Positions 1-61,138 of a DNA stretch of 61,138 nucleotides are shown here, piece after piece. Where the stretch lies: NCBI GenBank assembly GCA_016779995.1, contig JADHMO010000001.1:347411-408548 (forward strand), written 5' to 3'. A model generated the notes under the pieces. That model was not told the DNA's origin and ran no database searches. It saw nothing but the letters and a program-made list of their open reading frames with translations. The position numbers and the translations under genes are program-made. The DNA comes from Flavobacteriales bacterium (GTDB lineage: Bacteria; Bacteroidota; Bacteroidia; Flavobacteriales; UBA7312). Position 1 is the stretch's first letter. Each line of letters opens with the position of its first letter.

Positions 1-2
1 TT

Positions 3-1799
3 TTTAAAGAAGAAGATTGGGTAAACTATTTCTTTGTAGTTTCAAGCTACAACGACTTGACCGAAAATTATCTCAAAAGCTTAGAAGTTATAGAAATAGA
101 AAAAGATGCCTCTATTTTAAAAATCTCTTTAGAAGGTTCAAATCCTGAAAAGATAAATGACTTCCTTAATAAATTTACCGAACTTTATTTAGCTACAGAT
201 TTAGATGAAAAAAATCAAATTACATCTAATACTATAGAGTTTATAAACGAACAACTAATTTCTATTTCAGACTCTTTATCTGATGTTGAAAGTAGCCTAG
301 AAACTTTTAAAGAAAGAAATCCAAAAATAGAACTGTCGCAAAAAGAATACGGTGCTTTTTATCAAGTAGAAAAGCTAGAACAAGAAAAAGCTATTTTGGA
401 GCTAAACAACAAGTATTATATCTCACTCGAAGAGTACTTGATTGAAAATAACAATGTTGATAATATTGTTGCCCCTTCTACTATGGGAATTGATGATCCG
501 CTACTAAACAGCCATATTGTTGAATTAACTAAATTATATTCTCAACTTGATGTAGTGAGTGTAAATTCAAAACAAGAGCATCCGCTTGTTATATCTATAA
601 AAAAGCAAATCAAAAGCACTAAGGAAAAATTAATTGAGAATATTGAAAATATCATCAGTAGTTCAGAGCTTACTCTTAAAGACATAAACTCAAGAATTGC
701 TGAAATTGAAAATTTAATTGGTGATCTTCCACAAAATGAAAGAATACTTTTAAAAATTCAAAGAAAATTTAACCTCAACGAAAATATCTACAACTACCTA
801 CTAGAGAAAAGAGCTGAAGCATCTATAACAAAAGCAAGTAACATATCTGACCATAAAGTCATTGATATGCCACGATTAGAGTCTAACTTGCCAATTAAAC
901 CTAACACAACATTCATCTATATTTTTTCTATTTTACTTGGTGTTTTTCTACCAACTATAAGCATTAGTTTATACTTTTTATTTAACAACAAAATCATAGA
1001 TAAAAAAGATATAGACCAAATAACCTCCATTCCACTAATTGGTAAAATTATGCATAATGATAGTGCTTATAACTTAGTTAATATCAATAGTCCAAAATCA
1101 GGAATAGCAGAGTCATTCAGATCTATAAGAACTAATATACAGTATTTGGCATCTGACAAAAAAGAGAAAGTCATTTGTATTACTTCAAGCGTTGGTGGTG
1201 AAGGAAAAACTTTTGTTGCTATGAATTTGGCCTCAATTTTTAGTATTACTCGTGGAAAAACAATTCTAATTGGCGCAGATATGAGAAAGCCAAAGATTTT
1301 TAATGACTTTAACCTATCCAATGACAAAGGGTTAAGCTCTTATCTAAGTAATCAAAACACCAAAGATGAAGTTATTCAAAAAACAGAATTTGAAAACTTA
1401 GACATCATTCTATCTGGACCAATACCCCCTAACCCGTCTGAATTATTAAGTTTAGATAAAATGAAAGACTTTATTGAAGAGCTAAAGAAAACATACCAAC
1501 ATATTATCATAGACACTCCTCCTATTGGATTAGTAACTGATGGACTAATTTTGATGAAGCATTCTGATGTAAACATTTATGTAGTAAGACAAAATTTCAC
1601 AACAAAAGATATGCTACATAACTTTAACGAAACTGTCATTAAGAATAATGTAGTCAATATTAACCTCATAATAAATGATATTTCTAACGATAAATCATCT
1701 TATGGGTACGGATATGGATATGGAAATACCTATGGTTATGGTTATTATGCTGAGGATAAAATCCAAGAGAAAAAGCCATGGTGGAAAAAAAGTAACTAA
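3..1799 (+). CDS. Polysaccharide co-polymerase / BY-type tyrosine kinase (Wzc-like), 5'-truncated by window edge
   Basis: Membrane tyrosine autokinase that controls chain length and export of capsular or exopolysaccharide. The frame is open to the first bases of the window with no stop, so the gene starts further left; the TTG at 57 is internal. The visible 598 residues hold a charged, coiled-coil-rich periplasmic part (to about 300), one membrane helix (about 302-328, TTFIYIFSILLG), then a cytoplasmic kinase with Walker A (SSVGGEGKT), Walker A' (LIGADMRKP) and Walker B (HIIIDTPP). The C-terminus is a tyrosine cluster (GYGYGYGN, TYGYGYY), the usual autophosphorylation site. A glycosyltransferase and gmhAB follow, which fits surface polysaccharide synthesis. 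The first Wzz membrane helix must lie outside the window. Confidence 0.9.
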   Translation, partial: FKEEDWVNYFFVVSSYNDLTENYLKSLEVIEIEKDASILKISLEGSNPEKINDFLNKFTELYLATDLDEKNQITSNTIEFINEQLISISDSLSDVESSLETFKERNPKIELSQKEYGAFYQVEKLEQEKAILELNNKYYISLEEYLIENNNVDNIVAPSTMGIDDPLLNSHIVELTKLYSQLDVVSVNSKQEHPLVISIKKQIKSTKEKLIENIENIISSSELTLKDINSRIAEIENLIGDLPQNERILLKIQRKFNLNENIYNYLLEKRAEASITKASNISDHKVIDMPRLESNLPIKPNTTFIYIFSILLGVFLPTISISLYFLFNNKIIDKKDIDQITSIPLIGKIMHNDSAYNLVNINSPKSGIAESFRSIRTNIQYLASDKKEKVICITSSVGGEGKTFVAMNLASIFSITRGKTILIGADMRKPKIFNDFNLSNDKGLSSYLSNQNTKDEVIQKTEFENLDIILSGPIPPNPSELLSLDKMKDFIEELKKTYQHIIIDTPPIGLVTDGLILMKHSDVNIYVVRQNFTTKDMLHNFNETVIKNNVVNINLIINDISNDKSSYGYGYGYGNTYGYGYYAEDKIQEKKPWWKKSN

Positions 1800-1814
1800 C
1801 ACAAAACACATCAC

Positions 1815-3020
1815 ATGAAAAAGCACAAACCAGCTGACAGTATTCAAGACATTCAATACTTTGGTGAATATGGAGGTGTTAATCCATCTATTGCCGATTC
1901 TTCTACTTTTACATACTTGGCAGGTAAAACTATGGAAATGGTATTCGGAGGAGAACGTGAAGGCTGTTATTTGTATTCAAGACACATGAACCCTAGCACA
2001 GGATATCTTGCTGAAGCCATTGCTAATATGGAAAATACAGATGCAGCACATGTATCAGCATCAGGAATGGGTTCAATTAGTAGTACTATAATGCAATTGT
2101 GTAAAAGTGGTGATCATATTGTAAGTAGTCGAACTATATATGGTGGAACTTATGCCTTTATGAAAAACTTTTTGCCAAGACTACAAATTAGTACATCTTT
2201 TGTTGATACCACTAATCTAGACGCTGTTAAATCTGCTATTTGTGCCGATACTAAAATTTTATATTGCGAAACAATGAGCAACCCTTTGTTAGAAATTTCT
2301 GACATTAAAAAATTAGCTGAACTGGCTCATGCAAACAATTTAAAACTAGTAGTAGACAACACCTTTACCCCCCTCATTTTTTCTCCTGCTGAGCTAGGGG
2401 CTGATATAGTAATTCACTCACTAACGAAATTCATTAATGGAGCTAGTGATACAGTTGGAGGGGTTATTTGTTCTACCAAAGAGTTTGTAGGAGACCTCAT
2501 AGACGTCAATGAAGGTGCAGCAATGCTTTTTGGTCCAACTATGGATGCTATACGAGCTAATGGTATCCTCAAAAACTTGCGAACACTACCAATAAGAATA
2601 AAACAACACAGTAATAACGCACTATTTCTTGCTAAAAAATTTAAAGAGCTAGGTTTAAATGTTCACTATCCTGGTCTTGAAAGCCATCCTCAACATGAGT
2701 TGATGAAGAAAAGCATGAATGCCGAATTTGGTTTTGGTGGTATGCTAGTATTAGACGTTGGTAGCATGAAAAATGCTTATCAAGTCATGGAGGAAATGCA
2801 AAATAATAACATAGGTTATTTGGCAGTAAGTTTAGGCTTTTACAAAACCCTATTCTCTGCACCTGGCGCAAGCACATCTTCAGAAATACCACAAGATGAA
2901 CAAGATGAAATGGGTATTTCAGAAGGAATGATTCGAATGTCTATTGGCTTAGATAATGATATTGAACGTACCTTTCAAAAGATGAAAAAGTGTTTGATTA
3001 AGACTAATATTCTGAAATAA
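1815..3020 (+). CDS. Cys/Met metabolism PLP-dependent enzyme (methionine gamma-lyase / cystathionine gamma-synthase family)
   Basis: PLP enzyme of the trans-sulfuration family, 401 residues, the normal family length. The cofactor lysine lies in HSLTKFINGASD at about residue 203, after the conserved VVDNTFTPL segment, and the C-terminal substrate region has the family GMIRMSIGLD motif. Sequence alone does not separate methionine gamma-lyase, cystathionine gamma-synthase/lyase and O-acylhomoserine sulfhydrylase. The start lies 15 bp after the kinase gene, so it is probably co-transcribed, although no functional link to polysaccharide is evident. Confidence 0.85.
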   Translation: MKKHKPADSIQDIQYFGEYGGVNPSIADSSTFTYLAGKTMEMVFGGEREGCYLYSRHMNPSTGYLAEAIANMENTDAAHVSASGMGSISSTIMQLCKSGDHIVSSRTIYGGTYAFMKNFLPRLQISTSFVDTTNLDAVKSAICADTKILYCETMSNPLLEISDIKKLAELAHANNLKLVVDNTFTPLIFSPAELGADIVIHSLTKFINGASDTVGGVICSTKEFVGDLIDVNEGAAMLFGPTMDAIRANGILKNLRTLPIRIKQHSNNALFLAKKFKELGLNVHYPGLESHPQHELMKKSMNAEFGFGGMLVLDVGSMKNAYQVMEEMQNNNIGYLAVSLGFYKTLFSAPGASTSSEIPQDEQDEMGISEGMIRMSIGLDNDIERTFQKMKKCLIKTNILK

Positions 3021-3083
3021 GACTAGAGGCAATAGTTGTTTCATACAATAGGATTATTATATTTACAGAAATAATTTCCCCTT

Positions 3084-4508
3084 ATGAATCAATCTTTTTT
3101 TAGTGCGCTACTTCCCATTATTTTTTTAATAGCCTTACTTTCTTTTAATGTCTATCTATACGGTGATGATAGTTTAGGTGGTGCAAATCAATTAGCACTT
3201 TTGTTATCTGCCGCTTTTGCTGCCATAATGGGGCTAAAAAGTGGCACCTCTTGGACAAGTATTCTAAAAGGGGTTAGTAACAGTATAGCTTCAACTACAC
3301 CAGCAATCATTATACTTTTACTCATAGGCTCACTAGCAGGAACTTGGCTAATAAGCGGTATTGTCCCTACTATGATTTATTATGGATTACAAATACTAAA
3401 TCCCAAAATTTTTCTCGTAGCTGCAGCTATCATATGTGCTATAGTTTCACTAGCCTCAGGAAGTTCTTGGTCAACTATCGCTACTATAGGAATTGCTCTA
3501 TTGGGAATAGGTAATGCTCTGGATATTTCAAACGGTCTTACAGCAGGAGCTATAATATCAGGAGCATATTTTGGCGATAAAATGTCACCCTTATCTGATA
3601 CCACAAATCTCGCTCCAGCAATGGCAGGAACAGACTTATTTACTCATATCAGATACATGATGCACACGACTATTCCTAGCTTTTTAATAACACTTCTCAT
3701 ATTCTTATTCATTGGGCTTTCAATGGATAACACACAAAATTCTGACGATATTACAAACTTGTTAACGGCTATAGAAAGTAGTTTCAACATAAGTCCATGG
3801 TTGTTTTTAGTTCCTGTAATCGTACTATTACTTATTGTGAAAAAAGTACCTGCACTACCAGCCTTGTTCGCAGGTACATTATTAGGCGGGATTTTTGCAA
3901 TTATTTTTCAACCCCATCTAATCGTAGAACTTTCAGGTATAGATACTAATTTCTTTCAAGCCAGTTATGTATCCGTTATCAATGCTATGGGCTCTGAAAC
4001 AAGCATAAACACCTCTAACGAGATGATAAACGATTTGCTTTCTTCAGGTGGTATGTACGGAATGTTGAATACAATATGGCTAATAATTTGTGCTATGTGT
4101 TTTGGTGGGGTGATGGAAACTAGTGGTGCTCTGAAGAAGATTAGCCAATCTATAATAAAATATGCTGAAAGTACAGGCTCAGTCATTGCAACTACTGCTT
4201 GTACTTGTTTATTTTTTAATGTCACGGCAAGCGACCAATATTTAAGTATTGTAGTACCAGGAAGAATGTATGCCGATACATTTAAAGATAAAGGTCTAGC
4301 ACCTGAAAACCTAAGTCGCACATTAGAGGACAGTGGAACTGTAACTTCTGTGCTAGTTCCTTGGAACACCTGTGGAGCAACACAATCTGCAGTTTTAGGA
4401 GTAGCTACAATGACCTATTTACCATTCTGTTTTTTTAATATTATTAGTCCATTAATGACAATATTATATGGATATTTAGGTTTTAAAATAAAAAAAATAA
4501 AAAGCTAA
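3084..4508 (+). CDS. Na+/H+ antiporter, NhaC family
   Basis: Polytopic inner-membrane protein of 474 residues with about 11-12 hydrophobic segments, starting with an N-terminal helix (LLPIIFLIALLSF). Family-like features are the SGSSWSTIATIG and GAYFGDKMSPLSDTTNLAPA segments and the C-terminal LEDSGTVTSVLVPWNTCG stretch, all typical of NhaC/malate-lactate antiporters. Members exchange Na+ for H+, some coupling this to malate/lactate. A weak promoter-like TATATTTA lies upstream (about 3058), separating it from the previous gene. The glycosyltransferase begins 1 bp after its stop. Confidence 0.88.
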   Translation: MNQSFFSALLPIIFLIALLSFNVYLYGDDSLGGANQLALLLSAAFAAIMGLKSGTSWTSILKGVSNSIASTTPAIIILLLIGSLAGTWLISGIVPTMIYYGLQILNPKIFLVAAAIICAIVSLASGSSWSTIATIGIALLGIGNALDISNGLTAGAIISGAYFGDKMSPLSDTTNLAPAMAGTDLFTHIRYMMHTTIPSFLITLLIFLFIGLSMDNTQNSDDITNLLTAIESSFNISPWLFLVPVIVLLLIVKKVPALPALFAGTLLGGIFAIIFQPHLIVELSGIDTNFFQASYVSVINAMGSETSINTSNEMINDLLSSGGMYGMLNTIWLIICAMCFGGVMETSGALKKISQSIIKYAESTGSVIATTACTCLFFNVTASDQYLSIVVPGRMYADTFKDKGLAPENLSRTLEDSGTVTSVLVPWNTCGATQSAVLGVATMTYLPFCFFNIISPLMTILYGYLGFKIKKIKS

Positions 4509-4509
4509 T

Positions 4510-5655
4510 ATGAAAATTGCAATCCTTGGCACAGCATACCCTTACAGAGGCGGAATTGCAGCTTTCAACGAACGCTTAGCCAAAGAGCTTATTGCTGAAG
4601 GACATCAATTAACCATACATACTTTTAAATTACAATACCCTAACTTCCTTTTCCCTGGTAAAACACAATTTTCATCAGATAAAAAACCTCAAAACATTAA
4701 TATAGAAAGGCGAATAAACTCTGTAAATCCTATCAATTGGATTACAACAGGATTATCCCTTAGGAAAGAGAATTACGATGTAGTAATTATCCCCTTTTGG
4801 TTGCCGTTTATGGGGGCATCATTGGGCACGGTATCAAGACTTCTAAAATCTGAAAAAACACAACTTTTATGTATTGCCCATAACATAATTCCTCATGAAT
4901 TACGCTTAGGAGATAAAATGCTTACCCGTTATTTTATAAAAAGAATAGACGGTTTTCTAGCCATGACCCAAAAAGTTTTGGATGACCTAAACGTATTTGA
5001 TAAAAACAGTCCAAAAGTCCTTACGCCCCACCCTATTTACGATAACTTTGGCGAAATAGAACCTAGAGAAAAAGCGATTGAATCTTTAAAATTAAATCCA
5101 GATTATAGATACATATTATTCTTTGGCTTAATACGTGACTACAAAGGCTTAGACCTACTATTGGAAGCTTTTTCTGCCAATGAGATAAGAGAAAAAAATA
5201 TTAAACTTATTATTGCTGGCGAATACTATTCTGACCAAGCCCCCTACAAAAAACTCATAGAAAAATATAACTTAGAACAGGATATCATTCAAGTCGAACA
5301 ATTTATTCCTGACTCTGAAGTTCATTTGTATTTTAACGCTTGCGATTTGGTTGTTCAACCCTACAAATCAGCTACCCAAAGTGGCGTGACTCAAATAGCC
5401 TATCACTTTAACAAACCTATGATAGTCACAGATGTTGGCGGACTTAAAGAAATGTGTCCTGACGGTAAAGTAGGCTATGTTGTTTCACCACATGCTAATG
5501 AAATAAAAAAAGCTATTTTGAAATTCTTTAATGAGACCAACATAAATGAAATGATAGAAAATATTAACCAAATAAAGGAACAATATTCTTGGTCTATCTT
5601 TACAAAAAAATTACTTGCTTTAACAAGCTCTAAAAAGAACAACATACCATCATGA
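4510..5655 (+). CDS. Glycosyltransferase family 4
   Basis: GT-B fold glycosyltransferase of 381 residues that probably adds a sugar during surface polysaccharide or LPS synthesis at the cytoplasmic face of the inner membrane. The N-terminus has the glycine-rich nucleotide-sugar start (GTAYPYRGGIAAFNERLA). The C-terminal half has ILFFGLIRDYKGLDLL and the donor-binding SGVTQIAYHFNKPMIVTDVGG region typical of family 4. It starts 1 bp after the antiporter stop, and its stop overlaps the gmhA start by 4 bp (ATGA), so the three are translationally coupled. Donor and acceptor cannot be told from sequence. Confidence 0.88.
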   Translation: MKIAILGTAYPYRGGIAAFNERLAKELIAEGHQLTIHTFKLQYPNFLFPGKTQFSSDKKPQNINIERRINSVNPINWITTGLSLRKENYDVVIIPFWLPFMGASLGTVSRLLKSEKTQLLCIAHNIIPHELRLGDKMLTRYFIKRIDGFLAMTQKVLDDLNVFDKNSPKVLTPHPIYDNFGEIEPREKAIESLKLNPDYRYILFFGLIRDYKGLDLLLEAFSANEIREKNIKLIIAGEYYSDQAPYKKLIEKYNLEQDIIQVEQFIPDSEVHLYFNACDLVVQPYKSATQSGVTQIAYHFNKPMIVTDVGGLKEMCPDGKVGYVVSPHANEIKKAILKFFNETNINEMIENINQIKEQYSWSIFTKKLLALTSSKKNNIPS

Positions 5656-6230
5656 AACAAGACCTTATTAGAAGAAATATTAGTGATTCCATTACGGTTA
5701 AGCAAGAACTGTTACAAAATGATGCTATAATGGTAGATATTACCAAAGTGGCAGAATTGATTGTAGAAGCTTTCAACAATGGAAACAAGTTATTGTTCTG
5801 TGGCAATGGAGGTAGTGCTGCAGATGCTCAACATTTGGCAGCAGAATTTTCAGGCAGATACTACTTAAACAGACCTCCGCTACATGCTGAAGCATTACAT
5901 ACTGACACTTCTTTTATGACTGCAGTTTCTAATGATTTCTCATTTGATGAAGTGTACGCTAGACTTATACAAGGAATAGGCAAACAAGGAGATATTCTAA
6001 TTGGCATGTCAACATCTGGTAATTCTAAAAATGTCATTAAAGCTTTAGAGGAAGCTAAAAAGAAAAACATAATTACAATAGGGTTCACAGGAAAAGCAAA
6101 CGGAAATATGAAGCCTTACTGTGATTTTTTAATCAATATTCCCTCCGATGACACGCCAAGAATACAAGAATGTCACCTTATGCTAGGACATGCAATATGT
6201 GAATTGGTAGAAAAAGAATTATTTTCATAA
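5652..6230 (+). CDS. gmhA: D-sedoheptulose-7-phosphate isomerase GmhA
   Basis: Cytoplasmic SIS-domain isomerase making D-glycero-D-manno-heptose 7-phosphate, the first step to ADP-heptose for LPS core or S-layer glycans. It has 192 residues, the usual length. The motif CGNGGSAADAQHLAAEFSGR (about residues 51-70) and the later GMSTSGNSKN loop are diagnostic. The start overlaps the upstream glycosyltransferase stop, and gmhB follows 3 bp downstream, so both are in one operon. The kinase/adenylyltransferase step (HldE or HddA/HddC) is not in this window. Confidence 0.94.
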   Translation: MKQDLIRRNISDSITVKQELLQNDAIMVDITKVAELIVEAFNNGNKLLFCGNGGSAADAQHLAAEFSGRYYLNRPPLHAEALHTDTSFMTAVSNDFSFDEVYARLIQGIGKQGDILIGMSTSGNSKNVIKALEEAKKKNIITIGFTGKANGNMKPYCDFLINIPSDDTPRIQECHLMLGHAICELVEKELFS

Positions 6231-6233
6231 AAA

Positions 6234-6761
6234 ATGAATGTAGCAGTCCCCAAAATTGACACAAGCTGGACACTATTTTTAGATAGAGATGGTGTAATTA
6301 ACAAAAAGTTAGAAGGGGATTACGTCAAATCTGTAGATGAGTTTGAATTTCTGCCAAATGCTCTTGAGGCTATTAAACTATTTTCAAGTCGTTTTCATAG
6401 AGTAGTTATAGTCACTAACCAACAAGGAATAAGTAAGCGTTTAATGACAGAAGACGACTTACATAAAGTACATCAATATTTACTTCAAGAAGTTCAAAAT
6501 TTCGGCGGTAGGATTGATGCTATATATCATGCACCACAATTGGCAGAAGAAAATTCCATTATGAGAAAACCGAATATTGGCATGGCTCTACAAGCCAAAG
6601 AGGAATTTCCATCTATAGACTTCAAAAAAAGCATAATGGTAGGTGATTCTATTAGTGATATGGAATTTGCTAAAAACTCCAATATGTTTGCCGTTTTGAT
6701 TGGTCAATCAGAAAAGTATTTTTGTACAGATTCGCTGATTAGCTTAAGTAAGCTCCTTTAG
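6234..6761 (+). CDS. gmhB: HAD phosphatase, D-glycero-D-manno-heptose-1,7-bisphosphate 7-phosphatase GmhB
   Basis: HAD-superfamily histidinol-phosphatase-like enzyme of 175 residues that removes the 7-phosphate from heptose bisphosphate. The nucleophile motif FLDRDGVINKK is near residue 18, the VTNQQGISK motif near 60, and the acidic motif MVGDSISDMEFA near 138. The Zn-binding cysteine cluster typical of many GmhB proteins is not obvious, so specificity is inferred mainly from its place directly after gmhA. It ends 2 bp before a convergent glycosyltransferase gene, with no clear hairpin between them. Confidence 0.88.
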   Translation: MNVAVPKIDTSWTLFLDRDGVINKKLEGDYVKSVDEFEFLPNALEAIKLFSSRFHRVVIVTNQQGISKRLMTEDDLHKVHQYLLQEVQNFGGRIDAIYHAPQLAEENSIMRKPNIGMALQAKEEFPSIDFKKSIMVGDSISDMEFAKNSNMFAVLIGQSEKYFCTDSLISLSKLL

Positions 6762-6763
6762 AA

Positions 6764-7711
6764 CTAAATTTCTTCTTCTACATGATATTGATTTCTATCA
6801 TGAGCATTTCTAGAAATCATCTCTCCAATAAAACCCGCTAAGAATAATTGTAAACCCATAACCATAGAGGTCAATGCAATATAAAAACCACTCATATCTG
6901 CAATATTGGTAGCTTTAACTTCAGAATACATATAGTATAGTTTCTGTCCCCCAAGAAATGAAAAAAGGACAAAACCTAGTACAAACATTAATGTACCCAA
7001 AACGCCAAAAAAGTGCATCGGTTTTTTACCAAATCGAGAAACAAAAGTAACGGTCATTAAATCTAGGAAACCGTTAATAAAACGCTCAATACCGAATTTT
7101 GTAACTCCATATTTTCTAGCTTGATGCTCTACTACTTTTTCTGTAATTTTTGGAAAACCTGCTCGCTTTGCTAACATCGGAATATAACGATGCATTTCAC
7201 CATATAATTCAATGTTCTTTATAACATCTTTTTTGTATGACTTAAGGCCACAATTGAAATCATGCAGATATATGCCTGAAGCTTTACGAGCTGCCCAATT
7301 GTATAACTTAGTAGGAATCGTCTTTGTTATTGGGTCATATCGTTTCTTTTTCCAACCAGAGACCATATCCCAACCCTCCTCAGTGATTAAGCGATATAAT
7401 TCAGGAATTTCTTCAGGACTATCTTGTAAATCAGCATCCATGGTAATAACGACATTTCCTTCAGCCTTTGCAAAAGCAATATTTAAGGCCGCTGATTTAC
7501 CATAATTTCTTCGAAATTTTATGCCTTTAATATTTGAATTGGATTTGGATAAATTTTGAATAACTTCCCAAGAATCATCGGTACTACCATCATCAGCAAT
7601 GATGATTTCATAAGTAAATGAATTAGAAGTCATCACTTTATCTATCCAAGTGCATAACTCAGGTAAAGATTCAGACTCATTATATGAAGGAACTACAACT
7701 GAAATATTCAT
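6764..7711 (-). CDS. GtrB/DPM-like family 2 glycosyltransferase
   Basis: Membrane glycosyltransferase of 315 residues with a GT-A domain (VVPSYNESESLPEL near the N-terminus, then DDGSTDDSW, then the DADLQDSPEEIPEL metal-binding segment) and two C-terminal membrane helices (about 230-255 and 275-300). The family transfers a sugar from a nucleotide donor to undecaprenyl or dolichyl phosphate, as in GtrB and ArnC. It is encoded 1 bp downstream of the DUF4199 gene on the minus strand, a common pair in Bacteroidota, so it is probably transcribed from the promoter at 8270-8277. Confidence 0.92.
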   Translation of the reverse strand: MNISVVVPSYNESESLPELCTWIDKVMTSNSFTYEIIIADDGSTDDSWEVIQNLSKSNSNIKGIKFRRNYGKSAALNIAFAKAEGNVVITMDADLQDSPEEIPELYRLITEEGWDMVSGWKKKRYDPITKTIPTKLYNWAARKASGIYLHDFNCGLKSYKKDVIKNIELYGEMHRYIPMLAKRAGFPKITEKVVEHQARKYGVTKFGIERFINGFLDLMTVTFVSRFGKKPMHFFGVLGTLMFVLGFVLFSFLGGQKLYYMYSEVKATNIADMSGFYIALTSMVMGLQLFLAGFIGEMISRNAHDRNQYHVEEEI

Positions 7712-7712
7712 A

Positions 7713-8246
7713 TTATTCGGACATTTCTATAGGTTTGTCTTTTTTGATAAATAACGCAATAATAACAGATATTACTGAGTAAGAGAATATTTCTTGAATT
7801 AATGCTTTCCATTGATTATTAACAGAATATATATTGGTTTTTTCAATCTCATCAATTGAATTTTCAATGTTTTCATAAAAGGCATTACCTTCTGGCATTT
7901 GCTCAAGTGACATCATTAACTTTTCAATAGTAGCCTCTTTAATCAAAACAGCAAAATTAGAGTCAATAAAATTGAATAACAAAATAATGAACAGAGTGGA
8001 AATAAAAGAACCAGCAGCTGTGATTCCTAAAGAAACGCTAAAAGTGTCTTTGAACGAAATGTAACCACCAATGATTTTTCTAAAGTTTAAAACTAGGAAA
8101 ATAATAACAGTAACATAAATAACTATCTTGGAAATTAATAAAGCAGGACTCATAAAAAAATCAACACCCAAAGAATAAGCAGCTGAATTTAAAATAATAG
8201 AAATAGCACCAAAAACTAAGCCATTTTTAAGGATATAATCTTTCAT
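7713..8246 (-). CDS. DUF4199 membrane protein
   Basis: Small integral membrane protein of 177 residues with about four hydrophobic helices: near residues 10-30, 37-55, 70-95 and 145-165. The order of helices, the FRKIIGGYISFKDTFSVSLG segment between helices 2 and 3 and the position beside a GtrB-like transferase match the Bacteroidota DUF4199 family, whose function is unknown. A charged loop rich in Glu/Met lies between helices 3 and 4. The ATG at 8246 is about 20 bp downstream of a TATATTTG box on the same strand. Confidence 0.82.
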   Translation of the reverse strand: MKDYILKNGLVFGAISIILNSAAYSLGVDFFMSPALLISKIVIYVTVIIFLVLNFRKIIGGYISFKDTFSVSLGITAAGSFISTLFIILLFNFIDSNFAVLIKEATIEKLMMSLEQMPEGNAFYENIENSIDEIEKTNIYSVNNQWKALIQEIFSYSVISVIIALFIKKDKPIEMSE

Positions 8247-8269
8247 TATTTTGTTTTAAGGATTCTTGA

Positions 8270-8277
8270 CAAATATA
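8270..8277 (-). promoter_or_regulatory. Promoter -7 box for the DUF4199-glycosyltransferase pair
   Basis: On the minus strand this reads TATATTTG, a perfect match to the Bacteroidota sigma-A -7 consensus TAnnTTTG. It implies a leader of roughly 18-20 nt before the ATG at 8246. No clear -33 TTTG is seen. Confidence 0.5.
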
Positions 8278-8333
8278 ATTATTTTTTTGTGCTATTTTTT
8301 AAGGTAAAGTATTCGTAATAGATAGCATTAGTA

Positions 8334-8341
8334 TATATTTG
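8334..8341 (+). promoter_or_regulatory. Promoter -7 box of the SRP RNA gene
   Basis: TATATTTG matches TAnnTTTG exactly and ends 4 bp before the first paired base of the SRP RNA (8346). That places transcription start at the RNA 5' end and gives an internal ruler for this organism: start is about 4-6 nt after the final G of the box. Confidence 0.65.
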
Positions 8342-8345
8342 CAAC

Positions 8346-8441
8346 GGGCAAGTCTTACGCAACCAGCTCCTGCTGAACTCCCCCAGGACCGGAAGGTAGC
8401 AAGGGTAAGTGGTTGAGCGGTGTGACGTAAGTAGCTTGCCC
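8346..8441 (+). ncRNA. ffs: Signal recognition particle RNA, small bacterial (4.5S) type
   Basis: The RNA is 96 nt. The ends GGGCAAG (8346-8352) and CTTGCCC (8435-8441) pair perfectly. The centre has the domain IV signature: CCAGGACCGGAAGGTAGCA includes the GGAA tetraloop and the asymmetric loop bound by the Ffh M domain. A run of seven T (8442-8448) follows the closing stem, so the terminal helix doubles as a terminator. The RNA joins Ffh to target membrane proteins co-translationally. The strand is fixed by the GGAA loop orientation and by the -7 box at 8334-8341. Confidence 0.96.
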
Positions 8442-8479
8442 TTTTTTTATTATCTTTATTGAATATATTCCTTATCAAT

Positions 8480-9133
8480 ATGAGATTTTTCATCGACACA
8501 GCAAACTTAGACAATATCAAAGAGGCGCAATCCTTAGGTATTCTCAATGGTGTAACAACCAATCCTAGTCTGATGGCTAAAGAGGGGATAAAGGGAAGAG
8601 ATAATATCTTTAAACATTATAAAACCATTTGTGAAATTGTTGATGGCGATGTTAGTGCTGAAGTGATATCCACTGATTTCGAAGGCATGATTCGAGAAGG
8701 TCAAGAATTAGCTCTATTAAACCCTCAAATAGTGGTTAAAATACCTATGATAGAAGAAGGAATAAAAGCTATTCGATATTTTAGTGACAAAGGAATTAAA
8801 ACCAATTGCACTCTAGTGTTTTCATTAGGACAAGCACTAATAGCAGCGCAAGCTGGCGCAACATACGTTTCACCTTTTATTGGAAGACTAGACGACAATG
8901 GACAAGATGGTATTCAAATTGTTAAAAGTATCGTTGATATGTTTGAGAAACAAAATTATCAAACACAAGTTCTTGCCGCTTCTATCAGAAATAAAAACCA
9001 CATTGAAGAATGCGCTAAAATCGGTGCTCATGTTGTTACGGCTCCCCTATCGGCTATAAAAGATTTAATATCACACAGGCTTACAGATATTGGATTAAAG
9101 AAGTTTTTAGACGATTACGCTAAGAATCAATAA
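8480..9133 (+). CDS. Transaldolase, fructose-6-phosphate aldolase (FSA) subfamily
   Basis: Class I aldolase of 217 residues, the length of the small transaldolase/FSA family. The family start MRFFIDTANLDNIKEA sets the ATG at 8480; an in-frame TTG at 8459 would add seven non-conserved residues. Conserved segments are GVTTNPSLMAKEG (about 26-38), QIVVKIPMIEEG with the Schiff-base lysine (near 84), and TYVSPFIGRLDD (near 128). In Bacteroidota this form often serves as the cell's transaldolase in the non-oxidative pentose phosphate pathway. The next gene starts 4 bp downstream. Confidence 0.92.
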   Translation: MRFFIDTANLDNIKEAQSLGILNGVTTNPSLMAKEGIKGRDNIFKHYKTICEIVDGDVSAEVISTDFEGMIREGQELALLNPQIVVKIPMIEEGIKAIRYFSDKGIKTNCTLVFSLGQALIAAQAGATYVSPFIGRLDDNGQDGIQIVKSIVDMFEKQNYQTQVLAASIRNKNHIEECAKIGAHVVTAPLSAIKDLISHRLTDIGLKKFLDDYAKNQ

Positions 9134-9137
9134 CAAT

Positions 9138-9758
9138 ATGCTCGTTAAAATACACCCCGACAACCCCAACCCTAGAGGTATCGCTCAAATCGTAGAATGT
9201 TTGAAAGATGGCGGTATTATAATCTACCCAACAGATACTATTTATGGAATAGGTTGTGATATCTTTCAACAAAAAGCCGTAGAACGCATAGCGAAAATCA
9301 AAAATGTAGACCTTAAAAAGCAAAATTTTTCATTTATATGCTCAGATTTGAGCCAACTATCTGACTATACCTTACCCATTAGCAGAAACACTTATAAAAG
9401 TATGAAGAGGGTGCTACCCGGTCCATACACTTTTATTCTAAAAGCAAATGGAAGTATTCCAAAGCTGTTTAAAACCAAAAAGAAAACTGTAGGGATTAGA
9501 ATACCAAACCACAATATTCCCCAAATTCTAGTAAACGAAATTGGCAACCCTATTTTATCCTCTTCAGTTCATGATGAAGATGCAATTATGGAGTATAGTA
9601 CAGACCCAGAATTGATATACGAAAGGTATTCTAATAAAGTCGATATCGTAATTGATGCGGGAATAGGCTCTTTGACACCATCAACCGTAGTAGATTATTC
9701 TTCTGGCAAACTAGAAATTGTTCGTGAAGGGCTAGGAAAAACCGATGAACTATTTTAA
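9138..9758 (+). CDS. Sua5/YciO/YrdC family protein, YciO-type
   Basis: YrdC-fold protein of 206 residues. The ATP/threonine-binding core is visible as GGIIIYPTDTIYGIGCD (about 25-41), LPGPYTFILKA (near 95) and GIRIPNH (near 118). It is longer than the TsaC-like paralogue at 36602-37162 and resembles the YciO branch, which is related to threonylcarbamoyl-AMP synthase but usually not the essential enzyme for tRNA t6A. It starts 4 bp after the transaldolase gene, and its end overlaps the convergent coaE by 9 bp. Confidence 0.88.
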   Translation: MLVKIHPDNPNPRGIAQIVECLKDGGIIIYPTDTIYGIGCDIFQQKAVERIAKIKNVDLKKQNFSFICSDLSQLSDYTLPISRNTYKSMKRVLPGPYTFILKANGSIPKLFKTKKKTVGIRIPNHNIPQILVNEIGNPILSSSVHDEDAIMEYSTDPELIYERYSNKVDIVIDAGIGSLTPSTVVDYSSGKLEIVREGLGKTDELF

Positions 9759-10325
9759 CGCATTATGAACGCTTAATAGTTGTGGTATTACCAAACAAGA
9801 ATTGTCATTTGTGATAGTATAATCTGAAAGTGATATTTTCTTCTCTTCAGCCCATTGATTACTCATTCTTTGCCTCACTTCATTTTCTGACAAATCATCT
9901 CTTTTTAAAATACGTTTAAGTCTTATTTCTTCAGGGCAAGAAATACAAATAATTGCATCTAAAGACTGATAAGTATTACTTTCAAACAAGATAGCAGCTT
10001 CCTTAATAACATATGGCCCACTTTGATGAATAGACCATTTTTCAAAAGCATCTTGAACATGTGGGTGCACCAAAGCGTTAAGCCTTTTTAAAACTAAGGC
10101 ATCATTAAAAGCCAAGTTGGATAAATATTTACGATTTAACACATTATTAAGATACACCTCTTCTCCAAACTCAGCAATTAAGCTTTGCCTTAAATCAATA
10201 TTCTTATTCATTAGTAACTTTGCCTCCTTATCGGCGTTAAAAACAGCTACTCCAAGAATCTCAAAACAAGAAGCTATTGTAGTCTTGCCACTTCCTATAT
10301 TTCCTGTTAAGCCGATTCTTTTCAT
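9750..10325 (-). CDS. coaE: Dephospho-CoA kinase
   Basis: P-loop kinase of 191 residues catalysing the last step of coenzyme A synthesis. The N-terminus carries the Walker A motif GLTGNIGSGKTT, followed by the DADK-like FNADKEAKLLM segment and the VIKEAAILFES lid region near residue 100. It is the last gene of the run that begins with leucine dehydrogenase. It starts 1 bp after the ybbR stop and overlaps the opposed yciO-type gene at its 3' end. Confidence 0.93.
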   Translation of the reverse strand: MKRIGLTGNIGSGKTTIASCFEILGVAVFNADKEAKLLMNKNIDLRQSLIAEFGEEVYLNNVLNRKYLSNLAFNDALVLKRLNALVHPHVQDAFEKWSIHQSGPYVIKEAAILFESNTYQSLDAIICISCPEEIRLKRILKRDDLSENEVRQRMSNQWAEEKKISLSDYTITNDNSCLVIPQLLSVHNALK

Positions 10326-10326
10326 T

Positions 10327-11310
10327 TTATTTCTTAATTAAAAAATATTCAACTTTATCAGGCTTAACCCTCACATTTTCTACAAAATCGGCTTGTTTGA
10401 CTAATTCAATTGGCAAACGTTTTTTGGTGTTATCAAAATTTACACTAGTTGCAAACATATCTTTTTTAACTAAATCAAATTTATCTAAAGAAACTAAATA
10501 ATTTATAGTAACTTCATTCGGAAATAGCTTAATTTCATAACCCTTAGGAACATTTTTTATGCTTAAGGGTAATATCATTTCACCCTCAGTAAATTGCTCT
10601 ACTTTAAGTTCCCAACTTACCTTACTTAAAGAATAATTTATTTCAGAATGATTGAGGGGTTCAATGTTTATAATTCCAGAAGAATTAGCGTTAATATCAT
10701 CAATTTTTAAGGTTTCTGTACTTATTGAGCTAAAAACCTCAACAACAGCTTTGGGCCCTGATATTACTATTGTGGAAGGCTCTAATTTGATAGGTTCTTT
10801 TTGTCGAAATAAATCTTTAAAAGATAAATCTGTTTTTATTTGTATAGGAAGAACTCTTTCTGCTTTTTCGTCTAATAATACATCGATTCTGTTAGGCTGA
10901 ACGTGTAACAATTGCATATTGGTAGGAAGAACTTCTTGAAGTTGTGAAATGGATTGTTTGCCTAGCCAATAATAGTTCCACTTATTGCCTTTCTTTTTAG
11001 GAATAAAAGTTGAAACCGAAAGCGGTAGATGTTTTCTGAAACTTAAACGATGAGCAAGTATGGTAAAACCTGGTGCTATCACTTGAAGATGTAAATCAAC
11101 ATTTTTATCCTCAATAAGTAATTTATCATCAGGCAAATCTACAAAAGCAGCCTCATAATGTACCGTTGTAGTATAATCTTTTGACAAGACTGTAAGAATC
11201 CAAAATAAAGTAGATAGAGCTAAAAGAAATAAGAAAATCGGAAGTTGCTTTCTCTCAATTCTTAAAACAACAATTAATCTATTGAATAGAAATGTAAGTT
11301 TGCTCAACAT
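10327..11310 (-). CDS. CdaR/YbbR-like domain protein
   Basis: Single-pass membrane protein of 327 residues. An N-terminal helix (about 23-40, LPIFLFLLALSTLFWIL) is followed by an extracytoplasmic part made of YbbR-like beta modules, for example PIQIKTDLSFKD and the later ITISGPKAVVEVF-type segment. In Firmicutes CdaR, proteins of this family regulate the diadenylate cyclase CdaA; no cyclase gene is adjacent here, so that role is not assumed. It lies between yajC and coaE, the standard Bacteroidota order. A UUCG terminator touches its start codon (11311-11330). Confidence 0.85.
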   Translation of the reverse strand: MLSKLTFLFNRLIVVLRIERKQLPIFLFLLALSTLFWILTVLSKDYTTTVHYEAAFVDLPDDKLLIEDKNVDLHLQVIAPGFTILAHRLSFRKHLPLSVSTFIPKKKGNKWNYYWLGKQSISQLQEVLPTNMQLLHVQPNRIDVLLDEKAERVLPIQIKTDLSFKDLFRQKEPIKLEPSTIVISGPKAVVEVFSSISTETLKIDDINANSSGIINIEPLNHSEINYSLSKVSWELKVEQFTEGEMILPLSIKNVPKGYEIKLFPNEVTINYLVSLDKFDLVKKDMFATSVNFDNTKKRLPIELVKQADFVENVRVKPDKVEYFLIKK

Positions 11311-11330
11311 AAAAAAAGGGCCGAAGCCCC
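11311..11330 (-). terminator. UUCG-loop intrinsic terminator inside the operon, abutting the ybbR start
   Basis: On the minus strand the order is GGGC, TTCG, GCCC, then seven T, and the next base is the ATG of ybbR at 11310. The C(UUCG)G tetraloop makes the short 4-bp GC stem unusually stable. It should terminate part of the transcripts coming from yajC. Confidence 0.7.
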
Positions 11331-11338
11331 GTTAAAGA

Positions 11339-11638
11339 TTATTCTTTGGCATTAGATAATTCAGCAGAGATTCCTGATTTATCAAATTTTAAAACAATGC
11401 TGCTCCCAACATCTATTTTTACAGTTTTTTCAGATACCTCTACTATTTTACCGTGTAAGCCTCCTGAAGTGATGACCTTGTCTCCTTTCTTAAGTTCTTC
11501 TCTGAATTTACGTTCTTGCTTTTGCTTTTTTACTTGAGGTCTTATCATAAAAAACCAAAAAACACCAAAAACTAGAACAAAGAAAATAAGCGGATTGCCT
11601 CCTCCTTCTGCGTTAAAAAAAATTGTAATAATATTCAT
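11339..11638 (-). CDS. yajC: Preprotein translocase accessory subunit YajC
   Basis: Small protein of 99 residues with one N-terminal membrane helix (about 16-32, LIFFVLVFGVFWFFMIRP) followed by the basic PQVKKQKQERKF stretch and the conserved KKGDKVITSGGLHGKIVEV core. YajC associates with SecDF and SecYEG at the inner membrane. It starts directly after the DUF1573 gene stop and is followed by an intrinsic terminator before ybbR. Confidence 0.94.
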   Translation of the reverse strand: MNIITIFFNAEGGGNPLIFFVLVFGVFWFFMIRPQVKKQKQERKFREELKKGDKVITSGGLHGKIVEVSEKTVKIDVGSSIVLKFDKSGISAELSNAKE

Positions 11639-12130
11639 TTATTTAGATGTTACTTCAGAAGTGATATTAATCACCTTTCTGTTTGGGTTAGTATTTGCTG
11701 TTAAAGTTATGGCTTTATTTTGTTTTCCGCTTCTTCCTGAACTGTTGAAAGTTACGTCTATTGATCCAGATTCACCTGGGGCAATAGGGTCTCTAGGCCA
11801 GTTAGGCACTGTACAGCCACAAGAACCTTTAGCGTTTGAAATAATTAATGGCGCATCTCCTGAATTGGTGAATTTGAAAGAGTATGATACTTTCTCACCA
11901 TCTACGAGTTGTCCGAAATCGTGTAATTCTTTTTCAAAATTAAACTCTGGCATTCCTGATTTTTCGCTTGAAGACTCTGCAGTATTATCATTCATAACTA
12001 GATTAGATGAAAGCGATGGTTTTACTTCTTCTTTCTTGACAGGAGTTTTTGTGTTATCTCCTACTTTTTTGGACATATCGCCACAAGAGAATAAGCAAAC
12101 CGATAGGGATATTAAAAATACTTTGTACAT
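11639..12130 (-). CDS. DUF1573 lipoprotein
   Basis: Predicted lipoprotein of 163 residues. The ATG at 12130 gives a proper signal peptide with a lipobox (MYKVFLISLSVCLFSCGD), whereas the in-frame start at 12157 would put nine polar residues before it. After a low-complexity linker, the C-terminal half holds the DUF1573 Ig-like fold (ELHDFGQLVDGEKVSYSF, then SCGCTVPNWP, then PGESGSIDVTF). The function is unknown; the family is very common in Bacteroidota envelopes. It sits between nusB and yajC in the conserved order. Confidence 0.88.
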   Translation of the reverse strand: MYKVFLISLSVCLFSCGDMSKKVGDNTKTPVKKEEVKPSLSSNLVMNDNTAESSSEKSGMPEFNFEKELHDFGQLVDGEKVSYSFKFTNSGDAPLIISNAKGSCGCTVPNWPRDPIAPGESGSIDVTFNSSGRSGKQNKAITLTANTNPNRKVINITSEVTSK

Positions 12131-12166
12131 GTTAAAATTATAATTAGTTGATAGCAAAAATAGTAA

Positions 12167-13102
12167 TTATTCGATTAAGCCTCTACCCATTTTTTTAATG
12201 GCTCCTTCTTTCTTAAGCTCAATTAATAAACTGTCCAAAATGCCATTAACAAAATTCTTACTATTTGGTGTGCTATAATATTTTGCAAGTTCAATATATT
12301 CGTTGATAGTAACTTTTACGGGTACACTAGGCATTTTCAATAGTTCAGATAGTGCCATTTGCATTAAGATTAAATCCATTTGCGCAACCCTTTCCAAATC
12401 CCAGTTTTTAGTTTTTGAAGAAATTAATTCTGAAAATTCATCAGAGTGAACTATGGAATGACGTAACAAATTAACCGCAAAGTCTTTTTCATCAGTATCC
12501 TTAAAAAGCTCAAACAATTCTATTGTATCATTATCAGATTCCTTAATTGTTTTTATAACCATACTACAAATGAAAGGAAAGTCATCTTCCCAAAAGATAT
12601 CTTGCTCACTTAAAAAGTCTTGAAAGACTTCCATCTCTATTAATTCTTTGCTAAATAGCTTGACGATAAACTTTTTGTCCGAATCAAAGTCAACAGACTC
12701 CTCACTCATGTATGAAGTATACAATTCGGACTCTACCATTTTAAAATAAATGGCTTTTATCATATTTTGCTCATCAGCAAAAGATAATTTAGCGTGTCCT
12801 GCTTTATTAATTAAATCAGAATCATCTCTCAGTTTTTGTAAAAACAAATTGTTGATAAACTTCGTATTTGGATTTAAATCGTTATCAGATGGTAATTGTT
12901 TTTTTTTGGAGTCTTCTGAATAATTTTCAGCAAAGTCTCTTACCTCTAAAATATACATTAGTAAAAGGAGATATAACTCTTCTACTTTATTTAAAGATTT
13001 TAAAAATTGCTTTTCAAGAGCTGCAATTTCTACCCCATTTGATTTATTCCAAGAATAAACAAATTGTAAAACACGTATTCTTAAGTGACGTCGATTTAGC
13101 AT
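12167..13102 (-). CDS. nusB: Transcription antitermination factor NusB, long Bacteroidota form
   Basis: The protein has 311 residues, about twice the length of E. coli NusB. The N-terminus has the family start NRRHLRIRVLQFVYSW, and the NusB helical core is in the C-terminal half (WDLERVAQMDLILMQMALSE, VKVTINEYIELAKYYSTPNSKNFVNGILD). The extra part between is acidic and helical, as in other Bacteroidota. NusB works with NusE (S10) on boxA RNA in rRNA transcription. It lies 17 bp downstream of leucine dehydrogenase and is probably co-transcribed with it. Confidence 0.92.
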   Translation of the reverse strand: MLNRRHLRIRVLQFVYSWNKSNGVEIAALEKQFLKSLNKVEELYLLLLMYILEVRDFAENYSEDSKKKQLPSDNDLNPNTKFINNLFLQKLRDDSDLINKAGHAKLSFADEQNMIKAIYFKMVESELYTSYMSEESVDFDSDKKFIVKLFSKELIEMEVFQDFLSEQDIFWEDDFPFICSMVIKTIKESDNDTIELFELFKDTDEKDFAVNLLRHSIVHSDEFSELISSKTKNWDLERVAQMDLILMQMALSELLKMPSVPVKVTINEYIELAKYYSTPNSKNFVNGILDSLLIELKKEGAIKKMGRGLIE

Positions 13103-13119
13103 AAATTTCTGTTAATTCT

Positions 13120-14208
13120 CTAGTTTTTAGCTTGTGCTATACGTTCCATAGCCAATTTTAGAGCTGCCTGATGTGTAGTTATATTTTCTTCTTCAGATTT
13201 AGAAAAAATTTCTAACGTAGTATCATAAATTTTACGTGTCTGAGCAATTGCTTTTTCTCTATCATATCCATTAATCTCAGAATAAACATTTATCAATCCA
13301 CCTGCATTAATTAAAAAATCTGGAGCATATAAAATTCCTTTTTCTTGAAGCAAATTAGCGTGTTTAACTTCATCTTGAAGCTGGTTGTTAGCAGCTCCGG
13401 CTATAATTTCACATTTAAATTGTTCTATGGTGACATCATTGATTGTGGCACCTAAAGCACAAGGAGAGTAAATATCTACATCTAAATCAAAAATCGAATT
13501 ATCTTCAATAGTTTGACAATTATAAAGCTCCGAAACTCGTTTTAAATTTGCTTTATTAATATCATTGATAAGGACATCAGCACCTTCTTCAGTAAGATGT
13601 TTCACAAGATTTTCACCAACATGACCTACGCCTTGTACTAGAATTTTTTTTGCGTTTAAATCATCTGAACCCCATTTGTGTTTGGCAGAAGCTTTCATTC
13701 CCATGTAAACGCCAAATGCTGTTACTGGCGAGGGATCTCCTCCTCCTCCCATCTCAACTGGTATGCCCGTAACAAAATCTGTTTCTTTTTTAACATGAAC
13801 CATATCTATAGCACTCATACCAACATCTTCAGCAGTAATATACTTACCGCCTAAGCTGTTTACATATTCACCAAATTTACGCATCAAAGCTTCTGTTTTT
13901 TGCGTAGATGAATCGCCAATAATAACGGCTTTTCCCCCACCTAAAGATAGACCTGTGATAGCAGCTTTAAATGTCATGCCTCTAGAAAGTCTTAACACAT
14001 CAATAATGGCATCATTATCGCAATCATAATTCCACATTCTAGTTCCTCCTAAAGCTGGGCCAAGTGTAGTATCGTGAATTGCAATAATTGCTTTTAGCCC
14101 TGTTTCTTTGTCATTACAAAACACCAATTGCTCATGATTCATTTGAGTCATCATCTCAATGACTTGAAAATCTTTAACAGAATCGTTGACATTCTTTACT
14201 TCCAACAT
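13120..14208 (-). CDS. Glu/Leu/Phe/Val dehydrogenase, probable leucine dehydrogenase
   Basis: NAD-dependent amino-acid dehydrogenase of 362 residues that interconverts branched-chain amino acids and their 2-oxo acids. The N-terminal domain shows GPALGGTRMW, then GMTFKAAITGLSLGGGKAVI with the catalytic lysine, then KYITAEDVGM. The Rossmann domain has VQGVGHVGENLVKHL near residue 190, and ILYAPDFLINAGGLINVY follows. The length and these motifs fit leucine dehydrogenase rather than the longer glutamate dehydrogenases. No Shine-Dalgarno or perfect TAnnTTTG box was found before its ATG. Confidence 0.9.
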   Translation of the reverse strand: MLEVKNVNDSVKDFQVIEMMTQMNHEQLVFCNDKETGLKAIIAIHDTTLGPALGGTRMWNYDCDNDAIIDVLRLSRGMTFKAAITGLSLGGGKAVIIGDSSTQKTEALMRKFGEYVNSLGGKYITAEDVGMSAIDMVHVKKETDFVTGIPVEMGGGGDPSPVTAFGVYMGMKASAKHKWGSDDLNAKKILVQGVGHVGENLVKHLTEEGADVLINDINKANLKRVSELYNCQTIEDNSIFDLDVDIYSPCALGATINDVTIEQFKCEIIAGAANNQLQDEVKHANLLQEKGILYAPDFLINAGGLINVYSEINGYDREKAIAQTRKIYDTTLEIFSKSEEENITTHQAALKLAMERIAQAKN

Positions 14209-14245
14209 AGCGTTATATTTTGATTAAATTAAACAGAAAGTTAAT

Positions 14246-14253
14246 TAACTTTG
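14246..14253 (+). promoter_or_regulatory. Candidate -7 box for the ABC exporter
   Basis: TAACTTTG matches TAnnTTTG and lies in the divergent 135-bp gap between leucine dehydrogenase and the ABC gene, giving a leader of about 86 nt. A second, looser candidate (TAAATTTTG, 14282-14290) is closer. Neither has a clear -33 TTTG. Confidence 0.35.
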
Positions 14254-14343
14254 TCACACTTTAATTACTATTCAAAAAAGGTAAATTTTGCGCTGTCAAA
14301 GCTACAATTTTATTTGTGCATTTAGATTAACAAGTTCAATTTT

Positions 14344-16101
14344 ATGAAAGAGCTTAATTATCTATTCAAATTTTATAAAAAATACCGATGGCGTTTTGCT
14401 CTTGGCACATTTTTCGTAGTGACATCTAATATTTTTGCTTTGTATCCAGCAATATATACTAGAAAAGCATTTGACGCTGCCAAAGAAGCCATAGAATCTT
14501 CACAAAATAGCAATTACGATTTTTCAGATTTAACCTCAACCTTACTATATTTTGGAATGATGTTAATTCTATTTGCGTTATTGAAAGGGGTTTTTATGTT
14601 TTTTATGAGACAAACTATCATTGTTATGTCTCGATTAATTGAATTCGATATAAAAAATGAAATATTCAAACATTATCAGAAATTAGACAGAGCTTTTTAT
14701 AAAAGAAATAACACGGGTGACATGATGGCTCGAATAAGTGAAGATGTTACTAAAGTAAGAATGTTTTTAGGTCCAGCTACAATGTATCCCATCAATATGA
14801 TATCGCTGTTCATTTTTGTAATGTATAATATGTTTAGCATCAATATTAAGCTGAGTTTATTTGTTCTTGCGCCACTTCCAATAATGTCTATTACTATATT
14901 TTTCATTAGTAAAGTCATACATGCCAAGAGTGAAAAAGTACAAAGCCAACTGTCTACTCTATCGACACTCACTCAAGAGTCTTTTTCTGGAATCAGGATT
15001 TTGAAATCCTTCGTTAACGAAAGAACTAACTTTAGTATTTTCAAATCTGAAACTAACGAATACCTCAAACGTAATGTGTCCTTAGCTAAAACTAATGCCG
15101 CTTTCTTTCCCTTTATGCTTTTATTGATAGGCTTAAGCACTTTACTTACTATATACGTTGGAGGAAAAGAATCTATAGCAGGTAATATTACAACTGGAAA
15201 CATCGCCGAATTCATTATATATGTCAATATGTTAACATGGCCTATGGCATCTATCGGCTGGGTTACCTCCATTATACAAAGAGCAGCAGCTTCCCAAAAA
15301 AGAATTAATGAATTTCTTAATACAGAGGCAGAAATTAATTCAGAAGACGGAAATGTACATAATATTGACGGTAAGATAACTTTTAAAAATATAAGCTTTG
15401 AATATCCAGACAGTGGAGTAAAAGCATTAGATAATATTTCGTTTAACATCGAAAAGGGGCAATCTGTTGCAATAGTCGGAAGGACAGGTTCAGGAAAATC
15501 AACAATTGTCAACCTCATTAGCCGCATGTATATGCCTACCTCTGGAAAAATTGAGATAGATGACCTTCCAATAGAAGAAATCAACTTAGCTAGTCTTCGC
15601 TCAGGAATAAGCTTAGTACCTCAGGAAGCTTTATTGTTTTCAGACACCATATCCAATAATATTGCCTTTGGTTCAAAAGAAGAACTAACACAAGAAGATT
15701 TAGAATTGGTTGCCAAAAAAGCAGCTATACACGATAATATCAAAAACTTCCCAAAAGGTTATCAAACTATGGTTGGAGAAAGAGGTGTTACACTATCTGG
15801 CGGACAAAAACAGCGCATCTCAATTGCTAGAGCATTAGTTAGACCTTCTAGCATACTTATTTTCGACGATTGCTTGTCAGCAGTAGATAATGAAACTGAA
15901 GAAAAAATACTCTCGTCTCTAAAAAAAGAAGGTCTAGAAAAAACAAGTATTACTATAAGCCACAGAATGTCATCAATACAACATACCGACAAAATAATAG
16001 TTCTTGATAACGGCAAAATTGCTGAAATGGGAACACATTCTGAGCTTTTCGAAAAAGGCGGGATTTATCACGAAATGTACCAGCAACAACTTTCAAATTA
16101 G
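14344..16101 (+). CDS. ABC exporter, fused permease/ATPase (MsbA-like)
   Basis: Half-transporter of 585 residues: a six-helix type I exporter domain (about 1-320), then an ATPase domain with Walker A GRTGSGKST (near 380), Q-loop LVPQEALLF, signature LSGGQKQR (near 480) and Walker B ILIFDDCLSAVD. It forms a homodimer or heterodimer. The substrate may be lipid A, a lipid or a drug, and cannot be chosen from sequence. The gene is followed by DUF3276 but has its own upstream region. Confidence 0.9.
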   Translation: MKELNYLFKFYKKYRWRFALGTFFVVTSNIFALYPAIYTRKAFDAAKEAIESSQNSNYDFSDLTSTLLYFGMMLILFALLKGVFMFFMRQTIIVMSRLIEFDIKNEIFKHYQKLDRAFYKRNNTGDMMARISEDVTKVRMFLGPATMYPINMISLFIFVMYNMFSINIKLSLFVLAPLPIMSITIFFISKVIHAKSEKVQSQLSTLSTLTQESFSGIRILKSFVNERTNFSIFKSETNEYLKRNVSLAKTNAAFFPFMLLLIGLSTLLTIYVGGKESIAGNITTGNIAEFIIYVNMLTWPMASIGWVTSIIQRAAASQKRINEFLNTEAEINSEDGNVHNIDGKITFKNISFEYPDSGVKALDNISFNIEKGQSVAIVGRTGSGKSTIVNLISRMYMPTSGKIEIDDLPIEEINLASLRSGISLVPQEALLFSDTISNNIAFGSKEELTQEDLELVAKKAAIHDNIKNFPKGYQTMVGERGVTLSGGQKQRISIARALVRPSSILIFDDCLSAVDNETEEKILSSLKKEGLEKTSITISHRMSSIQHTDKIIVLDNGKIAEMGTHSELFEKGGIYHEMYQQQLSN

Positions 16102-16108
16102 AATTAAA

Positions 16109-16139
16109 TTTGTGTTTTGCATTAAATTTCATAGATTTG
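16109..16139 (+). promoter_or_regulatory. Full -33/-7 promoter of the DUF3276 gene
   Basis: TTTG at 16109-16112, a 19-bp spacer and TAGATTTG at 16132-16139 together match the Bacteroidota promoter (TTTG, about 19-21 bp, TAnnTTTG). This is the only -7 box in the window for which I found a -33 partner at normal spacing. Predicted start is about 16144, 17 nt before the ATG. Confidence 0.6.
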
Positions 16140-16160
16140 AGAGATAAATCATGAAAAATT

Positions 16161-16493
16161 ATGGAAGACTACAAAGACCAAGAAGAAATTTTTTCAAATA
16201 TAGTAAGAGCAGGTAAAAGAACTTACTTTTTTGATGTAAGAGCTACTAGAGCAAACGATTACTACCTAACTATTACTGAAAGTAAAAAAATATTTAATGA
16301 CGATGGTAGTCACTATTTTAAAAAGCATAAAATATTTCTTTACAAAGAAGATTTTGAGAAATTCAAAGACGCTCTCTCCGAAAGTATAGACTACATCTTC
16401 AAGAACAAAGGACAAGAAATTATTTCAGCTTCAAAAAACGAATCTGATGAAGGTGATTCGAGTTTTACCGATGTTAATTTTGAAGATATCTAA
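16161..16493 (+). CDS. DUF3276 / PUR-type nucleic-acid-binding protein
   Basis: Small protein of 110 residues of the Bacteroidota DUF3276 family, structurally related to the PUR repeat of Pur-alpha and expected to bind single-stranded nucleic acid. Seen features are the family segment RAGKRTYFFDVRATRANDYYLTITE, then KKHKIFLYKEDFEKF, and an acidic tail (ESDEGDSSFTDVNFED). The ATG at 16161 is preceded by a complete promoter. An upstream ATG at 16152 is out of frame with the conserved sequence. Confidence 0.85.
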   Translation: MEDYKDQEEIFSNIVRAGKRTYFFDVRATRANDYYLTITESKKIFNDDGSHYFKKHKIFLYKEDFEKFKDALSESIDYIFKNKGQEIISASKNESDEGDSSFTDVNFEDI

Positions 16494-16496
16494 AAC

Positions 16497-16919
16497 CTAA
16501 ATTGTATATCCAAACACAAGTAAGGTAAGGATAGTAAGAATAAAGTAACTAACTAAAGATTGTGCTCCGACGTAATCTTTAGCTACTCTTTGTCCCAAGA
16601 ACAACATTATCAATGCCACAGAAGCCAAAATAGTACCGTAAAACGCTAAAGTTATACTACCATCATAAAGTAAAAAAACAACCCCAACAAGATTTAATAT
16701 ACCTGATAAAAGCTCAACAACGGTTATCGTAAAAAATAAAACTGGCACAAAGTTTTTAAATGGTGAATTAGCAAAATGAGAGCTCAACCACTCCAAATTT
16801 CCTTTTTTGTCCACTACCTTATCAATGCCAGATTGTAAAAACAAAATTGCTAAAAAGGATACGGCTAATATCTGAACAATTAAAAACACTGTTTCTGTAG
16901 AATTTATGAGTAATGACAT
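16497..16919 (-). CDS. DoxX-like small membrane protein
   Basis: Four-helix membrane protein of 140 residues (helices near 10-28, 57-72, 75-92 and 118-138). The FLQSGIDKVVDKKGNLEWL segment after helix 1 and the PVLFFTITVVELLSGILNL segment are typical of DoxX/DoxD-like proteins. The role is unknown; relatives have been linked to respiratory or redox membrane complexes. It ends 3 bp from the convergent DUF3276 gene. Confidence 0.75.
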   Translation of the reverse strand: MSLLINSTETVFLIVQILAVSFLAILFLQSGIDKVVDKKGNLEWLSSHFANSPFKNFVPVLFFTITVVELLSGILNLVGVVFLLYDGSITLAFYGTILASVALIMLFLGQRVAKDYVGAQSLVSYFILTILTLLVFGYTI

Positions 16920-17012
16920 TATTAAAATAATTTAAATTATAGCTATTAACATTTTGCGCTAAATGTTAAAAAAAACACCTTTTTTTCTTCTTAGGCACTC
17001 AATTAATTAGGT

Positions 17013-17020
17013 TATTTTTG
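17013..17020 (+). promoter_or_regulatory. Candidate -7 box of the parAB operon
   Basis: TATTTTTG matches TAnnTTTG. With the ffs offset, transcription would start near 17025, about 19 nt before the 14-bp palindrome and 90 nt before parA. Confidence 0.45.
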
Positions 17021-17043
17021 AATCGTAAATATAGTTAAATATG

Positions 17044-17057
17044 CTCGTTTAAACGAG
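17044..17057. promoter_or_regulatory. Perfect 14-bp palindrome in the parAB leader
   Basis: CTCGTTTAAACGAG is self-complementary over all 14 positions. It lies 57 bp upstream of parA and downstream of the candidate -7 box, so it could be an operator for ParA/ParB or another regulator. It does not match the consensus parS (TGTTnCACGTGnAACA). Confidence 0.5.
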
Positions 17058-17114
17058 TTTATCTGACCAACCCTTAAAATCAAATTAATTTACACTACAA
17101 ATAAAACTAACAAA

Positions 17115-17897
17115 ATGAATAAAATTATTGTAATCGCTAATCAAAAAGGTGGAGTTGGCAAAACAACTACTGCAATCAATCTAGCAGCATGCCTTGGCGT
17201 ACTTGAAAAAAAAGTCCTACTTGTAGATGCAGACCCTCAAGCAAACTCAACATCAGGTGTTGGCTACGACCCAAGAGAAATTAAAGCAGGACTATACGAA
17301 TGCTTAATTGATGATCTTAGTCCAAAAGATGCAATCGTTAAAACTGAAAGCCCAAATTTGGATTTACTACCTGCTCACATTGATTTAGTTGGTGCTGAAC
17401 TCGAACTCGTCAATCAACAAAATAGAGAGTTTATTCTTAAAGGCATCTTAGAGCAAGTTAAATCTAGTTATGACTACATTATCATTGACTGCGCCCCTTC
17501 TTTAGGTATAGTGACTACAAATGCCTTAACCGCAGCAAACTCCATTATAATACCTATTCAATGCGAATATTTTGCTCTTGAAGGACTTGGCAAATTACTC
17601 AATACAATTAAAATTGTTCAAAATCGTTTGAACAAAGAGCTCGATATTGAAGGTCTTTTACTAACTATGTATGATACGAGATTAAGACTTTCAAACCAGG
17701 TGGTTGAAGAAGTAAAAACACATTTTCAAGAAATGGTCTTCGATACTATCATACAGAGAAATGTAAGACTAAGTGAAGCACCTAGCTTTGGACAAACTAT
17801 CATTATGCATGATGCTAATAGTAAAGGTGCTATCAATTACTTAAATCTAGCAAAAGAGCTCTTGGAAAAGAATGAAACAGCACTTCAAAATCAATAA
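17115..17897 (+). CDS. parA: Chromosome-partitioning ATPase ParA/Soj
   Basis: Deviant Walker ATPase of 260 residues that acts with ParB to segregate the chromosome origin. The N-terminus has ANQKGGVGKTTTAINLAA with the signature lysine, followed by the DADPQANST segment and IIIDCAPSLG (Walker B). It is a short chromosomal-type ParA without an N-terminal DNA-binding domain. The stop is 1 bp before the parB ATG. A 195-bp gap upstream carries a -7 box and a palindrome. Confidence 0.95.
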   Translation: MNKIIVIANQKGGVGKTTTAINLAACLGVLEKKVLLVDADPQANSTSGVGYDPREIKAGLYECLIDDLSPKDAIVKTESPNLDLLPAHIDLVGAELELVNQQNREFILKGILEQVKSSYDYIIIDCAPSLGIVTTNALTAANSIIIPIQCEYFALEGLGKLLNTIKIVQNRLNKELDIEGLLLTMYDTRLRLSNQVVEEVKTHFQEMVFDTIIQRNVRLSEAPSFGQTIIMHDANSKGAINYLNLAKELLEKNETALQNQ

Positions 17898-17898
17898 A

Positions 17899-18798
17899 AT
17901 GGCAGAAAAAAAACGTGCACTAGGAAAAGGTCTATCCGCATTACTTAAGAATCCAGACACAGACATCACAACCAATGAAAGTATTGATGACACCAATCAA
18001 GTTGTTGGTTCGGTTTCTGAAATTAAAATAGAGCAAATTGAAGTCAATCCTTTTCAGCCTAGAACAGATTTTGACCAAGATGCTTTACAAGAATTAGCAA
18101 TTTCCATCAAAGAATTAGGCATAATTCAGCCCTTAACCGTTAGAAAATTGGGTTACGATAAATTCCAATTAATTTCTGGTGAAAGAAGATTTAGAGCTTC
18201 ACAGTTAGCGGGATTGAAGACAGTTCCTGTATATGTTAGGATTGCCAACGATCAAGCCATGTTGGAAATGGCATTGGTAGAGAATATCCAAAGAGAACAA
18301 CTTAACCCCGTTGAAATTGCTTTAAGCTATCAAAGGCTAATAGACGAATGCAAACTTACTCAAGAAAAAATGAGCGAAAGAGTAGGTAAAAAACGATCTA
18401 CCATTACGAATTACCTCAGACTTTTAAAACTCCCTGCTGAAATCTTGGCTGCTTTGAGAGATGAAAGTATTAGTATGGGACACGCAAGAGCATTGGTAAA
18501 CGTCAAAAATCAAGACACTCAAATCAATATTTTTAGAGATGCCCTAAACAACGGTTTCACAGTTAGAGAAATAGAACAAATCGTTAAAGACTTTGGAGAT
18601 AGCTCATACACTAAAACATCTAGAAATAGAAGCAAAACATTACCCAGCTTTGAGCATCAAAAATTGGCTAATGATATCAGCAATAAATTCGGAAAAGATG
18701 TCAAATTAAAAGTATCAACAAGTGGAAAAGGAAAAATAGAAATACCTTTCAACTCAAATGACGATTTACACCAAATTATATCTCAACTAGGTTTATAA
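17899..18798 (+). CDS. parB: Chromosome-partitioning protein ParB/Spo0J
   Basis: ParB of 299 residues, a CTP-dependent clamp that loads at parS. The ATG at 17899 gives the family start MAEKKRALGKGLSALL; the longer in-frame start overlaps parA. The ParB/Srx core has QPRTDFD, LISGERRFRASQLAG (near 92) and ALVENIQREQLNPVE; the HTH follows (TQEKMSERVGKKRSTITNYL). The C-terminal dimerisation part is basic and ends in a predicted helix. No parS was recognised in the window. Confidence 0.95.
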   Translation: MAEKKRALGKGLSALLKNPDTDITTNESIDDTNQVVGSVSEIKIEQIEVNPFQPRTDFDQDALQELAISIKELGIIQPLTVRKLGYDKFQLISGERRFRASQLAGLKTVPVYVRIANDQAMLEMALVENIQREQLNPVEIALSYQRLIDECKLTQEKMSERVGKKRSTITNYLRLLKLPAEILAALRDESISMGHARALVNVKNQDTQINIFRDALNNGFTVREIEQIVKDFGDSSYTKTSRNRSKTLPSFEHQKLANDISNKFGKDVKLKVSTSGKGKIEIPFNSNDDLHQIISQLGL

Positions 18799-19311
18799 TT
18801 GAAAAATATAATATTATATACACTTCTATTTTTTTCATTTGTTGGTTTTGGACAATCAACGGAGGGTAAGAATGAGAAATCAGCTCATAAAGCCTCTATC
18901 CTTTCTGCTGTTATTCCTGGTGCAGGGCAAGTTTACAATAAAAAATATTGGAAAGTTCCCATTATTTATGCTTCCTTAACTACAAGTATTTATTTCATTT
19001 ATGACAATCATAATAAACTAAAGACCTATCAAGATGCATACATTAGTCGTTCAAACGGAGGTGCTGACGAATACATTGACGTATATAACGATAGCCAACT
19101 CTTGACTATTGTTGATTATTATGAAAGAAATAGAGATGTATCCTATATTATTACTGCTGCTATTTATTTACTAAATATAGTAGATGCCAGTGTAGACGCT
19201 CATCTTTTCGATTTCGATATTAGCGAAGATTTAAGCCTAGAAACAAGTCCTCAGATTATTAACACCCCTAATGGTAAGACTCCCATTTTATCATTAAAAA
19301 TGAATTTTTAA
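18799..19311 (+). CDS. DUF5683 exported/membrane protein
   Basis: Protein of 170 residues with an N-terminal signal peptide (MKNIILYTLLFFSFVGFGQS) and a DUF5683 core: SILSAVIPGAGQVYNKKYWKVPIIYA around a membrane segment, then YIITAAIYLLNIVDASVDAHLFDFD. The start is a TTG directly after the parB TAA; no ATG precedes the signal sequence, so TTG is the only start that keeps it. The position between parB and dapB is conserved in Bacteroidota. Function unknown. Confidence 0.85.
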   Translation: MKNIILYTLLFFSFVGFGQSTEGKNEKSAHKASILSAVIPGAGQVYNKKYWKVPIIYASLTTSIYFIYDNHNKLKTYQDAYISRSNGGADEYIDVYNDSQLLTIVDYYERNRDVSYIITAAIYLLNIVDASVDAHLFDFDISEDLSLETSPQIINTPNGKTPILSLKMNF

Positions 19312-19321
19312 CTTTGACCGT

Positions 19322-19984
19322 ATGAATATTGCACTTATTGGTTATGGTAAAATGGGACAATTAATAGAGCAAATTGCTCTAGAAAAGGGACACTCTATAT
19401 CTGTAATTGTCAATAGTAGTAATCCAATAGAAAATCAGGATTTTTCAAGCACCGATGTAGCTATAGATTTCAGCACTCCTAATAGTGCATACCACAATAT
19501 CAAATATGTATTGGCTCAAAGAATACCTGTCGTTTCAGGAACAACAGCTTGGTTAGAAAATCTTGACGATGTAAAGCAACTAGCTCAAGAAAAAGCAACA
19601 GGATTTCTATATGCCTCAAACTTTAGCATTGGAGTAAATCTTTTTTTTGAATTGAATAAAAAGCTATCTCAACTGATGCAAAATCAGTCTGAATACAAAG
19701 CATCAATCAAAGAAATTCACCATACTGAAAAATTGGATATGCCTAGTGGTACAGCCCTAAGTTTACAGTCACAAATACCCAACACCATAGACATAAAAAG
19801 CGAAAGAACTGAAAATGTTCCTGGTACTCACATTGTCAACTATGATTCAGAAATAGATAGTATATCCATCACACACCAAGCTCATAACAGAATGGGATTT
19901 GCTCAAGGAGCACTCATTGCAGCAGAATGGATAATAGATAAAAAAGGTTGCTTTTCAATGAGTGACATTCTTAAAATCAATTAA
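19322..19984 (+). CDS. dapB: 4-hydroxy-tetrahydrodipicolinate reductase
   Basis: NAD(P)H-dependent reductase of the diaminopimelate/lysine pathway, 220 residues, slightly shorter than the E. coli enzyme. The N-terminal Rossmann motif is GYGKMGQLIEQIA; AIDFSTPN and VVSGTTAW follow, then SNFSIGVNLFFELN and the catalytic EIHHTEKLDMPSGTA (near 135). dapD is at 34663 in the same window but in a separate operon. Confidence 0.94.
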   Translation: MNIALIGYGKMGQLIEQIALEKGHSISVIVNSSNPIENQDFSSTDVAIDFSTPNSAYHNIKYVLAQRIPVVSGTTAWLENLDDVKQLAQEKATGFLYASNFSIGVNLFFELNKKLSQLMQNQSEYKASIKEIHHTEKLDMPSGTALSLQSQIPNTIDIKSERTENVPGTHIVNYDSEIDSISITHQAHNRMGFAQGALIAAEWIIDKKGCFSMSDILKIN

Positions 19985-19986
19985 AA

Positions 19987-21264
19987 ATGAAAAAATTAAA
20001 ACAACTCTTAGGTAAGTCTTTCAAAGTAGTAATGTTCATTGCATTTACCATTATTTGGTCCCTTTTGGTATATCTTATTGATGGCGAATGGCTGTACTTT
20101 TTCCCATTAATAGTTGGCGATGTGTTATTTTGGGAAACCATAAATTGGCAATTTTGGAAGAAAAAAGAAAAGAAAAAGAAGAAGCCAAAAAGTGAAATCA
20201 AAAGTTGGTTTAATGCTATTCTTTTTGCCGTCATAGCAGCTACAATTCTTAGAACCTTCCTAATTGAAGCCTACACTATACCAACATCATCGATGGAAAA
20301 ATCACTTTTGATAGGAGACTTTCTATTTGTGAGTAAAGTAAGTTATGGTCCAAGAGTGCCTAACACTCCAATATCGTTTCCACTCGTTCATCATACCCTA
20401 CCGCTTACAAAAAGTACGCCTGCCTATCTAAAATGGATACAGCTGGACTACCACCGAATGAAAGGATTTGGTCAAATAGAAAGAAACGACTGTGTAGTAT
20501 TTAATTATCCTACCGATGATTTGCTATATCCTGAAAGACCAGTAGATAAAAAAGAGAACTACATCAAACGATGTGTTGGCTTACCTGGAGATGTTATTGA
20601 AATAAAAAACAGTGACTTGTATGTCAATGGTGAGCCACAAACACAAACTGAAAAAATGAAAAATCAGTTTAGGTATTATATCAAAACTGACGGCACTCTT
20701 TTTAGTCAAAAGACACTCAACAAATACAATATATATGAAGGACAGATACTTTCTAGAAAGGGTGATTACGAGCTCATACTGAACGAAAACAGCTTGGAAG
20801 CTATAAAACGCTTTACATACGTCAAAAAAGTAGAAAAGATAGTTGCTGAAAAAGGAATGAAATTAAATTCATCAGAGTTGATTTTTCCAGAAGACAAATT
20901 CAATTGGAACCTAGATAATTTTGGACCCCTTACTATTCCTGCCAAAGGCGTAACCGTCAGTATTGACACACAAAATATTGAAACATACAGAAGGGTTATA
21001 GAAATCTATGAAAAGAACACTCTTGAAATAATTGAAAATAATATTTACATAAACGGCAACTTAAGTAATAGCTATACTTTCCAGATGGACTATTATTGGA
21101 TGATGGGAGATAACAGGCACAACTCCTTAGACTCTAGATACTGGGGATTTGTTCCAGAAGATCACGTAGTAGGTAAAGCCCTTTTCATTTGGATGAGTTG
21201 GGATAAGAATAAAAAAGGAATTAATAAAATCCGATGGAATAGGTTATTCAATGCAGTCCATTAA
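19987..21264 (+). CDS. lepB: Signal peptidase I, Bacteroidota long form
   Basis: Membrane serine protease of 425 residues that removes Sec signal peptides. After two N-terminal hydrophobic segments (about 14-30 and 33-48) and a Lys-rich cytoplasmic loop comes a third helix, then the catalytic serine in IPTSSMEKSLLIGDFLFVSK (near 99). The catalytic lysine lies in ENYIKRCVGLPGDVIEI (near 196). Box E (MMGDNRHNSLDSRYWGFVPE) comes only near 375, so an insertion of roughly 150 residues separates the two halves, as is usual in this phylum. It overlaps wbqC by 14 bp. Confidence 0.93.
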   Translation: MKKLKQLLGKSFKVVMFIAFTIIWSLLVYLIDGEWLYFFPLIVGDVLFWETINWQFWKKKEKKKKKPKSEIKSWFNAILFAVIAATILRTFLIEAYTIPTSSMEKSLLIGDFLFVSKVSYGPRVPNTPISFPLVHHTLPLTKSTPAYLKWIQLDYHRMKGFGQIERNDCVVFNYPTDDLLYPERPVDKKENYIKRCVGLPGDVIEIKNSDLYVNGEPQTQTEKMKNQFRYYIKTDGTLFSQKTLNKYNIYEGQILSRKGDYELILNENSLEAIKRFTYVKKVEKIVAEKGMKLNSSELIFPEDKFNWNLDNFGPLTIPAKGVTVSIDTQNIETYRRVIEIYEKNTLEIIENNIYINGNLSNSYTFQMDYYWMMGDNRHNSLDSRYWGFVPEDHVVGKALFIWMSWDKNKKGINKIRWNRLFNAVH

Positions 21265-21859
21265 ACCAATACTTCTACCCTGTCCCTATTTTGGTTCTAT
21301 TGAGTATTTCTCAAACCTAATTTCAAATGAATACTTAATAGAAGTCAATGATTATTTCATCAAACAGAGTCTAAGAACACGATGCAAAATATATGGTGCT
21401 AATGGACCATTAACACTAACCGTACCTAAGGTTAGAAAAAACAGTTCAAAAACACTATTCAAAGACATTAAAATAAATTACGACTACCACTGGCAAAAGG
21501 AACATTGGGAAAGTTTAACAAGTGCCTATCGTTCTTCTCCATTTTTTGAATATTTCGAAGATGAACTTCAGACCTTATTTCAAAAAAAACATACTTACTT
21601 AAAAGACCTTAATTTAGAAATGATGACCTTCGTTTGCTCTAAAATTGGAATTTCAACAGCATTCAATTTAAGTGAATCTTACATTGACAATTCTTATTAT
21701 GTGGACAAGAGATTGCATAACTTTGACCACATTCAACCTCCGAGATACATGCAAGTTTTTGAAAATAAATTCGGCTTTATTTCTAATCTCAGTATATTAG
21801 ACCTACTTTTTAACGAGGGGAATAACAGTAAGTCTTACCTAGAATCTATTAACCGCTGA
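21251..21859 (+). CDS. WbqC-like family protein
   Basis: Protein of 202 residues of the WbqC family, found beside lepB in many Bacteroidota. It starts inside the 3' end of lepB. Recognisable segments are LLPCPYFGSIEYFSNL at the N-terminus, RTRCKIYGANGPLTLTVPK, HWQKEHWESLTSAYRSSPFFEYF and the C-terminal FISNLSILDLLFNEG. Family members occur in O-antigen clusters and are suspected amino-sugar acyl/aminotransfer-related enzymes, but the reaction is not established. Confidence 0.87.
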   Translation: MQSIKPILLPCPYFGSIEYFSNLISNEYLIEVNDYFIKQSLRTRCKIYGANGPLTLTVPKVRKNSSKTLFKDIKINYDYHWQKEHWESLTSAYRSSPFFEYFEDELQTLFQKKHTYLKDLNLEMMTFVCSKIGISTAFNLSESYIDNSYYVDKRLHNFDHIQPPRYMQVFENKFGFISNLSILDLLFNEGNNSKSYLESINR

Positions 21860-21876
21860 AAAATTATTAATGTCTT

Positions 21877-23505
21877 ATGGATTTAGAATTTAATAAAAAC
21901 GAAGATAAAATGAGACTTTTGATTTCAGAAATGACTCAAAAGTTCAATAAAGTTTCGCTTGGTGGTGGTAAGTCCAAAATAAAAAAACAACACGAACAAG
22001 GGAAACTAACCGCTAGAGAAAGGATAAAATTCCTTCTTGATGACGACAGTGAATCCATAGAAATTGGAGCTTTTGTGGGCGATGGTATGTATGAAGAATA
22101 TGGCGGCTGCCCCTCAGGAGGAGTGGTTATTGTTATCGGCTATGTCAGTAAAAAACAATGCATTGTAGTTGCCAATGACGCCACAGTAAAAGCGGGTGCG
22201 TGGTTTCCAATCACTGCCAAGAAAAATTTACGTGCTCAAGAGATTGCCATGGAAAATAAGTTACCCATAATTTACTTGGTAGATAGTGCAGGTGTCTTCT
22301 TACCGTTACAAGATGAAATATTTCCTGACAAAGAACACTTTGGTAGAATATTTAGAAATAATGCAAAGATGTCATCAATGGGTATCACACAAATATCTGC
22401 AGTAATGGGCTCTTGCGTAGCAGGTGGAGCTTATCTTCCCATTATGAGTGATGAAGCATTGATAGTCAACAAAACAGGAACTATTTTTCTGGCTGGAAGC
22501 TACCTTGTAAAAGCTGCCATAGGAGAAGATATTGACAATGAAACACTAGGTGGCGCACAAACACATTGTGAAATTTCTGGCGTTACGGATTACAAGTCAG
22601 AAAGCGATAAAGATTGTCTTAAAACTATACAAAACATCTTCAGTAAAATTGGAGACTTTGAAAAAGCTGGTTTTAACAGAATTGAAACTGTAGAGCCTAA
22701 AAAAGATAAAAATGAAATCATTGGCATCTTACCTCCCAACAGAGATAAGCCCTACAACACTATAGAAGTTATTGAACGTCTAGTTGATAATTCTGATTTT
22801 GAAGAATACAAAAAAGGATATGGAGAAACAATAGTTTGTGGATATGCTAGAATTGATGGCTGGGCAGTGGGCATTATTGCCAACCAAAGAAAACTTGTTA
22901 AAAGTAAAAAAGGTGAAATGCAATTTGGTGGTGTCATCTACTCCGATTCTGCAGATAAATCAACCCGATTCATTGCCAATTGCAATCAAAAGAAAATACC
23001 ACTAGTCTTTTTACAAGATGTAACTGGCTTTATGGTTGGCTCTCGTTCAGAACACTCTGGCATCATAAAAGATGGCGCTAAAATGGTCAATGCCATGAGT
23101 AATTCTGTTGTTCCAAAATTCACCATTATTATAGGCAATTCTTATGGAGCAGGAAATTACGCCATGTGTGGCAAGGCCTTTGATCCTAGATTAATCGTAG
23201 CATGGCCGAGCGCAAAAATGGCCGTTATGGGAGGCGAACAAGCGGCAAAAGTATTGTTGCAAATAGAAAAATCATCGCTCAACAAACAAGGGCAAAAAAT
23301 CGATAAGAAGAAAGAAGAAGAATTACTTAAGTCAATTACAAATCGATACGACCAACAGACCTCACCCTACTATGCCGCGTCAAGACTTTGGGTTGATGCT
23401 ATCATAGACCCAAGAGATACGAGAAAAGTTATATCAATGGGAATTGAAGCGGCAAATAACTCTCCAATTACCGAAACTTACAACCCAGGAGTTATTCAAG
23501 TTTAA
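21877..23505 (+). CDS. Acyl-CoA carboxylase carboxyltransferase (beta) subunit, propionyl/methylcrotonyl-CoA carboxylase type
   Basis: Biotin-dependent carboxyltransferase of 542 residues with both crotonase-fold halves: KKQHEQGKLTARERIKFLLD (near 35) and YEEYGGCPSGGVVIVIGYV in the N-half, and LQDVTGFMVGSRSEHSG plus KFTIIIGNSYGAGNYAMCG in the C-half. This is the decarboxylase-family beta subunit. The acyl substrate (propionyl- or methylcrotonyl-CoA) cannot be decided, and no biotin carboxylase partner is adjacent. It closes the parA-to-carboxylase run. Confidence 0.88.
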   Translation: MDLEFNKNEDKMRLLISEMTQKFNKVSLGGGKSKIKKQHEQGKLTARERIKFLLDDDSESIEIGAFVGDGMYEEYGGCPSGGVVIVIGYVSKKQCIVVANDATVKAGAWFPITAKKNLRAQEIAMENKLPIIYLVDSAGVFLPLQDEIFPDKEHFGRIFRNNAKMSSMGITQISAVMGSCVAGGAYLPIMSDEALIVNKTGTIFLAGSYLVKAAIGEDIDNETLGGAQTHCEISGVTDYKSESDKDCLKTIQNIFSKIGDFEKAGFNRIETVEPKKDKNEIIGILPPNRDKPYNTIEVIERLVDNSDFEEYKKGYGETIVCGYARIDGWAVGIIANQRKLVKSKKGEMQFGGVIYSDSADKSTRFIANCNQKKIPLVFLQDVTGFMVGSRSEHSGIIKDGAKMVNAMSNSVVPKFTIIIGNSYGAGNYAMCGKAFDPRLIVAWPSAKMAVMGGEQAAKVLLQIEKSSLNKQGQKIDKKKEEELLKSITNRYDQQTSPYYAASRLWVDAIIDPRDTRKVISMGIEAANNSPITETYNPGVIQV

Positions 23506-23541
23506 AATATACCAATCACTCAGAAAATATATTCATTTGAT

Positions 23542-23549
23542 TATATTTG
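23542..23549 (+). promoter_or_regulatory. Promoter -7 box of the thrS-infC-rpmI-rplT operon
   Basis: TATATTTG is a perfect TAnnTTTG. Predicted start is about 23554, giving a leader of roughly 27 nt before the thrS ATG at 23581, too short for a T-box or an operator of the E. coli thrS kind. Confidence 0.55.
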
Positions 23550-23580
23550 CAGATTCTAGATTAGAGCATAGAATAATTTT

Positions 23581-25524
23581 ATGATACAAATTACACTTCC
23601 AGACGGAGCGACAAGACAGGTTGAAAAAGGTACTACAGGCATGGATATTGCTAAAAGTATCAGTGAAGGACTAGCGAGAAATGTTCTTGCTTGCCAGATA
23701 GATGATGAAGTTTGGGATGCTAATCGTCCAATTGAAAAAGATTGTGAATTTAAACTACTCACTTGGAACGATGACCTAGGAAAACAAACTATGTGGCACT
23801 CTTCTGCACACTTGATGGCAGAAGCTCTTGAAGCACTTTACCCAGGTATTAAACTAGCTATTGGACCAGCAATTGAAAACGGTTTCTATTACGATATTGA
23901 TTTTGGCAAACATTCTATTTCATCTGATGATTTTAGCAAAATTGAGGCTAAAATGGCTGAATTGGCAAGGCAGAAAAACGAATACGTCAGAAAAGAAATA
24001 TCTAAACAAGATGCTATCTCTTACTTCCAAGAAAAAGATGATGAGTATAAGCTCGAACTTTTAGAAGATTTAGAAGACGGCAATATTACTTTTTACACTC
24101 AAGGTAATTTTACCGATTTATGTAGAGGACCACACATTCCAAACACCTCATTTATAAAGTCCACAAAACTATTAAATATTGCAGGAGCCTATTGGAGAGG
24201 TGATGAAAACAACAAACAGCTCACAAGAATTTATGGTATTAGCTTCCCTAAGCAAAAAGAATTATCAGCATATCTTGAGCTTTTGGAACAAGCTAAACAA
24301 AGGGACCACAGAAAGCTTGGAAAAGAATTGGAATTATTTTCCTTTTCTCAAAAAGTTGGACAAGGACTCCCCTTATGGCTGCCTAAAGGCGCTGCTCTTA
24401 GAGAACGGTTAGAAAACTTCCTTAAAAAAGCACAAAAATCTGCAGGTTATGACCAGGTTATTACGCCACATATAGGCAGTAAAGAACTTTACGTTTGTTC
24501 AGGCCACTACGCCAAATATGGTGCCGATTCTTTTCAACCCATTAACACTCCTGCTGAAGGCGAAGAGTTTTTATTAAAACCCATGAACTGCCCTCACCAT
24601 TGTGAGATATACAAAACCAAACCTCGTTCATACAAAGACTTACCTATAAGATTTGCAGAATTTGGAACAGTATATCGTTATGAGCAATCGGGTGAACTGC
24701 ATGGATTGTCAAGAGTAAGAGGCTTTACTCAAGATGATGCTCATATTTTTTGCACTCCTGAGCAAGTCAAGGAAGAATTTATAAAAGTTATAGACCTAGT
24801 CCTTTATATTTTCAAGACACTAAGCTTTGAACAATTTACAGCTCAAATATCATTAAGAGATGTCAATCAACCTGAAAAATACATAGGCTCAACAGAAAAT
24901 TGGGAAAAAGCCGAAAAAGCCATTTTAGAAGCTACTGAAGAAAAAGGTATTGATACAGTTATCGAATATGGAGAAGCTGCATTTTATGGTCCAAAGCTAG
25001 ACTTCATGGTTAAAGATGCTTTAGGAAGAAAATGGCAATTAGGAACAATACAAGTTGATTATAATCTACCTGAACGTTTTGAATTAGAATACATGGGGTC
25101 TGACAACCAAACTCACCGACCTGTAATGATTCATAGAGCACCCTTCGGCTCGATGGAAAGGTTTGTGTCCGTATTACTAGAACATTGCGCAGGTAATTTC
25201 CCTCTTTGGCTTACTCCAAATCAAGTTATGATTTTGCCGATAAGTGAAAAATATCACGATTACGCAGAAAATATTTTAAATCTGCTAAATAATTCCGATA
25301 TTCGCGCCCTCGTTGACGAAAGAGCTGAAAAAGCCGGTCGCAAGATAAGAGATGCTGAAATGAGCAAATCACCATTCATGTTAATTGTTGGTGAAAAGGA
25401 AAAAGAAAATCATACAGTATCTATCAGAAGGCACGGTGGCGAAGATTTGGGAAGTATGAAAATTGAACAATTCATCAACATCATCAACGAAGAAATTGAT
25501 ACTTTGATAAGTAACTTTAAGTAG
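23581..25524 (+). CDS. thrS: Threonine-tRNA ligase
   Basis: Class II synthetase of 647 residues in full domain order: TGS domain (1-60, [17 protein letters not shown]), editing domain with [17 protein letters not shown] (near 76), catalytic core with motif 2 around [20 protein letters not shown] and the zinc/threonine pocket [10 protein letters not shown], motif 3 [11 protein letters not shown], and the anticodon-binding domain (from about 540, [15 protein letters not shown]). It heads the operon with infC, rpmI and rplT. Confidence 0.97.
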
Positions 25525-25548
25525 AATAACTAACAAAAACAGAATACA

Positions 25549-26100
25549 ATCGCTTTAAGAAAAAGAAATAACAACTTAAGAAGAAAAACTGAAGCAGAAC
25601 ATAGAATTAACAAATTTATCACTGCTCCTGAGGTCAGATTAGTAGGCGAAGGCATAGAATCTGGAATTTTTCCTATATCAAAAGCATTGAATATAGCCGA
25701 TGAGATGGGTTTAGATTTAGTTGAAATTTCTCCTAAAGCAGATCCACCTGTTTGTAAAATTATTGACTACAAGAAGTTTTTGTACGATCAAAAGAAAAAG
25801 CAAAAAATAATAAAAGCAAACGCATCGAAAACTGTAATTAAAGAAATTCGTTTCGGTCCTAATACAGAAGAACATGACCTTGCTTTTAAAACAAAACATG
25901 CATTAAAGTTCCTAGAAGAAGGCTCAAAAGTGAAAGCTTTTGTATTTTTTAGAGGACGAAGCATAGTCTTCAAAGAAAAAGGAGAAATTTTATTATTAAA
26001 ATTTGCTCAAGCTTTAGAAGATTATGGAGTTGTAGAACAAATGCCAAAATTAGAAGGTAAGCGAATGACAATGTTCATCGCTCCTAAAAAGAAGAAGTAA
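25549..26100 (+). CDS. infC: Translation initiation factor IF-3, with a probable ATC start codon
   Basis: IF-3 of 183 residues if read from ATC at 25549. The frame between the in-frame TAA at 25531 and the first standard start (TTG, 25687) has no ATG, GTG or TTG, yet it encodes conserved IF-3 sequence: [19 protein letters not shown], ending [20 protein letters not shown], the N-domain core. Starting at TTG would remove about 46 residues of it. ATC at 25549 gives the normal family length and a basic start (I/M)[14 protein letters not shown]-3 genes in other phyla use AUU/AUC starts for autoregulation. The C-domain ([17 protein letters not shown]) is complete. Confidence 0.9.
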
Positions 26101-26122
26101 AACCAAATTAAACGGATTTATC

Positions 26123-26317
26123 ATGCCAAAAATGAAAACAAAATCTAGTGCTAAAAAGCGATTTAAGCTTACTGGTACTGGTAAAATCAAGAGAAAGCAT
26201 GCTTTTAAAAGTCACATCTTAACTAAGAAAGAGACTAAACAAAAGCGTAACTTAACTCAAACTGGATTAGTACATGAGTCTGATGTTAAAAACATCAAAC
26301 AACAATTGTGTCTATAA
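26123..26317 (+). CDS. rpmI: 50S ribosomal protein L35
   Basis: Basic 64-residue protein with the L35 pattern: [20 protein letters not shown] at the N-terminus, [17 protein letters not shown] in the middle. It lies 22 bp after infC and 72 bp before rplT, the standard IF3-L35-L20 order. Confidence 0.96.
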
Positions 26318-26389
26318 TTAACAATTATTAACCAAGTATTTAGCTCAAAAGTTCTCAATGAGGCGCTAACTACTAAAAACTATTAAATT

Positions 26390-26737
26390 ATGCCAAGATC
26401 GGTAAATGCTGTCGCAGCAAAGGCTAGAAGAAAGAAGGTTTTAAAAGCCGCAAAAGGTTACTTCGGCCGTAGAAAAAATGTCCATACAGTTGCAAAAAAT
26501 GCAGTTGATAAAGCAATGCAGTATGCATACATTGGACGTAAACAAAAGAAAAGAAACTTCCGCTCACTATGGATTCAAAGAATTAACGCTGGTGTTAGAG
26601 AACACGATATGAGTTATTCTACATTTATGGGAGGTTTATCTAAAAAAGGTATTGCTTTGAACAGAAAAGTTCTTGCAGACCTTGCCATGAATCACCCAGA
26701 AGCTTTTAAAGCAATAGTGGACAAGGTTAAAAGCTAA
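26390..26737 (+). CDS. rplT: 50S ribosomal protein L20
   Basis: Ribosomal protein of 115 residues binding 23S rRNA and needed for early 50S assembly. Motifs are [40 protein letters not shown] and [20 protein letters not shown]. In other bacteria L20 represses this operon by binding its mRNA. The 72-nt gap between rpmI and rplT could hold such a site, but I see no convincing fold. A hairpin with a T-run follows (26761-26792). Confidence 0.97.
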
Positions 26738-26760
26738 ATTTAACTTTTATAAATAATTAA

Positions 26761-26792
26761 AAAAGGTAAATCGTCTATGGTTTACCTTTTTT
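26761..26792 (+). terminator. Terminator of the thrS-rplT operon
   Basis: AAAAGGTAAA (26761-26770) pairs with TTTACCTTTT (26781-26790), followed by further T. The T-run ends 2 bp before the -7 box of the cold-shock gene. Confidence 0.7.
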
Positions 26793-26794
26793 GT

Positions 26795-26802
26795 TACCTT
26801 TG
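26795..26802 (+). promoter_or_regulatory. Promoter -7 box of the cold-shock gene
   Basis: TACCTTTG is a perfect TAnnTTTG. Predicted start is about 26807, only some 16 nt before the ATG at 26823. Confidence 0.6.
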
Positions 26803-26822
26803 CCGAAATAAATAAATTAATT

Positions 26823-27014
26823 ATGAATACTGGAACAGTAAAGTTTTTTAATGATACCAAAGGTTATGGATTCATTAAAGAAGACGAAACAGATAAAGAG
26901 TACTTTGTACACGTATCTGGACTAGTCGATGAAATTAGTGAAAATGACAAAGTTACATTTGACTTAGAAGAAGGTCGTAAAGGACTAAACGCTACAAATG
27001 TGAAATTAGCATAA
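26823..27014 (+). CDS. Cold-shock domain protein (Csp family)
   Basis: Single OB-fold RNA/ssDNA-binding protein of 63 residues. RNP1-like KGYGFI (about 13-18) and RNP2-like YFVHVSG (about 27-33) are present, and the start MNTGTVKFFNDTKG is typical. These proteins act as RNA chaperones. It is monocistronic between two terminators. The predicted leader is far shorter than the roughly 150-nt thermosensing leader of E. coli cspA, so it is likely constitutive or controlled otherwise. Confidence 0.95.
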   Translation: MNTGTVKFFNDTKGYGFIKEDETDKEYFVHVSGLVDEISENDKVTFDLEEGRKGLNATNVKLA

Positions 27015-27035
27015 ATAAACTAAGACTAACAAAAG

Positions 27036-27064
27036 AAAAAGGCTCCTTATAGGAGCCTTTTTTT
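27036..27064. terminator. Bidirectional terminator between csp and the TPR gene
   Basis: AAAGGCTCCT and AGGAGCCTTT form a 10-bp stem (27038-27047 / 27051-27060) with T-runs outward on both strands. It serves the two convergent genes; the minus-strand stop at 27063 lies in its edge. Confidence 0.85.
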
Positions 27065-28043
27065 ATGGTAAAGACTGAAGTTCATCTTTAGCCTCTTTAA
27101 ATTCAGGACTCAATTCCAAAACCATTTCGAAATCATTTCTAGCCAAGTCATTATTACCAACAAACTTATAAGCTAACCCTCTTGAAAAGAAAGCAGAAGC
27201 ATAAGTTCTATTTTGAGAAATTACAAACGAAAAATACTGAATTGCAGATTCATAACTTCCCTCTACTAATGAAATATACCCCAAATTATAATTGGCATCT
27301 TTATTTAACGAATCTCGTCTAAGCATGCCATAATAAGATTGCTTAGCATTATAAAAATCACCTTGATTTTGGCAGTACATACCCAAATTATACCAAGAAC
27401 TTAATAGGCTAGAATCGGCTATAAGTGCATTTTTAAAATAGTATTTAGCAAGGCTATCTCCTTTAAAAGAATAGATAAAAGCTAACTGCTCATAGGATTC
27501 AACATAATTAGGGTTTTGCTCAACAGCAGTCTGAAATTGAGATTGTGCCATTTCAAGGTCTCCCATATCCTTGTAGTTCAAGCCTTTAAAAAAGTAAGCC
27601 TCTGCATCAAAAGGGTACGAAGGTAAATATGTATTTATATCTTTCAACGACTGTGAATAATTCTGAAGAACGTAATACAGCTTTGCCCTTAACAGTAACA
27701 TGGGCGGAAATACGGTGTAGTTATCGGAAATTAAAGCTAAACTCTTTGAAATGTAAATAGGGTTTGATGGATAGAGCTCAAAATACAAATCGGCTAAGTC
27801 GTAACGATAATTTAGGTTCGAAGTGTCTATTGCAAAGAGTTGTTGTTGGTCAATAATAGCTTTTTCAAGCTCACCACTCTCAATAAAACGATTTCTCCTT
27901 TCTATCAACAATGCCGTATCATTGGGCTGCTCCAATAATGCCAAACTTAAGTCAGTAATTGAAGTTGGCTCGTTAGAAGGTGTATTTCTTTCTGAACAAG
28001 AAAAAAGAAAAATTACTGAAAAAAATATGAGCAGCCTAAACAT
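27063..28043 (-). CDS. TPR-repeat lipoprotein
   Basis: Predicted outer-envelope lipoprotein of 326 residues: signal peptide with lipobox (MFRLLIFFSVIFLFSCSE), then about eight tetratricopeptide repeats, seen as recurring helix pairs such as AEAYFFKGLNYKDMGDLEMA, SWYNLGMYCQNQGDFYNA, and SAFFSRGLAYKFVGNNDLA. TPRs are protein-interaction scaffolds; no partner can be named. It lies 19 bp downstream of recA and is probably the end of the bcp-recA transcript, closed by the terminator at 27036-27064. Confidence 0.85.
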   Translation of the reverse strand: MFRLLIFFSVIFLFSCSERNTPSNEPTSITDLSLALLEQPNDTALLIERRNRFIESGELEKAIIDQQQLFAIDTSNLNYRYDLADLYFELYPSNPIYISKSLALISDNYTVFPPMLLLRAKLYYVLQNYSQSLKDINTYLPSYPFDAEAYFFKGLNYKDMGDLEMAQSQFQTAVEQNPNYVESYEQLAFIYSFKGDSLAKYYFKNALIADSSLLSSWYNLGMYCQNQGDFYNAKQSYYGMLRRDSLNKDANYNLGYISLVEGSYESAIQYFSFVISQNRTYASAFFSRGLAYKFVGNNDLARNDFEMVLELSPEFKEAKDELQSLP

Positions 28044-28062
28044 ATCAGCAATTAGCTAATAC

Positions 28063-29061
28063 TTAGTTATTGATATGCTCTTTAATCTTTTCTTCAAGCT
28101 GATCAGACAACTCTGGATTGTCTTCCAAGACAAGTTTAACTGCATCTCTACCCTGACCTAGCTTATCGTCATTATAGCTAAACCAAGAGCCACTTTTCTG
28201 AACGATATCTAAATCTACAGCCTTATCCAATATTTCACCAGATTTTGAAATTCCTTTACCGTACATGATGTCAAACTCGACTAATTTGAATGGAGGAGCT
28301 ACTTTATTTTTAACCACTTTAACTCGTGTTTTATTTCCAATAGCACCATCAGCATCTTTTATAGCAGTACTTTTTCTTACATCTAAACGGATAGAAGCAT
28401 AGAACTTTAAAGCGTTACCACCAGTAGTAGTTTCTGGATTACCAAACATTACACCGATTTTCTCTCGCAGTTGATTGATAAAAATACACGTACATCCTGT
28501 TTTGCTGATTGTTCCCGTTAATTTTCTTAAAGCTTTAGACATCAATCTAGCGTGAAGACCTACGGAAGTATCTCCCATTTCCCCTTCAATTTCACTTTTA
28601 GGAGTAAGAGCTGCCACAGAATCAACAACTAGAATATCAATTGCTCCTGAACGAATTAGGTTGTCAGCTATTTCTAACGCTTGTTCACCATTATCTGGTT
28701 GAGAGATTAGCAAATCATCAATATTAACGCCCAAACTAGCTGCATAAGTTTGGTCAAAAGCATGTTCTGCATCTATAAATGCTGCAATACCACCTTGACG
28801 TTGAGCTTCTGCAATAGCGTGTATAGCTAATGTGGTTTTACCTGAAGATTCAGGTCCATAAATTTCAATGACTCTACCTCGAGGATAACCCCCTATTCCA
28901 AGAGCGATATCCAAACCTAATGAACCTGTAGGTATTGCGTCTATATTTTCGACTGGCTTATCGCCTAAGCGCATTACAGTACCTTTTCCGTAAGACTTTT
29001 CCATCTTATCAAGAGTAAGTTGTAGGGCTTTTAATTTTGCTTCTTTTTGTTTATCACTCAT
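28063..29061 (-). CDS. recA: Recombinase RecA
   Basis: RecA of 332 residues that forms filaments on ssDNA for strand exchange and SOS coprotease action. Walker A is [14 protein letters not shown] (near 65), Walker [11 protein letters not shown], loop L1 [21 protein letters not shown] and L2 [21 protein letters not shown]. The C-terminus is acidic and short. No intein. It is 6 bp downstream of bcp, so the two are co-transcribed; no LexA-like box was recognised. Confidence 0.98.
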
Positions 29062-29067
29062 AGCTGT

Positions 29068-29529
29068 TTACTTATATGTTTCTAAAATTTGTGCTGTATG
29101 TTCTTTAGTCTTTACCTTAGTAAAGATGCGCTCAATATGTCCATTTTCGTCAATAACAAAGGTTGTTCTATGAATACCTTCATACTCCTTCCCCATAAAT
29201 TTTTTAGGCCCCCAAACATCATAAGCCTTAATGACTTCTTTTTTTGTATCAGAAAGCAAATGAAAAGGTAATTCATTCTTGGCAATAAACTTTTGATGTG
29301 AAGAACTATCATCGGCACTCACTCCAAGAACATCATATCCTAAATCTAAAAGTTCGGAATAATTATCTCTCAGGTTACAACTTTCAGCAGTACAACCAGG
29401 AGTGCTATCCTTAGGATAAAAATACAGGATTAACTTCTTGCCTTTGTAAGTGTCTAAAGTTAACAGCCTATCATCTTGATTAAGGACGCTAAAATTTGGA
29501 GCTTTATCACCTTCTTTTAAACTAGTCAT
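29068..29529 (-). CDS. bcp: Thiol peroxidase, Bcp/PrxQ type
   Basis: Thioredoxin-fold peroxiredoxin of 153 residues reducing peroxides with thioredoxin as donor. The ATG at 29529 gives the family start MTSLKEGDKAPNFSVLNQD; the upstream in-frame start adds unrelated hydrophobic residues. The peroxidatic and resolving cysteines form the PrxQ pair in PKDSTPGCTAESCNLRD (C-x4-C). YEGIHRTTFVIDENG is near the C-terminus. It precedes recA by 6 bp, so an oxidative-stress function and DNA repair share a transcript. Confidence 0.94.
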   Translation of the reverse strand: MTSLKEGDKAPNFSVLNQDDRLLTLDTYKGKKLILYFYPKDSTPGCTAESCNLRDNYSELLDLGYDVLGVSADDSSSHQKFIAKNELPFHLLSDTKKEVIKAYDVWGPKKFMGKEYEGIHRTTFVIDENGHIERIFTKVKTKEHTAQILETYK

Positions 29530-29607
29530 TTTTGAATTTTTAAGCTTAACAAAAGAGCAAAAAAAACTCAGAAATAGCAAAATAATAAGACTGCATTTAT
29601 TAACAAA

Positions 29608-30246
29608 TTATCTATTTTTTTGAAAAAAATCACATATTTCTGTGATACCGCATTCTTGACATTTAGGTTTTCTAGCAAGACATACATAACGGCCATGAAG
29701 AATAAGCCAATGATGAGCAATATTAAGTTTGTCTTTAGGAAAATATTTTACCAATTGCTTTTCGGTTTGCAATGGGTTTTTGGCATTCTTACTAAGCCCT
29801 ATTCGCTCTGACACTCTAAACACATGGGTATCTACTGGCATAGTTGGAATATCATATAAAACAGAAGCTACTACATTAGCTGTTTTTCTACCCACACCAG
29901 GTAATAATTGTAGGCTATCAACAGAATCAGGCACCTTACCATCAAAATCATGAATCAGCATATTAGCCATCTTGTGCAAATGCTTTGATTTATTGTTTGG
30001 ATAACTTATTGATCGGATATAATGAAAAATCTCATCTGGCGAAGACAACGCCATAAGCTCAGCGTTAGGAAAAGCAGAAAATAAAGTAGGAGTTACCATA
30101 TTAACACGTTTATCTGTGCATTGCGCAGAAAGAATAACCGCTACCAATAACTCAAATCCATTGTTGTATTGCAGTTCTGTTTCGGCTACAGGCATATGTT
30201 TGTCGAAGTAATGAACAAATAATTCAAAGCGTTGTTTTCTATTCAT
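29608..30246 (-). CDS. nth: Endonuclease III
   Basis: DNA glycosylase/AP lyase of 212 residues for oxidised pyrimidines. It has the helix-hairpin-helix LLPGVGRKTANVV with the catalytic lysine (near 120), the aspartate in PVDTHVFRVSERIG, and a C-terminal [4Fe-4S] cluster, C-x6-C-x2-C-x5-C (CLARKPKCQECGITEIC). The ATG at 30246 is preferred to the in-frame TTG at 30252 because that TTG lies within the -7 promoter box TACCTTTG. Confidence 0.96.
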   Translation of the reverse strand: MNRKQRFELFVHYFDKHMPVAETELQYNNGFELLVAVILSAQCTDKRVNMVTPTLFSAFPNAELMALSSPDEIFHYIRSISYPNNKSKHLHKMANMLIHDFDGKVPDSVDSLQLLPGVGRKTANVVASVLYDIPTMPVDTHVFRVSERIGLSKNAKNPLQTEKQLVKYFPKDKLNIAHHWLILHGRYVCLARKPKCQECGITEICDFFQKNR

Positions 30247-30249
30247 ACC

Positions 30250-30257
30250 CAAAGGTA
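30250..30257 (-). promoter_or_regulatory. Promoter -7 box of nth, giving a leaderless mRNA
   Basis: The minus strand reads TACCTTTG, then GGT, then ATG. Using the ffs offset (4-6 nt after the G), transcription begins at or within 2 nt of the nth ATG. The T-run of the terminator just upstream runs into this box. Confidence 0.55.
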
Positions 30258-30292
30258 AAAAAAAAGCCCTTCTTAATTTCTTAAGAAGGGCT
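30257..30292 (-). terminator. Terminator of the sigma-factor operon
   Basis: Perfect 12-bp stem: AGCCCTTCTTAA (30265-30276) with TTAAGAAGGGCT (30281-30292), 4-nt loop, then nine T on the minus strand. The T-tract is continuous with the nth -7 box. Confidence 0.9.
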
Positions 30293-30311
30293 GGATAAAG
30301 TATGTTATTAA

Positions 30312-30584
30312 CTAATTCAAAACCAAATTAATTCTGTCAATATATTTAGATGGCTTTGATGAAAATCCTCTTGCATAAGACTTAATTTTTGCAAGACTAA
30401 AATTAGATGGTGTCAACAATAATGGTTCAGAATCAAATAGGTTCATTGATGATTTTAATTCATTATAAGCGTCGTATAAATTCGAATCATTAACTAATGC
30501 TTCTTTTAATAAAATCGACTCTTCTGAGGTCATCTCGTTGTACAAAAATCTAATTAAATCATTCTGAGTAAAGGTTTTATACAT
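30312..30584 (-). CDS. Small protein downstream of an ECF sigma factor
   Basis: Unrecognised 90-residue protein, predicted largely helical, with no membrane segment. The N-terminal part (FTQNDLIRFLYNEMTSEESI) resembles the start of short zinc-less anti-sigma-like proteins in Bacteroidota, and it lies 62 bp after the sigma gene with a terminator following, so a regulatory partnership is possible but unproven. The C-terminus (SSKPSKYIDRINLVLN) is basic and hydrophobic. Small conserved proteins of similar size occur next to this sigma gene in related genomes, as far as I recall. Confidence 0.7.
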   Translation of the reverse strand: MYKTFTQNDLIRFLYNEMTSEESILLKEALVNDSNLYDAYNELKSSMNLFDSEPLLLTPSNFSLAKIKSYARGFSSKPSKYIDRINLVLN

Positions 30585-30646
30585 ATGGTAGTTTTTAAAA
30601 TTATACTACCACAACGCAAGACCTTTTCTAAATATTGCACAATCAA

Positions 30647-31243
30647 TTAATTAATTATTAAATCAACATTATTCTCTTCTAATAACTTACGAATATTTAT
30701 TAGTGCATAACGCATTCTTCCTAGAGCTGTATTTATACTAACACCTGTCTTTTCAGCAATTTCTTTAAAGCTTAAATCTTCATAGTGTCGCATAATAAGA
30801 ACTTCCTTCTGTTCATTTGGCAATTCAGCAATAATACGACGTAATAGTTGGGTTTGTTCATCTTCCATCATATCGTACTCTTTAGATTGATTACCATTCC
30901 CAATAACATCAAAAATGTCAAAGTTCTCTAAACTTTTAGATTGTGCTACCTTAGGCATCCTTTTGTTTTGTCTAAAGTAATCGATAACAAGATTGTGAGA
31001 TATACGCATTAACCAAGGTAAAAACTTACCCTCTTCGTTATACTTACCACTATTTAGTGATTTAATGACTTTGAAAAAAGCATCTTGAAAAATATCTTCA
31101 GCAAGTTGGAGGTTTCTTACTTTAGAATTGATAAAAGCCAAAACTCTAGACTGATGTCTATTGACTAACTCGTCAAGAGCAAGTGGGTTACCTTTAATGT
31201 AAGATGAAACTAAATCTTTATCGGAGACTTTGTGTAATAACAT
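30647..31243 (-). CDS. ECF-type RNA polymerase sigma factor
   Basis: Sigma-70 family factor of 198 residues with region 2 (DELVNRHQSRVLAFINSKV, then AEDIFQDAFFKVIKSL) and region 4 (ELPNEQKEVLIMRHYEDLSFKEIAEKTGVS, with HTH). No domain 3 is present, so it is an ECF factor. The ATG at 31243 is preferred over an in-frame TTG at 31252. In Bacteroidota such factors often control envelope functions; the targets here are unknown. It is divergent from uvrA. Confidence 0.93.
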   Translation of the reverse strand: MLLHKVSDKDLVSSYIKGNPLALDELVNRHQSRVLAFINSKVRNLQLAEDIFQDAFFKVIKSLNSGKYNEEGKFLPWLMRISHNLVIDYFRQNKRMPKVAQSKSLENFDIFDVIGNGNQSKEYDMMEDEQTQLLRRIIAELPNEQKEVLIMRHYEDLSFKEIAEKTGVSINTALGRMRYALINIRKLLEENNVDLIIN

Positions 31244-31392
31244 ATCTAACAATTTTAAATTAATACTAATTAAAAAGTAGATATGTATCTATAGGCAAAT
31301 GATTAAAATTACACTTTGAAAAACCAATTCGTTTGGTCTTTTCTTGCTTCAAATATAAATGACTTTTTGTAAAATTCCAAATGATAAAACCG

Positions 31393-31400
31393 TAAATTTG
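31393..31400 (+). promoter_or_regulatory. Candidate -7 box of uvrA
   Basis: TAAATTTG matches TAnnTTTG. Predicted start is near 31405, a leader of about 39 nt before the GTG at 31444. A TTTG at 31366-31369 lies 23 bp upstream, slightly far for a -33 element. Confidence 0.5.
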
Positions 31401-31443
31401 CAAACTTCGAAAGAAACAAAAACTAATAACGCCTTTAATTCAA

Positions 31444-34236
31444 GTGCAAAAAGACAATCAAAAATACATCACTATATCGGGAGCAAGAATGCACAATCTC
31501 AAAAATATTGATGTATCCATTCCTAAAAGAAAGCTTATTGTTATTACTGGTGTTTCAGGCTCAGGAAAATCTTCACTAGCTTTCGATACTTTATTTGCAG
31601 AAGGACAAAGAAGGTATATCGAAAGTCTATCATCCTATGCTAGACAGTTCCTTGGAAAACTACAAAAACCAGATGTCGATAAAATTACTGGCATATCTCC
31701 TGCTATTGCCATTGAACAAAAGGTAAATACCCAAAACCCAAGATCTACAGTTGGCACATCTACAGAAATCTATGACTATTTAAAACTATTATTTGCTAGA
31801 ATAGGAAAAACTATCTCTCCTATTTCTGAAAAAGAAGTCAAAAAACATCAAGTAAGCGATGTAGTAGATTACGTAAGTCAACAAGAGCTTAATGATAAAA
31901 TTTTAGTCTTATTCAAACTTAATCTTTCTAACAGTTCAATAGAAGACAGCTTGAAGAAATTAGGCTTAAAAGGATTTTCTAGAATAAAAGTAGATTCTGA
32001 AATTATACGATTGGATAGTATTACGAACTACTCAGAAATAGATGCGTCTAAGACTGTTTATGTAGTCATTGACAGACTTGTTGTAAATCTAGATAACGAT
32101 AATTTAAATCGATTAGCTGATAGTGTTCAAATCGCTTTTTTTGAAGGTAACGGAGAGTGTGCCATTGAGGTTGTTGGTAAAAAAATTAAAGAATTTTCTA
32201 ATCGTTTTGAGTTAGACGGCATTTCTTTTGAAACCCCATCAGAACATTTATTTAGCTTTAACAACCCCTATGGCGCTTGTAAAATGTGTGAAGGTTTTGG
32301 CTCTGTTTTGGGTATTGATGAAGACAAAGTCATTCCTAATAAATCAATTTCTATATACGAAGGTGCTATCAATTGTTGGAATGGTGAAAAACTTAGCCGC
32401 TGGAAAGAACGCTTCATACTTAATGCTGCTAAATATGACTTCCCCATTCATCGCCCCTACAACGAACTCCAAGATGATGAAAAAAAGATTGTCTGGAATG
32501 GTGCTAAGGGTCTTAAAGGTATCCGTCAATTCTTTCAATTGTTAGAAAAAGAAAATTATAAAGTTCAAAACCGTGTGCTAATTGCTAGATACAGAGGTAA
32601 AAATACTTGTCCTGAGTGCAATGGAACTAGACTAAGAAAAGAAGCTTTATATGTACAAGTAGGTAAGAAAACTATCAATGACATTGTTCATTTACCTATT
32701 AGTCAATTACTTAATGTAATAAGCTCAATCAAGCTATCAGACACAGAAATGGTAATAGCAGAACGTCTTATAAAAGAAATTAAAAATAGAGTGCAATTTT
32801 TAGATAATGTGGGGCTAGGCTATTTAACATTAAACCGTCTATCTTCTACCCTTTCAGGCGGAGAATCGCAACGTATTAACTTAGCTACTTCATTGGCTAG
32901 TAGTTTAGTAGGATCCTTGTATATCCTTGATGAACCTAGCATAGGGTTACATTCAAAGGACACTCAGAAATTAATTAGCATTTTACATTCGCTAAAGGAA
33001 TTGGGAAATACTGTTGTAGTGGTCGAGCACGATGAAGAAATAATGATGGCAGCAGATGAAATTATAGACATCGGTCCGCTGGCAGGTAAAAATGGTGGAA
33101 ACGTTATTTACCAAGGAAAACTCAATGACATAGGCAATCATTCCGAAAGTCTTACCGCCAAATACTTAACTAATACTGAACGCATCGAAGTCCCTACTCA
33201 TCGTAGAAAGGTAAATTATTCAGTATCCATCAATGGAGCAAGAGAAAACAACCTAAAAAATATTTCGGCAACATTTCCTCTAGAGTGCTTGACGGTAGTT
33301 TCAGGTGTAAGTGGCTCAGGTAAAAGTTCATTAGTCAAACAAATATTATTCCCTGCTATTCAAAAAAGCATTCAAGGCTATACCTCTAAAATTGGAGCTC
33401 ATGATAGTGTAGATGGTGATTTGAAACGCATTCAACATATTGAATTTATCAACCAAAACCCCATAGGTCGCTCATCTAGATCTAACCCAGTAACCTACCT
33501 CAAAGCTTATGATGAAATAAGAAATTTGTTTGCAAGGCAAGAACTATCTAAAACAAGAGGCTATAAAAGCGGACATTTTTCGTTTAATGTCTCTGGTGGA
33601 AGATGTGAAGTTTGTGAAGGAGAAGGTGAAATTACTATTGAAATGCAGTTTATGGCAGACGTGCACTTAGAGTGCGAAAGTTGTAAAGGACAACGTTTTA
33701 AAAACGAAACTTTAGACATTAAATTTGCTGACAAAAATATTTCAGAAATTCTTAAAATGACTATTGACGAAGCCATTAGCTTTTTTGAGGAAAATGATAA
33801 CTCGAAGATTGTCTCTAAACTGTTACCTCTACAACAAGTCGGTCTAGGCTACATTCAATTGGGGCAATCATCAAATACACTCAGTGGCGGTGAAGCTCAA
33901 CGAATAAAACTTGCTTTCTTTTTAAGCAAAGGACATAAATCAGAAAAAACTATGTTCATTTTTGATGAACCTACAACTGGCCTACACTTTCACGATATCA
34001 AAAAACTTCTGAATTCCTTTAACGCTCTGATTGAAAATGGTCATACTATCATTTGTGTAGAACACAATTCGGACGTTATAAAATGTGCAGATTGGCTCAT
34101 TGACTTAGGACCTGAAGGCGGAGAAAATGGTGGGGATTTATTGTTTCAAGGGATACCAGAAGACTTAATTAAAAACAAAGCATCTTATACCGCTCATTTT
34201 TTGAAAGAGAAATTACTTTCTTGTGTCCAAAAATGA
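31444..34236 (+). CDS. uvrA: Excinuclease ABC subunit A
   Basis: DNA-damage sensor of nucleotide excision repair, 930 residues, full length. Two ABC ATPase halves are present: Walker [10 protein letters not shown] occurs near residues 34 and 623, and signatures [12 protein letters not shown] and [12 protein letters not shown] occur near 475 and 815. CxxC zinc modules are seen ([28 protein letters not shown]). The start is GTG at 31444, giving [20 protein letters not shown], with no better ATG. The 3' end overlaps the opposed ruvX by 24 bp. Confidence 0.97.
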
Positions 34237-34626
34237 TTGAAGAATAAGCGTTGCACTTATTTTATCAATCAAAGCCTTATCCCTTCTTTTTTGTTGTTTT
34301 AGACCAGCATCTATCATCGTTTGAAAAGCTATTTTAGAAGTAAAACGCTCGTCAACTCTTTCTATTCTAACCTTTGGAAAAGCTTCCTTTAATCGTAAGA
34401 CAAAAGGCTCAATAAACCGAGCACTTTCAGACGGCGTATTATCTAAGTTTTTAGCTAAGCCTACCACAAAGCATTCTACGTCTTCTTTGGATAAATAATC
34501 TTTTAAAAAAGACATCACTTCCTTAGAATTTAGAGTGGTTAAGGCAGAAGCAATGATTTGTTCATTATCGGTTACTGCAATACCAACTCTTTTTTGACCA
34601 TAGTCTATTGCTAACAATCTTGACAT
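34213..34626 (-). CDS. ruvX: Putative pre-16S rRNA nuclease / Holliday junction resolvase-like YqgF
   Basis: RNase H-fold protein of 137 residues. The ATG at 34626 gives [20 protein letters not shown], the family start with the first catalytic aspartate; the earlier in-frame start lies before the promoter box and is rejected. [15 protein letters not shown] (near 60), VDERFTS (near 95) and [13 protein letters not shown] follow. Family members mature 16S rRNA 5' ends; a resolvase role was suggested earlier. Divergent from dapD with 36 bp between the start codons. Confidence 0.94.
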
Positions 34627-34630
34627 AGTG

Positions 34631-34638
34631 CAAAAATA
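34631..34638 (-). promoter_or_regulatory. Promoter -7 box of ruvX
   Basis: The minus strand reads TATTTTTG, CACT, ATG. The final G is 5 nt before the A of the ruvX ATG (34626), so the mRNA should start at the start codon. Confidence 0.5.
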
Positions 34639-34649
34639 AAGCATTTAAC

Positions 34650-34657
34650 TATCTTTG
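34650..34657 (+). promoter_or_regulatory. Promoter -7 box of dapD
   Basis: TATCTTTG, CTCTT, ATG: the box ends 6 nt before the dapD ATG at 34663, giving a leaderless or 1-2-nt leader mRNA. It is back to back with the ruvX box, 11 bp apart. Confidence 0.5.
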
Positions 34658-34662
34658 CTCTT

Positions 34663-35481
34663 ATGATTGAACAACAAAAATTAATAATCGAACAAGCTTG
34701 GGATAATCGTGAACTTTTAAACGATAGCAAAACTCAAGAAAGTATTCGTTACGTCATCGAAGAATTAGACAAAGGACGTCTTCGTGTTTCAGAGCCTGTT
34801 GAAGGAAAATGGATAGTCCATGAATGGATTAAGAAAGCAGTAATATTATATTTCCCCATTCAAAAAATGGAAACCTTGGAGGCTGGACCTATGGAATTTC
34901 ATGACAAGATGAAATTAAAAAGCAATTATGCTGATTTAGGTGTTCGTGTTGTTCCTCATGCTGTAGCTAGATATGGTGCTTTTTTAGCTAAGGGAGTTAT
35001 TATGATGCCTTCCTATGTAAATATTGGTGCCTATGTAGATAGCGGCACTATGGTAGACACTTGGGCTACCGTAGGCTCTTGTGCTCAGATAGGTAAGAAT
35101 GTTCACCTTAGTGGTGGTGTTGGTATCGGTGGGGTTTTAGAACCCTTACAAGCCTCACCAGTTATAATAGAAGATAGCGCATTCATTGGCTCACGATGCA
35201 TTGTTGTTGAAGGGGTTAAAGTAGAAAAAGAAGCCGTTTTAGGAGCAAATGTTGTTTTGACCGCCTCTACAAAAATCATTGATGTTACTGGAGAGCAACC
35301 CATAGAATATAAAGGCATAGTACCTGAAAGATCTGTTGTTATTCCTGGAACATATCCCAAAGCATTTCAGGCAGGTGAATATGGTGTCCCTTGTGCCTTA
35401 ATCATTGGAAAACGCAAAGAAAGTACCGATAAAAAAACCTCTCTCAACGATGCTTTGAGAGAATACAAGGTAGCCGTATAA
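34663..35481 (+). CDS. dapD: 2,3,4,5-tetrahydropyridine-2,6-dicarboxylate N-succinyltransferase
   Basis: Left-handed beta-helix acyltransferase of the succinylase branch of diaminopimelate/lysine synthesis, 272 residues. The N-terminal helical domain is followed by hexapeptide repeats (AFLAKGVIMMPSYVNIGAYV, MVDTWATVGSCAQIGKNVHL, then GGVGIGGVLEP). It starts a run with GT4, tsaC-like, cca, a pRiA4b-like gene and miaA. The GT4 ATG overlaps its final base. Confidence 0.96.
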   Translation: MIEQQKLIIEQAWDNRELLNDSKTQESIRYVIEELDKGRLRVSEPVEGKWIVHEWIKKAVILYFPIQKMETLEAGPMEFHDKMKLKSNYADLGVRVVPHAVARYGAFLAKGVIMMPSYVNIGAYVDSGTMVDTWATVGSCAQIGKNVHLSGGVGIGGVLEPLQASPVIIEDSAFIGSRCIVVEGVKVEKEAVLGANVVLTASTKIIDVTGEQPIEYKGIVPERSVVIPGTYPKAFQAGEYGVPCALIIGKRKESTDKKTSLNDALREYKVAV

Positions 35482-36602
35482 TGAAAGTAGGTTTTGACGC
35501 TAAAAGAGCCTTTTTCAACAACACTGGATTAGGCAATTACTCTAGAGATACTATTCGTATTCTCGGACAATATTTTAGCAATAACGAGTACCACCTTTAC
35601 ACTCCAAAAGAAATAAAGAACGAGCGTTTATCATTTTTAGAAGATAAAAAACAGTACTACACCCATTCGCCAAAAGCTTGGTTTGATAGAATGTTCAGTT
35701 CTGTATGGCGTACCATAAAATTAAAAAACGATTTAGTCAAAGATGGCATTAGCCACTTTCACGGACTAAGCCACGAATTGCCCTATGGCATACAAAATAC
35801 CAACATTAAAACAGTAGTCAGCATTCACGACTTAATAGCTATTCGTTGCCCTCAGTACTTTAAAAAAGCGGACCGTATTTCCTATGTCAAAAAAAGTCAA
35901 TACGCCTGTCAAATTGCTGATAAAATCATTGCCGTAAGTCAGCAAACTAAAGAAGATATAATTCGTTTTTTTAACATTGAAGAAGATAAGATTGAGGTTA
36001 TTTACCAAGGTTGCAATAAAGTCTTTCAAGAAGAACAAAATGCAGATTTTAAAGCCAGTGTTAGCACAAAACATCAACTACCAAAAAAATACCTTTTGTA
36101 TGTAGGCACTATTGAAGAACGTAAAAACCTATACAATCTTCTTAGGTGCTTAAAAGAATTACCAGACCACCAACTTGTAGTTATTGGCAATGGCAAAGCA
36201 TACAAAAACAAATGCCTAGATTTTATTAATGAAAATAAAATGAACGATAGGATTAAGATATTAAGCGATTTATCATTAAAAGAAATGGCGGCTATATATC
36301 AGCAGGCCGATATAATGATTTACCCCTCATTTTTTGAGGGTTTTGGCATACCTATTTTAGAATCTCTTTTTTGTGGTGTTCCCGTCATTACCTCACAAGG
36401 CGGTTGTTTTGCTGAGCCAGGCGGAAAATACAGCTCTTACATTAACCCCAACGATATTAAGCAAATGAAAAGTGAAATATTAGATATAAGCACTAACATT
36501 TCTAGAAGAGAGAAAATGATAGAAGAAGGAAAAAAACACGCTCAAAACTTTACCGATGATAAAATTGCAGAGCGACTTATGAATTTATATCAAAACATTT
36601 GA
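35481..36602 (+). CDS. Glycosyltransferase family 4
   Basis: GT-B glycosyltransferase of 373 residues. The N-terminus KVGFDAKRAFFNNTGLGNYS and the SIHDLIAIRCPQYF segment resemble mannosyltransferase-like family 4 members. The C-domain has YVGTIEERKNLYNLLRCL and the E-x7-E motif in PSFFEGFGIPILESLFCGVP. The acceptor is unknown. It overlaps dapD by 1 bp and the next gene by 1 bp (TGATG), so it is translationally coupled to both. Confidence 0.9.
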   Translation: MKVGFDAKRAFFNNTGLGNYSRDTIRILGQYFSNNEYHLYTPKEIKNERLSFLEDKKQYYTHSPKAWFDRMFSSVWRTIKLKNDLVKDGISHFHGLSHELPYGIQNTNIKTVVSIHDLIAIRCPQYFKKADRISYVKKSQYACQIADKIIAVSQQTKEDIIRFFNIEEDKIEVIYQGCNKVFQEEQNADFKASVSTKHQLPKKYLLYVGTIEERKNLYNLLRCLKELPDHQLVVIGNGKAYKNKCLDFINENKMNDRIKILSDLSLKEMAAIYQQADIMIYPSFFEGFGIPILESLFCGVPVITSQGGCFAEPGGKYSSYINPNDIKQMKSEILDISTNISRREKMIEEGKKHAQNFTDDKIAERLMNLYQNI

Positions 36603-37162
36603 TGAAAGAAGATATTCAAAACTGCCTTAACACTTTGAGAGAAGGAGGTATTATTTTATACCCAACAGACACCGTTTGGGGAATAGGTTGCGATGCTAGT
36701 AATCCACAAGCCATTCAAAAAATATATGATTTGAAAGGGCGTACTTCCTCAAAAGCCTTAATTACACTTGTTGGTTCGGAAGTGATGCTGGAAAGAACAG
36801 TCATAAATATGCCTGAAATTGCTTGGGATTTAATAGAGTCAGCAAACAGACCACTAACTCTAATTTATGATCAGGTAAAAGGTATTGCCCCCAACGCCAT
36901 TGCAGAAGACGGCTCGTGCGGAATACGTTTAGCAAAAGATACTTTTTGCCAACAATTAATTCAAAGATTGGGTAAGCCTATCATCTCTACTTCGGCTAAT
37001 GTTAGCGGTGAAGAAACGCCCAAAGATTTTAGGTCTATTAGCGATACCATTTTGAAGGGCGTAGATTTCGTAGTAAATTACCGACAAAATGAAGCAATCA
37101 GTCAAAAATCTTCTAATATCATCAAATTAAAAAAAAACGGAGAGATTAAAATCATTAGATAA
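36602..37162 (+). CDS. L-threonylcarbamoyladenylate synthase (TsaC/YrdC type)
   Basis: YrdC-domain protein of 186 residues that forms threonylcarbamoyl-AMP for the tRNA t6A37 modification. Motifs are GGIILYPTDTVWGIGCDASN, KGRTSSKALITLV (the KRxxxKP-like region), NRPLTLIYDQ and SCGIRLAKD, with STSANVSGEETP near residue 138. It is the better TsaC candidate than the 206-residue YciO-type protein at 9138. The ATG at 36602 is used rather than the TTG at 36599. Confidence 0.9.
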   Translation: MKEDIQNCLNTLREGGIILYPTDTVWGIGCDASNPQAIQKIYDLKGRTSSKALITLVGSEVMLERTVINMPEIAWDLIESANRPLTLIYDQVKGIAPNAIAEDGSCGIRLAKDTFCQQLIQRLGKPIISTSANVSGEETPKDFRSISDTILKGVDFVVNYRQNEAISQKSSNIIKLKKNGEIKIIR

Positions 37163-38581
37163 GTGAACCTTAAACAACACATACAACACCCTATCTTTTC
37201 TATAGTTTCTCAAGCAGCTGATGAACTAGCTTATGAAACCTATGTCATAGGTGGTTTTGTAAGAGATGCTATTCTTGATCGTACTCAACCTACCGATATT
37301 GATTTTGTATGTGTTGGTAGTGGGATTAAATTGGCCAATAAGGTCAGTGAATTAGTCGGAAATGATACTAAAGTGCAAGTATTTAAAAACTTTGGTACAG
37401 CTATGCTCCGATATCAAGATTTAGAACTTGAATTTGTAGGAGCTAGAAAAGAGTCCTATCGTTCTGATTCGAGAAAACCTATTGTAGAAGATGGTACATT
37501 AGAAGATGACCAAAATAGACGAGACTTCACCATTAACGCTTTAGCAATTAGACTAAATAAAGAACATTTTGGAGAACTTATAGACCCTTTTGATGGACTA
37601 AAAGACTTAGAGAATAAAATCATTAGAACACCATTAGAATCAAATATAACCTATTCTGATGACCCTTTAAGAATGATGAGAGCTATTCGCTTTGCTACTC
37701 AATTGAATTTTAACATTGAAGAATCTTCTTTACAAGCTATCAAAGATAATGCTAATAGACTAGAAATAATTTCTCAAGAACGCATTACTGAAGAACTAAA
37801 TAAAATAATACTTTCATCAAAACCTTCTATAGGCTTTAAATTGTTATTCAACACCGAACTACTCCATCAATTCTTTCCTAAAATGGTTGAATTACAAGGA
37901 GTAGAAATTATTGACAATAAAGGGCATAAAGACAATTTTTATCATACCCTTCAGGTACTAGACAATATCTGTGAAAATAGTGATAATTTGTGGCTTAGAT
38001 GGGCTGCTATTTTACACGATATTGCTAAGCCAGACACCAAGAAATTTGAAGAAAAACAAGGCTGGACTTTTCATGGACACGAATTTTTAGGCTCAAAGAT
38101 GGTGCCAAAAATTTTCAAACAATTAAAATTGCCTTTGAATGAAAAGATGAAATACGTTAAAAAGTTAGTACGACTACATCTAAGACCCATCGTATTGGCA
38201 CAAGAAATAGTTACAGACTCAGCAGTAAGACGATTATTATTTGATGCCGGTGAAGATATAGATGACTTAATGACCTTATGTGATGCCGATATCACTTCCA
38301 AAAACCCTGAAAAAGTAAAGCGTTACCTAAATAATTTTCAACTTGTCAGGCAAAAGATTAAGGACGTTGAAGAACGTGACCAGATAAGAAATATGCAACC
38401 CCCTATTAGTGGTGAAGAAATAATCGATATTTTTGATATTAAACCAAGTAAAGAAATTGGCATATTAAAAAATGCAATTAAAGATGCTATATTAGATGGC
38501 ATCATTGCGAATGAAAAAAAGGAAGCCTATCAATTCTTAATTAAAAAAGCTGAAGAAATTGGGCTTAAACCAAAAAGATAA
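37163..38581 (+). CDS. cca: CCA tRNA nucleotidyltransferase with HD domain
   Basis: Class II nucleotidyltransferase of 472 residues that adds or repairs the 3' CCA of tRNA. The head has YVIGGFVRDAILDRTQPTDI with the DxD metal site (TDIDFV), then RRDFTINALAI and the DDPLRMMRAIRFATQL neck. An HD-type phosphohydrolase domain follows (WAAILHDIAKPDT, near 278; HGHEFLGSKM). The start is GTG at 37163, directly after the upstream stop. The poly(A) polymerase family is similar, but the HD domain and tRNA-gene neighbours (tsaC, miaA) favour CCA addition. Confidence 0.92.
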   Translation: MNLKQHIQHPIFSIVSQAADELAYETYVIGGFVRDAILDRTQPTDIDFVCVGSGIKLANKVSELVGNDTKVQVFKNFGTAMLRYQDLELEFVGARKESYRSDSRKPIVEDGTLEDDQNRRDFTINALAIRLNKEHFGELIDPFDGLKDLENKIIRTPLESNITYSDDPLRMMRAIRFATQLNFNIEESSLQAIKDNANRLEIISQERITEELNKIILSSKPSIGFKLLFNTELLHQFFPKMVELQGVEIIDNKGHKDNFYHTLQVLDNICENSDNLWLRWAAILHDIAKPDTKKFEEKQGWTFHGHEFLGSKMVPKIFKQLKLPLNEKMKYVKKLVRLHLRPIVLAQEIVTDSAVRRLLFDAGEDIDDLMTLCDADITSKNPEKVKRYLNNFQLVRQKIKDVEERDQIRNMQPPISGEEIIDIFDIKPSKEIGILKNAIKDAILDGIIANEKKEAYQFLIKKAEEIGLKPKR

Positions 38582-38584
38582 ATA

Positions 38585-39079
38585 ATGACTGTAAAATTAA
38601 ATGTTGTTCTTGATCACAACGACGATGTATTTAGAGAGATTCTCATCAACACAGAAAATACGCTAGAAGATTTACATAAAGTAATAGTATCTGCTTTTGC
38701 ACTAAAGCCTGAAGAGATGGCTGCCTTTTATTTAACTAATGAAGAATGGGAACAAGGCGAGGAAATTCCACTCATCGCTATGGAGCCTAATTCTAGAGAA
38801 ATGCAAAACATTAGTGTTAACGATATATTTCAAAATACAGAAAAACTGCTCTATGTTAATGACTTCCTAACGCTATGGCGATTCATGATTGAAGTTGAAG
38901 AAATTGACGAAACCAAAGAAGTTGAAGAAGCTGAAATCTTGCTATCATTTGGCAAGATGCCTGACCAAGCACCGTCAGTTCAGTTCATTTCTGATGAGGA
39001 AAGTTGGTCTGAAGACGAAGATGTTTATGACGATACGCTAGACGAATTTAATGAGTTCGAAAACTATGATGACTACTAA
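38585..39079 (+). CDS. IS1096 passenger TnpR-like / pRiA4b ORF-3-like protein
   Basis: Protein of 164 residues with the pRiA4b ORF-3-like fold: a ubiquitin-like start (KLNVVLDHNDDVFREILINT), TLEDLHKVIVSAF, and the core LLYVNDFLTLWRFMIEVEEI. The C-terminal third is strongly acidic (SDEESWSEDEDVYDDTLDEF). Despite the database name, no transposase, inverted repeat or IS is nearby, and the gene sits tightly between cca (3 bp) and miaA (overlap), so it looks like a resident gene. Function unknown. Confidence 0.8.
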   Translation: MTVKLNVVLDHNDDVFREILINTENTLEDLHKVIVSAFALKPEEMAAFYLTNEEWEQGEEIPLIAMEPNSREMQNISVNDIFQNTEKLLYVNDFLTLWRFMIEVEEIDETKEVEEAEILLSFGKMPDQAPSVQFISDEESWSEDEDVYDDTLDEFNEFENYDDY

Positions 39080-39929
39080 GAAACTCTTAGTAATTTATGG
39101 TCCTACGGCTGTTGGCAAGACTAGTCTAGCCATCCAATTAGCTTTACAGCACAATACCGAAATTATTTCGGCTGACTCAAGGCAATTCTTCAAAGAAATG
39201 AAAATAGGTACTGCGGTACCTGAACAAGAAGAATTAGATGCCGTAAATCATCATTTCATTCAACATAAAAGTATTCACGACAACTACAATGTAGGACTGT
39301 TCGAAAAAGAAGCTATATCTAAAATTGAACAACTTTTTAAACCTCATAACACTTTGATAATGGTAGGCGGTTCTGGATTGTATATTGATGCCGTTTGTAA
39401 TGGCTTGGATACTTTTCCAGATATTGACGAAAATCTTAGAAAAGAGCTGAGACAAAAGTTTGAGGATTATGGTCTACAATGGCTACAAGATGAAGTAAAA
39501 AAAATCGACCCCATTTTTTATGCTAGTTCAGATGTGAATAACCATCAAAGACTACTTAGATGTTTGGAAGTATGTAAACAAAGTAGCCAAACATTCAGCA
39601 GTTTTAAGAACAAACAAAATAAGATACGACCATTTGAAGTTGAATACATTTCTATAAAAATGGATAGAGAAAAACTCTACCAAAGAATAAATGATAGAGT
39701 AGATTTAATGATGGAAAAAGGCTTGTTACAAGAAGTGGAAAGTTTGATTAAATTCCAAGATTTGAATGCACTAAAAACCGTGGGCTATTCCGAACTATTT
39801 CAATATTTAAATAATGACATCTCTCTAGATAGAGCCATAGAACTTATCAAACAAAACTCTAGAAGGTACGCTAAAAGACAAATGACTTGGCTTAAACGCT
39901 ATCCCATCAACTGGCTAGAAAATCAATAA
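39066..39929 (+). CDS. miaA: tRNA dimethylallyltransferase
   Basis: Prenyltransferase adding dimethylallyl to A37 of UNN-decoding tRNAs. The P-loop is GPTAVGKTSLA, followed by IISADSRQFFKEMKIGTAVP and the core MVGGSGLYIDAVCNGLD. KQNSRRYAKRQMTWLKR near the C-terminus is diagnostic. The start is one of ATG 39051, 39066 or 39069, all overlapping the previous gene by 11-29 bp; the shorter ones fit family lengths best. The 3' end overlaps the opposed T9SS gene by 7 bp. Confidence 0.94.
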   Translation: MMTTKKLLVIYGPTAVGKTSLAIQLALQHNTEIISADSRQFFKEMKIGTAVPEQEELDAVNHHFIQHKSIHDNYNVGLFEKEAISKIEQLFKPHNTLIMVGGSGLYIDAVCNGLDTFPDIDENLRKELRQKFEDYGLQWLQDEVKKIDPIFYASSDVNNHQRLLRCLEVCKQSSQTFSSFKNKQNKIRPFEVEYISIKMDREKLYQRINDRVDLMMEKGLLQEVESLIKFQDLNALKTVGYSELFQYLNNDISLDRAIELIKQNSRRYAKRQMTWLKRYPINWLENQ

Positions 39930-41470
39930 AAGACAGATACCGTACCTTTGATGTTATCGTGTCCATTTTTAAGAATTATCGAATAAAAATAAACGCCCTC
40001 TTTGACAAAGAAACCTGAGGAATTTTTTCCGTCCCAAGCCTGTTTGTAGCCTAAAGATTGATAAACCTTAGCACCCCACCTGTTGTAGATGATTACTTCT
40101 GTATTTTCGTATAAGAATGAAGGATTAACTACCCAAGTATCATTGATATTATCCCCATTTGGACTAAAAGCATTAAACAAACAACTGTCTAAAACAACAG
40201 GAACTTCAATTTCTTCAATCAATTGACAGCCGTTATTATCCGTAATAGTCAACTGATAAGTTTGGGGACTAAGACCGCTAATACTAGATGTTGTTTCATT
40301 AGTATTCCATAAATATTCGTAGGGAGAGGTTCCTCCACTTACGGAAGTTTCTAGGGAAGAAAAATCTTGGTCAAAACAGTCGATTTCTTCTATTAGATTA
40401 GATTCTATTTCATTGATAGTCAAATCAAATGAAGATGAACAATAAGCCTGATCAATAATAGTACAAGTATACGAGCCAGGACATAAGCCTCCCTCATAAA
40501 CGGAATCCGTTTGATTGCCTTGAATATCTCCGTTCAAAGTCCAAGAATAACTGAATGGTCGAACTCCGCCAGATTCCACTTTCATTGTAGAGGTTTCCTG
40601 TTCTATAAAGCCATCTATTTCATCAATAGTAAACTCTAAAGTATCTAAACACATAGTATCTGCTGTGGCATCAAAGACAATGAGCTCATAATCCCCAGCA
40701 CATAGTGCATAAGATACACAAGATTCGTTAGTAACAACGGTATCCTCATTAAGAACAAAACTTATTGGCAAAACGCCACCTTGAACACATACACGAAAAG
40801 AGTCTTCTTGTGAACTTGAAATGATATTTAAAGGGTCAGGGCCTTGTACTATTTCTATTGGATTATCACTCCCTACTGTAAATACACAGCCGTACGAGTC
40901 CTGTAAAGAAACAGAATAATAACCCGCATTTAAATCTTGTATGCTATAACTTGTATCGTTAGAATTTTGAAAATAAGTAGGCTCAAATTCTCCAAGTGCA
41001 TTTACTTTACCTAAACTATAGGGTGCAGTTCCTCCACTAATGTTATTTATATAAATGTTTCCAAAGGGGATACAAGATTGTGGGTTGTCAGTAGTGTAAT
41101 CAAAATACAAGGGTGTTGGGTCTTGAAAAGAGAAGGTATCTGAAAAAGTAATATTATTACTTAAAGAAACAACTGTCAACTCATAAAAACCTGCATAAAT
41201 TAATGAATCTAATGCTAAAAAACCAGGTGATTGACTATTAATCGATGAATAATTGCCTTCTTCTAAAATTATACCATCTTTAATTAGTGTAACAGAGTAA
41301 GCAGTATCAACAGGATTGGTATTAATTGTAAAATAAGTAAATGAACCTTCGCATTTAAAGGTATTTGTACTTGGTACTAAGTTGTCCTGATTAAAAGTAA
41401 GTACCATTGTATTTTGAGCATATAAAAGCCCAAATGGAAGTATTGCTATTAATAAAACGAGCTTTTTCAT
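39923..41470 (-). CDS. Secreted protein with T9SS type B (gliding-motility-associated) C-terminal domain
   Basis: Exported protein of 515 residues. The ATG at 41470 starts a signal peptide (MKKLVLLIAILPFGLLYAQ). The body has repeated Ig-like/SprB-like modules with the turn motif SGGTAPYSL, SGGTSPYEYLWNTNETT, GGVRPFSYSW. The last 90 residues are the type B sorting domain: FNAFSPNGDNINDTWVV, IYNRWGAKVYQS, WDGKNSSGFFVKEGVYFYSI. It is therefore secreted by the type IX system and probably surface-bound or released. It is the last gene of the pyrR-initiated run. Confidence 0.92.
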   Translation of the reverse strand: MKKLVLLIAILPFGLLYAQNTMVLTFNQDNLVPSTNTFKCEGSFTYFTINTNPVDTAYSVTLIKDGIILEEGNYSSINSQSPGFLALDSLIYAGFYELTVVSLSNNITFSDTFSFQDPTPLYFDYTTDNPQSCIPFGNIYINNISGGTAPYSLGKVNALGEFEPTYFQNSNDTSYSIQDLNAGYYSVSLQDSYGCVFTVGSDNPIEIVQGPDPLNIISSSQEDSFRVCVQGGVLPISFVLNEDTVVTNESCVSYALCAGDYELIVFDATADTMCLDTLEFTIDEIDGFIEQETSTMKVESGGVRPFSYSWTLNGDIQGNQTDSVYEGGLCPGSYTCTIIDQAYCSSSFDLTINEIESNLIEEIDCFDQDFSSLETSVSGGTSPYEYLWNTNETTSSISGLSPQTYQLTITDNNGCQLIEEIEVPVVLDSCLFNAFSPNGDNINDTWVVNPSFLYENTEVIIYNRWGAKVYQSLGYKQAWDGKNSSGFFVKEGVYFYSIILKNGHDNIKGTVSVFY

Positions 41471-41493
41471 ATTCGACAAAGATAGTATTTTTA

Positions 41494-42306
41494 TCATTGA
41501 TTAGCTTTATGAAATAATGCCAAAGCTGCTATGGGTTTTTCTAGAATAGAAGTAACCGAAATATTAAAATTTTCACAACTTCTTTTTATCTCAGTATGAA
41601 AATAAAAAGCAACAGAACCACATAACGACAAGGATGTGATATTATGAGGCAATAAGCATACTTCAACCCATTCGTCAAAGCTTTGTTTAATCATTTGAGC
41701 TATTTGAGGGTGTGTTCTATTTCTAAACATTAGCTTAGCAAAAGATGCCAAGTAACGATTAGGAAAAGAATGAGAATATAAATCATTTAAAATTGTTGCT
41801 TTATCTAATCCTATTTTAAGAATTAAAGCCTTATCCAATTTATCGCCTAAATAAGCCTTTAATAAACGTTTCCCTAAAGCATTACCACTTCCTTCATCTC
41901 CAAGAATATACCCCATACTAGTAGAAAAAGGCAAAACAGTATCTCCATTATACATAGCCACATTAGAACCTGTTCCTAAAATACCTATTACCCCTTCGTT
42001 TTTTTGCAACAAGGAACGGGCAGCCGCCAATAAATCAGAATAAACCATAACATCAGCACAACTAAAAACAGATTGCAATACAGTATGCATCTTTTCAGAT
42101 TTTTCGGAAGAACCACAACCAGCACCATAAAAATGAAGTACTGTAATCTTATCAAAAGGAACATCTAATTGTGATAATGTATCTCTAATAATATGCTCAT
42201 CAACGATGTAGGGATTCAATCCTATACACTGATGCTGTGAAATACTTTCACCATCTAACAAACGCCATTCTGTTGTGCTACTACCACTATCAGCTATCAG
42301 AATCAT
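41494..42306 (-). CDS. BadF/BadG-type ATPase, N-acetylglucosamine kinase-like
   Basis: ASKHA-fold sugar kinase of 270 residues. Phosphate 1 motif IADSGSSTTEWRL at the N-terminus, then GILGTGSNVAMYNGD (near 105) and GYILGDEGSGNALGKRLL (near 127), as in eukaryotic-like GlcNAc kinases and Bacteroidota homologues. It may recycle amino sugars from peptidoglycan. The ATG at 42306 is preferred over GTG 42312; both overlap the upstream rnz by more than 15 bp. Confidence 0.88.
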   Translation of the reverse strand: MILIADSGSSTTEWRLLDGESISQHQCIGLNPYIVDEHIIRDTLSQLDVPFDKITVLHFYGAGCGSSEKSEKMHTVLQSVFSCADVMVYSDLLAAARSLLQKNEGVIGILGTGSNVAMYNGDTVLPFSTSMGYILGDEGSGNALGKRLLKAYLGDKLDKALILKIGLDKATILNDLYSHSFPNRYLASFAKLMFRNRTHPQIAQMIKQSFDEWVEVCLLPHNITSLSLCGSVAFYFHTEIKRSCENFNISVTSILEKPIAALALFHKANQ

Positions 42307-43225
42307 ATTCACGTTTTAATTCAAACTTTTCACCTTCTATAGCTAAATAGGTATCTGGAAAAACAGCTTGTGCCTCATCTAACAAGGGGCTTAAATCAAA
42401 ATACCTTTGAGAATAATGACCTATAATGAGTTTGCCAACTTGAGCCTTAGAGGCAATAGTTGCTGCTTCTTTGGCTGTAGAGTGCATGGTTTGTCTTGCT
42501 CTTTCTTTCAATTCATCTAAAAAAGTCGCTTCGTGATAAAGCATATCTACACCTTTTATCTGTGGTATGATTGCTTCGTGATAGGAAGTGTCACTACAAA
42601 AAGCAAAAGAACGAGATAATTGAGCACCTCGCGTCAACTCTTTATGAGGAACTACGGTACCATCAGCAAGTAAGTAATCTCCTCCAGCTTTAATAGCAGG
42701 AACGGCCTCAAGAGGAATAGTGTATTCTTCTATTTTTTCTTTTCTCATTCGTCTAGGTTTAGTCTTTTCTTGAAATAGAAAACCACAACAGGGTAAAGAA
42801 TGGGAAAGTGGAATAGTATGAACAGTTAGGTCGTTACTTTCCATTAACAATTCTGGTTCGTCAAAACCAAATTCATGAAAAAATAAAGGAAAACGTAATT
42901 CTGTTTTAGATGCCGCCAATTGAATATAAATTATTTCTTTAAGCTCAGCAGGAGCATAAATATTCAATTCTTTCTCACGACCTAATAAATGCATAGTAGA
43001 AATAAACCCTATTAGACCAAAGTAGTGATCCCCGTGAAGGTGAGAAATAAAAATATGTTGAATGCTTTGCATTCTTATTTTGTATTTCCTCAATTGTAGT
43101 TGAGTACCTTCACCACAGTCGATTAAAAAAAAACGCTCAGCTACGTTCAGCAACTGAGCGGTAGGTTTTCTATGGATTGTAGGGATAGCTGAATTACAGC
43201 CTAATATTGTTAATTCAAATGACAT
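42290..43225 (-). CDS. rnz: Ribonuclease Z
   Basis: Zinc-dependent tRNA 3' endonuclease of 311 residues with the metallo-beta-lactamase motif HLHGDHYFGLIG (near 61), LIDCGEGTQLQLRKY before it, the exosite-like region in the middle, FCSDTSYHEA (near 210), the HEATF motif and GHYSQRY near the C-terminus. Together with cca at 37163 it covers tRNA 3' maturation. Its ATG shares a base with the stop of the upstream T9SS gene. Confidence 0.95.
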   Translation of the reverse strand: MSFELTILGCNSAIPTIHRKPTAQLLNVAERFFLIDCGEGTQLQLRKYKIRMQSIQHIFISHLHGDHYFGLIGFISTMHLLGREKELNIYAPAELKEIIYIQLAASKTELRFPLFFHEFGFDEPELLMESNDLTVHTIPLSHSLPCCGFLFQEKTKPRRMRKEKIEEYTIPLEAVPAIKAGGDYLLADGTVVPHKELTRGAQLSRSFAFCSDTSYHEAIIPQIKGVDMLYHEATFLDELKERARQTMHSTAKEAATIASKAQVGKLIIGHYSQRYFDLSPLLDEAQAVFPDTYLAIEGEKFELKREYDSDS

Positions 43226-44049
43226 TAATTCTTATTGATTATCATTTTTTTAGTTATCATTCCCTGAGCGTTACTCAAAGTGTAAAAATAAATACCAGAA
43301 GATAAAGCCGAAGCATCAACATCTATTTTATTGCTACCGTAATTAGCATTTATTATTCTATGGTCTTGTACTTCACCTAATAAATTGACAACAGAAAAAA
43401 GGTATTCTCCTTCGCTAGTAGAGTTAAATTCTATGCTAGTTCTGTTAGAAAATGGATTGGGTGAGTTTTGAGATACAGAAAACGATACCTTATCATTTTC
43501 ATTAATAGAAACCATTTCAGACTCAACAACTAATCTATATCCGTCAATGTTTTCATAGTCACCCAACTGCTCATACAAAGATACTGTTCCAATAACAGAG
43601 ACATTAATCCAACCGTCAATGATTAAACTCAATTCATGAGTACCTAATTCATCTTCACCAGGTGTGCCAAATAAGGTTACACAAGCAATATCATTACCCA
43701 TAAAAACAGAGTCTGAATTAGAAAGATAAGTGGACATTGAGGAGGGTAGTCCAGTAACACCAACTAATTTAATACTATCGATTTCTAGTGGTGCAATATT
43801 TACAGGAAAACCCAAAACATCAATTTCATAAGGGTCACCCATTACTTCACCAACTGTTGCTGGTGTTTTGATTTGTATGTGCTCTTCATAATAGGTGTCT
43901 AACTGTGCAATTGGTAGGTTTTGAATGGTATCAGGCCATAATCCAAAGGTTGAATCCTGCAAAGAGGCATCAGGCACACAAGGGCTTTGTTGTGCAAGGA
44001 CAGTTAAACTTGATGTAAATAATAGTGTAATTAGTAAACTTTTCTTCAT
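43225..44049 (-). CDS. Secreted protein with T9SS type A C-terminal domain
   Basis: Exported protein of 274 residues: signal peptide (MKKSLLITLLFTSSLTVLAQ), a beta-rich domain of about 160 residues with four cysteines in the mature part (near 23, 122 and others), and a type A sorting domain (SVSQNSPNPFSNRTSIEF, then YLFSVVNLLGEV, then LSSGIYFYTLSNAQGMITKK). The passenger domain is not recognised. It sits between the STAS gene and rnz, tightly spaced on both sides. Confidence 0.88.
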   Translation of the reverse strand: MKKSLLITLLFTSSLTVLAQQSPCVPDASLQDSTFGLWPDTIQNLPIAQLDTYYEEHIQIKTPATVGEVMGDPYEIDVLGFPVNIAPLEIDSIKLVGVTGLPSSMSTYLSNSDSVFMGNDIACVTLFGTPGEDELGTHELSLIIDGWINVSVIGTVSLYEQLGDYENIDGYRLVVESEMVSINENDKVSFSVSQNSPNPFSNRTSIEFNSTSEGEYLFSVVNLLGEVQDHRIINANYGSNKIDVDASALSSGIYFYTLSNAQGMITKKMIINKN

Positions 44050-44055
44050 AATATA

Positions 44056-44370
44056 CTAGATGTTAAGTGAGCGTTCAATATCTTCCATTTCAATAATGTC
44101 AAAAGCTTCTTGCAGTGTTGGCACTACTAAGAATTCATCGTGCAAAAATTGATTTGAAATCATAACGAACGAATTAGTTTGAACAAGATTTTTACCAAAT
44201 GTAGTAAACTTTGTTAAATGTTCGGTATTTAGATTTGAAACTTCTGTGAGGTCTAATATAAGGTGTTTACAGTCTTGACTAAAAAGTGAGTTGATAAAAG
44301 TCATATCATCCTCAATCTCTGACAACTGAATTATCAAGCAGTTTTTCTGAATATGGTGACGGTATGACAT
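44056..44370 (-). CDS. STAS-domain-like small protein
   Basis: Protein of 104 residues with a STAS-like pattern (anti-sigma antagonist fold): beta-strand start, CKHLILDLTEVSNLNTEHL where antagonists carry the D-L-S/T strand-helix, then SFVMISNQFLHDEF. The serine usually phosphorylated is not clearly placed. It overlaps nothing but ends 7 bp before the T9SS gene and begins 1 bp after pyrB. In many Bacteroidota such a gene lies next to rnz. Confidence 0.7.
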   Translation of the reverse strand: MSYRHHIQKNCLIIQLSEIEDDMTFINSLFSQDCKHLILDLTEVSNLNTEHLTKFTTFGKNLVQTNSFVMISNQFLHDEFLVVPTLQEAFDIIEMEDIERSLNI

Positions 44371-44371
44371 C

Positions 44372-45301
44372 TTATTTTTTAATGCTATTGGCTAACAAAT
44401 ACAAAACAGCCATACGTATAGCTACACCATTTTCTACTTGGTGTAGAATAATGGCTTGTTTAGAATCTGCTACATCGGAAGTTATTTCTACACCTCTATT
44501 TATAGGACCAGGATGCATAACGGTAATGTGCTTAGATAGAGAGTCAAGACGTTCTTTATTCAATCCATACATCATACTATATTCCTTTAGAGATGGAAAG
44601 AACTTTGTGTCTTGACGTTCCAATTGAATACGTAACATATTAGCAACATCACACCATTCTAAAGCAGTCATTAAATCTGGTTCGTAAGCAACTCCCAATG
44701 ACTCTATATACTTTGGCATAAGGGTTGAAGGGCCACATACTTTAACTTCAGCACCTAACATTTTTAGACAAAATATGTTTGACAATGCTACACGAGAGTG
44801 AAGAATGTCCCCAACAATAACCACTTTTTTACCGTTTACATCACCGTACTTTTCTCGTATAGAATAAGCATCTAAAAGTGCTTGAGTAGGATGTTCATGA
44901 GCACCATCTCCAGCATTGACTATTGGCACATCTATATGATTAGCTAAGAAGGTAGAAGCACCTGCATCAGGGTGACGCATAACTATCATATCTACTTTCA
45001 TGGCTAAAATATTATTAACAGTATCAATTAGCGTTTCTCCTTTTTTAACCGATGACGATGCAGCCGAAAAATTAAGTGTATCTGCTGATAGACGTTTTTC
45101 GGCTAACTCAAAAGACAATCTTGTTCGTGTAGAATTTTCAAAAAACAAATTAGCAATAGTGATATCTCGTAAAGATGGAACCTTTCGTATTGGTCGATTG
45201 ATAACTTCTTTGAAATTATCTGCAGTTTTGAAAATAAGGTCTATATCTTCTTTTTGAAGATTTTTAATTCCTAAAAGATGTTTGACACTTAAAGTACTCA
45301 T
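44372..45301 (-). CDS. pyrB: Aspartate carbamoyltransferase catalytic subunit
   Basis: ATCase of 309 residues, the committed step of pyrimidine synthesis. The carbamoyl-phosphate loop is FFENSTRTRLSFE (near 54), then SSSVKKGETLIDT, MRHPDAGAS, EHPTQALLDAYSI (near 137) and VMHPGPINRGVEI (near 267). No pyrI follows, so it is an unregulated trimer or is controlled through PyrR. Its ATG overlaps the pyrR stop by 4 bp. Confidence 0.96.
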   Translation of the reverse strand: MSTLSVKHLLGIKNLQKEDIDLIFKTADNFKEVINRPIRKVPSLRDITIANLFFENSTRTRLSFELAEKRLSADTLNFSAASSSVKKGETLIDTVNNILAMKVDMIVMRHPDAGASTFLANHIDVPIVNAGDGAHEHPTQALLDAYSIREKYGDVNGKKVVIVGDILHSRVALSNIFCLKMLGAEVKVCGPSTLMPKYIESLGVAYEPDLMTALEWCDVANMLRIQLERQDTKFFPSLKEYSMMYGLNKERLDSLSKHITVMHPGPINRGVEITSDVADSKQAIILHQVENGVAIRMAVLYLLANSIKK

Positions 45302-45831
45302 TCACTTTTTAAAATTACACGTTCGTTATCTCCCCATTCCACAGATACCCTTTCGTCAGCAACTACATCAATTGTACACCCTACATAATCGGGTTGTATG
45401 GGTACATGACGACTCAATCGTCTATCGATAAGTACTAGCAATTCGATGGATAAAGGACGTCCATAATCCAATAAAGCGTCTAAAGATGCTCTAACAGAAC
45501 GACCAGTATATAATACATCATCTATCACCACAACCTTCTTACCTTCCAAAGAAACATCTAAAAAGGTACTACTAGCAACAAGGGGACCTTCTCTCCTTCT
45601 GAAGTCATCTCTGTAGAAAGTGATATCGAGACTACCTATTTGCAGTTCAAACTTAGAATTTATGGACTCTAAACAGGTTTTGATACGCTGACAAAGCTGT
45701 ACGCCCCTAGGTTGGAGTCCAATCAAAATAGTGTTAGAAAAATCGTCATGATTTTCAACCAACTGTTGACATAATCGGTTGATTATGATTTGAATTTGTT
45801 GGTTATCGAGTATGCTTTTGGGCTTGCTCAT
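45298..45831 (-). CDS. pyrR: Bifunctional pyr regulator / uracil phosphoribosyltransferase PyrR
   Basis: PRTase-fold protein of 177 residues. The PRPP loop is VVVIDDVLYTGRSVRASLDAL (near 100), and IGLQPRGVQLCQRI and RRLSRHVPIQPDYVG match PyrR. The ATG at 45831 gives MSKPKSILDNQQIQ; four further in-frame residues upstream are non-conserved. In Firmicutes PyrR binds an attenuator in its mRNA leader, but here the predicted leader is only about 4-6 nt, so that mode cannot act upstream of pyrR. Confidence 0.93.
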   Translation of the reverse strand: MSKPKSILDNQQIQIIINRLCQQLVENHDDFSNTILIGLQPRGVQLCQRIKTCLESINSKFELQIGSLDITFYRDDFRRREGPLVASSTFLDVSLEGKKVVVIDDVLYTGRSVRASLDALLDYGRPLSIELLVLIDRRLSRHVPIQPDYVGCTIDVVADERVSVEWGDNERVILKSE

Positions 45832-45840
45832 TTCAAAAAG

Positions 45841-45848
45841 CAAATATA
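45841..45848 (-). promoter_or_regulatory. Promoter -7 box of the pyrR-pyrB operon
   Basis: The minus strand reads TATATTTG, nine bases, ATG. Predicted transcription start is 45835-45837, about 4-6 nt before the start codon. Confidence 0.55.
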
Positions 45849-45872
45849 AATTATTTATTCATTCTATGGCAT

Positions 45873-45902
45873 AAAAAAAGACCCTATGAAAATAGGGCCT
45901 TT
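45873..45902 (-). terminator. Terminator of rpsA
   Basis: CCCTAT (45882-45887) pairs with ATAGGG (45892-45897), with outer pairs around one A.C mismatch, and seven T follow on the minus strand. It lies between the rpsA stop and the pyrR promoter. Confidence 0.75.
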
Positions 45903-45921
45903 CTTAATAATTATAGGAAGA

Positions 45922-47928
45922 TTACTTCTTCTTTTTAGTAGTATCTTTTTCCATGCTCTCTTTTAAAGCTATTAGCTCGTCCATATCTCCTAGAGTACTT
46001 TTCTGTTGAGATTGCTGAACTTTAACGACGTTTTTCTTCGTATTTTTAGCTTCTTCCATCTTTACTTCTTTGAAAATCACAGTATGTGAAACAATGATTT
46101 TCTGAGAATCTTTGTGGAATTCAAGTACACGGAAGGTCAGTTTTTCACCTACTGCTACCTTAGAGTCATCTTCTTTAGCAAGGTGTCTTTTAGGAGCAAA
46201 TGCCTCAACGCCGTGAGTAAGGATAATGCTAGCACCATTTTTAGTGATATCTTTCACTTCACCTTCGTGCTCAGAACCTTCGTTGAATACACTCTCGTAT
46301 CCATCCCATGGATTGTCAGACAATTGTTTTACACCAAGACTTAACTTTCTTGCTTCTAAGTCCAATTCAAGAACTTGAGCTTCGATAACTTCACCAACCT
46401 TAGTAAAGTCTGACGGATGCTTAATTTTCTTTTCCCAAGATAAATCTGAGATATGGATTAGACCGTCAACACCTTCTTCTAACTCTACGAAAATACCGAA
46501 GTTAGTGAAGTTTCTTACTGTTACTTTTTGAGTACTTCCTGTTGGGAATTTCTTAGCGATTTCTGCCCAAGGGTCTGGTTGTAACTGCTTCATTCCAAGA
46601 GACATTTTTCTTTCCTCTCTATCAAGAGTCAATACTTGTGCCTCTATCTCTTGTCCTACTTTCAAGAAGTCACTAGCACTTCTTAGGTGAGTAGACCACG
46701 ACATTTCTGAAACGTGAACCAAGGCTTCAATACCCGTTTGTACTTCAACAAAAGCACCGTAATCAGCAACAACAACAACTTTACCTTTGATTTTGTCACC
46801 AACAGCAACTTTTTCGTCAAGAGCATCCCAAGGGTGAGCTGCTAATTGCTTTAACCCTAACTGAATTCTTTTCTTGTCGTCATCAAATTCAAGGATAACA
46901 ACGTTAATTCTAGAATCTAGCTCTACGATTTCATCTGGGTGATTTACTCTACCCCATGATAAATCCGTAATATGGATTAATCCGTCTATACCTCCTAAGT
47001 CAACAAACACACCATAAGAAGTAATGTTTTTAACCATTCCTTCTAGTACTTGTCCAACTTCAAGTTTAGACATGATTTCTTTCTTTTGCTCTTCTAAGTC
47101 AGCTTCTATAAGTGCTTTGTGAGATACAACTACGTTACGGAATTCGTGGTTAATCTTAACTACTTTAAATTCCATTTTCTTACCAACGTACTCATCGTAA
47201 TCACGTATTGGCTTAATGTCAATTTGAGAACCTGGCAAGAAGGCTTCAAGTCCTAAGACCTCAACAATCATACCACCTTTAGTTCTGCACTTAATAAATC
47301 CTTCAAGGATTACATCATTATCGTGTGCCTCGTTTACTCTTTCCCAAGAACGTAATACACGAGCTTTTTTGTGAGATAGTATTAACTGACCTTTCTTATC
47401 TTCTTTTTTCTCTACAAGAACCTCAACAGTATCACCAACTTTTAAATCTTCGTTGTATCTGAATTCGTTTCTTGAGATGATACCGTCAGACTTGTAGTTA
47501 ATGTTTACGATAACTTCTCTATCTGTAATAGAAACTACAGAACCATCAAGTACTTGCTCTGAATCAATCGTACTTAGTGCTGTTTCGTAATCTTTTTCAA
47601 GTTCTTTTCTAACGTCATCAGTATATTCTACATTACCCATTTCGTAGATTTCCCAATCGAAATCTTTATCTTCTTCTGGGCTTGTCATTCTCTCAACTTT
47701 TGCTGGAGCTTTTTCTTCAGAAACAGGAGTTTCCTCTTCTGCTTGTGCTTCAGCTTCTTCTACTTGTGGAGTTTCATCAGCGACTGTTTCAGCTACTTCT
47801 TCTACTGCTGTTGTTTCAGTTACTTCTTCTACTTTTGGAGTTTCTTCAACTACTTCTTCCATAACCTTTTTAGCAGTTGTTTTTTTGGTAGTCGTTTTTT
47901 TGGCTACTGGTTTTTTTTCTTCTGACAT
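45922..47928 (-). CDS. rpsA: 30S ribosomal protein S1, with an acidic/Val-Glu-rich N-terminal extension
   Basis: S1 of 668 residues. Six S1 OB-fold repeats can be followed (for example GDTVEVLVEKKEDKKGQLIL, VLEGMVKNITSYGVFVDLGG, KIKGKVVVVADYGAFVEV, KVTVRNFTNFGIFVELEEG and EHEGEVKDITKNGASIIL), most ending in DLSW-like turns. Before them is an extension of about 100 residues: a Lys/Thr-rich start (KKPVAKKTTTKKTTAKK) then an EVxEETPxVEE-rich low-complexity part. S1 binds mRNA on the 30S subunit. The leader carries interleaved inverted repeats (47948-48028). Confidence 0.96.
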   Translation of the reverse strand: MSEEKKPVAKKTTTKKTTAKKVMEEVVEETPKVEEVTETTAVEEVAETVADETPQVEEAEAQAEEETPVSEEKAPAKVERMTSPEEDKDFDWEIYEMGNVEYTDDVRKELEKDYETALSTIDSEQVLDGSVVSITDREVIVNINYKSDGIISRNEFRYNEDLKVGDTVEVLVEKKEDKKGQLILSHKKARVLRSWERVNEAHDNDVILEGFIKCRTKGGMIVEVLGLEAFLPGSQIDIKPIRDYDEYVGKKMEFKVVKINHEFRNVVVSHKALIEADLEEQKKEIMSKLEVGQVLEGMVKNITSYGVFVDLGGIDGLIHITDLSWGRVNHPDEIVELDSRINVVILEFDDDKKRIQLGLKQLAAHPWDALDEKVAVGDKIKGKVVVVADYGAFVEVQTGIEALVHVSEMSWSTHLRSASDFLKVGQEIEAQVLTLDREERKMSLGMKQLQPDPWAEIAKKFPTGSTQKVTVRNFTNFGIFVELEEGVDGLIHISDLSWEKKIKHPSDFTKVGEVIEAQVLELDLEARKLSLGVKQLSDNPWDGYESVFNEGSEHEGEVKDITKNGASIILTHGVEAFAPKRHLAKEDDSKVAVGEKLTFRVLEFHKDSQKIIVSHTVIFKEVKMEEAKNTKKNVVKVQQSQQKSTLGDMDELIALKESMEKDTTKKKK

Positions 47929-47947
47929 AATGTATGTCCAATTTGTA

Positions 47948-48028
47948 TTTCACATTTCAGCTAGAGGTAATGCGAACTTTATGTGAAAGATTATTTAACT
48001 TAAAAAATACCTTTTTTACCTCTTCTAG
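47948..48028 (-). promoter_or_regulatory. Interleaved inverted repeats in the rpsA 5' leader (possible pseudoknot)
   Basis: Arms TTTCACAT (47948-47955) and ATGTGAAA (47981-47988) are exact complements. Arms CTAGAGGTAA (47961-47970) and TTACCTCTTCTAG (48016-48028) pair over 10 bp with a 3-nt bulge. The arms alternate (a, b, a', b'), so both helices together would form an H-type pseudoknot, or they are alternatives. The structure ends 20 nt before the rpsA ATG. Confidence 0.55.
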
Positions 48029-48042
48029 TCGCAAAAGGGCTG

Positions 48043-48050
48043 CAAATGTA
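48043..48050 (-). promoter_or_regulatory. Promoter -7 box of rpsA
   Basis: The minus strand reads TACATTTG, a perfect TAnnTTTG. Predicted start is near 48038, giving a leader of about 110 nt that contains all arms of the inverted-repeat structure. Confidence 0.55.
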
Positions 48051-48124
48051 TAAAAATTATAATGAAATAACACCTTTTTGACATAAGATAGGCTTCTCGA
48101 GAAAAAAAATCAGCATTTAAGAGG

Positions 48125-48913
48125 CTATAATACTTGATGAAAAAGTTGGTAATTGTCAAATTCCAATTGAGGCTTTTCAGAGAAGATACCATAAATAGAC
48201 GAACCACTACCACTCATTGAGGCATACAAAGCACCTGCTTGAATTAGTGATTTTTTTATATCCAACAACTCGGGGTATTGCGGAAATATACTATCCTCAA
48301 AGTCATTTTTCAGCCTCCATTTTTCAATAGGTAATTTTATTTCTTCTTCAAGAGATAATGTAGGTGTTTGAGGCACAATAGCAGAAAAGGCTTGTGCTGT
48401 AGAAACAAAAACATCTGGCTTAACAACTAACAGATGATAATTAGACAAATCTAAGTCTGTAGGATTTAAAAGCTCCCCTATCCCATTAGCTAAAGAGGGT
48501 GTATTGTCAATAAAGAAAGGACAATCAGCACCTAACTGAGCTGCCATTTTCTTAAGCTCATCTTTTTCTAAACCCAACTCAAAAATGGTATTCAATGCCA
48601 TTAGAGTAAAAGCAGCATCAGAAGAACCTCCACCAAGACCAGCGCCGATAGGAATATTTTTATGTAAATGGATAGAAACTGGAGCAATATCATAGTGACT
48701 TTTCATAAGCTCATAAGCCCTCAAACACAAATTGTCTTGACCTGGAATAGACAGTCCTGTACTCTCAAAACTTAATTGCTTTGAAGGTATGATTTCCAAG
48801 ATATCACGCCACGATATAGGATAGAAAATGCTTTCTAAATTATGATAGCCATCAGCCCTTTTAGAAGTGATGTTTAGACCTATATTTATTTTAGCATTAG
48901 GAAAAAATAGCAC
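48125..48913 (-). CDS. ispE: 4-diphosphocytidyl-2-C-methyl-D-erythritol kinase
   Basis: GHMP kinase of 262 residues in the MEP isoprenoid pathway. The N-terminus has NAKINIGLNITSKRADGYHN, and the ATP loop is PIGAGLGGGSSDAAFTLMAL (near 92). GADCPFFIDNTPSLANGIGE and MSGSGSSIYGIF (near 240) complete the family set. It is monocistronic, with about 75 bp to the rpsA promoter and a divergent gap to accA. Confidence 0.95.
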   Translation of the reverse strand: MLFFPNAKINIGLNITSKRADGYHNLESIFYPISWRDILEIIPSKQLSFESTGLSIPGQDNLCLRAYELMKSHYDIAPVSIHLHKNIPIGAGLGGGSSDAAFTLMALNTIFELGLEKDELKKMAAQLGADCPFFIDNTPSLANGIGELLNPTDLDLSNYHLLVVKPDVFVSTAQAFSAIVPQTPTLSLEEEIKLPIEKWRLKNDFEDSIFPQYPELLDIKKSLIQAGALYASMSGSGSSIYGIFSEKPQLEFDNYQLFHQVL

Positions 48914-48939
48914 TGTTAATAAATTTAATTGTCAAAATA

Positions 48940-48947
48940 CAAATGTA
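48940..48947 (-). promoter_or_regulatory. Candidate -7 box of ispE
   Basis: The minus strand reads TACATTTG, giving a leader of about 22 nt before the ATG at 48913. The plus side of the same gap has no perfect box for accA. Confidence 0.45.
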
Positions 48948-49015
48948 ATCACATAAATTTTTCTAAACTTGAATTTCCTTTTTATTTATTAAAAATTACT
49001 AAATAGACTAGAGTA

Positions 49016-49972
49016 ATGACTGAGATTGAATACTTGGATTTTGAAAAACCAATTGAAGATTTAATGCTTAATCTTCAACAAGCTGAACAATTAGGTAGAG
49101 AAGGAATAGAGGTAAAACAGACTATTTCGGATTTAAAGAAAAAATTAGAAGCTAAAAAGAACGAAATATATTCTAACCTATCGGCATGGCAAAGGGTACA
49201 ACTTTCTCGTCATCCACAACGCCCTTACACACTAGAGTATATAGAAGAAATTGCTGACGATTTTATCGAACTTCATGGCGATAGAACGGTGAAAGACGAC
49301 AAAGCTATGATTGGTGGCTGGGCAAAAATCGATGGTAAAGTATTTATGCTGATAGGTCAGCAAAAAGGAAAAAATACCAAAATGCGTCAGCTCAGAAATT
49401 TTGGCATGGCCAATCCTGAAGGTTATAGAAAAGCCCTTCGATTGATGAAAATGGCTGAAAAATTTAATCGTCCTATAGTTACATTTATTGACACCCCAGG
49501 GGCATACCCAGGCTTAGAAGCTGAGGAAAGAGGACAAGGAGAAGCCATAGCTAGAAATCTCATAGAGATGATTCAACTCAAAGTTCCCGTTATTTGCATC
49601 ATCATTGGCGAAGGTGCTTCTGGCGGTGCACTAGGAATTGGTATTGGCGATAGAGTGTTAATGTTAGAAAATACGTGGTATTCCGTTATTTCTCCCGAGT
49701 CTTGCTCTTCCATTTTGTGGAGAAGCTGGGATCATAAAGAAAAAGCTGCTAATGCCTTAAAATTAACCGCCCACGATATGCTAAAAAATGGACTTATAGA
49801 TGGCATAATAGATGAGCCAACTGGTGGCGCACATAGAAATGTTCATTATATGTACGATAGCATCAAAAAGAATATTTTAGACATCACCAAAGAATTAGAG
49901 TCTAAGAGTCCTGAAAATAGAATACAAGAAAGAATAGAAAAGTTCGGAAGTATGGGAGCGTTTAAGGAGTAA
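49016..49972 (+). CDS. accA: Acetyl-CoA carboxylase carboxyltransferase subunit alpha
   Basis: Carboxyltransferase alpha subunit of 318 residues for malonyl-CoA formation. Motifs: [11 protein letters not shown] at the start, [54 protein letters not shown] (near 160), [17 protein letters not shown] and [14 protein letters not shown]. The partner accD is not in the window. The dnaB ATG is 2 bp after its stop. Confidence 0.97.
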
Positions 49973-49974
49973 AT

Positions 49975-51450
49975 ATGCAGGAGAATAAGAAAAATAAAAA
50001 AAACAATATCAAGCCAATGGTCAGCAAGTCCATTGACGGCAAACTACCACCACAGGCATTAGATTTAGAGGAAGCGGTTTTGGGAGCATTAATGATAGAT
50101 AACGATGCCCTATCCAACGCTATAGAATTACTTAAGCCTGAGAGTTTTTATAAATACCAACATCAGAAGATATTTTCTGCTATTGAAGATTTATTCAATT
50201 CAGCCAAAAAGGTCGATATACTAACCATCGTTGAAGAACTCAAAAAAAAGGGCGAACTCAAAGAAATTGGTGGTCCTTCTTTCGTTACTAAACTAACCGA
50301 ACGTATCGCCTCCGCTGCCAATATTGAAACACACGCTAGAATTATTGCTCAAAAATTTATACAACGTGAGCTAATTCGTATTTCTAGCCAAACCATAAAA
50401 GATGCCTATGACGATACTTCTGACGTTTTTGATTTACTAAATGCTGCCGAGCAAGGTTTGTACGAAATTTCAGAGGGTAATATTCGTAAGAACTACGATA
50501 AAATGAGTACCCTTATTCTTCAAGCCCTAAATCAAATTGAGGAAATAAAAAATAAAGAAGACGGCTTAAGCGGTGTTCCTTCTGGCTTCTCTGAATTGGA
50601 TAGAGTTACTTCGGGTTGGCAAAAATCAGATTTAGTCATTCTAGCTGCTCGTCCAGGTATGGGAAAAACTGCTTTCGTATTATCGATGGCACGAAATACT
50701 GCCGTTAAATTTAATATACCAGTGGCTGTATTCTCATTAGAGATGTCATCTGTTCAGCTAGTCAATAGACTTATTGCCAGTGAATCTGGTATTCCTGCTC
50801 AAAAATTAAGAAAAGGAAATCTAGAAGATCACGAATGGATACAATTGAACCAACAAATTACTCAACTTTCAGAAGCTCCTTTATTTATTGATGATACACC
50901 CGCCCTTACCATTTTTGAACTTAGGGCAAAATGCAGAAGACTAGTCAAAAATCACGGTGTTCAGCTAGTGGTCATTGACTACTTACAACTGATGCACGCT
51001 GGTAACTCCAATAAGAGCGGCAACAGAGAGCAAGAAATTAGTACCATATCTCGTTCACTAAAAAGTATTGCTAAAGAATTGAATGTGCCTATCATAGCCC
51101 TATCACAATTGAGTAGAGCGGTTGAAACTCGTGGTGGTGACAAACGCCCTATGCTGTCTGACCTTAGGGAATCTGGTGCTATTGAGCAAGATGCCGATAT
51201 TGTATGCTTCATCTACCGTCCCGAGTATTACGGTTTTACGGAATGGCCAGACACCACACCTGGACAAGACCCCGATTGCCAAGGACAAGGGGAAATTATT
51301 GTAGCCAAACACCGTAACGGCTCACTAGAAAACATCAAACTTCGATTCATTCCTCAACTGGCAAAATTCACTGACCTAGACTCCTTTGGCTTTAAAGGTG
51401 ATGATGTGCTACCTTCGAGTATGAACGACGATAATGTAGCGCCTTTCTAA
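49975..51450 (+). CDS. dnaB: Replicative DNA helicase DnaB
   Basis: Hexameric helicase of 491 residues. The N-terminal domain (PPQALDLEEAVLGALMIDN) and the RecA-like C-domain are complete: Walker A AARPGMGKTAFVLS (near 225), VAVFSLEMSSVQLVNRL, Walker B QLVVIDYLQLM, LSQLSRAVETR and SDLRESGAIEQDADIV. No intein is present. The C-terminal tail is acidic. It lies between accA and a secreted protein gene at 2-bp spacing on both sides. Confidence 0.97.
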   Translation: MQENKKNKKNNIKPMVSKSIDGKLPPQALDLEEAVLGALMIDNDALSNAIELLKPESFYKYQHQKIFSAIEDLFNSAKKVDILTIVEELKKKGELKEIGGPSFVTKLTERIASAANIETHARIIAQKFIQRELIRISSQTIKDAYDDTSDVFDLLNAAEQGLYEISEGNIRKNYDKMSTLILQALNQIEEIKNKEDGLSGVPSGFSELDRVTSGWQKSDLVILAARPGMGKTAFVLSMARNTAVKFNIPVAVFSLEMSSVQLVNRLIASESGIPAQKLRKGNLEDHEWIQLNQQITQLSEAPLFIDDTPALTIFELRAKCRRLVKNHGVQLVVIDYLQLMHAGNSNKSGNREQEISTISRSLKSIAKELNVPIIALSQLSRAVETRGGDKRPMLSDLRESGAIEQDADIVCFIYRPEYYGFTEWPDTTPGQDPDCQGQGEIIVAKHRNGSLENIKLRFIPQLAKFTDLDSFGFKGDDVLPSSMNDDNVAPF

Positions 51451-51452
51451 AA

Positions 51453-52709
51453 ATGAAAAAGCATCTCGTTTTAATTCTTACGCTTTGCTTTCAACTCAAT
51501 GCTTGGGCGTCCTACCTACTTATACCTATGGACGATACACAGACTAACCACCTCAAAGCGTATGGCATTGCCTACTGGGTGTTAGAAAATCAGCAAGAAG
51601 TGGATTGGCTACTCAATTACAGAGGGGGGAGTTTTTTGATAAAAAACCAATCACTGATAGAAAAGGAGTGTAAAATAAGAGGTGTTTCTTATCAAATTAT
51701 TGCCGATGTACAATCTACCCAAATACTAAGGGAAATATCTAGTCCAGAAGTCAATCAAGATGTGGTAAAACTAGAAAAAGTACCCAAAATTGCCGTTTAC
51801 TCACCCAAAAGCAAATTGCCTTGGGACGATGCCGTAACACTTGCACTGTCTTATGCCGAAATCCCTTACGACTTGGTATATGACGAAGAAGTGATTGGCG
51901 GCTCTCTCCCTCTTTACGACTGGTTGCACTTGCACCATGAAGACTTTACTGGTCAGTACGGAAAATTTTATGCGGCCTATAAAAATGCCGAATGGTACAG
52001 AAAACAAAAACAAGATTTTGAGCGTTCTGCTCAAAAAATGGGCTTTCAAAAAGTTTCTCAAGCCAAATTAGAAGTTGCACTAAAAATTCGTGAGTTTACT
52101 GCTGGTGGTGGTTTTCTCTTTGCCATGTGCTCAGCTACCGATACTTACGATATCGCTTTGGCGGCTAAAGATGTAGATATATGCGAATACATGTTTGATG
52201 GCGATGGTGCTGACCCCCAAGCCCAAGAAAAACTGAATTACGACAACACCTTTGCTTTTAAAGATTTTTCTCTAGTTAATAATCCTAATAAATATGAGTA
52301 CTCTAGCATAGATGCTACAGGAACTAGAAACTTAAACCAATCTTTGGATTTCTTTACTTTATTCGAATTTTCTGCTAAATGGGACCCTGTACCAACGATG
52401 TTGTGCCAAAACCACGAGCAAGTTATTAAAGGTTTTATGGGGCAAACTACTGCTTTCAAAAAGGAATACATCAAGTCTGATGTGCTGATAATGGGCGAAA
52501 CCTCCTCAGTCAATGAAGCGAGGTATATCCACGGTAAATTTGGTAATGGTACTTGGACATTTTACGGTGGTCACGACCCTGAAGACTATCAACATAAAGT
52601 TGGTGACCCAAAGACTGAACTAGAATTACACCCTAATTCACCGGGTTATAGACTTATTTTAAACAACGTCTTATTCCCTGCTGCTAAAAAGAAAAAGCAG
52701 AAGACTTGA
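51453..52709 (+). CDS. Secreted protein of the family labelled 'asparagine synthetase B' in Bacteroidota
   Basis: Exported protein of 418 residues with a signal peptide (MKKHLVLILTLCFQLNAWAS). The family, usually found next to dnaB in Bacteroidota, is named asparagine synthetase B in databases, but neither the N-terminal Cys nucleophile nor the PP-loop SGGxDS of AsnB is visible. Instead a flavodoxin-like/class I amidotransferase-like layout can be read: KIAVYSPKSKLPWDDAVTLA, EIPYDLVYDEEVI, then FTAGGGFLFAMCSATDTYDI with a Cys in a tight turn, and GNGTWTFYGGHDPEDY. The real function is unknown. Confidence 0.8.
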   Translation: MKKHLVLILTLCFQLNAWASYLLIPMDDTQTNHLKAYGIAYWVLENQQEVDWLLNYRGGSFLIKNQSLIEKECKIRGVSYQIIADVQSTQILREISSPEVNQDVVKLEKVPKIAVYSPKSKLPWDDAVTLALSYAEIPYDLVYDEEVIGGSLPLYDWLHLHHEDFTGQYGKFYAAYKNAEWYRKQKQDFERSAQKMGFQKVSQAKLEVALKIREFTAGGGFLFAMCSATDTYDIALAAKDVDICEYMFDGDGADPQAQEKLNYDNTFAFKDFSLVNNPNKYEYSSIDATGTRNLNQSLDFFTLFEFSAKWDPVPTMLCQNHEQVIKGFMGQTTAFKKEYIKSDVLIMGETSSVNEARYIHGKFGNGTWTFYGGHDPEDYQHKVGDPKTELELHPNSPGYRLILNNVLFPAAKKKKQKT

Positions 52710-52738
52710 TTAGTTTTACTAATGCTCTTAAGCTTTAC

Positions 52739-52793
52739 ACTTACTTAGATTGTACCGACATCCTCTAAACTCTTCAGCGTAGCCGAATCATAC
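52739..52793. repeat. Intergenic repeat, copy A
   Basis: A 55-bp sequence that aligns without gaps to copy B (53364-53418) with 45 of 55 identities. It lies 34 bp beyond the 3' end of the first ORF6N gene. Confidence 0.65.
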
Positions 52794-52827
52794 TTCGTAG
52801 TCGTAATAAGTGAAGTGCCTATGCAAA

Positions 52828-53340
52828 TCAATCAATATCAAAACCTATCCTTTTTCTATTCTTTTGTTTGTCTGTTTTTATCTTCTCAGAAATTAAATAA
52901 TCTAGTGCTTGAAAAACATCCTCAAAGCGAGAATCCGTAGTGTCTTCTAAATTTTTAATTTTATCTAATAAAGCGTCATAATTTATTCCCTGTTTACGCA
53001 TAGCTACAAAGGTTCGCATTATAGAGATGTTTACCTTAATGGCTTTTGTAGAACGTAAAACTGAACTCAACATAGCTACACCTTGCTCAGTAAAAGCATA
53101 GGGAGCTCTTCTTCGACCTCCGTGTTGCTTAGTTGATATCACATTTTGTGATATCAAGTGTTGAACTTCTTCTTGACTCAATTGAAACATAAAATCTTCA
53201 GGGAAACGCTCTAAATTACGCTTAACTGCTTGATTGAGAACTCGTGTTTCAACTTCATACAAATTGGATAAATGAAAGTCCAATAATACTTTTGTATTTC
53301 TAAGATTTACAATAAGGAATTTATAATTCTGTATTTCCAT
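52828..53340 (-). CDS. ORF6N-domain DNA-binding protein
   Basis: Protein of 170 residues with an N-terminal ORF6N domain: VNLRNTKVLLDFHLSNLYEV, VLNQAVKRNLERFPEDFMFQL and GRRRAPYAFTEQGVAMLSSV. The rest is helical (RTFVAMRKQGINYDALLDKI) and ends basic (KTDKQKNRKRIGFDID). ORF6N occurs in phage and bacterial regulators related to KilA-N. The motif GRRRAPYAFTEQG is well preserved, so the gene looks intact. It follows a paralogue (53457) on the same strand at a distance of 116 bp. Confidence 0.88.
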   Translation of the reverse strand: MEIQNYKFLIVNLRNTKVLLDFHLSNLYEVETRVLNQAVKRNLERFPEDFMFQLSQEEVQHLISQNVISTKQHGGRRRAPYAFTEQGVAMLSSVLRSTKAIKVNISIMRTFVAMRKQGINYDALLDKIKNLEDTTDSRFEDVFQALDYLISEKIKTDKQKNRKRIGFDID

Positions 53341-53363
53341 TTTTATTGCAAACTAGGCTCTTC

Positions 53364-53418
53364 ACTCACTTGGATTGTACTGACAACTTCTAGACTCTTC
53401 AGCAGAGTCGAGTCATAC
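53364..53418. repeat. Intergenic repeat, copy B
   Basis: Homologue of copy A, 38 bp beyond the 3' end of the second ORF6N gene. On the minus strand it can fold GACTC-TGCTGAA-GAGTC. Confidence 0.65.
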
Positions 53419-53456
53419 CAGAGTATAACCTTTAGTATTTTAATATCTATTCTTGT

Positions 53457-54017
53457 TTAAGCTTGTTTTTCTATTTCGTTTTCTTTCTTTCGTTTAGTGG
53501 TGTGTTTGAGTTTTAAAACCGCAAAATTCAATTCAATAGTCGTTTCTGACTCTAAGGTTTGTAAACTTTCGTCCATAAGCTCTGCCATAAGTTCCCCGCT
53601 TTTCTTTAGTAAACTATTCTTTTTTTCTTCTGTAGCTGAACTAATTGATGTCACCATTTGCTGTAAAGCTCTTAGCTTGGCAAAGGTTTCGATGATTAGA
53701 AATGTAGCCTGAGTGGCCTGTTTACTTTTCAAAATCGTTGCCAACATATACAGACCCTTTTCAGTAAAGGCTTTGGGTGGCACTCTTGTTTTTGAATAAT
53801 TTGCGGTCGAAAATTTCGACCGCAAATTGTTCCATTCACTTTCAGATAATACAATGATATAATCTGAAGGAAACTTATCGATATTATTTTTCACTGCTTC
53901 ATTAATGCGTTTGGTTTCTACACCAAAGAGATGTGCTACATCACGGTCTATCAGCACTTTTTGCTGATTAATATCGATGAGTTTTTCTTGAATATGTAAA
54001 ATAGATGTCTTTTCCAT
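53457..54017 (-). CDS. ORF6N-domain DNA-binding protein, coupled to the giant repeat gene
   Basis: Protein of 186 residues with an ORF6N domain (INQQKVLIDRDVAHLFGVET, RINEAVKNNIDKFPSDYIIVL, PPKAFTEKGLYMLATILKSK) and a C-terminal coiled coil ending in a Lys/Arg/Glu-rich tail (LKHTTKRKKENEIEKQA). The ATG at 54017 is 4 bp after the stop of the giant gene on the same strand; the longer in-frame start overlaps that gene. The spacing implies co-transcription and perhaps translational coupling. It is only distantly similar to the next ORF6N gene. Confidence 0.87.
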   Translation of the reverse strand: MEKTSILHIQEKLIDINQQKVLIDRDVAHLFGVETKRINEAVKNNIDKFPSDYIIVLSESEWNNLRSKFSTANYSKTRVPPKAFTEKGLYMLATILKSKQATQATFLIIETFAKLRALQQMVTSISSATEEKKNSLLKKSGELMAELMDESLQTLESETTIELNFAVLKLKHTTKRKKENEIEKQA

Positions 54018-54021
54018 TTTT

Positions 54022-57000
54022 CTAATCAATAATAAACCAACCACTTGAAGTAGCTACTAAAGTCATAGACTGGTAGCCTATGTTTAGAGTACGTGTTGCT
54101 TGACCATCAATAGTACTAGATGTTGGCGATAAAGTAATGTTATTACCTGCTGCCGAAGTACGCTTAATTTTCAATTCATAACCTTCAGGGAATTCTCCCG
54201 CACCAGTACCAATAGCTGGTATAGTAACGGTCATGTTAGCACCCGGAGTGACGAGTAAAACATCGGTATCGCTATTCACAGAACCAGAAGACGTTAGCGT
54301 TTGAATAGTATGAGTAGCCGAACCTTGTGCTACTTTCTTCAGAACACCTGTGGCGTCCACAACAACAACTGAATCGGTAGCAGCACCTAAGGGTAAACTT
54401 CTTACTCGAGCACCACCATCTACATCCAATCGCTGACTAGGTACAATATTAGCACCAATTCCAAAATTACCTGCTCCAGTGAGTACAGCAGAAGTCTGTT
54501 GAGTACTTCCATCGGTATTGGTCCAGAATTTTATAGCCCCATTAGTACCACTAGCCGCTGAACCTGCTACTAAGTCTAATACGCCAGTATTGGCAGTAGC
54601 ATTGTTTCCGTGTAAGTCTATACTCGCTCCTTTACTATCGTTATAACTTTCGTCATCACCAGCCGTGATTCTCAATCGAGAATGGGTCGTCCCATCTATT
54701 CCTAATACTGCTGAAGAAGAAATACCGGGAATAGCAAAAGCACCAGGGTTGGCAAATAATAAACGCTGATCGCCTGACTTAAATCTTGCTGCCTCTACAT
54801 TATTAGTTTTGAAGACTAAGTCTTGAGCATCTGTAGTTCCTACAAAATTAGTTCCTGCTGTTGTACCTGCATTACCACCTAATTCCCAACTACCTGAACT
54901 TAAATCAGATAAAGCTACTGCATTACCATCTTCGATACGTAAACTGTCACCATCTATACTAATAGTCTGGTCGTCACTACCAACCGAGGAAGAACTTACT
55001 TTTTTCAATAAACCGTCACTATCTACAACTACTATTTCATCTGTGGAAGCACCAGCATCCATTGCTGTAATTTTGGCATTACCCTCCACATGTAATTTGG
55101 TATCTGGAGAATCCGTACCCACACCAAAATTATTCTCAGAAACATCCGCAAAAATTAAGGTTGAAGTAGCAGTTGTAAATGTCTGACCAACTATCTCAAA
55201 CTCACAAGCATTGAAAATATCATCGCCTCTAGAAGTGTTAGCCCCATTAGGGAAAATATAACGCACTTCATCAGCTACAATATTAGGTACTACCGCAGTA
55301 GTCCAAGCCGATGGGCCAGAAGCTGCCGCTATGGTAGAACTGGTATAAACTAAAGTACCCCCATTGTATAACCTAAACTCACCACCTCCAGTTCGTAAAT
55401 TCCAAGTACCTGTACCAGACGATTGAGCTTGAATACGGACTGAAGTAATGTAATAGCTCGTTCCGAAAGTATAGCCAAAGCCCCAATCTTGACCAGCTGT
55501 AGTACGATCGGAATGAAAAGACCATATCCCAGTCTCAGTAGCATTATTGAACAAGGAAGCATTACTACCATAAGCTGTACCATCTACCCCAATTGCAGCA
55601 TTATAATACGCAAAGTTTGCATTGTTAAAAGCCTCGTAGTTAGTTACAATCTCTTGAACAGTACCAGTAGGTGTAACATCCTCACCAACAACTTGAACAT
55701 CACCAGCTCTACGAGCCAAATTAGTAGTATCCTCACCATCAACTGCCCAAGCATCACCATCGGCATCTTTTAATGGGCTCAAATCTAAGGTCTGATTGGC
55801 TACACCATCATCTTCTAAAGAAATATTCAACATAGTATCGCCTACTAAAGTCAGTACATCTATAGTCTGATCATCAGTACCTAAAGAAGATAAAGCTACT
55901 GCATTACCATCTTCAATACGTAAACTGTCTCCATCAATATAAATAGTTTGGTCGTCTGTGCCTGTACCATCTTGTAAAGAAGATAAATCTACCGTATTCG
56001 GTGCTACACCATCGTTTTCTAAAGATAAATTCAAAGTAGTGCCAGAAAGTGTAAAGGCATCAACTGTTTGGTCATCAGTACCCGTTCCATCTTGTAAGGG
56101 AGATAAATCTACAGTGTTACCACCTTCAATAGTTAGGTTTGTTCCAGCAAAAGTTAATTGTTGGTCGTCTGTTCCTGTACCATCTTGTAAAGACGATAAA
56201 TCTACCGTACTTGGTGCAACACCATCACTCGATAAAGATAAACTCAATGTTGTGCCAGAAAGAGCAAAAGCGTCAACGGTTTGTATCTCATTGGTCACAT
56301 CGCCGTCCACTTCGTTAGTTGTAATAGTAGATAAATCCACATTACCACCGTCCGTCAAGTAAAGAGTATTGCCAATAAGCGATAAATCTTGGGTATCCGT
56401 ACCTGTACCATCTTGTAAAGAAGATAAATCCACTGAACTCGGTAAGACATTATCATTTTCTAAAGAAATACTCAAAGTTGTTCCTGACAAACTAAAGGCA
56501 TCTACGGTTTGTATCTCGTTAGTCACATCGCCATCCACTTCTGTTGTAATAGTTGCTAAATCTACGGTATTACCATCTTCAATAGTCAAGTTTGTTCCAA
56601 TCAAAGTTAATTGTTGGTTATCTGTTCCTGTGCCATCTTGTAAAGAAGATAAATCCACTGAACTCGGTAAGACATTATCATTTTCTAAAGAAATACTCAA
56701 AGTTGTTCCTGACAAACTGAAGGCATCTACGGTTTGTATCTCGTTAGTCACATCGCCATCCACTTCAGTTGCTAATGAAGATAAGTCAATAGTTTCTGAA
56801 GTACCACCTTCAATACCTATGGTTAAATTCGTACCTGACAAGAAAGAACCACTGATATTTTGATCGTCAGTACCAGTACCGTCTTGTAAAGCGGTTAATG
56901 CTATACTTTTTGTGCCTCCTGCATCAATAATGTTCAGATTACCACCACTGACATTAAATCCAGTGTTTAACTCATTCATAGTATCGCCATCTATCTCATT

Positions 57001-60000
57001 TGTGGTAATAGTCGATAAGTCCACATTACCTCCATCCGTTAGGTAAAGGGTATTGCCAATAAGCGATAAATCTTGGGTATCCGTACCTGTACCGTCTTGT
57101 AAAGACGATAAATCTACTGTACTTGGTGCTACACCATCGTCCTCTAATGAAATACTCAAAGTTGTTCCTGATAAACTGAAAGCATCTACGGTTTGTATCT
57201 CGTTTAAGGTATCGCCATCCACTTCTGTTGTAATAGTTGCTAAATCTACGGTATTACCATCTTCAATAGTCAAGTTTGTTCCAATCAAAGTTAATTGTTG
57301 GTCGTCTGTACCTATTCCATCTTGTAAAGACGATAAATCTACTGTACTTGGTGCAACACCATCACTCGATAAAGATAAATTCAAAGTTGTTCCCGATAAA
57401 GCAAAAGCATCTACCGTTTGTATCTCGTTAGTCACATCGCCATCCACTTCTGTCGTTAAAGTTGCTAAATCTACGGTATTACCATCTTCAATAGTCAAGT
57501 TTGTTCCAATCAAAGTTAATTGTTGGTCGTCTGTTCCTGTACCATCTTGTAAAGACGATAAATCTACTGTACTTGGTGCAACACCATCGCCTTCTAAAGA
57601 TAAACTTAATGTTGTGCCAGAAAGAGCAAAAGCGTCAACGGTTTGTATCTCATTGGTCACATCGCCATCGACTTCTGTTGTAATAGTTGCTAAATCTACA
57701 GTGTTACCATCTTCAATAGTCAAGTTTGTTCCAATCAAAGTTAATTGTTGGTCGTCTGTACCTGTTCCATCTTGTAAAGACGATAAATCTACCGTATTTG
57801 GTGCTACACCATCGCCTTCTAAAGATAAACTTAATGTTGTGCCAGAAAGAGCAAAAGCATCTACCGTTTGATCGTCCGTCCCTGTGCCATCTTGTAAAGA
57901 TGAAAGGTCAACTGTGTTTCCGTCTTCAATGGATAAGTCTGTACCTAAGAGCGTTAACTGTTGGTTGTCTGTACCTGTACCATCTTGTAAAGACGATAAA
58001 TCTACCGTACTTGGTGCAATACCATCATTCTCTAAAGAAATACTTAAAGTTGTACCAGATAAATTAAAGACATCAACGGTTTGTATCTCATTGGTCACAT
58101 CGCCATCAATCTCATTTGTGGTTATCGTTGATAAATCGACATTACCCCCATCGGTTAGGTAAAGGGTATTACCAATAAGTGATAAATCCTGTGTATCCGT
58201 ACCTGTACCATCTTGCAAAGACGACAAATCTACTGTACTTGGCGCTACACCATCACTCGATAAAGATATATTCAAAGTCGTTCCAGATAAAGCGAAAGCA
58301 TCAACGGTTTGTATCTCATTGGTCACATCGCCATCGACTTCTGTTGTAATAGTTGCTAAATCTATGGTATTACCATCTTCAATAGTCAAGTTTGTTCCAA
58401 TCAAAGTTAATTGTTGGTTGTCCGTACCTGTTCCATCTTGTAAAGAGGATAAATCTACCGTATTTGGTACTACACCATCGCCTTCTAAAGATAAACTTAA
58501 TGTTGTGCCAGAAAGAGCAAAAGCATCTACCGTCTGGTCATCCGTCCCTGTACCATCTTGTAAAGATGAAAGGTCAACTGTGTTTCCATCTTCAATAGTA
58601 AGGTTTGTTCCAGCAAAAGTTAATTGTTGGTCGTCTGTTCCTGTACCATCTTGTAAAGACGATAAATCTACTGTACTTGGTGCTACACCATCACTCGATA
58701 AAGATATATTCAAAGTCGTTCCAGATAAAGCAAAAGCATCAACGGTTTGTATCTCATTGGTCACATCCCCATCCACTTCGTTAGTCGTAATTGTTGATAA
58801 ATCCACATTACCGCCATCTGTTAAGTAAAGCGTATTGCCAATAAGTGATAAATCTTGAGTATCCGTTCCTGTACCATCTTGTAAAGACGATAAATCTACC
58901 GTATTAGGTGCTACACCATCGCCTTCTATAGATAAACTTAATGTTGTGCCAGAAAGAGCAAAAGCATCTACCGTCTGGTCATCCGTGCCCGTGCCGTCTT
59001 GCAAAGATGAAAGGTCAACTGTGTTTCCATCTTCAATAGAAAGGTTAGTCCCTTCTAATGTCAACTGTTGGTCATCTGTACCTGTACCATCTTGTAAAGA
59101 CGATAAATCTAAGGTGCTTGGTGTTTGGTCGTCATTTTCTAAAGATAAATAAAGTGTAGAGCCCACCAAAGATAATTGGTCTATGGTTTGTATCTCGTTT
59201 AGTGTATCGCCGTCCACCTCATTAGTTGTCACAGTCGATAAATCCACATTACCCCCATCGGTTAGGTAAAGGATATTGCCTATAAGTGATAAATCTTGTG
59301 TATCCGTACCTGTACCATCTTGCAGTGCTGCTAGATTTACACTGTGCGAAGTCGCTTTTTCAGAAAGTGAAATTTCTAAAGTGGTACCTGTCAGATTCAG
59401 GACATCAATATCTTGTATTTCGTTTAAGGTGTCACCATCTACTTCAGCACTATTTAAAGCTGTTAAATCAACAGTATCTGACAAACCACCTTCAATTCCT
59501 ATAATCAACTGATTTCCAAATAAATAAGAGCCACTGATATTTTGGTCATCTGTACCTGTACCATCCTGTAAAGATGATAATGCTACACTTTTTGTACCTC
59601 CCGCGTCTGTAATATTCAAATTGCCACTTGCTACATAAAAGCCAGTGTTTAACTCGTTCATAGTATCGCCGTCAATCTCGGTTGCCGAAATAGTAGATAA
59701 ATCTACCGAACCTCCATCTTCTAGTGTTAGTGTATTGCCAGAAAGAGATAATAATTGATCATCTGTACCTGTTCCATCTTGTAAAACACTTAAATCCAGT
59801 TGCTTTGGTGCTTCACCATCATTTTCTAATGATAAGAATACTGTGTTTCCAGATAAAGAGAACATATCTATAGTTTGTAGCTCGTTAGCTGTATCGCCAT
59901 CAACCTCAGAAATAGCCAAAGGCGATAAGACTACCGAATTACCATTACTTAAAGTTAGCGTATCGTTCACCAAACTCAAGGTTTGTAACTCATTAAGCGT

Positions 60001-61137
60001 ATCTTCAAGGTATGGGGATAAATCTACTGCTCCACCATCGGTCAAGAATAAGCTATCGTTAGCAATACTTAAACTTTGTATCTCATTAGTAGAGTCACCA
60101 TCACTTTCTGTTATGATTAAAGAAGTTGAAGCAATTTGCTTGATATATCCGTTAGGATCTAGCATCATAACACTATCCGAAGTAGAAGCTACAGGTGCGT
60201 CGTCTATTCTAACATTACCAGCAATATGTAATTTGGCTTGAGGACTAGCTGTTCCTACACCTATATTTCCAGCATTTTCTAAATGTAAAATGCTATCTGT
60301 AGCATCAGATTTGAAGGATAAATCCATACCCTCAGTAAATTCTATTTCATAAGCACCATCTGTACTAGGCACAAAAGATGAATTCGTACCAGCCGAATTA
60401 GAGAATACTAATTTTGTTGGGTCAAGTACACCCTGAACGTCCACATCACCAGCAAAGGTAGCTACCTTACCTGCCGTAGTGGTATTCTGTCCAACTGCAA
60501 GATTACCCATATAATACATATCTCCAGTATTAGTAGTATGACCTTCTGTTGTACCTACCGTATTCCATGGTTCGTTGACAATACTATCTAATGGTACACC
60601 AAATGAACCACCAGCATCGGTAATGAATAAACTGTCGTTGATTATCTCAAAAGCCGTGTTCCACTCGTTGGTAGAGTCTTGGTCATTATCACTAGCCATA
60701 ATACTATCTAGTGGCACACCAAATGAACCTCCAGCATCGGTAATGAATAAACTGTCATTGATTATCTCAAAAGCCGTGTTCCACTCATTGGTAGAGTCTT
60801 GGTCGTTATCACTAGCCATAATGCTATCTAATGGCACACCAAACGAACCGCCAGCATCAGTAATGAATAAACTGTCATTGATTATCTCAAAAGCCGTGTT
60901 CCACTCATTGGTAGAGTCTTGGTCATTATCACTAGCCATAATGCTATCTAATGGTACACCAAATGAACCACCGGCATCAGTAATGAATAAACTATCATTG
61001 ATTATCTCAAAAGCCGTGTTCCACTCATTGGTAGAGTCTTGGTCTAAATCTGAACTAATCGCACCTAAGTAAACGTCATTACCATCGCTCAAATACAAAG
61101 TATCGTTGCTGATAGACAAGAACTGAATCTCGTTAGT
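54022..61137 (-). CDS. Very large tail-fibre-like surface protein with beta repeats, 5'-truncated by window edge
   Basis: More than 2,370 residues; the frame is open to the window end, so the N-terminus is missing. Order from the N side: four copies of a 40-residue unit (DQDSTNEWNTAFEIINDSLF...), a tail-fibre-like module (NIGVGTASPQAKLHIAG), an array of about 1,450 residues with some 22 LQDGTGTD motifs alternating with VDGDVTNEIQTVDAFALSG units, a discoidin-like domain (plus coordinates about 55160-55690), and a C-terminal part with two more fibre modules (NFGVGTDSPDTKLHVEG; NFGIGANIVPSQRLDVDG) ending GYQSMTLVATSSGWFIID. One cysteine is visible and no T9SS sorting domain. It resembles phage-tail-fibre-like proteins of Bacteroidota; adhesin is an inference. 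G+C is visibly higher than in neighbours. Confidence 0.85.
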   Translation of the reverse strand, partial: TNEIQFLSISNDTLYLSDGNDVYLGAISSDLDQDSTNEWNTAFEIINDSLFITDAGGSFGVPLDSIMASDNDQDSTNEWNTAFEIINDSLFITDAGGSFGVPLDSIMASDNDQDSTNEWNTAFEIINDSLFITDAGGSFGVPLDSIMASDNDQDSTNEWNTAFEIINDSLFITDAGGSFGVPLDSIVNEPWNTVGTTEGHTTNTGDMYYMGNLAVGQNTTTAGKVATFAGDVDVQGVLDPTKLVFSNSAGTNSSFVPSTDGAYEIEFTEGMDLSFKSDATDSILHLENAGNIGVGTASPQAKLHIAGNVRIDDAPVASTSDSVMMLDPNGYIKQIASTSLIITESDGDSTNEIQSLSIANDSLFLTDGGAVDLSPYLEDTLNELQTLSLVNDTLTLSNGNSVVLSPLAISEVDGDTANELQTIDMFSLSGNTVFLSLENDGEAPKQLDLSVLQDGTGTDDQLLSLSGNTLTLEDGGSVDLSTISATEIDGDTMNELNTGFYVASGNLNITDAGGTKSVALSSLQDGTGTDDQNISGSYLFGNQLIIGIEGGLSDTVDLTALNSAEVDGDTLNEIQDIDVLNLTGTTLEISLSEKATSHSVNLAALQDGTGTDTQDLSLIGNILYLTDGGNVDLSTVTTNEVDGDTLNEIQTIDQLSLVGSTLYLSLENDDQTPSTLDLSSLQDGTGTDDQQLTLEGTNLSIEDGNTVDLSSLQDGTGTDDQTVDAFALSGTTLSLSIEGDGVAPNTVDLSSLQDGTGTDTQDLSLIGNTLYLTDGGNVDLSTITTNEVDGDVTNEIQTVDAFALSGTTLNISLSSDGVAPSTVDLSSLQDGTGTDDQQLTFAGTNLTIEDGNTVDLSSLQDGTGTDDQTVDAFALSGTTLSLSLEGDGVVPNTVDLSSLQDGTGTDNQQLTLIGTNLTIEDGNTIDLATITTEVDGDVTNEIQTVDAFALSGTTLNISLSSDGVAPSTVDLSSLQDGTGTDTQDLSLIGNTLYLTDGGNVDLSTITTNEIDGDVTNEIQTVDVFNLSGTTLSISLENDGIAPSTVDLSSLQDGTGTDNQQLTLLGTDLSIEDGNTVDLSSLQDGTGTDDQTVDAFALSGTTLSLSLEGDGVAPNTVDLSSLQDGTGTDDQQLTLIGTNLTIEDGNTVDLATITTEVDGDVTNEIQTVDAFALSGTTLSLSLEGDGVAPSTVDLSSLQDGTGTDDQQLTLIGTNLTIEDGNTVDLATLTTEVDGDVTNEIQTVDAFALSGTTLNLSLSSDGVAPSTVDLSSLQDGIGTDDQQLTLIGTNLTIEDGNTVDLATITTEVDGDTLNEIQTVDAFSLSGTTLSISLEDDGVAPSTVDLSSLQDGTGTDTQDLSLIGNTLYLTDGGNVDLSTITTNEIDGDTMNELNTGFNVSGGNLNIIDAGGTKSIALTALQDGTGTDDQNISGSFLSGTNLTIGIEGGTSETIDLSSLATEVDGDVTNEIQTVDAFSLSGTTLSISLENDNVLPSSVDLSSLQDGTGTDNQQLTLIGTNLTIEDGNTVDLATITTEVDGDVTNEIQTVDAFSLSGTTLSISLENDNVLPSSVDLSSLQDGTGTDTQDLSLIGNTLYLTDGGNVDLSTITTNEVDGDVTNEIQTVDAFALSGTTLSLSLSSDGVAPSTVDLSSLQDGTGTDDQQLTFAGTNLTIEGGNTVDLSPLQDGTGTDDQTVDAFTLSGTTLNLSLENDGVAPNTVDLSSLQDGTGTDDQTIYIDGDSLRIEDGNAVALSSLGTDDQTIDVLTLVGDTMLNISLEDDGVANQTLDLSPLKDADGDAWAVDGEDTTNLARRAGDVQVVGEDVTPTGTVQEIVTNYEAFNNANFAYYNAAIGVDGTAYGSNASLFNNATETGIWSFHSDRTTAGQDWGFGYTFGTSYYITSVRIQAQSSGTGTWNLRTGGGEFRLYNGGTLVYTSSTIAAASGPSAWTTAVVPNIVADEVRYIFPNGANTSRGDDIFNACEFEIVGQTFTTATSTLIFADVSENNFGVGTDSPDTKLHVEGNAKITAMDAGASTDEIVVVDSDGLLKKVSSSSVGSDDQTISIDGDSLRIEDGNAVALSDLSSGSWELGGNAGTTAGTNFVGTTDAQDLVFKTNNVEAARFKSGDQRLLFANPGAFAIPGISSSAVLGIDGTTHSRLRITAGDDESYNDSKGASIDLHGNNATANTGVLDLVAGSAASGTNGAIKFWTNTDGSTQQTSAVLTGAGNFGIGANIVPSQRLDVDGGARVRSLPLGAATDSVVVVDATGVLKKVAQGSATHTIQTLTSSGSVNSDTDVLLVTPGANMTVTIPAIGTGAGEFPEGYELKIKRTSAAGNNITLSPTSSTIDGQATRTLNIGYQSMTLVATSSGWFIID
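55160..55690 (-). other. Discoidin-like (F5/8 type C) domain within the giant protein
   Basis: About 165 residues without the array repeats, containing AYGSNASLFNNATETGIW, FGTSYYITSVRIQAQSSG, GEFRLYNGGTLVYTSS and NIVADEVRYIFPNG. This succession (exposed loop, strand with SVRIQ, then lipid/sugar-facing strands) resembles galactose-binding discoidin folds. The only cysteine seen (NACEFEIVG) is at its end. The assignment is by eye. Confidence 0.5.
55770..60110 (-). repeat. Coding array of LQDGTGTD beta repeats
   Basis: About 22 copies of LQDGTGTD(D/T/N)Q separated by 30-40-residue units of the types GTTLSLSLEGDGVAPNTVDL and GTNLTIEDGNTVDL, interleaved with E(V/I)DGD(V/T)xNEIQ. DNA of neighbouring units is similar enough to be read by eye as repeats, for example the TTGTTGGTCGTCTGT stretch. 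Confidence 0.9.
60580..61044 (-). repeat. Four near-identical 120-bp tandem coding repeats
   Basis: Rows beginning at 60601, 60721, 60841 and 60961 are almost the same base for base. Each 120-bp unit encodes 40 residues starting DQDSTNEWNTAFEIINDSLF; the last unit (lowest coordinates) is shorter by five residues. Confidence 0.95.
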
Positions 61138-61138
61138 A

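Follow-up and report, generated by a model that had tools for sequence, protein, structure and literature searches.

The open reading frame that runs off the right-hand end of the window (the whole 61,138-nucleotide stretch that was analyzed) probably encodes the outer portion of a MAT-like surface fiber of great length in a small-genome Bacteroidota bacterium, with a partner gene upstream that would give it export and/or an anchor. MATs (mosaic adhesive trimers) are the fibers with which predatory Bdellovibrio grips its prey. A surface fiber or adhesin is indicated by the signal peptide and MAT_N-type N-domain on a second contig (C35), the outer-membrane barrel gene upstream of these, a MAT shaft module, and C-terminal modules that have been swapped between fibers. 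The observations behind it are domain homologies, synteny that places the N-terminus, a mosaic C-terminus, the lack of a T9SS signal in the fiber itself and its linkage to partner genes. The earlier note had left three readings of the protein side by side, as a fiber of a phage-derived injection system, a surface adhesin or a filament. The surface adhesin or fiber has gained from the signal peptide, N-domain, upstream barrel and shaft, and the injection-system fiber has lost ground, given a genome in which PF04984 finds no sheath gene and neighbors of outer-membrane and housekeeping type.

The features of the reading frame are summarized in Table 1. The source genome (1.96 Mb, 97% complete) is assembled in 35 contigs, and the right edge of the window is the terminus of contig C1 (408,548 bp). 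The cut is therefore an assembly break and not a consequence of the choice of window. The earlier note had described a giant repeat protein cut by the window edge, and it gave the right range and strand for the frame; the gene itself extends past the window. Its second claim, of LQDGTGTD-type repeats with tail-fiber-like modules, is also borne out. We counted 22 LQDG(T/I)GTD units with E(V/I)DGD units alternating between them, and TRF gives periods of 225, 441 and 120 bp within the frame. The tail-fiber-like modules have the form N(I/F)GVGT..P..KLH, and one of them matches crystal structures of Bdellovibrio MATs. Between repeat copies pS is 0.30-0.49 and pN 0.013-0.091, a ratio of 0.03-0.23 over five repeat classes. 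Synonymous differences thus greatly exceed non-synonymous ones, which shows that the array is coding sequence under purifying selection.

Table 1. Features of the fiber gene within the window
Feature	Position	Strand	Basis or remark
Fiber gene, 3' part	54022..61137	(-)	2,371 codons, 5' open at contig end
Four near-identical 40-aa repeats, D(L/N)DQDSTNEWNTAFEIINDSLFITDAGGSFGVPLDSIMAS	60571..61050	(-)	TRF period 120, 3.9 copies, 95% matches
MAT-like shaft module, residues 195-345, ...NIGVGTASPQAKLHIAG...	60103..60555	(-)	phmmer vs PDB
Main LQDGTGTD / EVDGD array, residues 344-1760, units 31-41 aa	55858..60108	(-)	TRF, repeat count
Non-repeat module, residues 1812-2027	55057..55704	(-)	Common to contig C10 fiber, same genome
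Second GVGT module and next module, residues 2003-2242	54412..55131	(-)	Common to C7, G004 and G006 fibers
C-terminal tip domain, last 101 aa	54025..54327	(-)	Weak phage-record matches

A phmmer search of the whole PDB with the shaft module returned 8ond (Bd2133, E 1.5e-8) together with 8ojn, 8ol4 and 8oml, all of them Bdellovibrio MAT entries; there were no others. Polyubiquitin entries matched by the array were put down to chance, as a repetitive query meeting a repetitive target. Pfam, NCBIfam and PHROGs gave no trustworthy family for the protein, and matches of the full protein to Hexapep_loop, DUF4420, plastocyanin and phrog_6534 were rejected, being below cut-off or within repeats. Structure prediction, which the earlier note had suggested as a way of recognizing a solenoid or trimeric fiber, was less informative. 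AlphaFold2 gave no confident fold for two array superunits modeled as a monomer (pLDDT 50.7, pTM 0.31), a result compatible with an obligate trimer or oligomer but not proof of one.

The C-terminal part of the protein is a mosaic. The module at residues 1812-2027 is 63% identical over 216 aa to the contig C10 fiber (L038:4713-7340), and the second GVGT region is 66% identical over 241 aa to the contig C7 fiber (L037:8149-10662). Residues 2170-2268 are 85% identical over 99 aa to L042:5882-9649 of genome G006, a complete N-domain fiber that ends in an S74 chaperone, and the C-terminal module of the window protein has 67.5% identity over 160 aa to L041:6057-6932 of the same-genus genome G004. 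These modules recur in fibers with different N-termini and different ends, and it is by such mosaicism that MATs are defined. The tip itself is absent from every related fiber examined. The search for homologues of the last hundred or so residues that the earlier note had proposed was productive in part, giving weak matches of the last 101 aa to hypothetical proteins in five phage records (33-41% identity) and no relative in an IMG/VR scan.

The missing start of the gene can be placed by synteny. Its repeat types are common to three other reading frames of the same genome, on C35 (3'-open) and on C11 at 1380-3833 (complete) and 2-1336 (3'-open). The order on C35 is 23S-5S rRNA, Porin_10, an OmpA-family protein and the 5' part of a fiber of 507 codons, which begins with a Sec signal peptide, MKAIFRLLLLMLFSQIVWAQ (judged by eye), followed by the N-domain. 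In G004 a single contig (contig 38) carries dnaB (95% identical), the gene for a 418-aa protein (92%), Porin_10 (62%), and 5S and 23S rRNA, with a reading frame in which an OmpA N-terminus (78% over 79 aa to that of C35) is joined to a fiber C-terminus. By this gene order, C35 belongs immediately upstream of the window gene. C35 and C1 would thus carry a single fiber gene, on the strength of synteny with G004 and with the stretch between them missing; no sequence overlap was found between the two contig ends. Given this join, the full fiber would have at least 2,878 aa plus a gap of unspecified length. The signal peptide that the earlier note had proposed to look for beyond position 61138 has in this way been located, subject to the same join.

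In the G004 frame (L041:6057-6932, minus strand) the first ~80 residues of the OmpA barrel are fused in frame to the C-terminal module of the fiber, through a deletion that took out most of both partner genes with the frame kept, or else through mis-assembly. The 418-aa protein, at 51453-52709 (+) in the window, is secreted and adjoins dnaB; neither Pfam nor NCBIfam matches it at the thresholds applied. A further 5'-open fiber fragment of 854 aa lies at the end of contig C9 (L040:4308-6872, minus strand), and is probably the continuation of the 3'-open fiber at the end of C11 (L008:2-1336).

When the C35 N-domain was compared with 18,950 NCBIfam models the sole match was Bdello_MAT_N (NF053851), which was weak (E 0.0019, 18 bits). 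The curated cut-off of this model is 60 bits, set for Bdellovibrio. NF053851 matches 34 of 99 genomes of the order (best E 2.8e-12, 47.4 bits) and none of 14 controls; none of the 99 lies above the cut-off, whereas Bdellovibrio genomes exceed it. A profile grown from four seeds found 53 N-domains, all at residues ~16-147, just behind the signal peptide. NF053851 was matched by 29 of 30 aligned members (best 2.4e-13), and essentially nothing else was. Judged by sequence comparison, the N-domain is homologous and MAT-like, but outside the curated NF053851 subfamily.

The members have neither a Pfam family nor a PDB sequence match. AlphaFold2 folds one of them as a seven-stranded beta domain (pLDDT 85, pTM 0.76), which has no close structural match in the PDB. 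Middling Ig-like and beta-sandwich matches were obtained from PDB and BFVD (Foldseek best E 4.5e-3; VIA Z <= 7.2, with tied rows), and the T9SS CTDs 6za2 and 8qb1 are among them, tied with others and not standing out. The lack of a close match agrees with the remark of the MAT authors that the Bdellovibrio MAT N-domain has no PDB homologue (PMC10769870). The domain occurs in 86 of 296 sampled Bacteroidota genomes, and in 2-22 copies in five of six Bdellovibrio-type genomes tested. A scan of genome contigs with the C35 N-domain as query found nothing, and a second scan used pieces of Bdellovibrio MATs taken from the PDB alignment. The second scan showed that the GVGT shaft module reaches far beyond the phylum (L095-L174), to Patescibacteria, Omnitrophota, Planctomycetes and archaeal MAGs among others; in several cases a signal peptide is followed by a related N-domain ('VPQTINYQG..').

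No T9SS sorting domain (PF18962, TIGR04183 or other CTD) was detected in the window protein by Pfam and NCBIfam scans, which agrees with what the earlier note had seen at its C-terminus. The same is true of the family in Bacteroidota. We collected N-domain reading frames at the level of the order (53) and of the phylum (33), choosing loci by the N-domain alone; some genomes are in both sets. None has its own CTD (0/53 and 0/33, 0/86 together). Directly upstream on the same strand, however, lies a frame with a T9SS type-A CTD in 31/53 and 25/33 cases, mostly of 149-182 aa and usually separated from the fiber by a few bases. In a further seven of the 53 and three of the 33 the preceding gene is another N-domain gene instead. 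When 21 genomes were searched with the non-CTD domain of this partner, 19/19 matches lay <2 kb from an N-domain gene; it was found in 11/12 genomes with the N-domain and 0/9 of the others (Fisher p 3.4e-5). CTDs in general occur in all 21, mostly by the dozen. Both the source genome and all 17 N-domain genomes tested encode SprA, the T9SS pore.

At the two loci of the source genome the gene adjoining the fiber is different. An OmpA-family gene lies 35-49 bp directly upstream of the fiber in both C35 and C11. The C11 cassette reads small CTD protein, OmpA barrel, fiber, and that of C35 OmpA barrel, fiber. A homologous 217-aa barrel is found between the CTD protein and the fiber in locus L088 (27.7% over 177 aa, E 5e-6). 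We rejected OmpA as a general anchor of MATs, as neither OmpA nor CTD genes are consistent partners beside those of Bdellovibrio. From co-localization and co-occurrence with the N-domain we infer that the partner may escort or anchor the fiber; the linkage is a statistical property of the genomes, and no proof of binding. A correlation between N-domain and partner distances (Spearman 0.66, 44 pairs) is confounded by species phylogeny and was not used as proof. The tandem colony-spreading genes of Kondo 2023 (PMC9950754) are Wza/Wzz-like and unrelated to the fiber partners. In the open-licence PMC literature no CTD-less fiber with a CTD partner is described.

The fiber would be organized as a Sec signal peptide, a MAT_N-type beta-sandwich N-domain, a repetitive shaft built from beta units with GVGT modules, and an exchangeable tip. 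Sec would carry it into the periplasm, where it may assemble as a homotrimer, and the N-domain would dock at the outer membrane on the upstream partner. In most Bacteroidota that partner would be the small T9SS type-A sorting-domain protein; at the window locus it would be the OmpA-family barrel, the OmpA domain of which would bind peptidoglycan. Where there is a small CTD protein, it would take the fiber across the outer membrane via the T9SS, and the fiber would be held at the surface by that protein or, at the window locus, by the OmpA barrel. The distal tip would then bind other cells, particles or glycans. For the window gene itself the scheme is weakest in its T9SS step, because the one recognized small CTD partner gene of this genome is at C11, with none adjoining C35, and its product would act in trans. 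It also counts against the scheme that docking in Bdellovibrio may differ, since MATs there have neither partner nearby.

A more specific proposal for Bacteroidota, which we offer tentatively, is that trimeric fibers of MAT type are exported in trans. The upstream CTD protein would bind the N-domain in the periplasm, carry it through the T9SS and tether it at the surface, in a piggy-back form of type IX secretion, so that the upstream partner is the docking element of the MAT-type N-domain. The holdfast of this domain was left open by the MAT authors (PMC10769870), and gene order together with co-occurrence now names two candidates, the small T9SS-CTD protein and the OmpA-type barrel. The small export-tagged gene beside a tag-less fiber suggests a surface route for the MAT-like fibers of Bacteroidota. 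Should the CTD protein prove to export or anchor the fiber, the T9SS would be able to handle proteins that lack a sorting signal, and a class of very large surface fibers would be going unnoticed in current predictions of its cargo.

A less likely reading is that such a fiber is exported without the T9SS. The OmpA-type barrel alone, or a route common with Bdellovibrio, would then both export and anchor it, and the small CTD proteins of the relatives would be surface co-receptors or modifiers of the tip. The barrel is the sole adjacent partner at the window locus, its 217-aa homologue lies directly upstream of the N-domain gene in L088, and Bdellovibrio MATs are exposed on the surface with no CTD partner (PMC10769870). 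Yet it is the CTD protein, and not a barrel, that is the conserved neighbor across the phylum; C11 and L088 each carry a CTD protein alongside the barrel, and small barrels of OmpA type are not known to serve as translocation pores.

It is improbable that the gene is broken or partly decaying, so that the in-frame deletion in G004 and the ends of the contigs would be marks of degradation in a fiber that once functioned. The G004 fusion has indeed lost most of both genes, and the C-terminal query is unmatched in the same-genus genomes G001-G003. But 2,371 codons are open, pN/pS among the repeats is 0.03-0.23, and breaks in contigs are expected at rRNA genes and repeats.

Still less credible is the idea that the protein belongs to a contractile injection system of phage origin or is left over from a prophage. 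The GVGT modules and C-terminal tip look like parts of phage tail fibers, and two phage-antirepressor-like ORF6N genes lie downstream (52828-53340 and 53457-54044, both minus strand), the nearer overlapping the fiber 3' end by 23 bp. Against this, the syntenic start has a Sec signal peptide, needless for a phage or eCIS fiber; no phage/eCIS sheath (PF04984) was found in the whole genome; and the N-domain family is absent from PHROGs save for one weak match. The neighborhood comprises dnaB, Porin_10, OmpA and rRNA, and the adjoining frames (two ORF6N proteins, DnaB and the 418-aa protein) include no phage structural gene, as the earlier note had stated. Both ORF6N genes are missing from the syntenic place in G004. 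An equally remote idea, that of a trimeric autotransporter (type Vc) or ordinary T9SS adhesin whose anchor went unrecognized, fits the very long repetitive adhesin-like build and N-terminal signal peptide, but Pfam and NCBIfam scans found neither a YadA-type barrel anchor at the C-terminus nor a type A or B CTD, and the CTD count in relatives is 0/86.

Returning to the MAT-like surface fiber with an upstream partner, it can be compared with established systems. The MAT fibers of Bdellovibrio bacteriovorus (Bd2133, Bd2734, Bd3182 and others) were described as a prey-recognition repertoire (PMC10769870). Common to both are a signal peptide followed by the homologous ~130-aa beta-rich N-domain (here on syntenic C35), GVGT shaft modules like those of phage tail fibers, several fiber copies per genome, and C-terminal modules that can be exchanged, some relatives (L042) ending in an S74 chaperone. 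The present fibers differ in lying below the NF053851 cut-off, in the far longer LQDGTGTD-repeat shaft of the window fiber, and in the T9SS-CTD or OmpA-barrel partner genes that adjoin the Bacteroidota fibers. In SprB-type T9SS type-B adhesins the gene for a giant surface adhesin is likewise linked to that for an outer-membrane barrel, but there the adhesin has its own CTD and pairs with a PorP/SprF barrel (PMC12618676, PMC9143113), while the window-type fiber has no CTD and its neighbor is a CTD protein or OmpA-type barrel. A trimeric autotransporter adhesin with TpgA (NF047726), a peptidoglycan-associated protein, embodies the same idea of a trimeric fiber with an OmpA-domain helper. The C35 and C11 OmpA domains match TpgA weakly, over the general OmpA domain alone; the fiber lacks the type Vc C-terminal barrel, and the helper is itself a barrel-plus-OmpA protein. 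With phage and eCIS tail fibers the window fiber shares GVGT modules, tip motifs and, in relatives, S74 ends, but it is set apart by its signal peptide, its outer-membrane gene context and the absence of tail genes.

Two further repertoires were seen. Contig C8 of the source genome carries six clustered fiber-like proteins (L039 268-8005) whose N-terminal domain is not of MAT_N type and whose C-termini resemble chaperones ('EKIEELFLH'); with them this small genome has another class of fiber repertoire. G020, a genome of the same order in a single 1.9 Mb contig, has at least 27 MAT_N-type fiber genes, which matches the repertoire of Bdellovibrio in size; six of them form a tandem array within 20 kb that lacks the small CTD partner (L089 467-19999).
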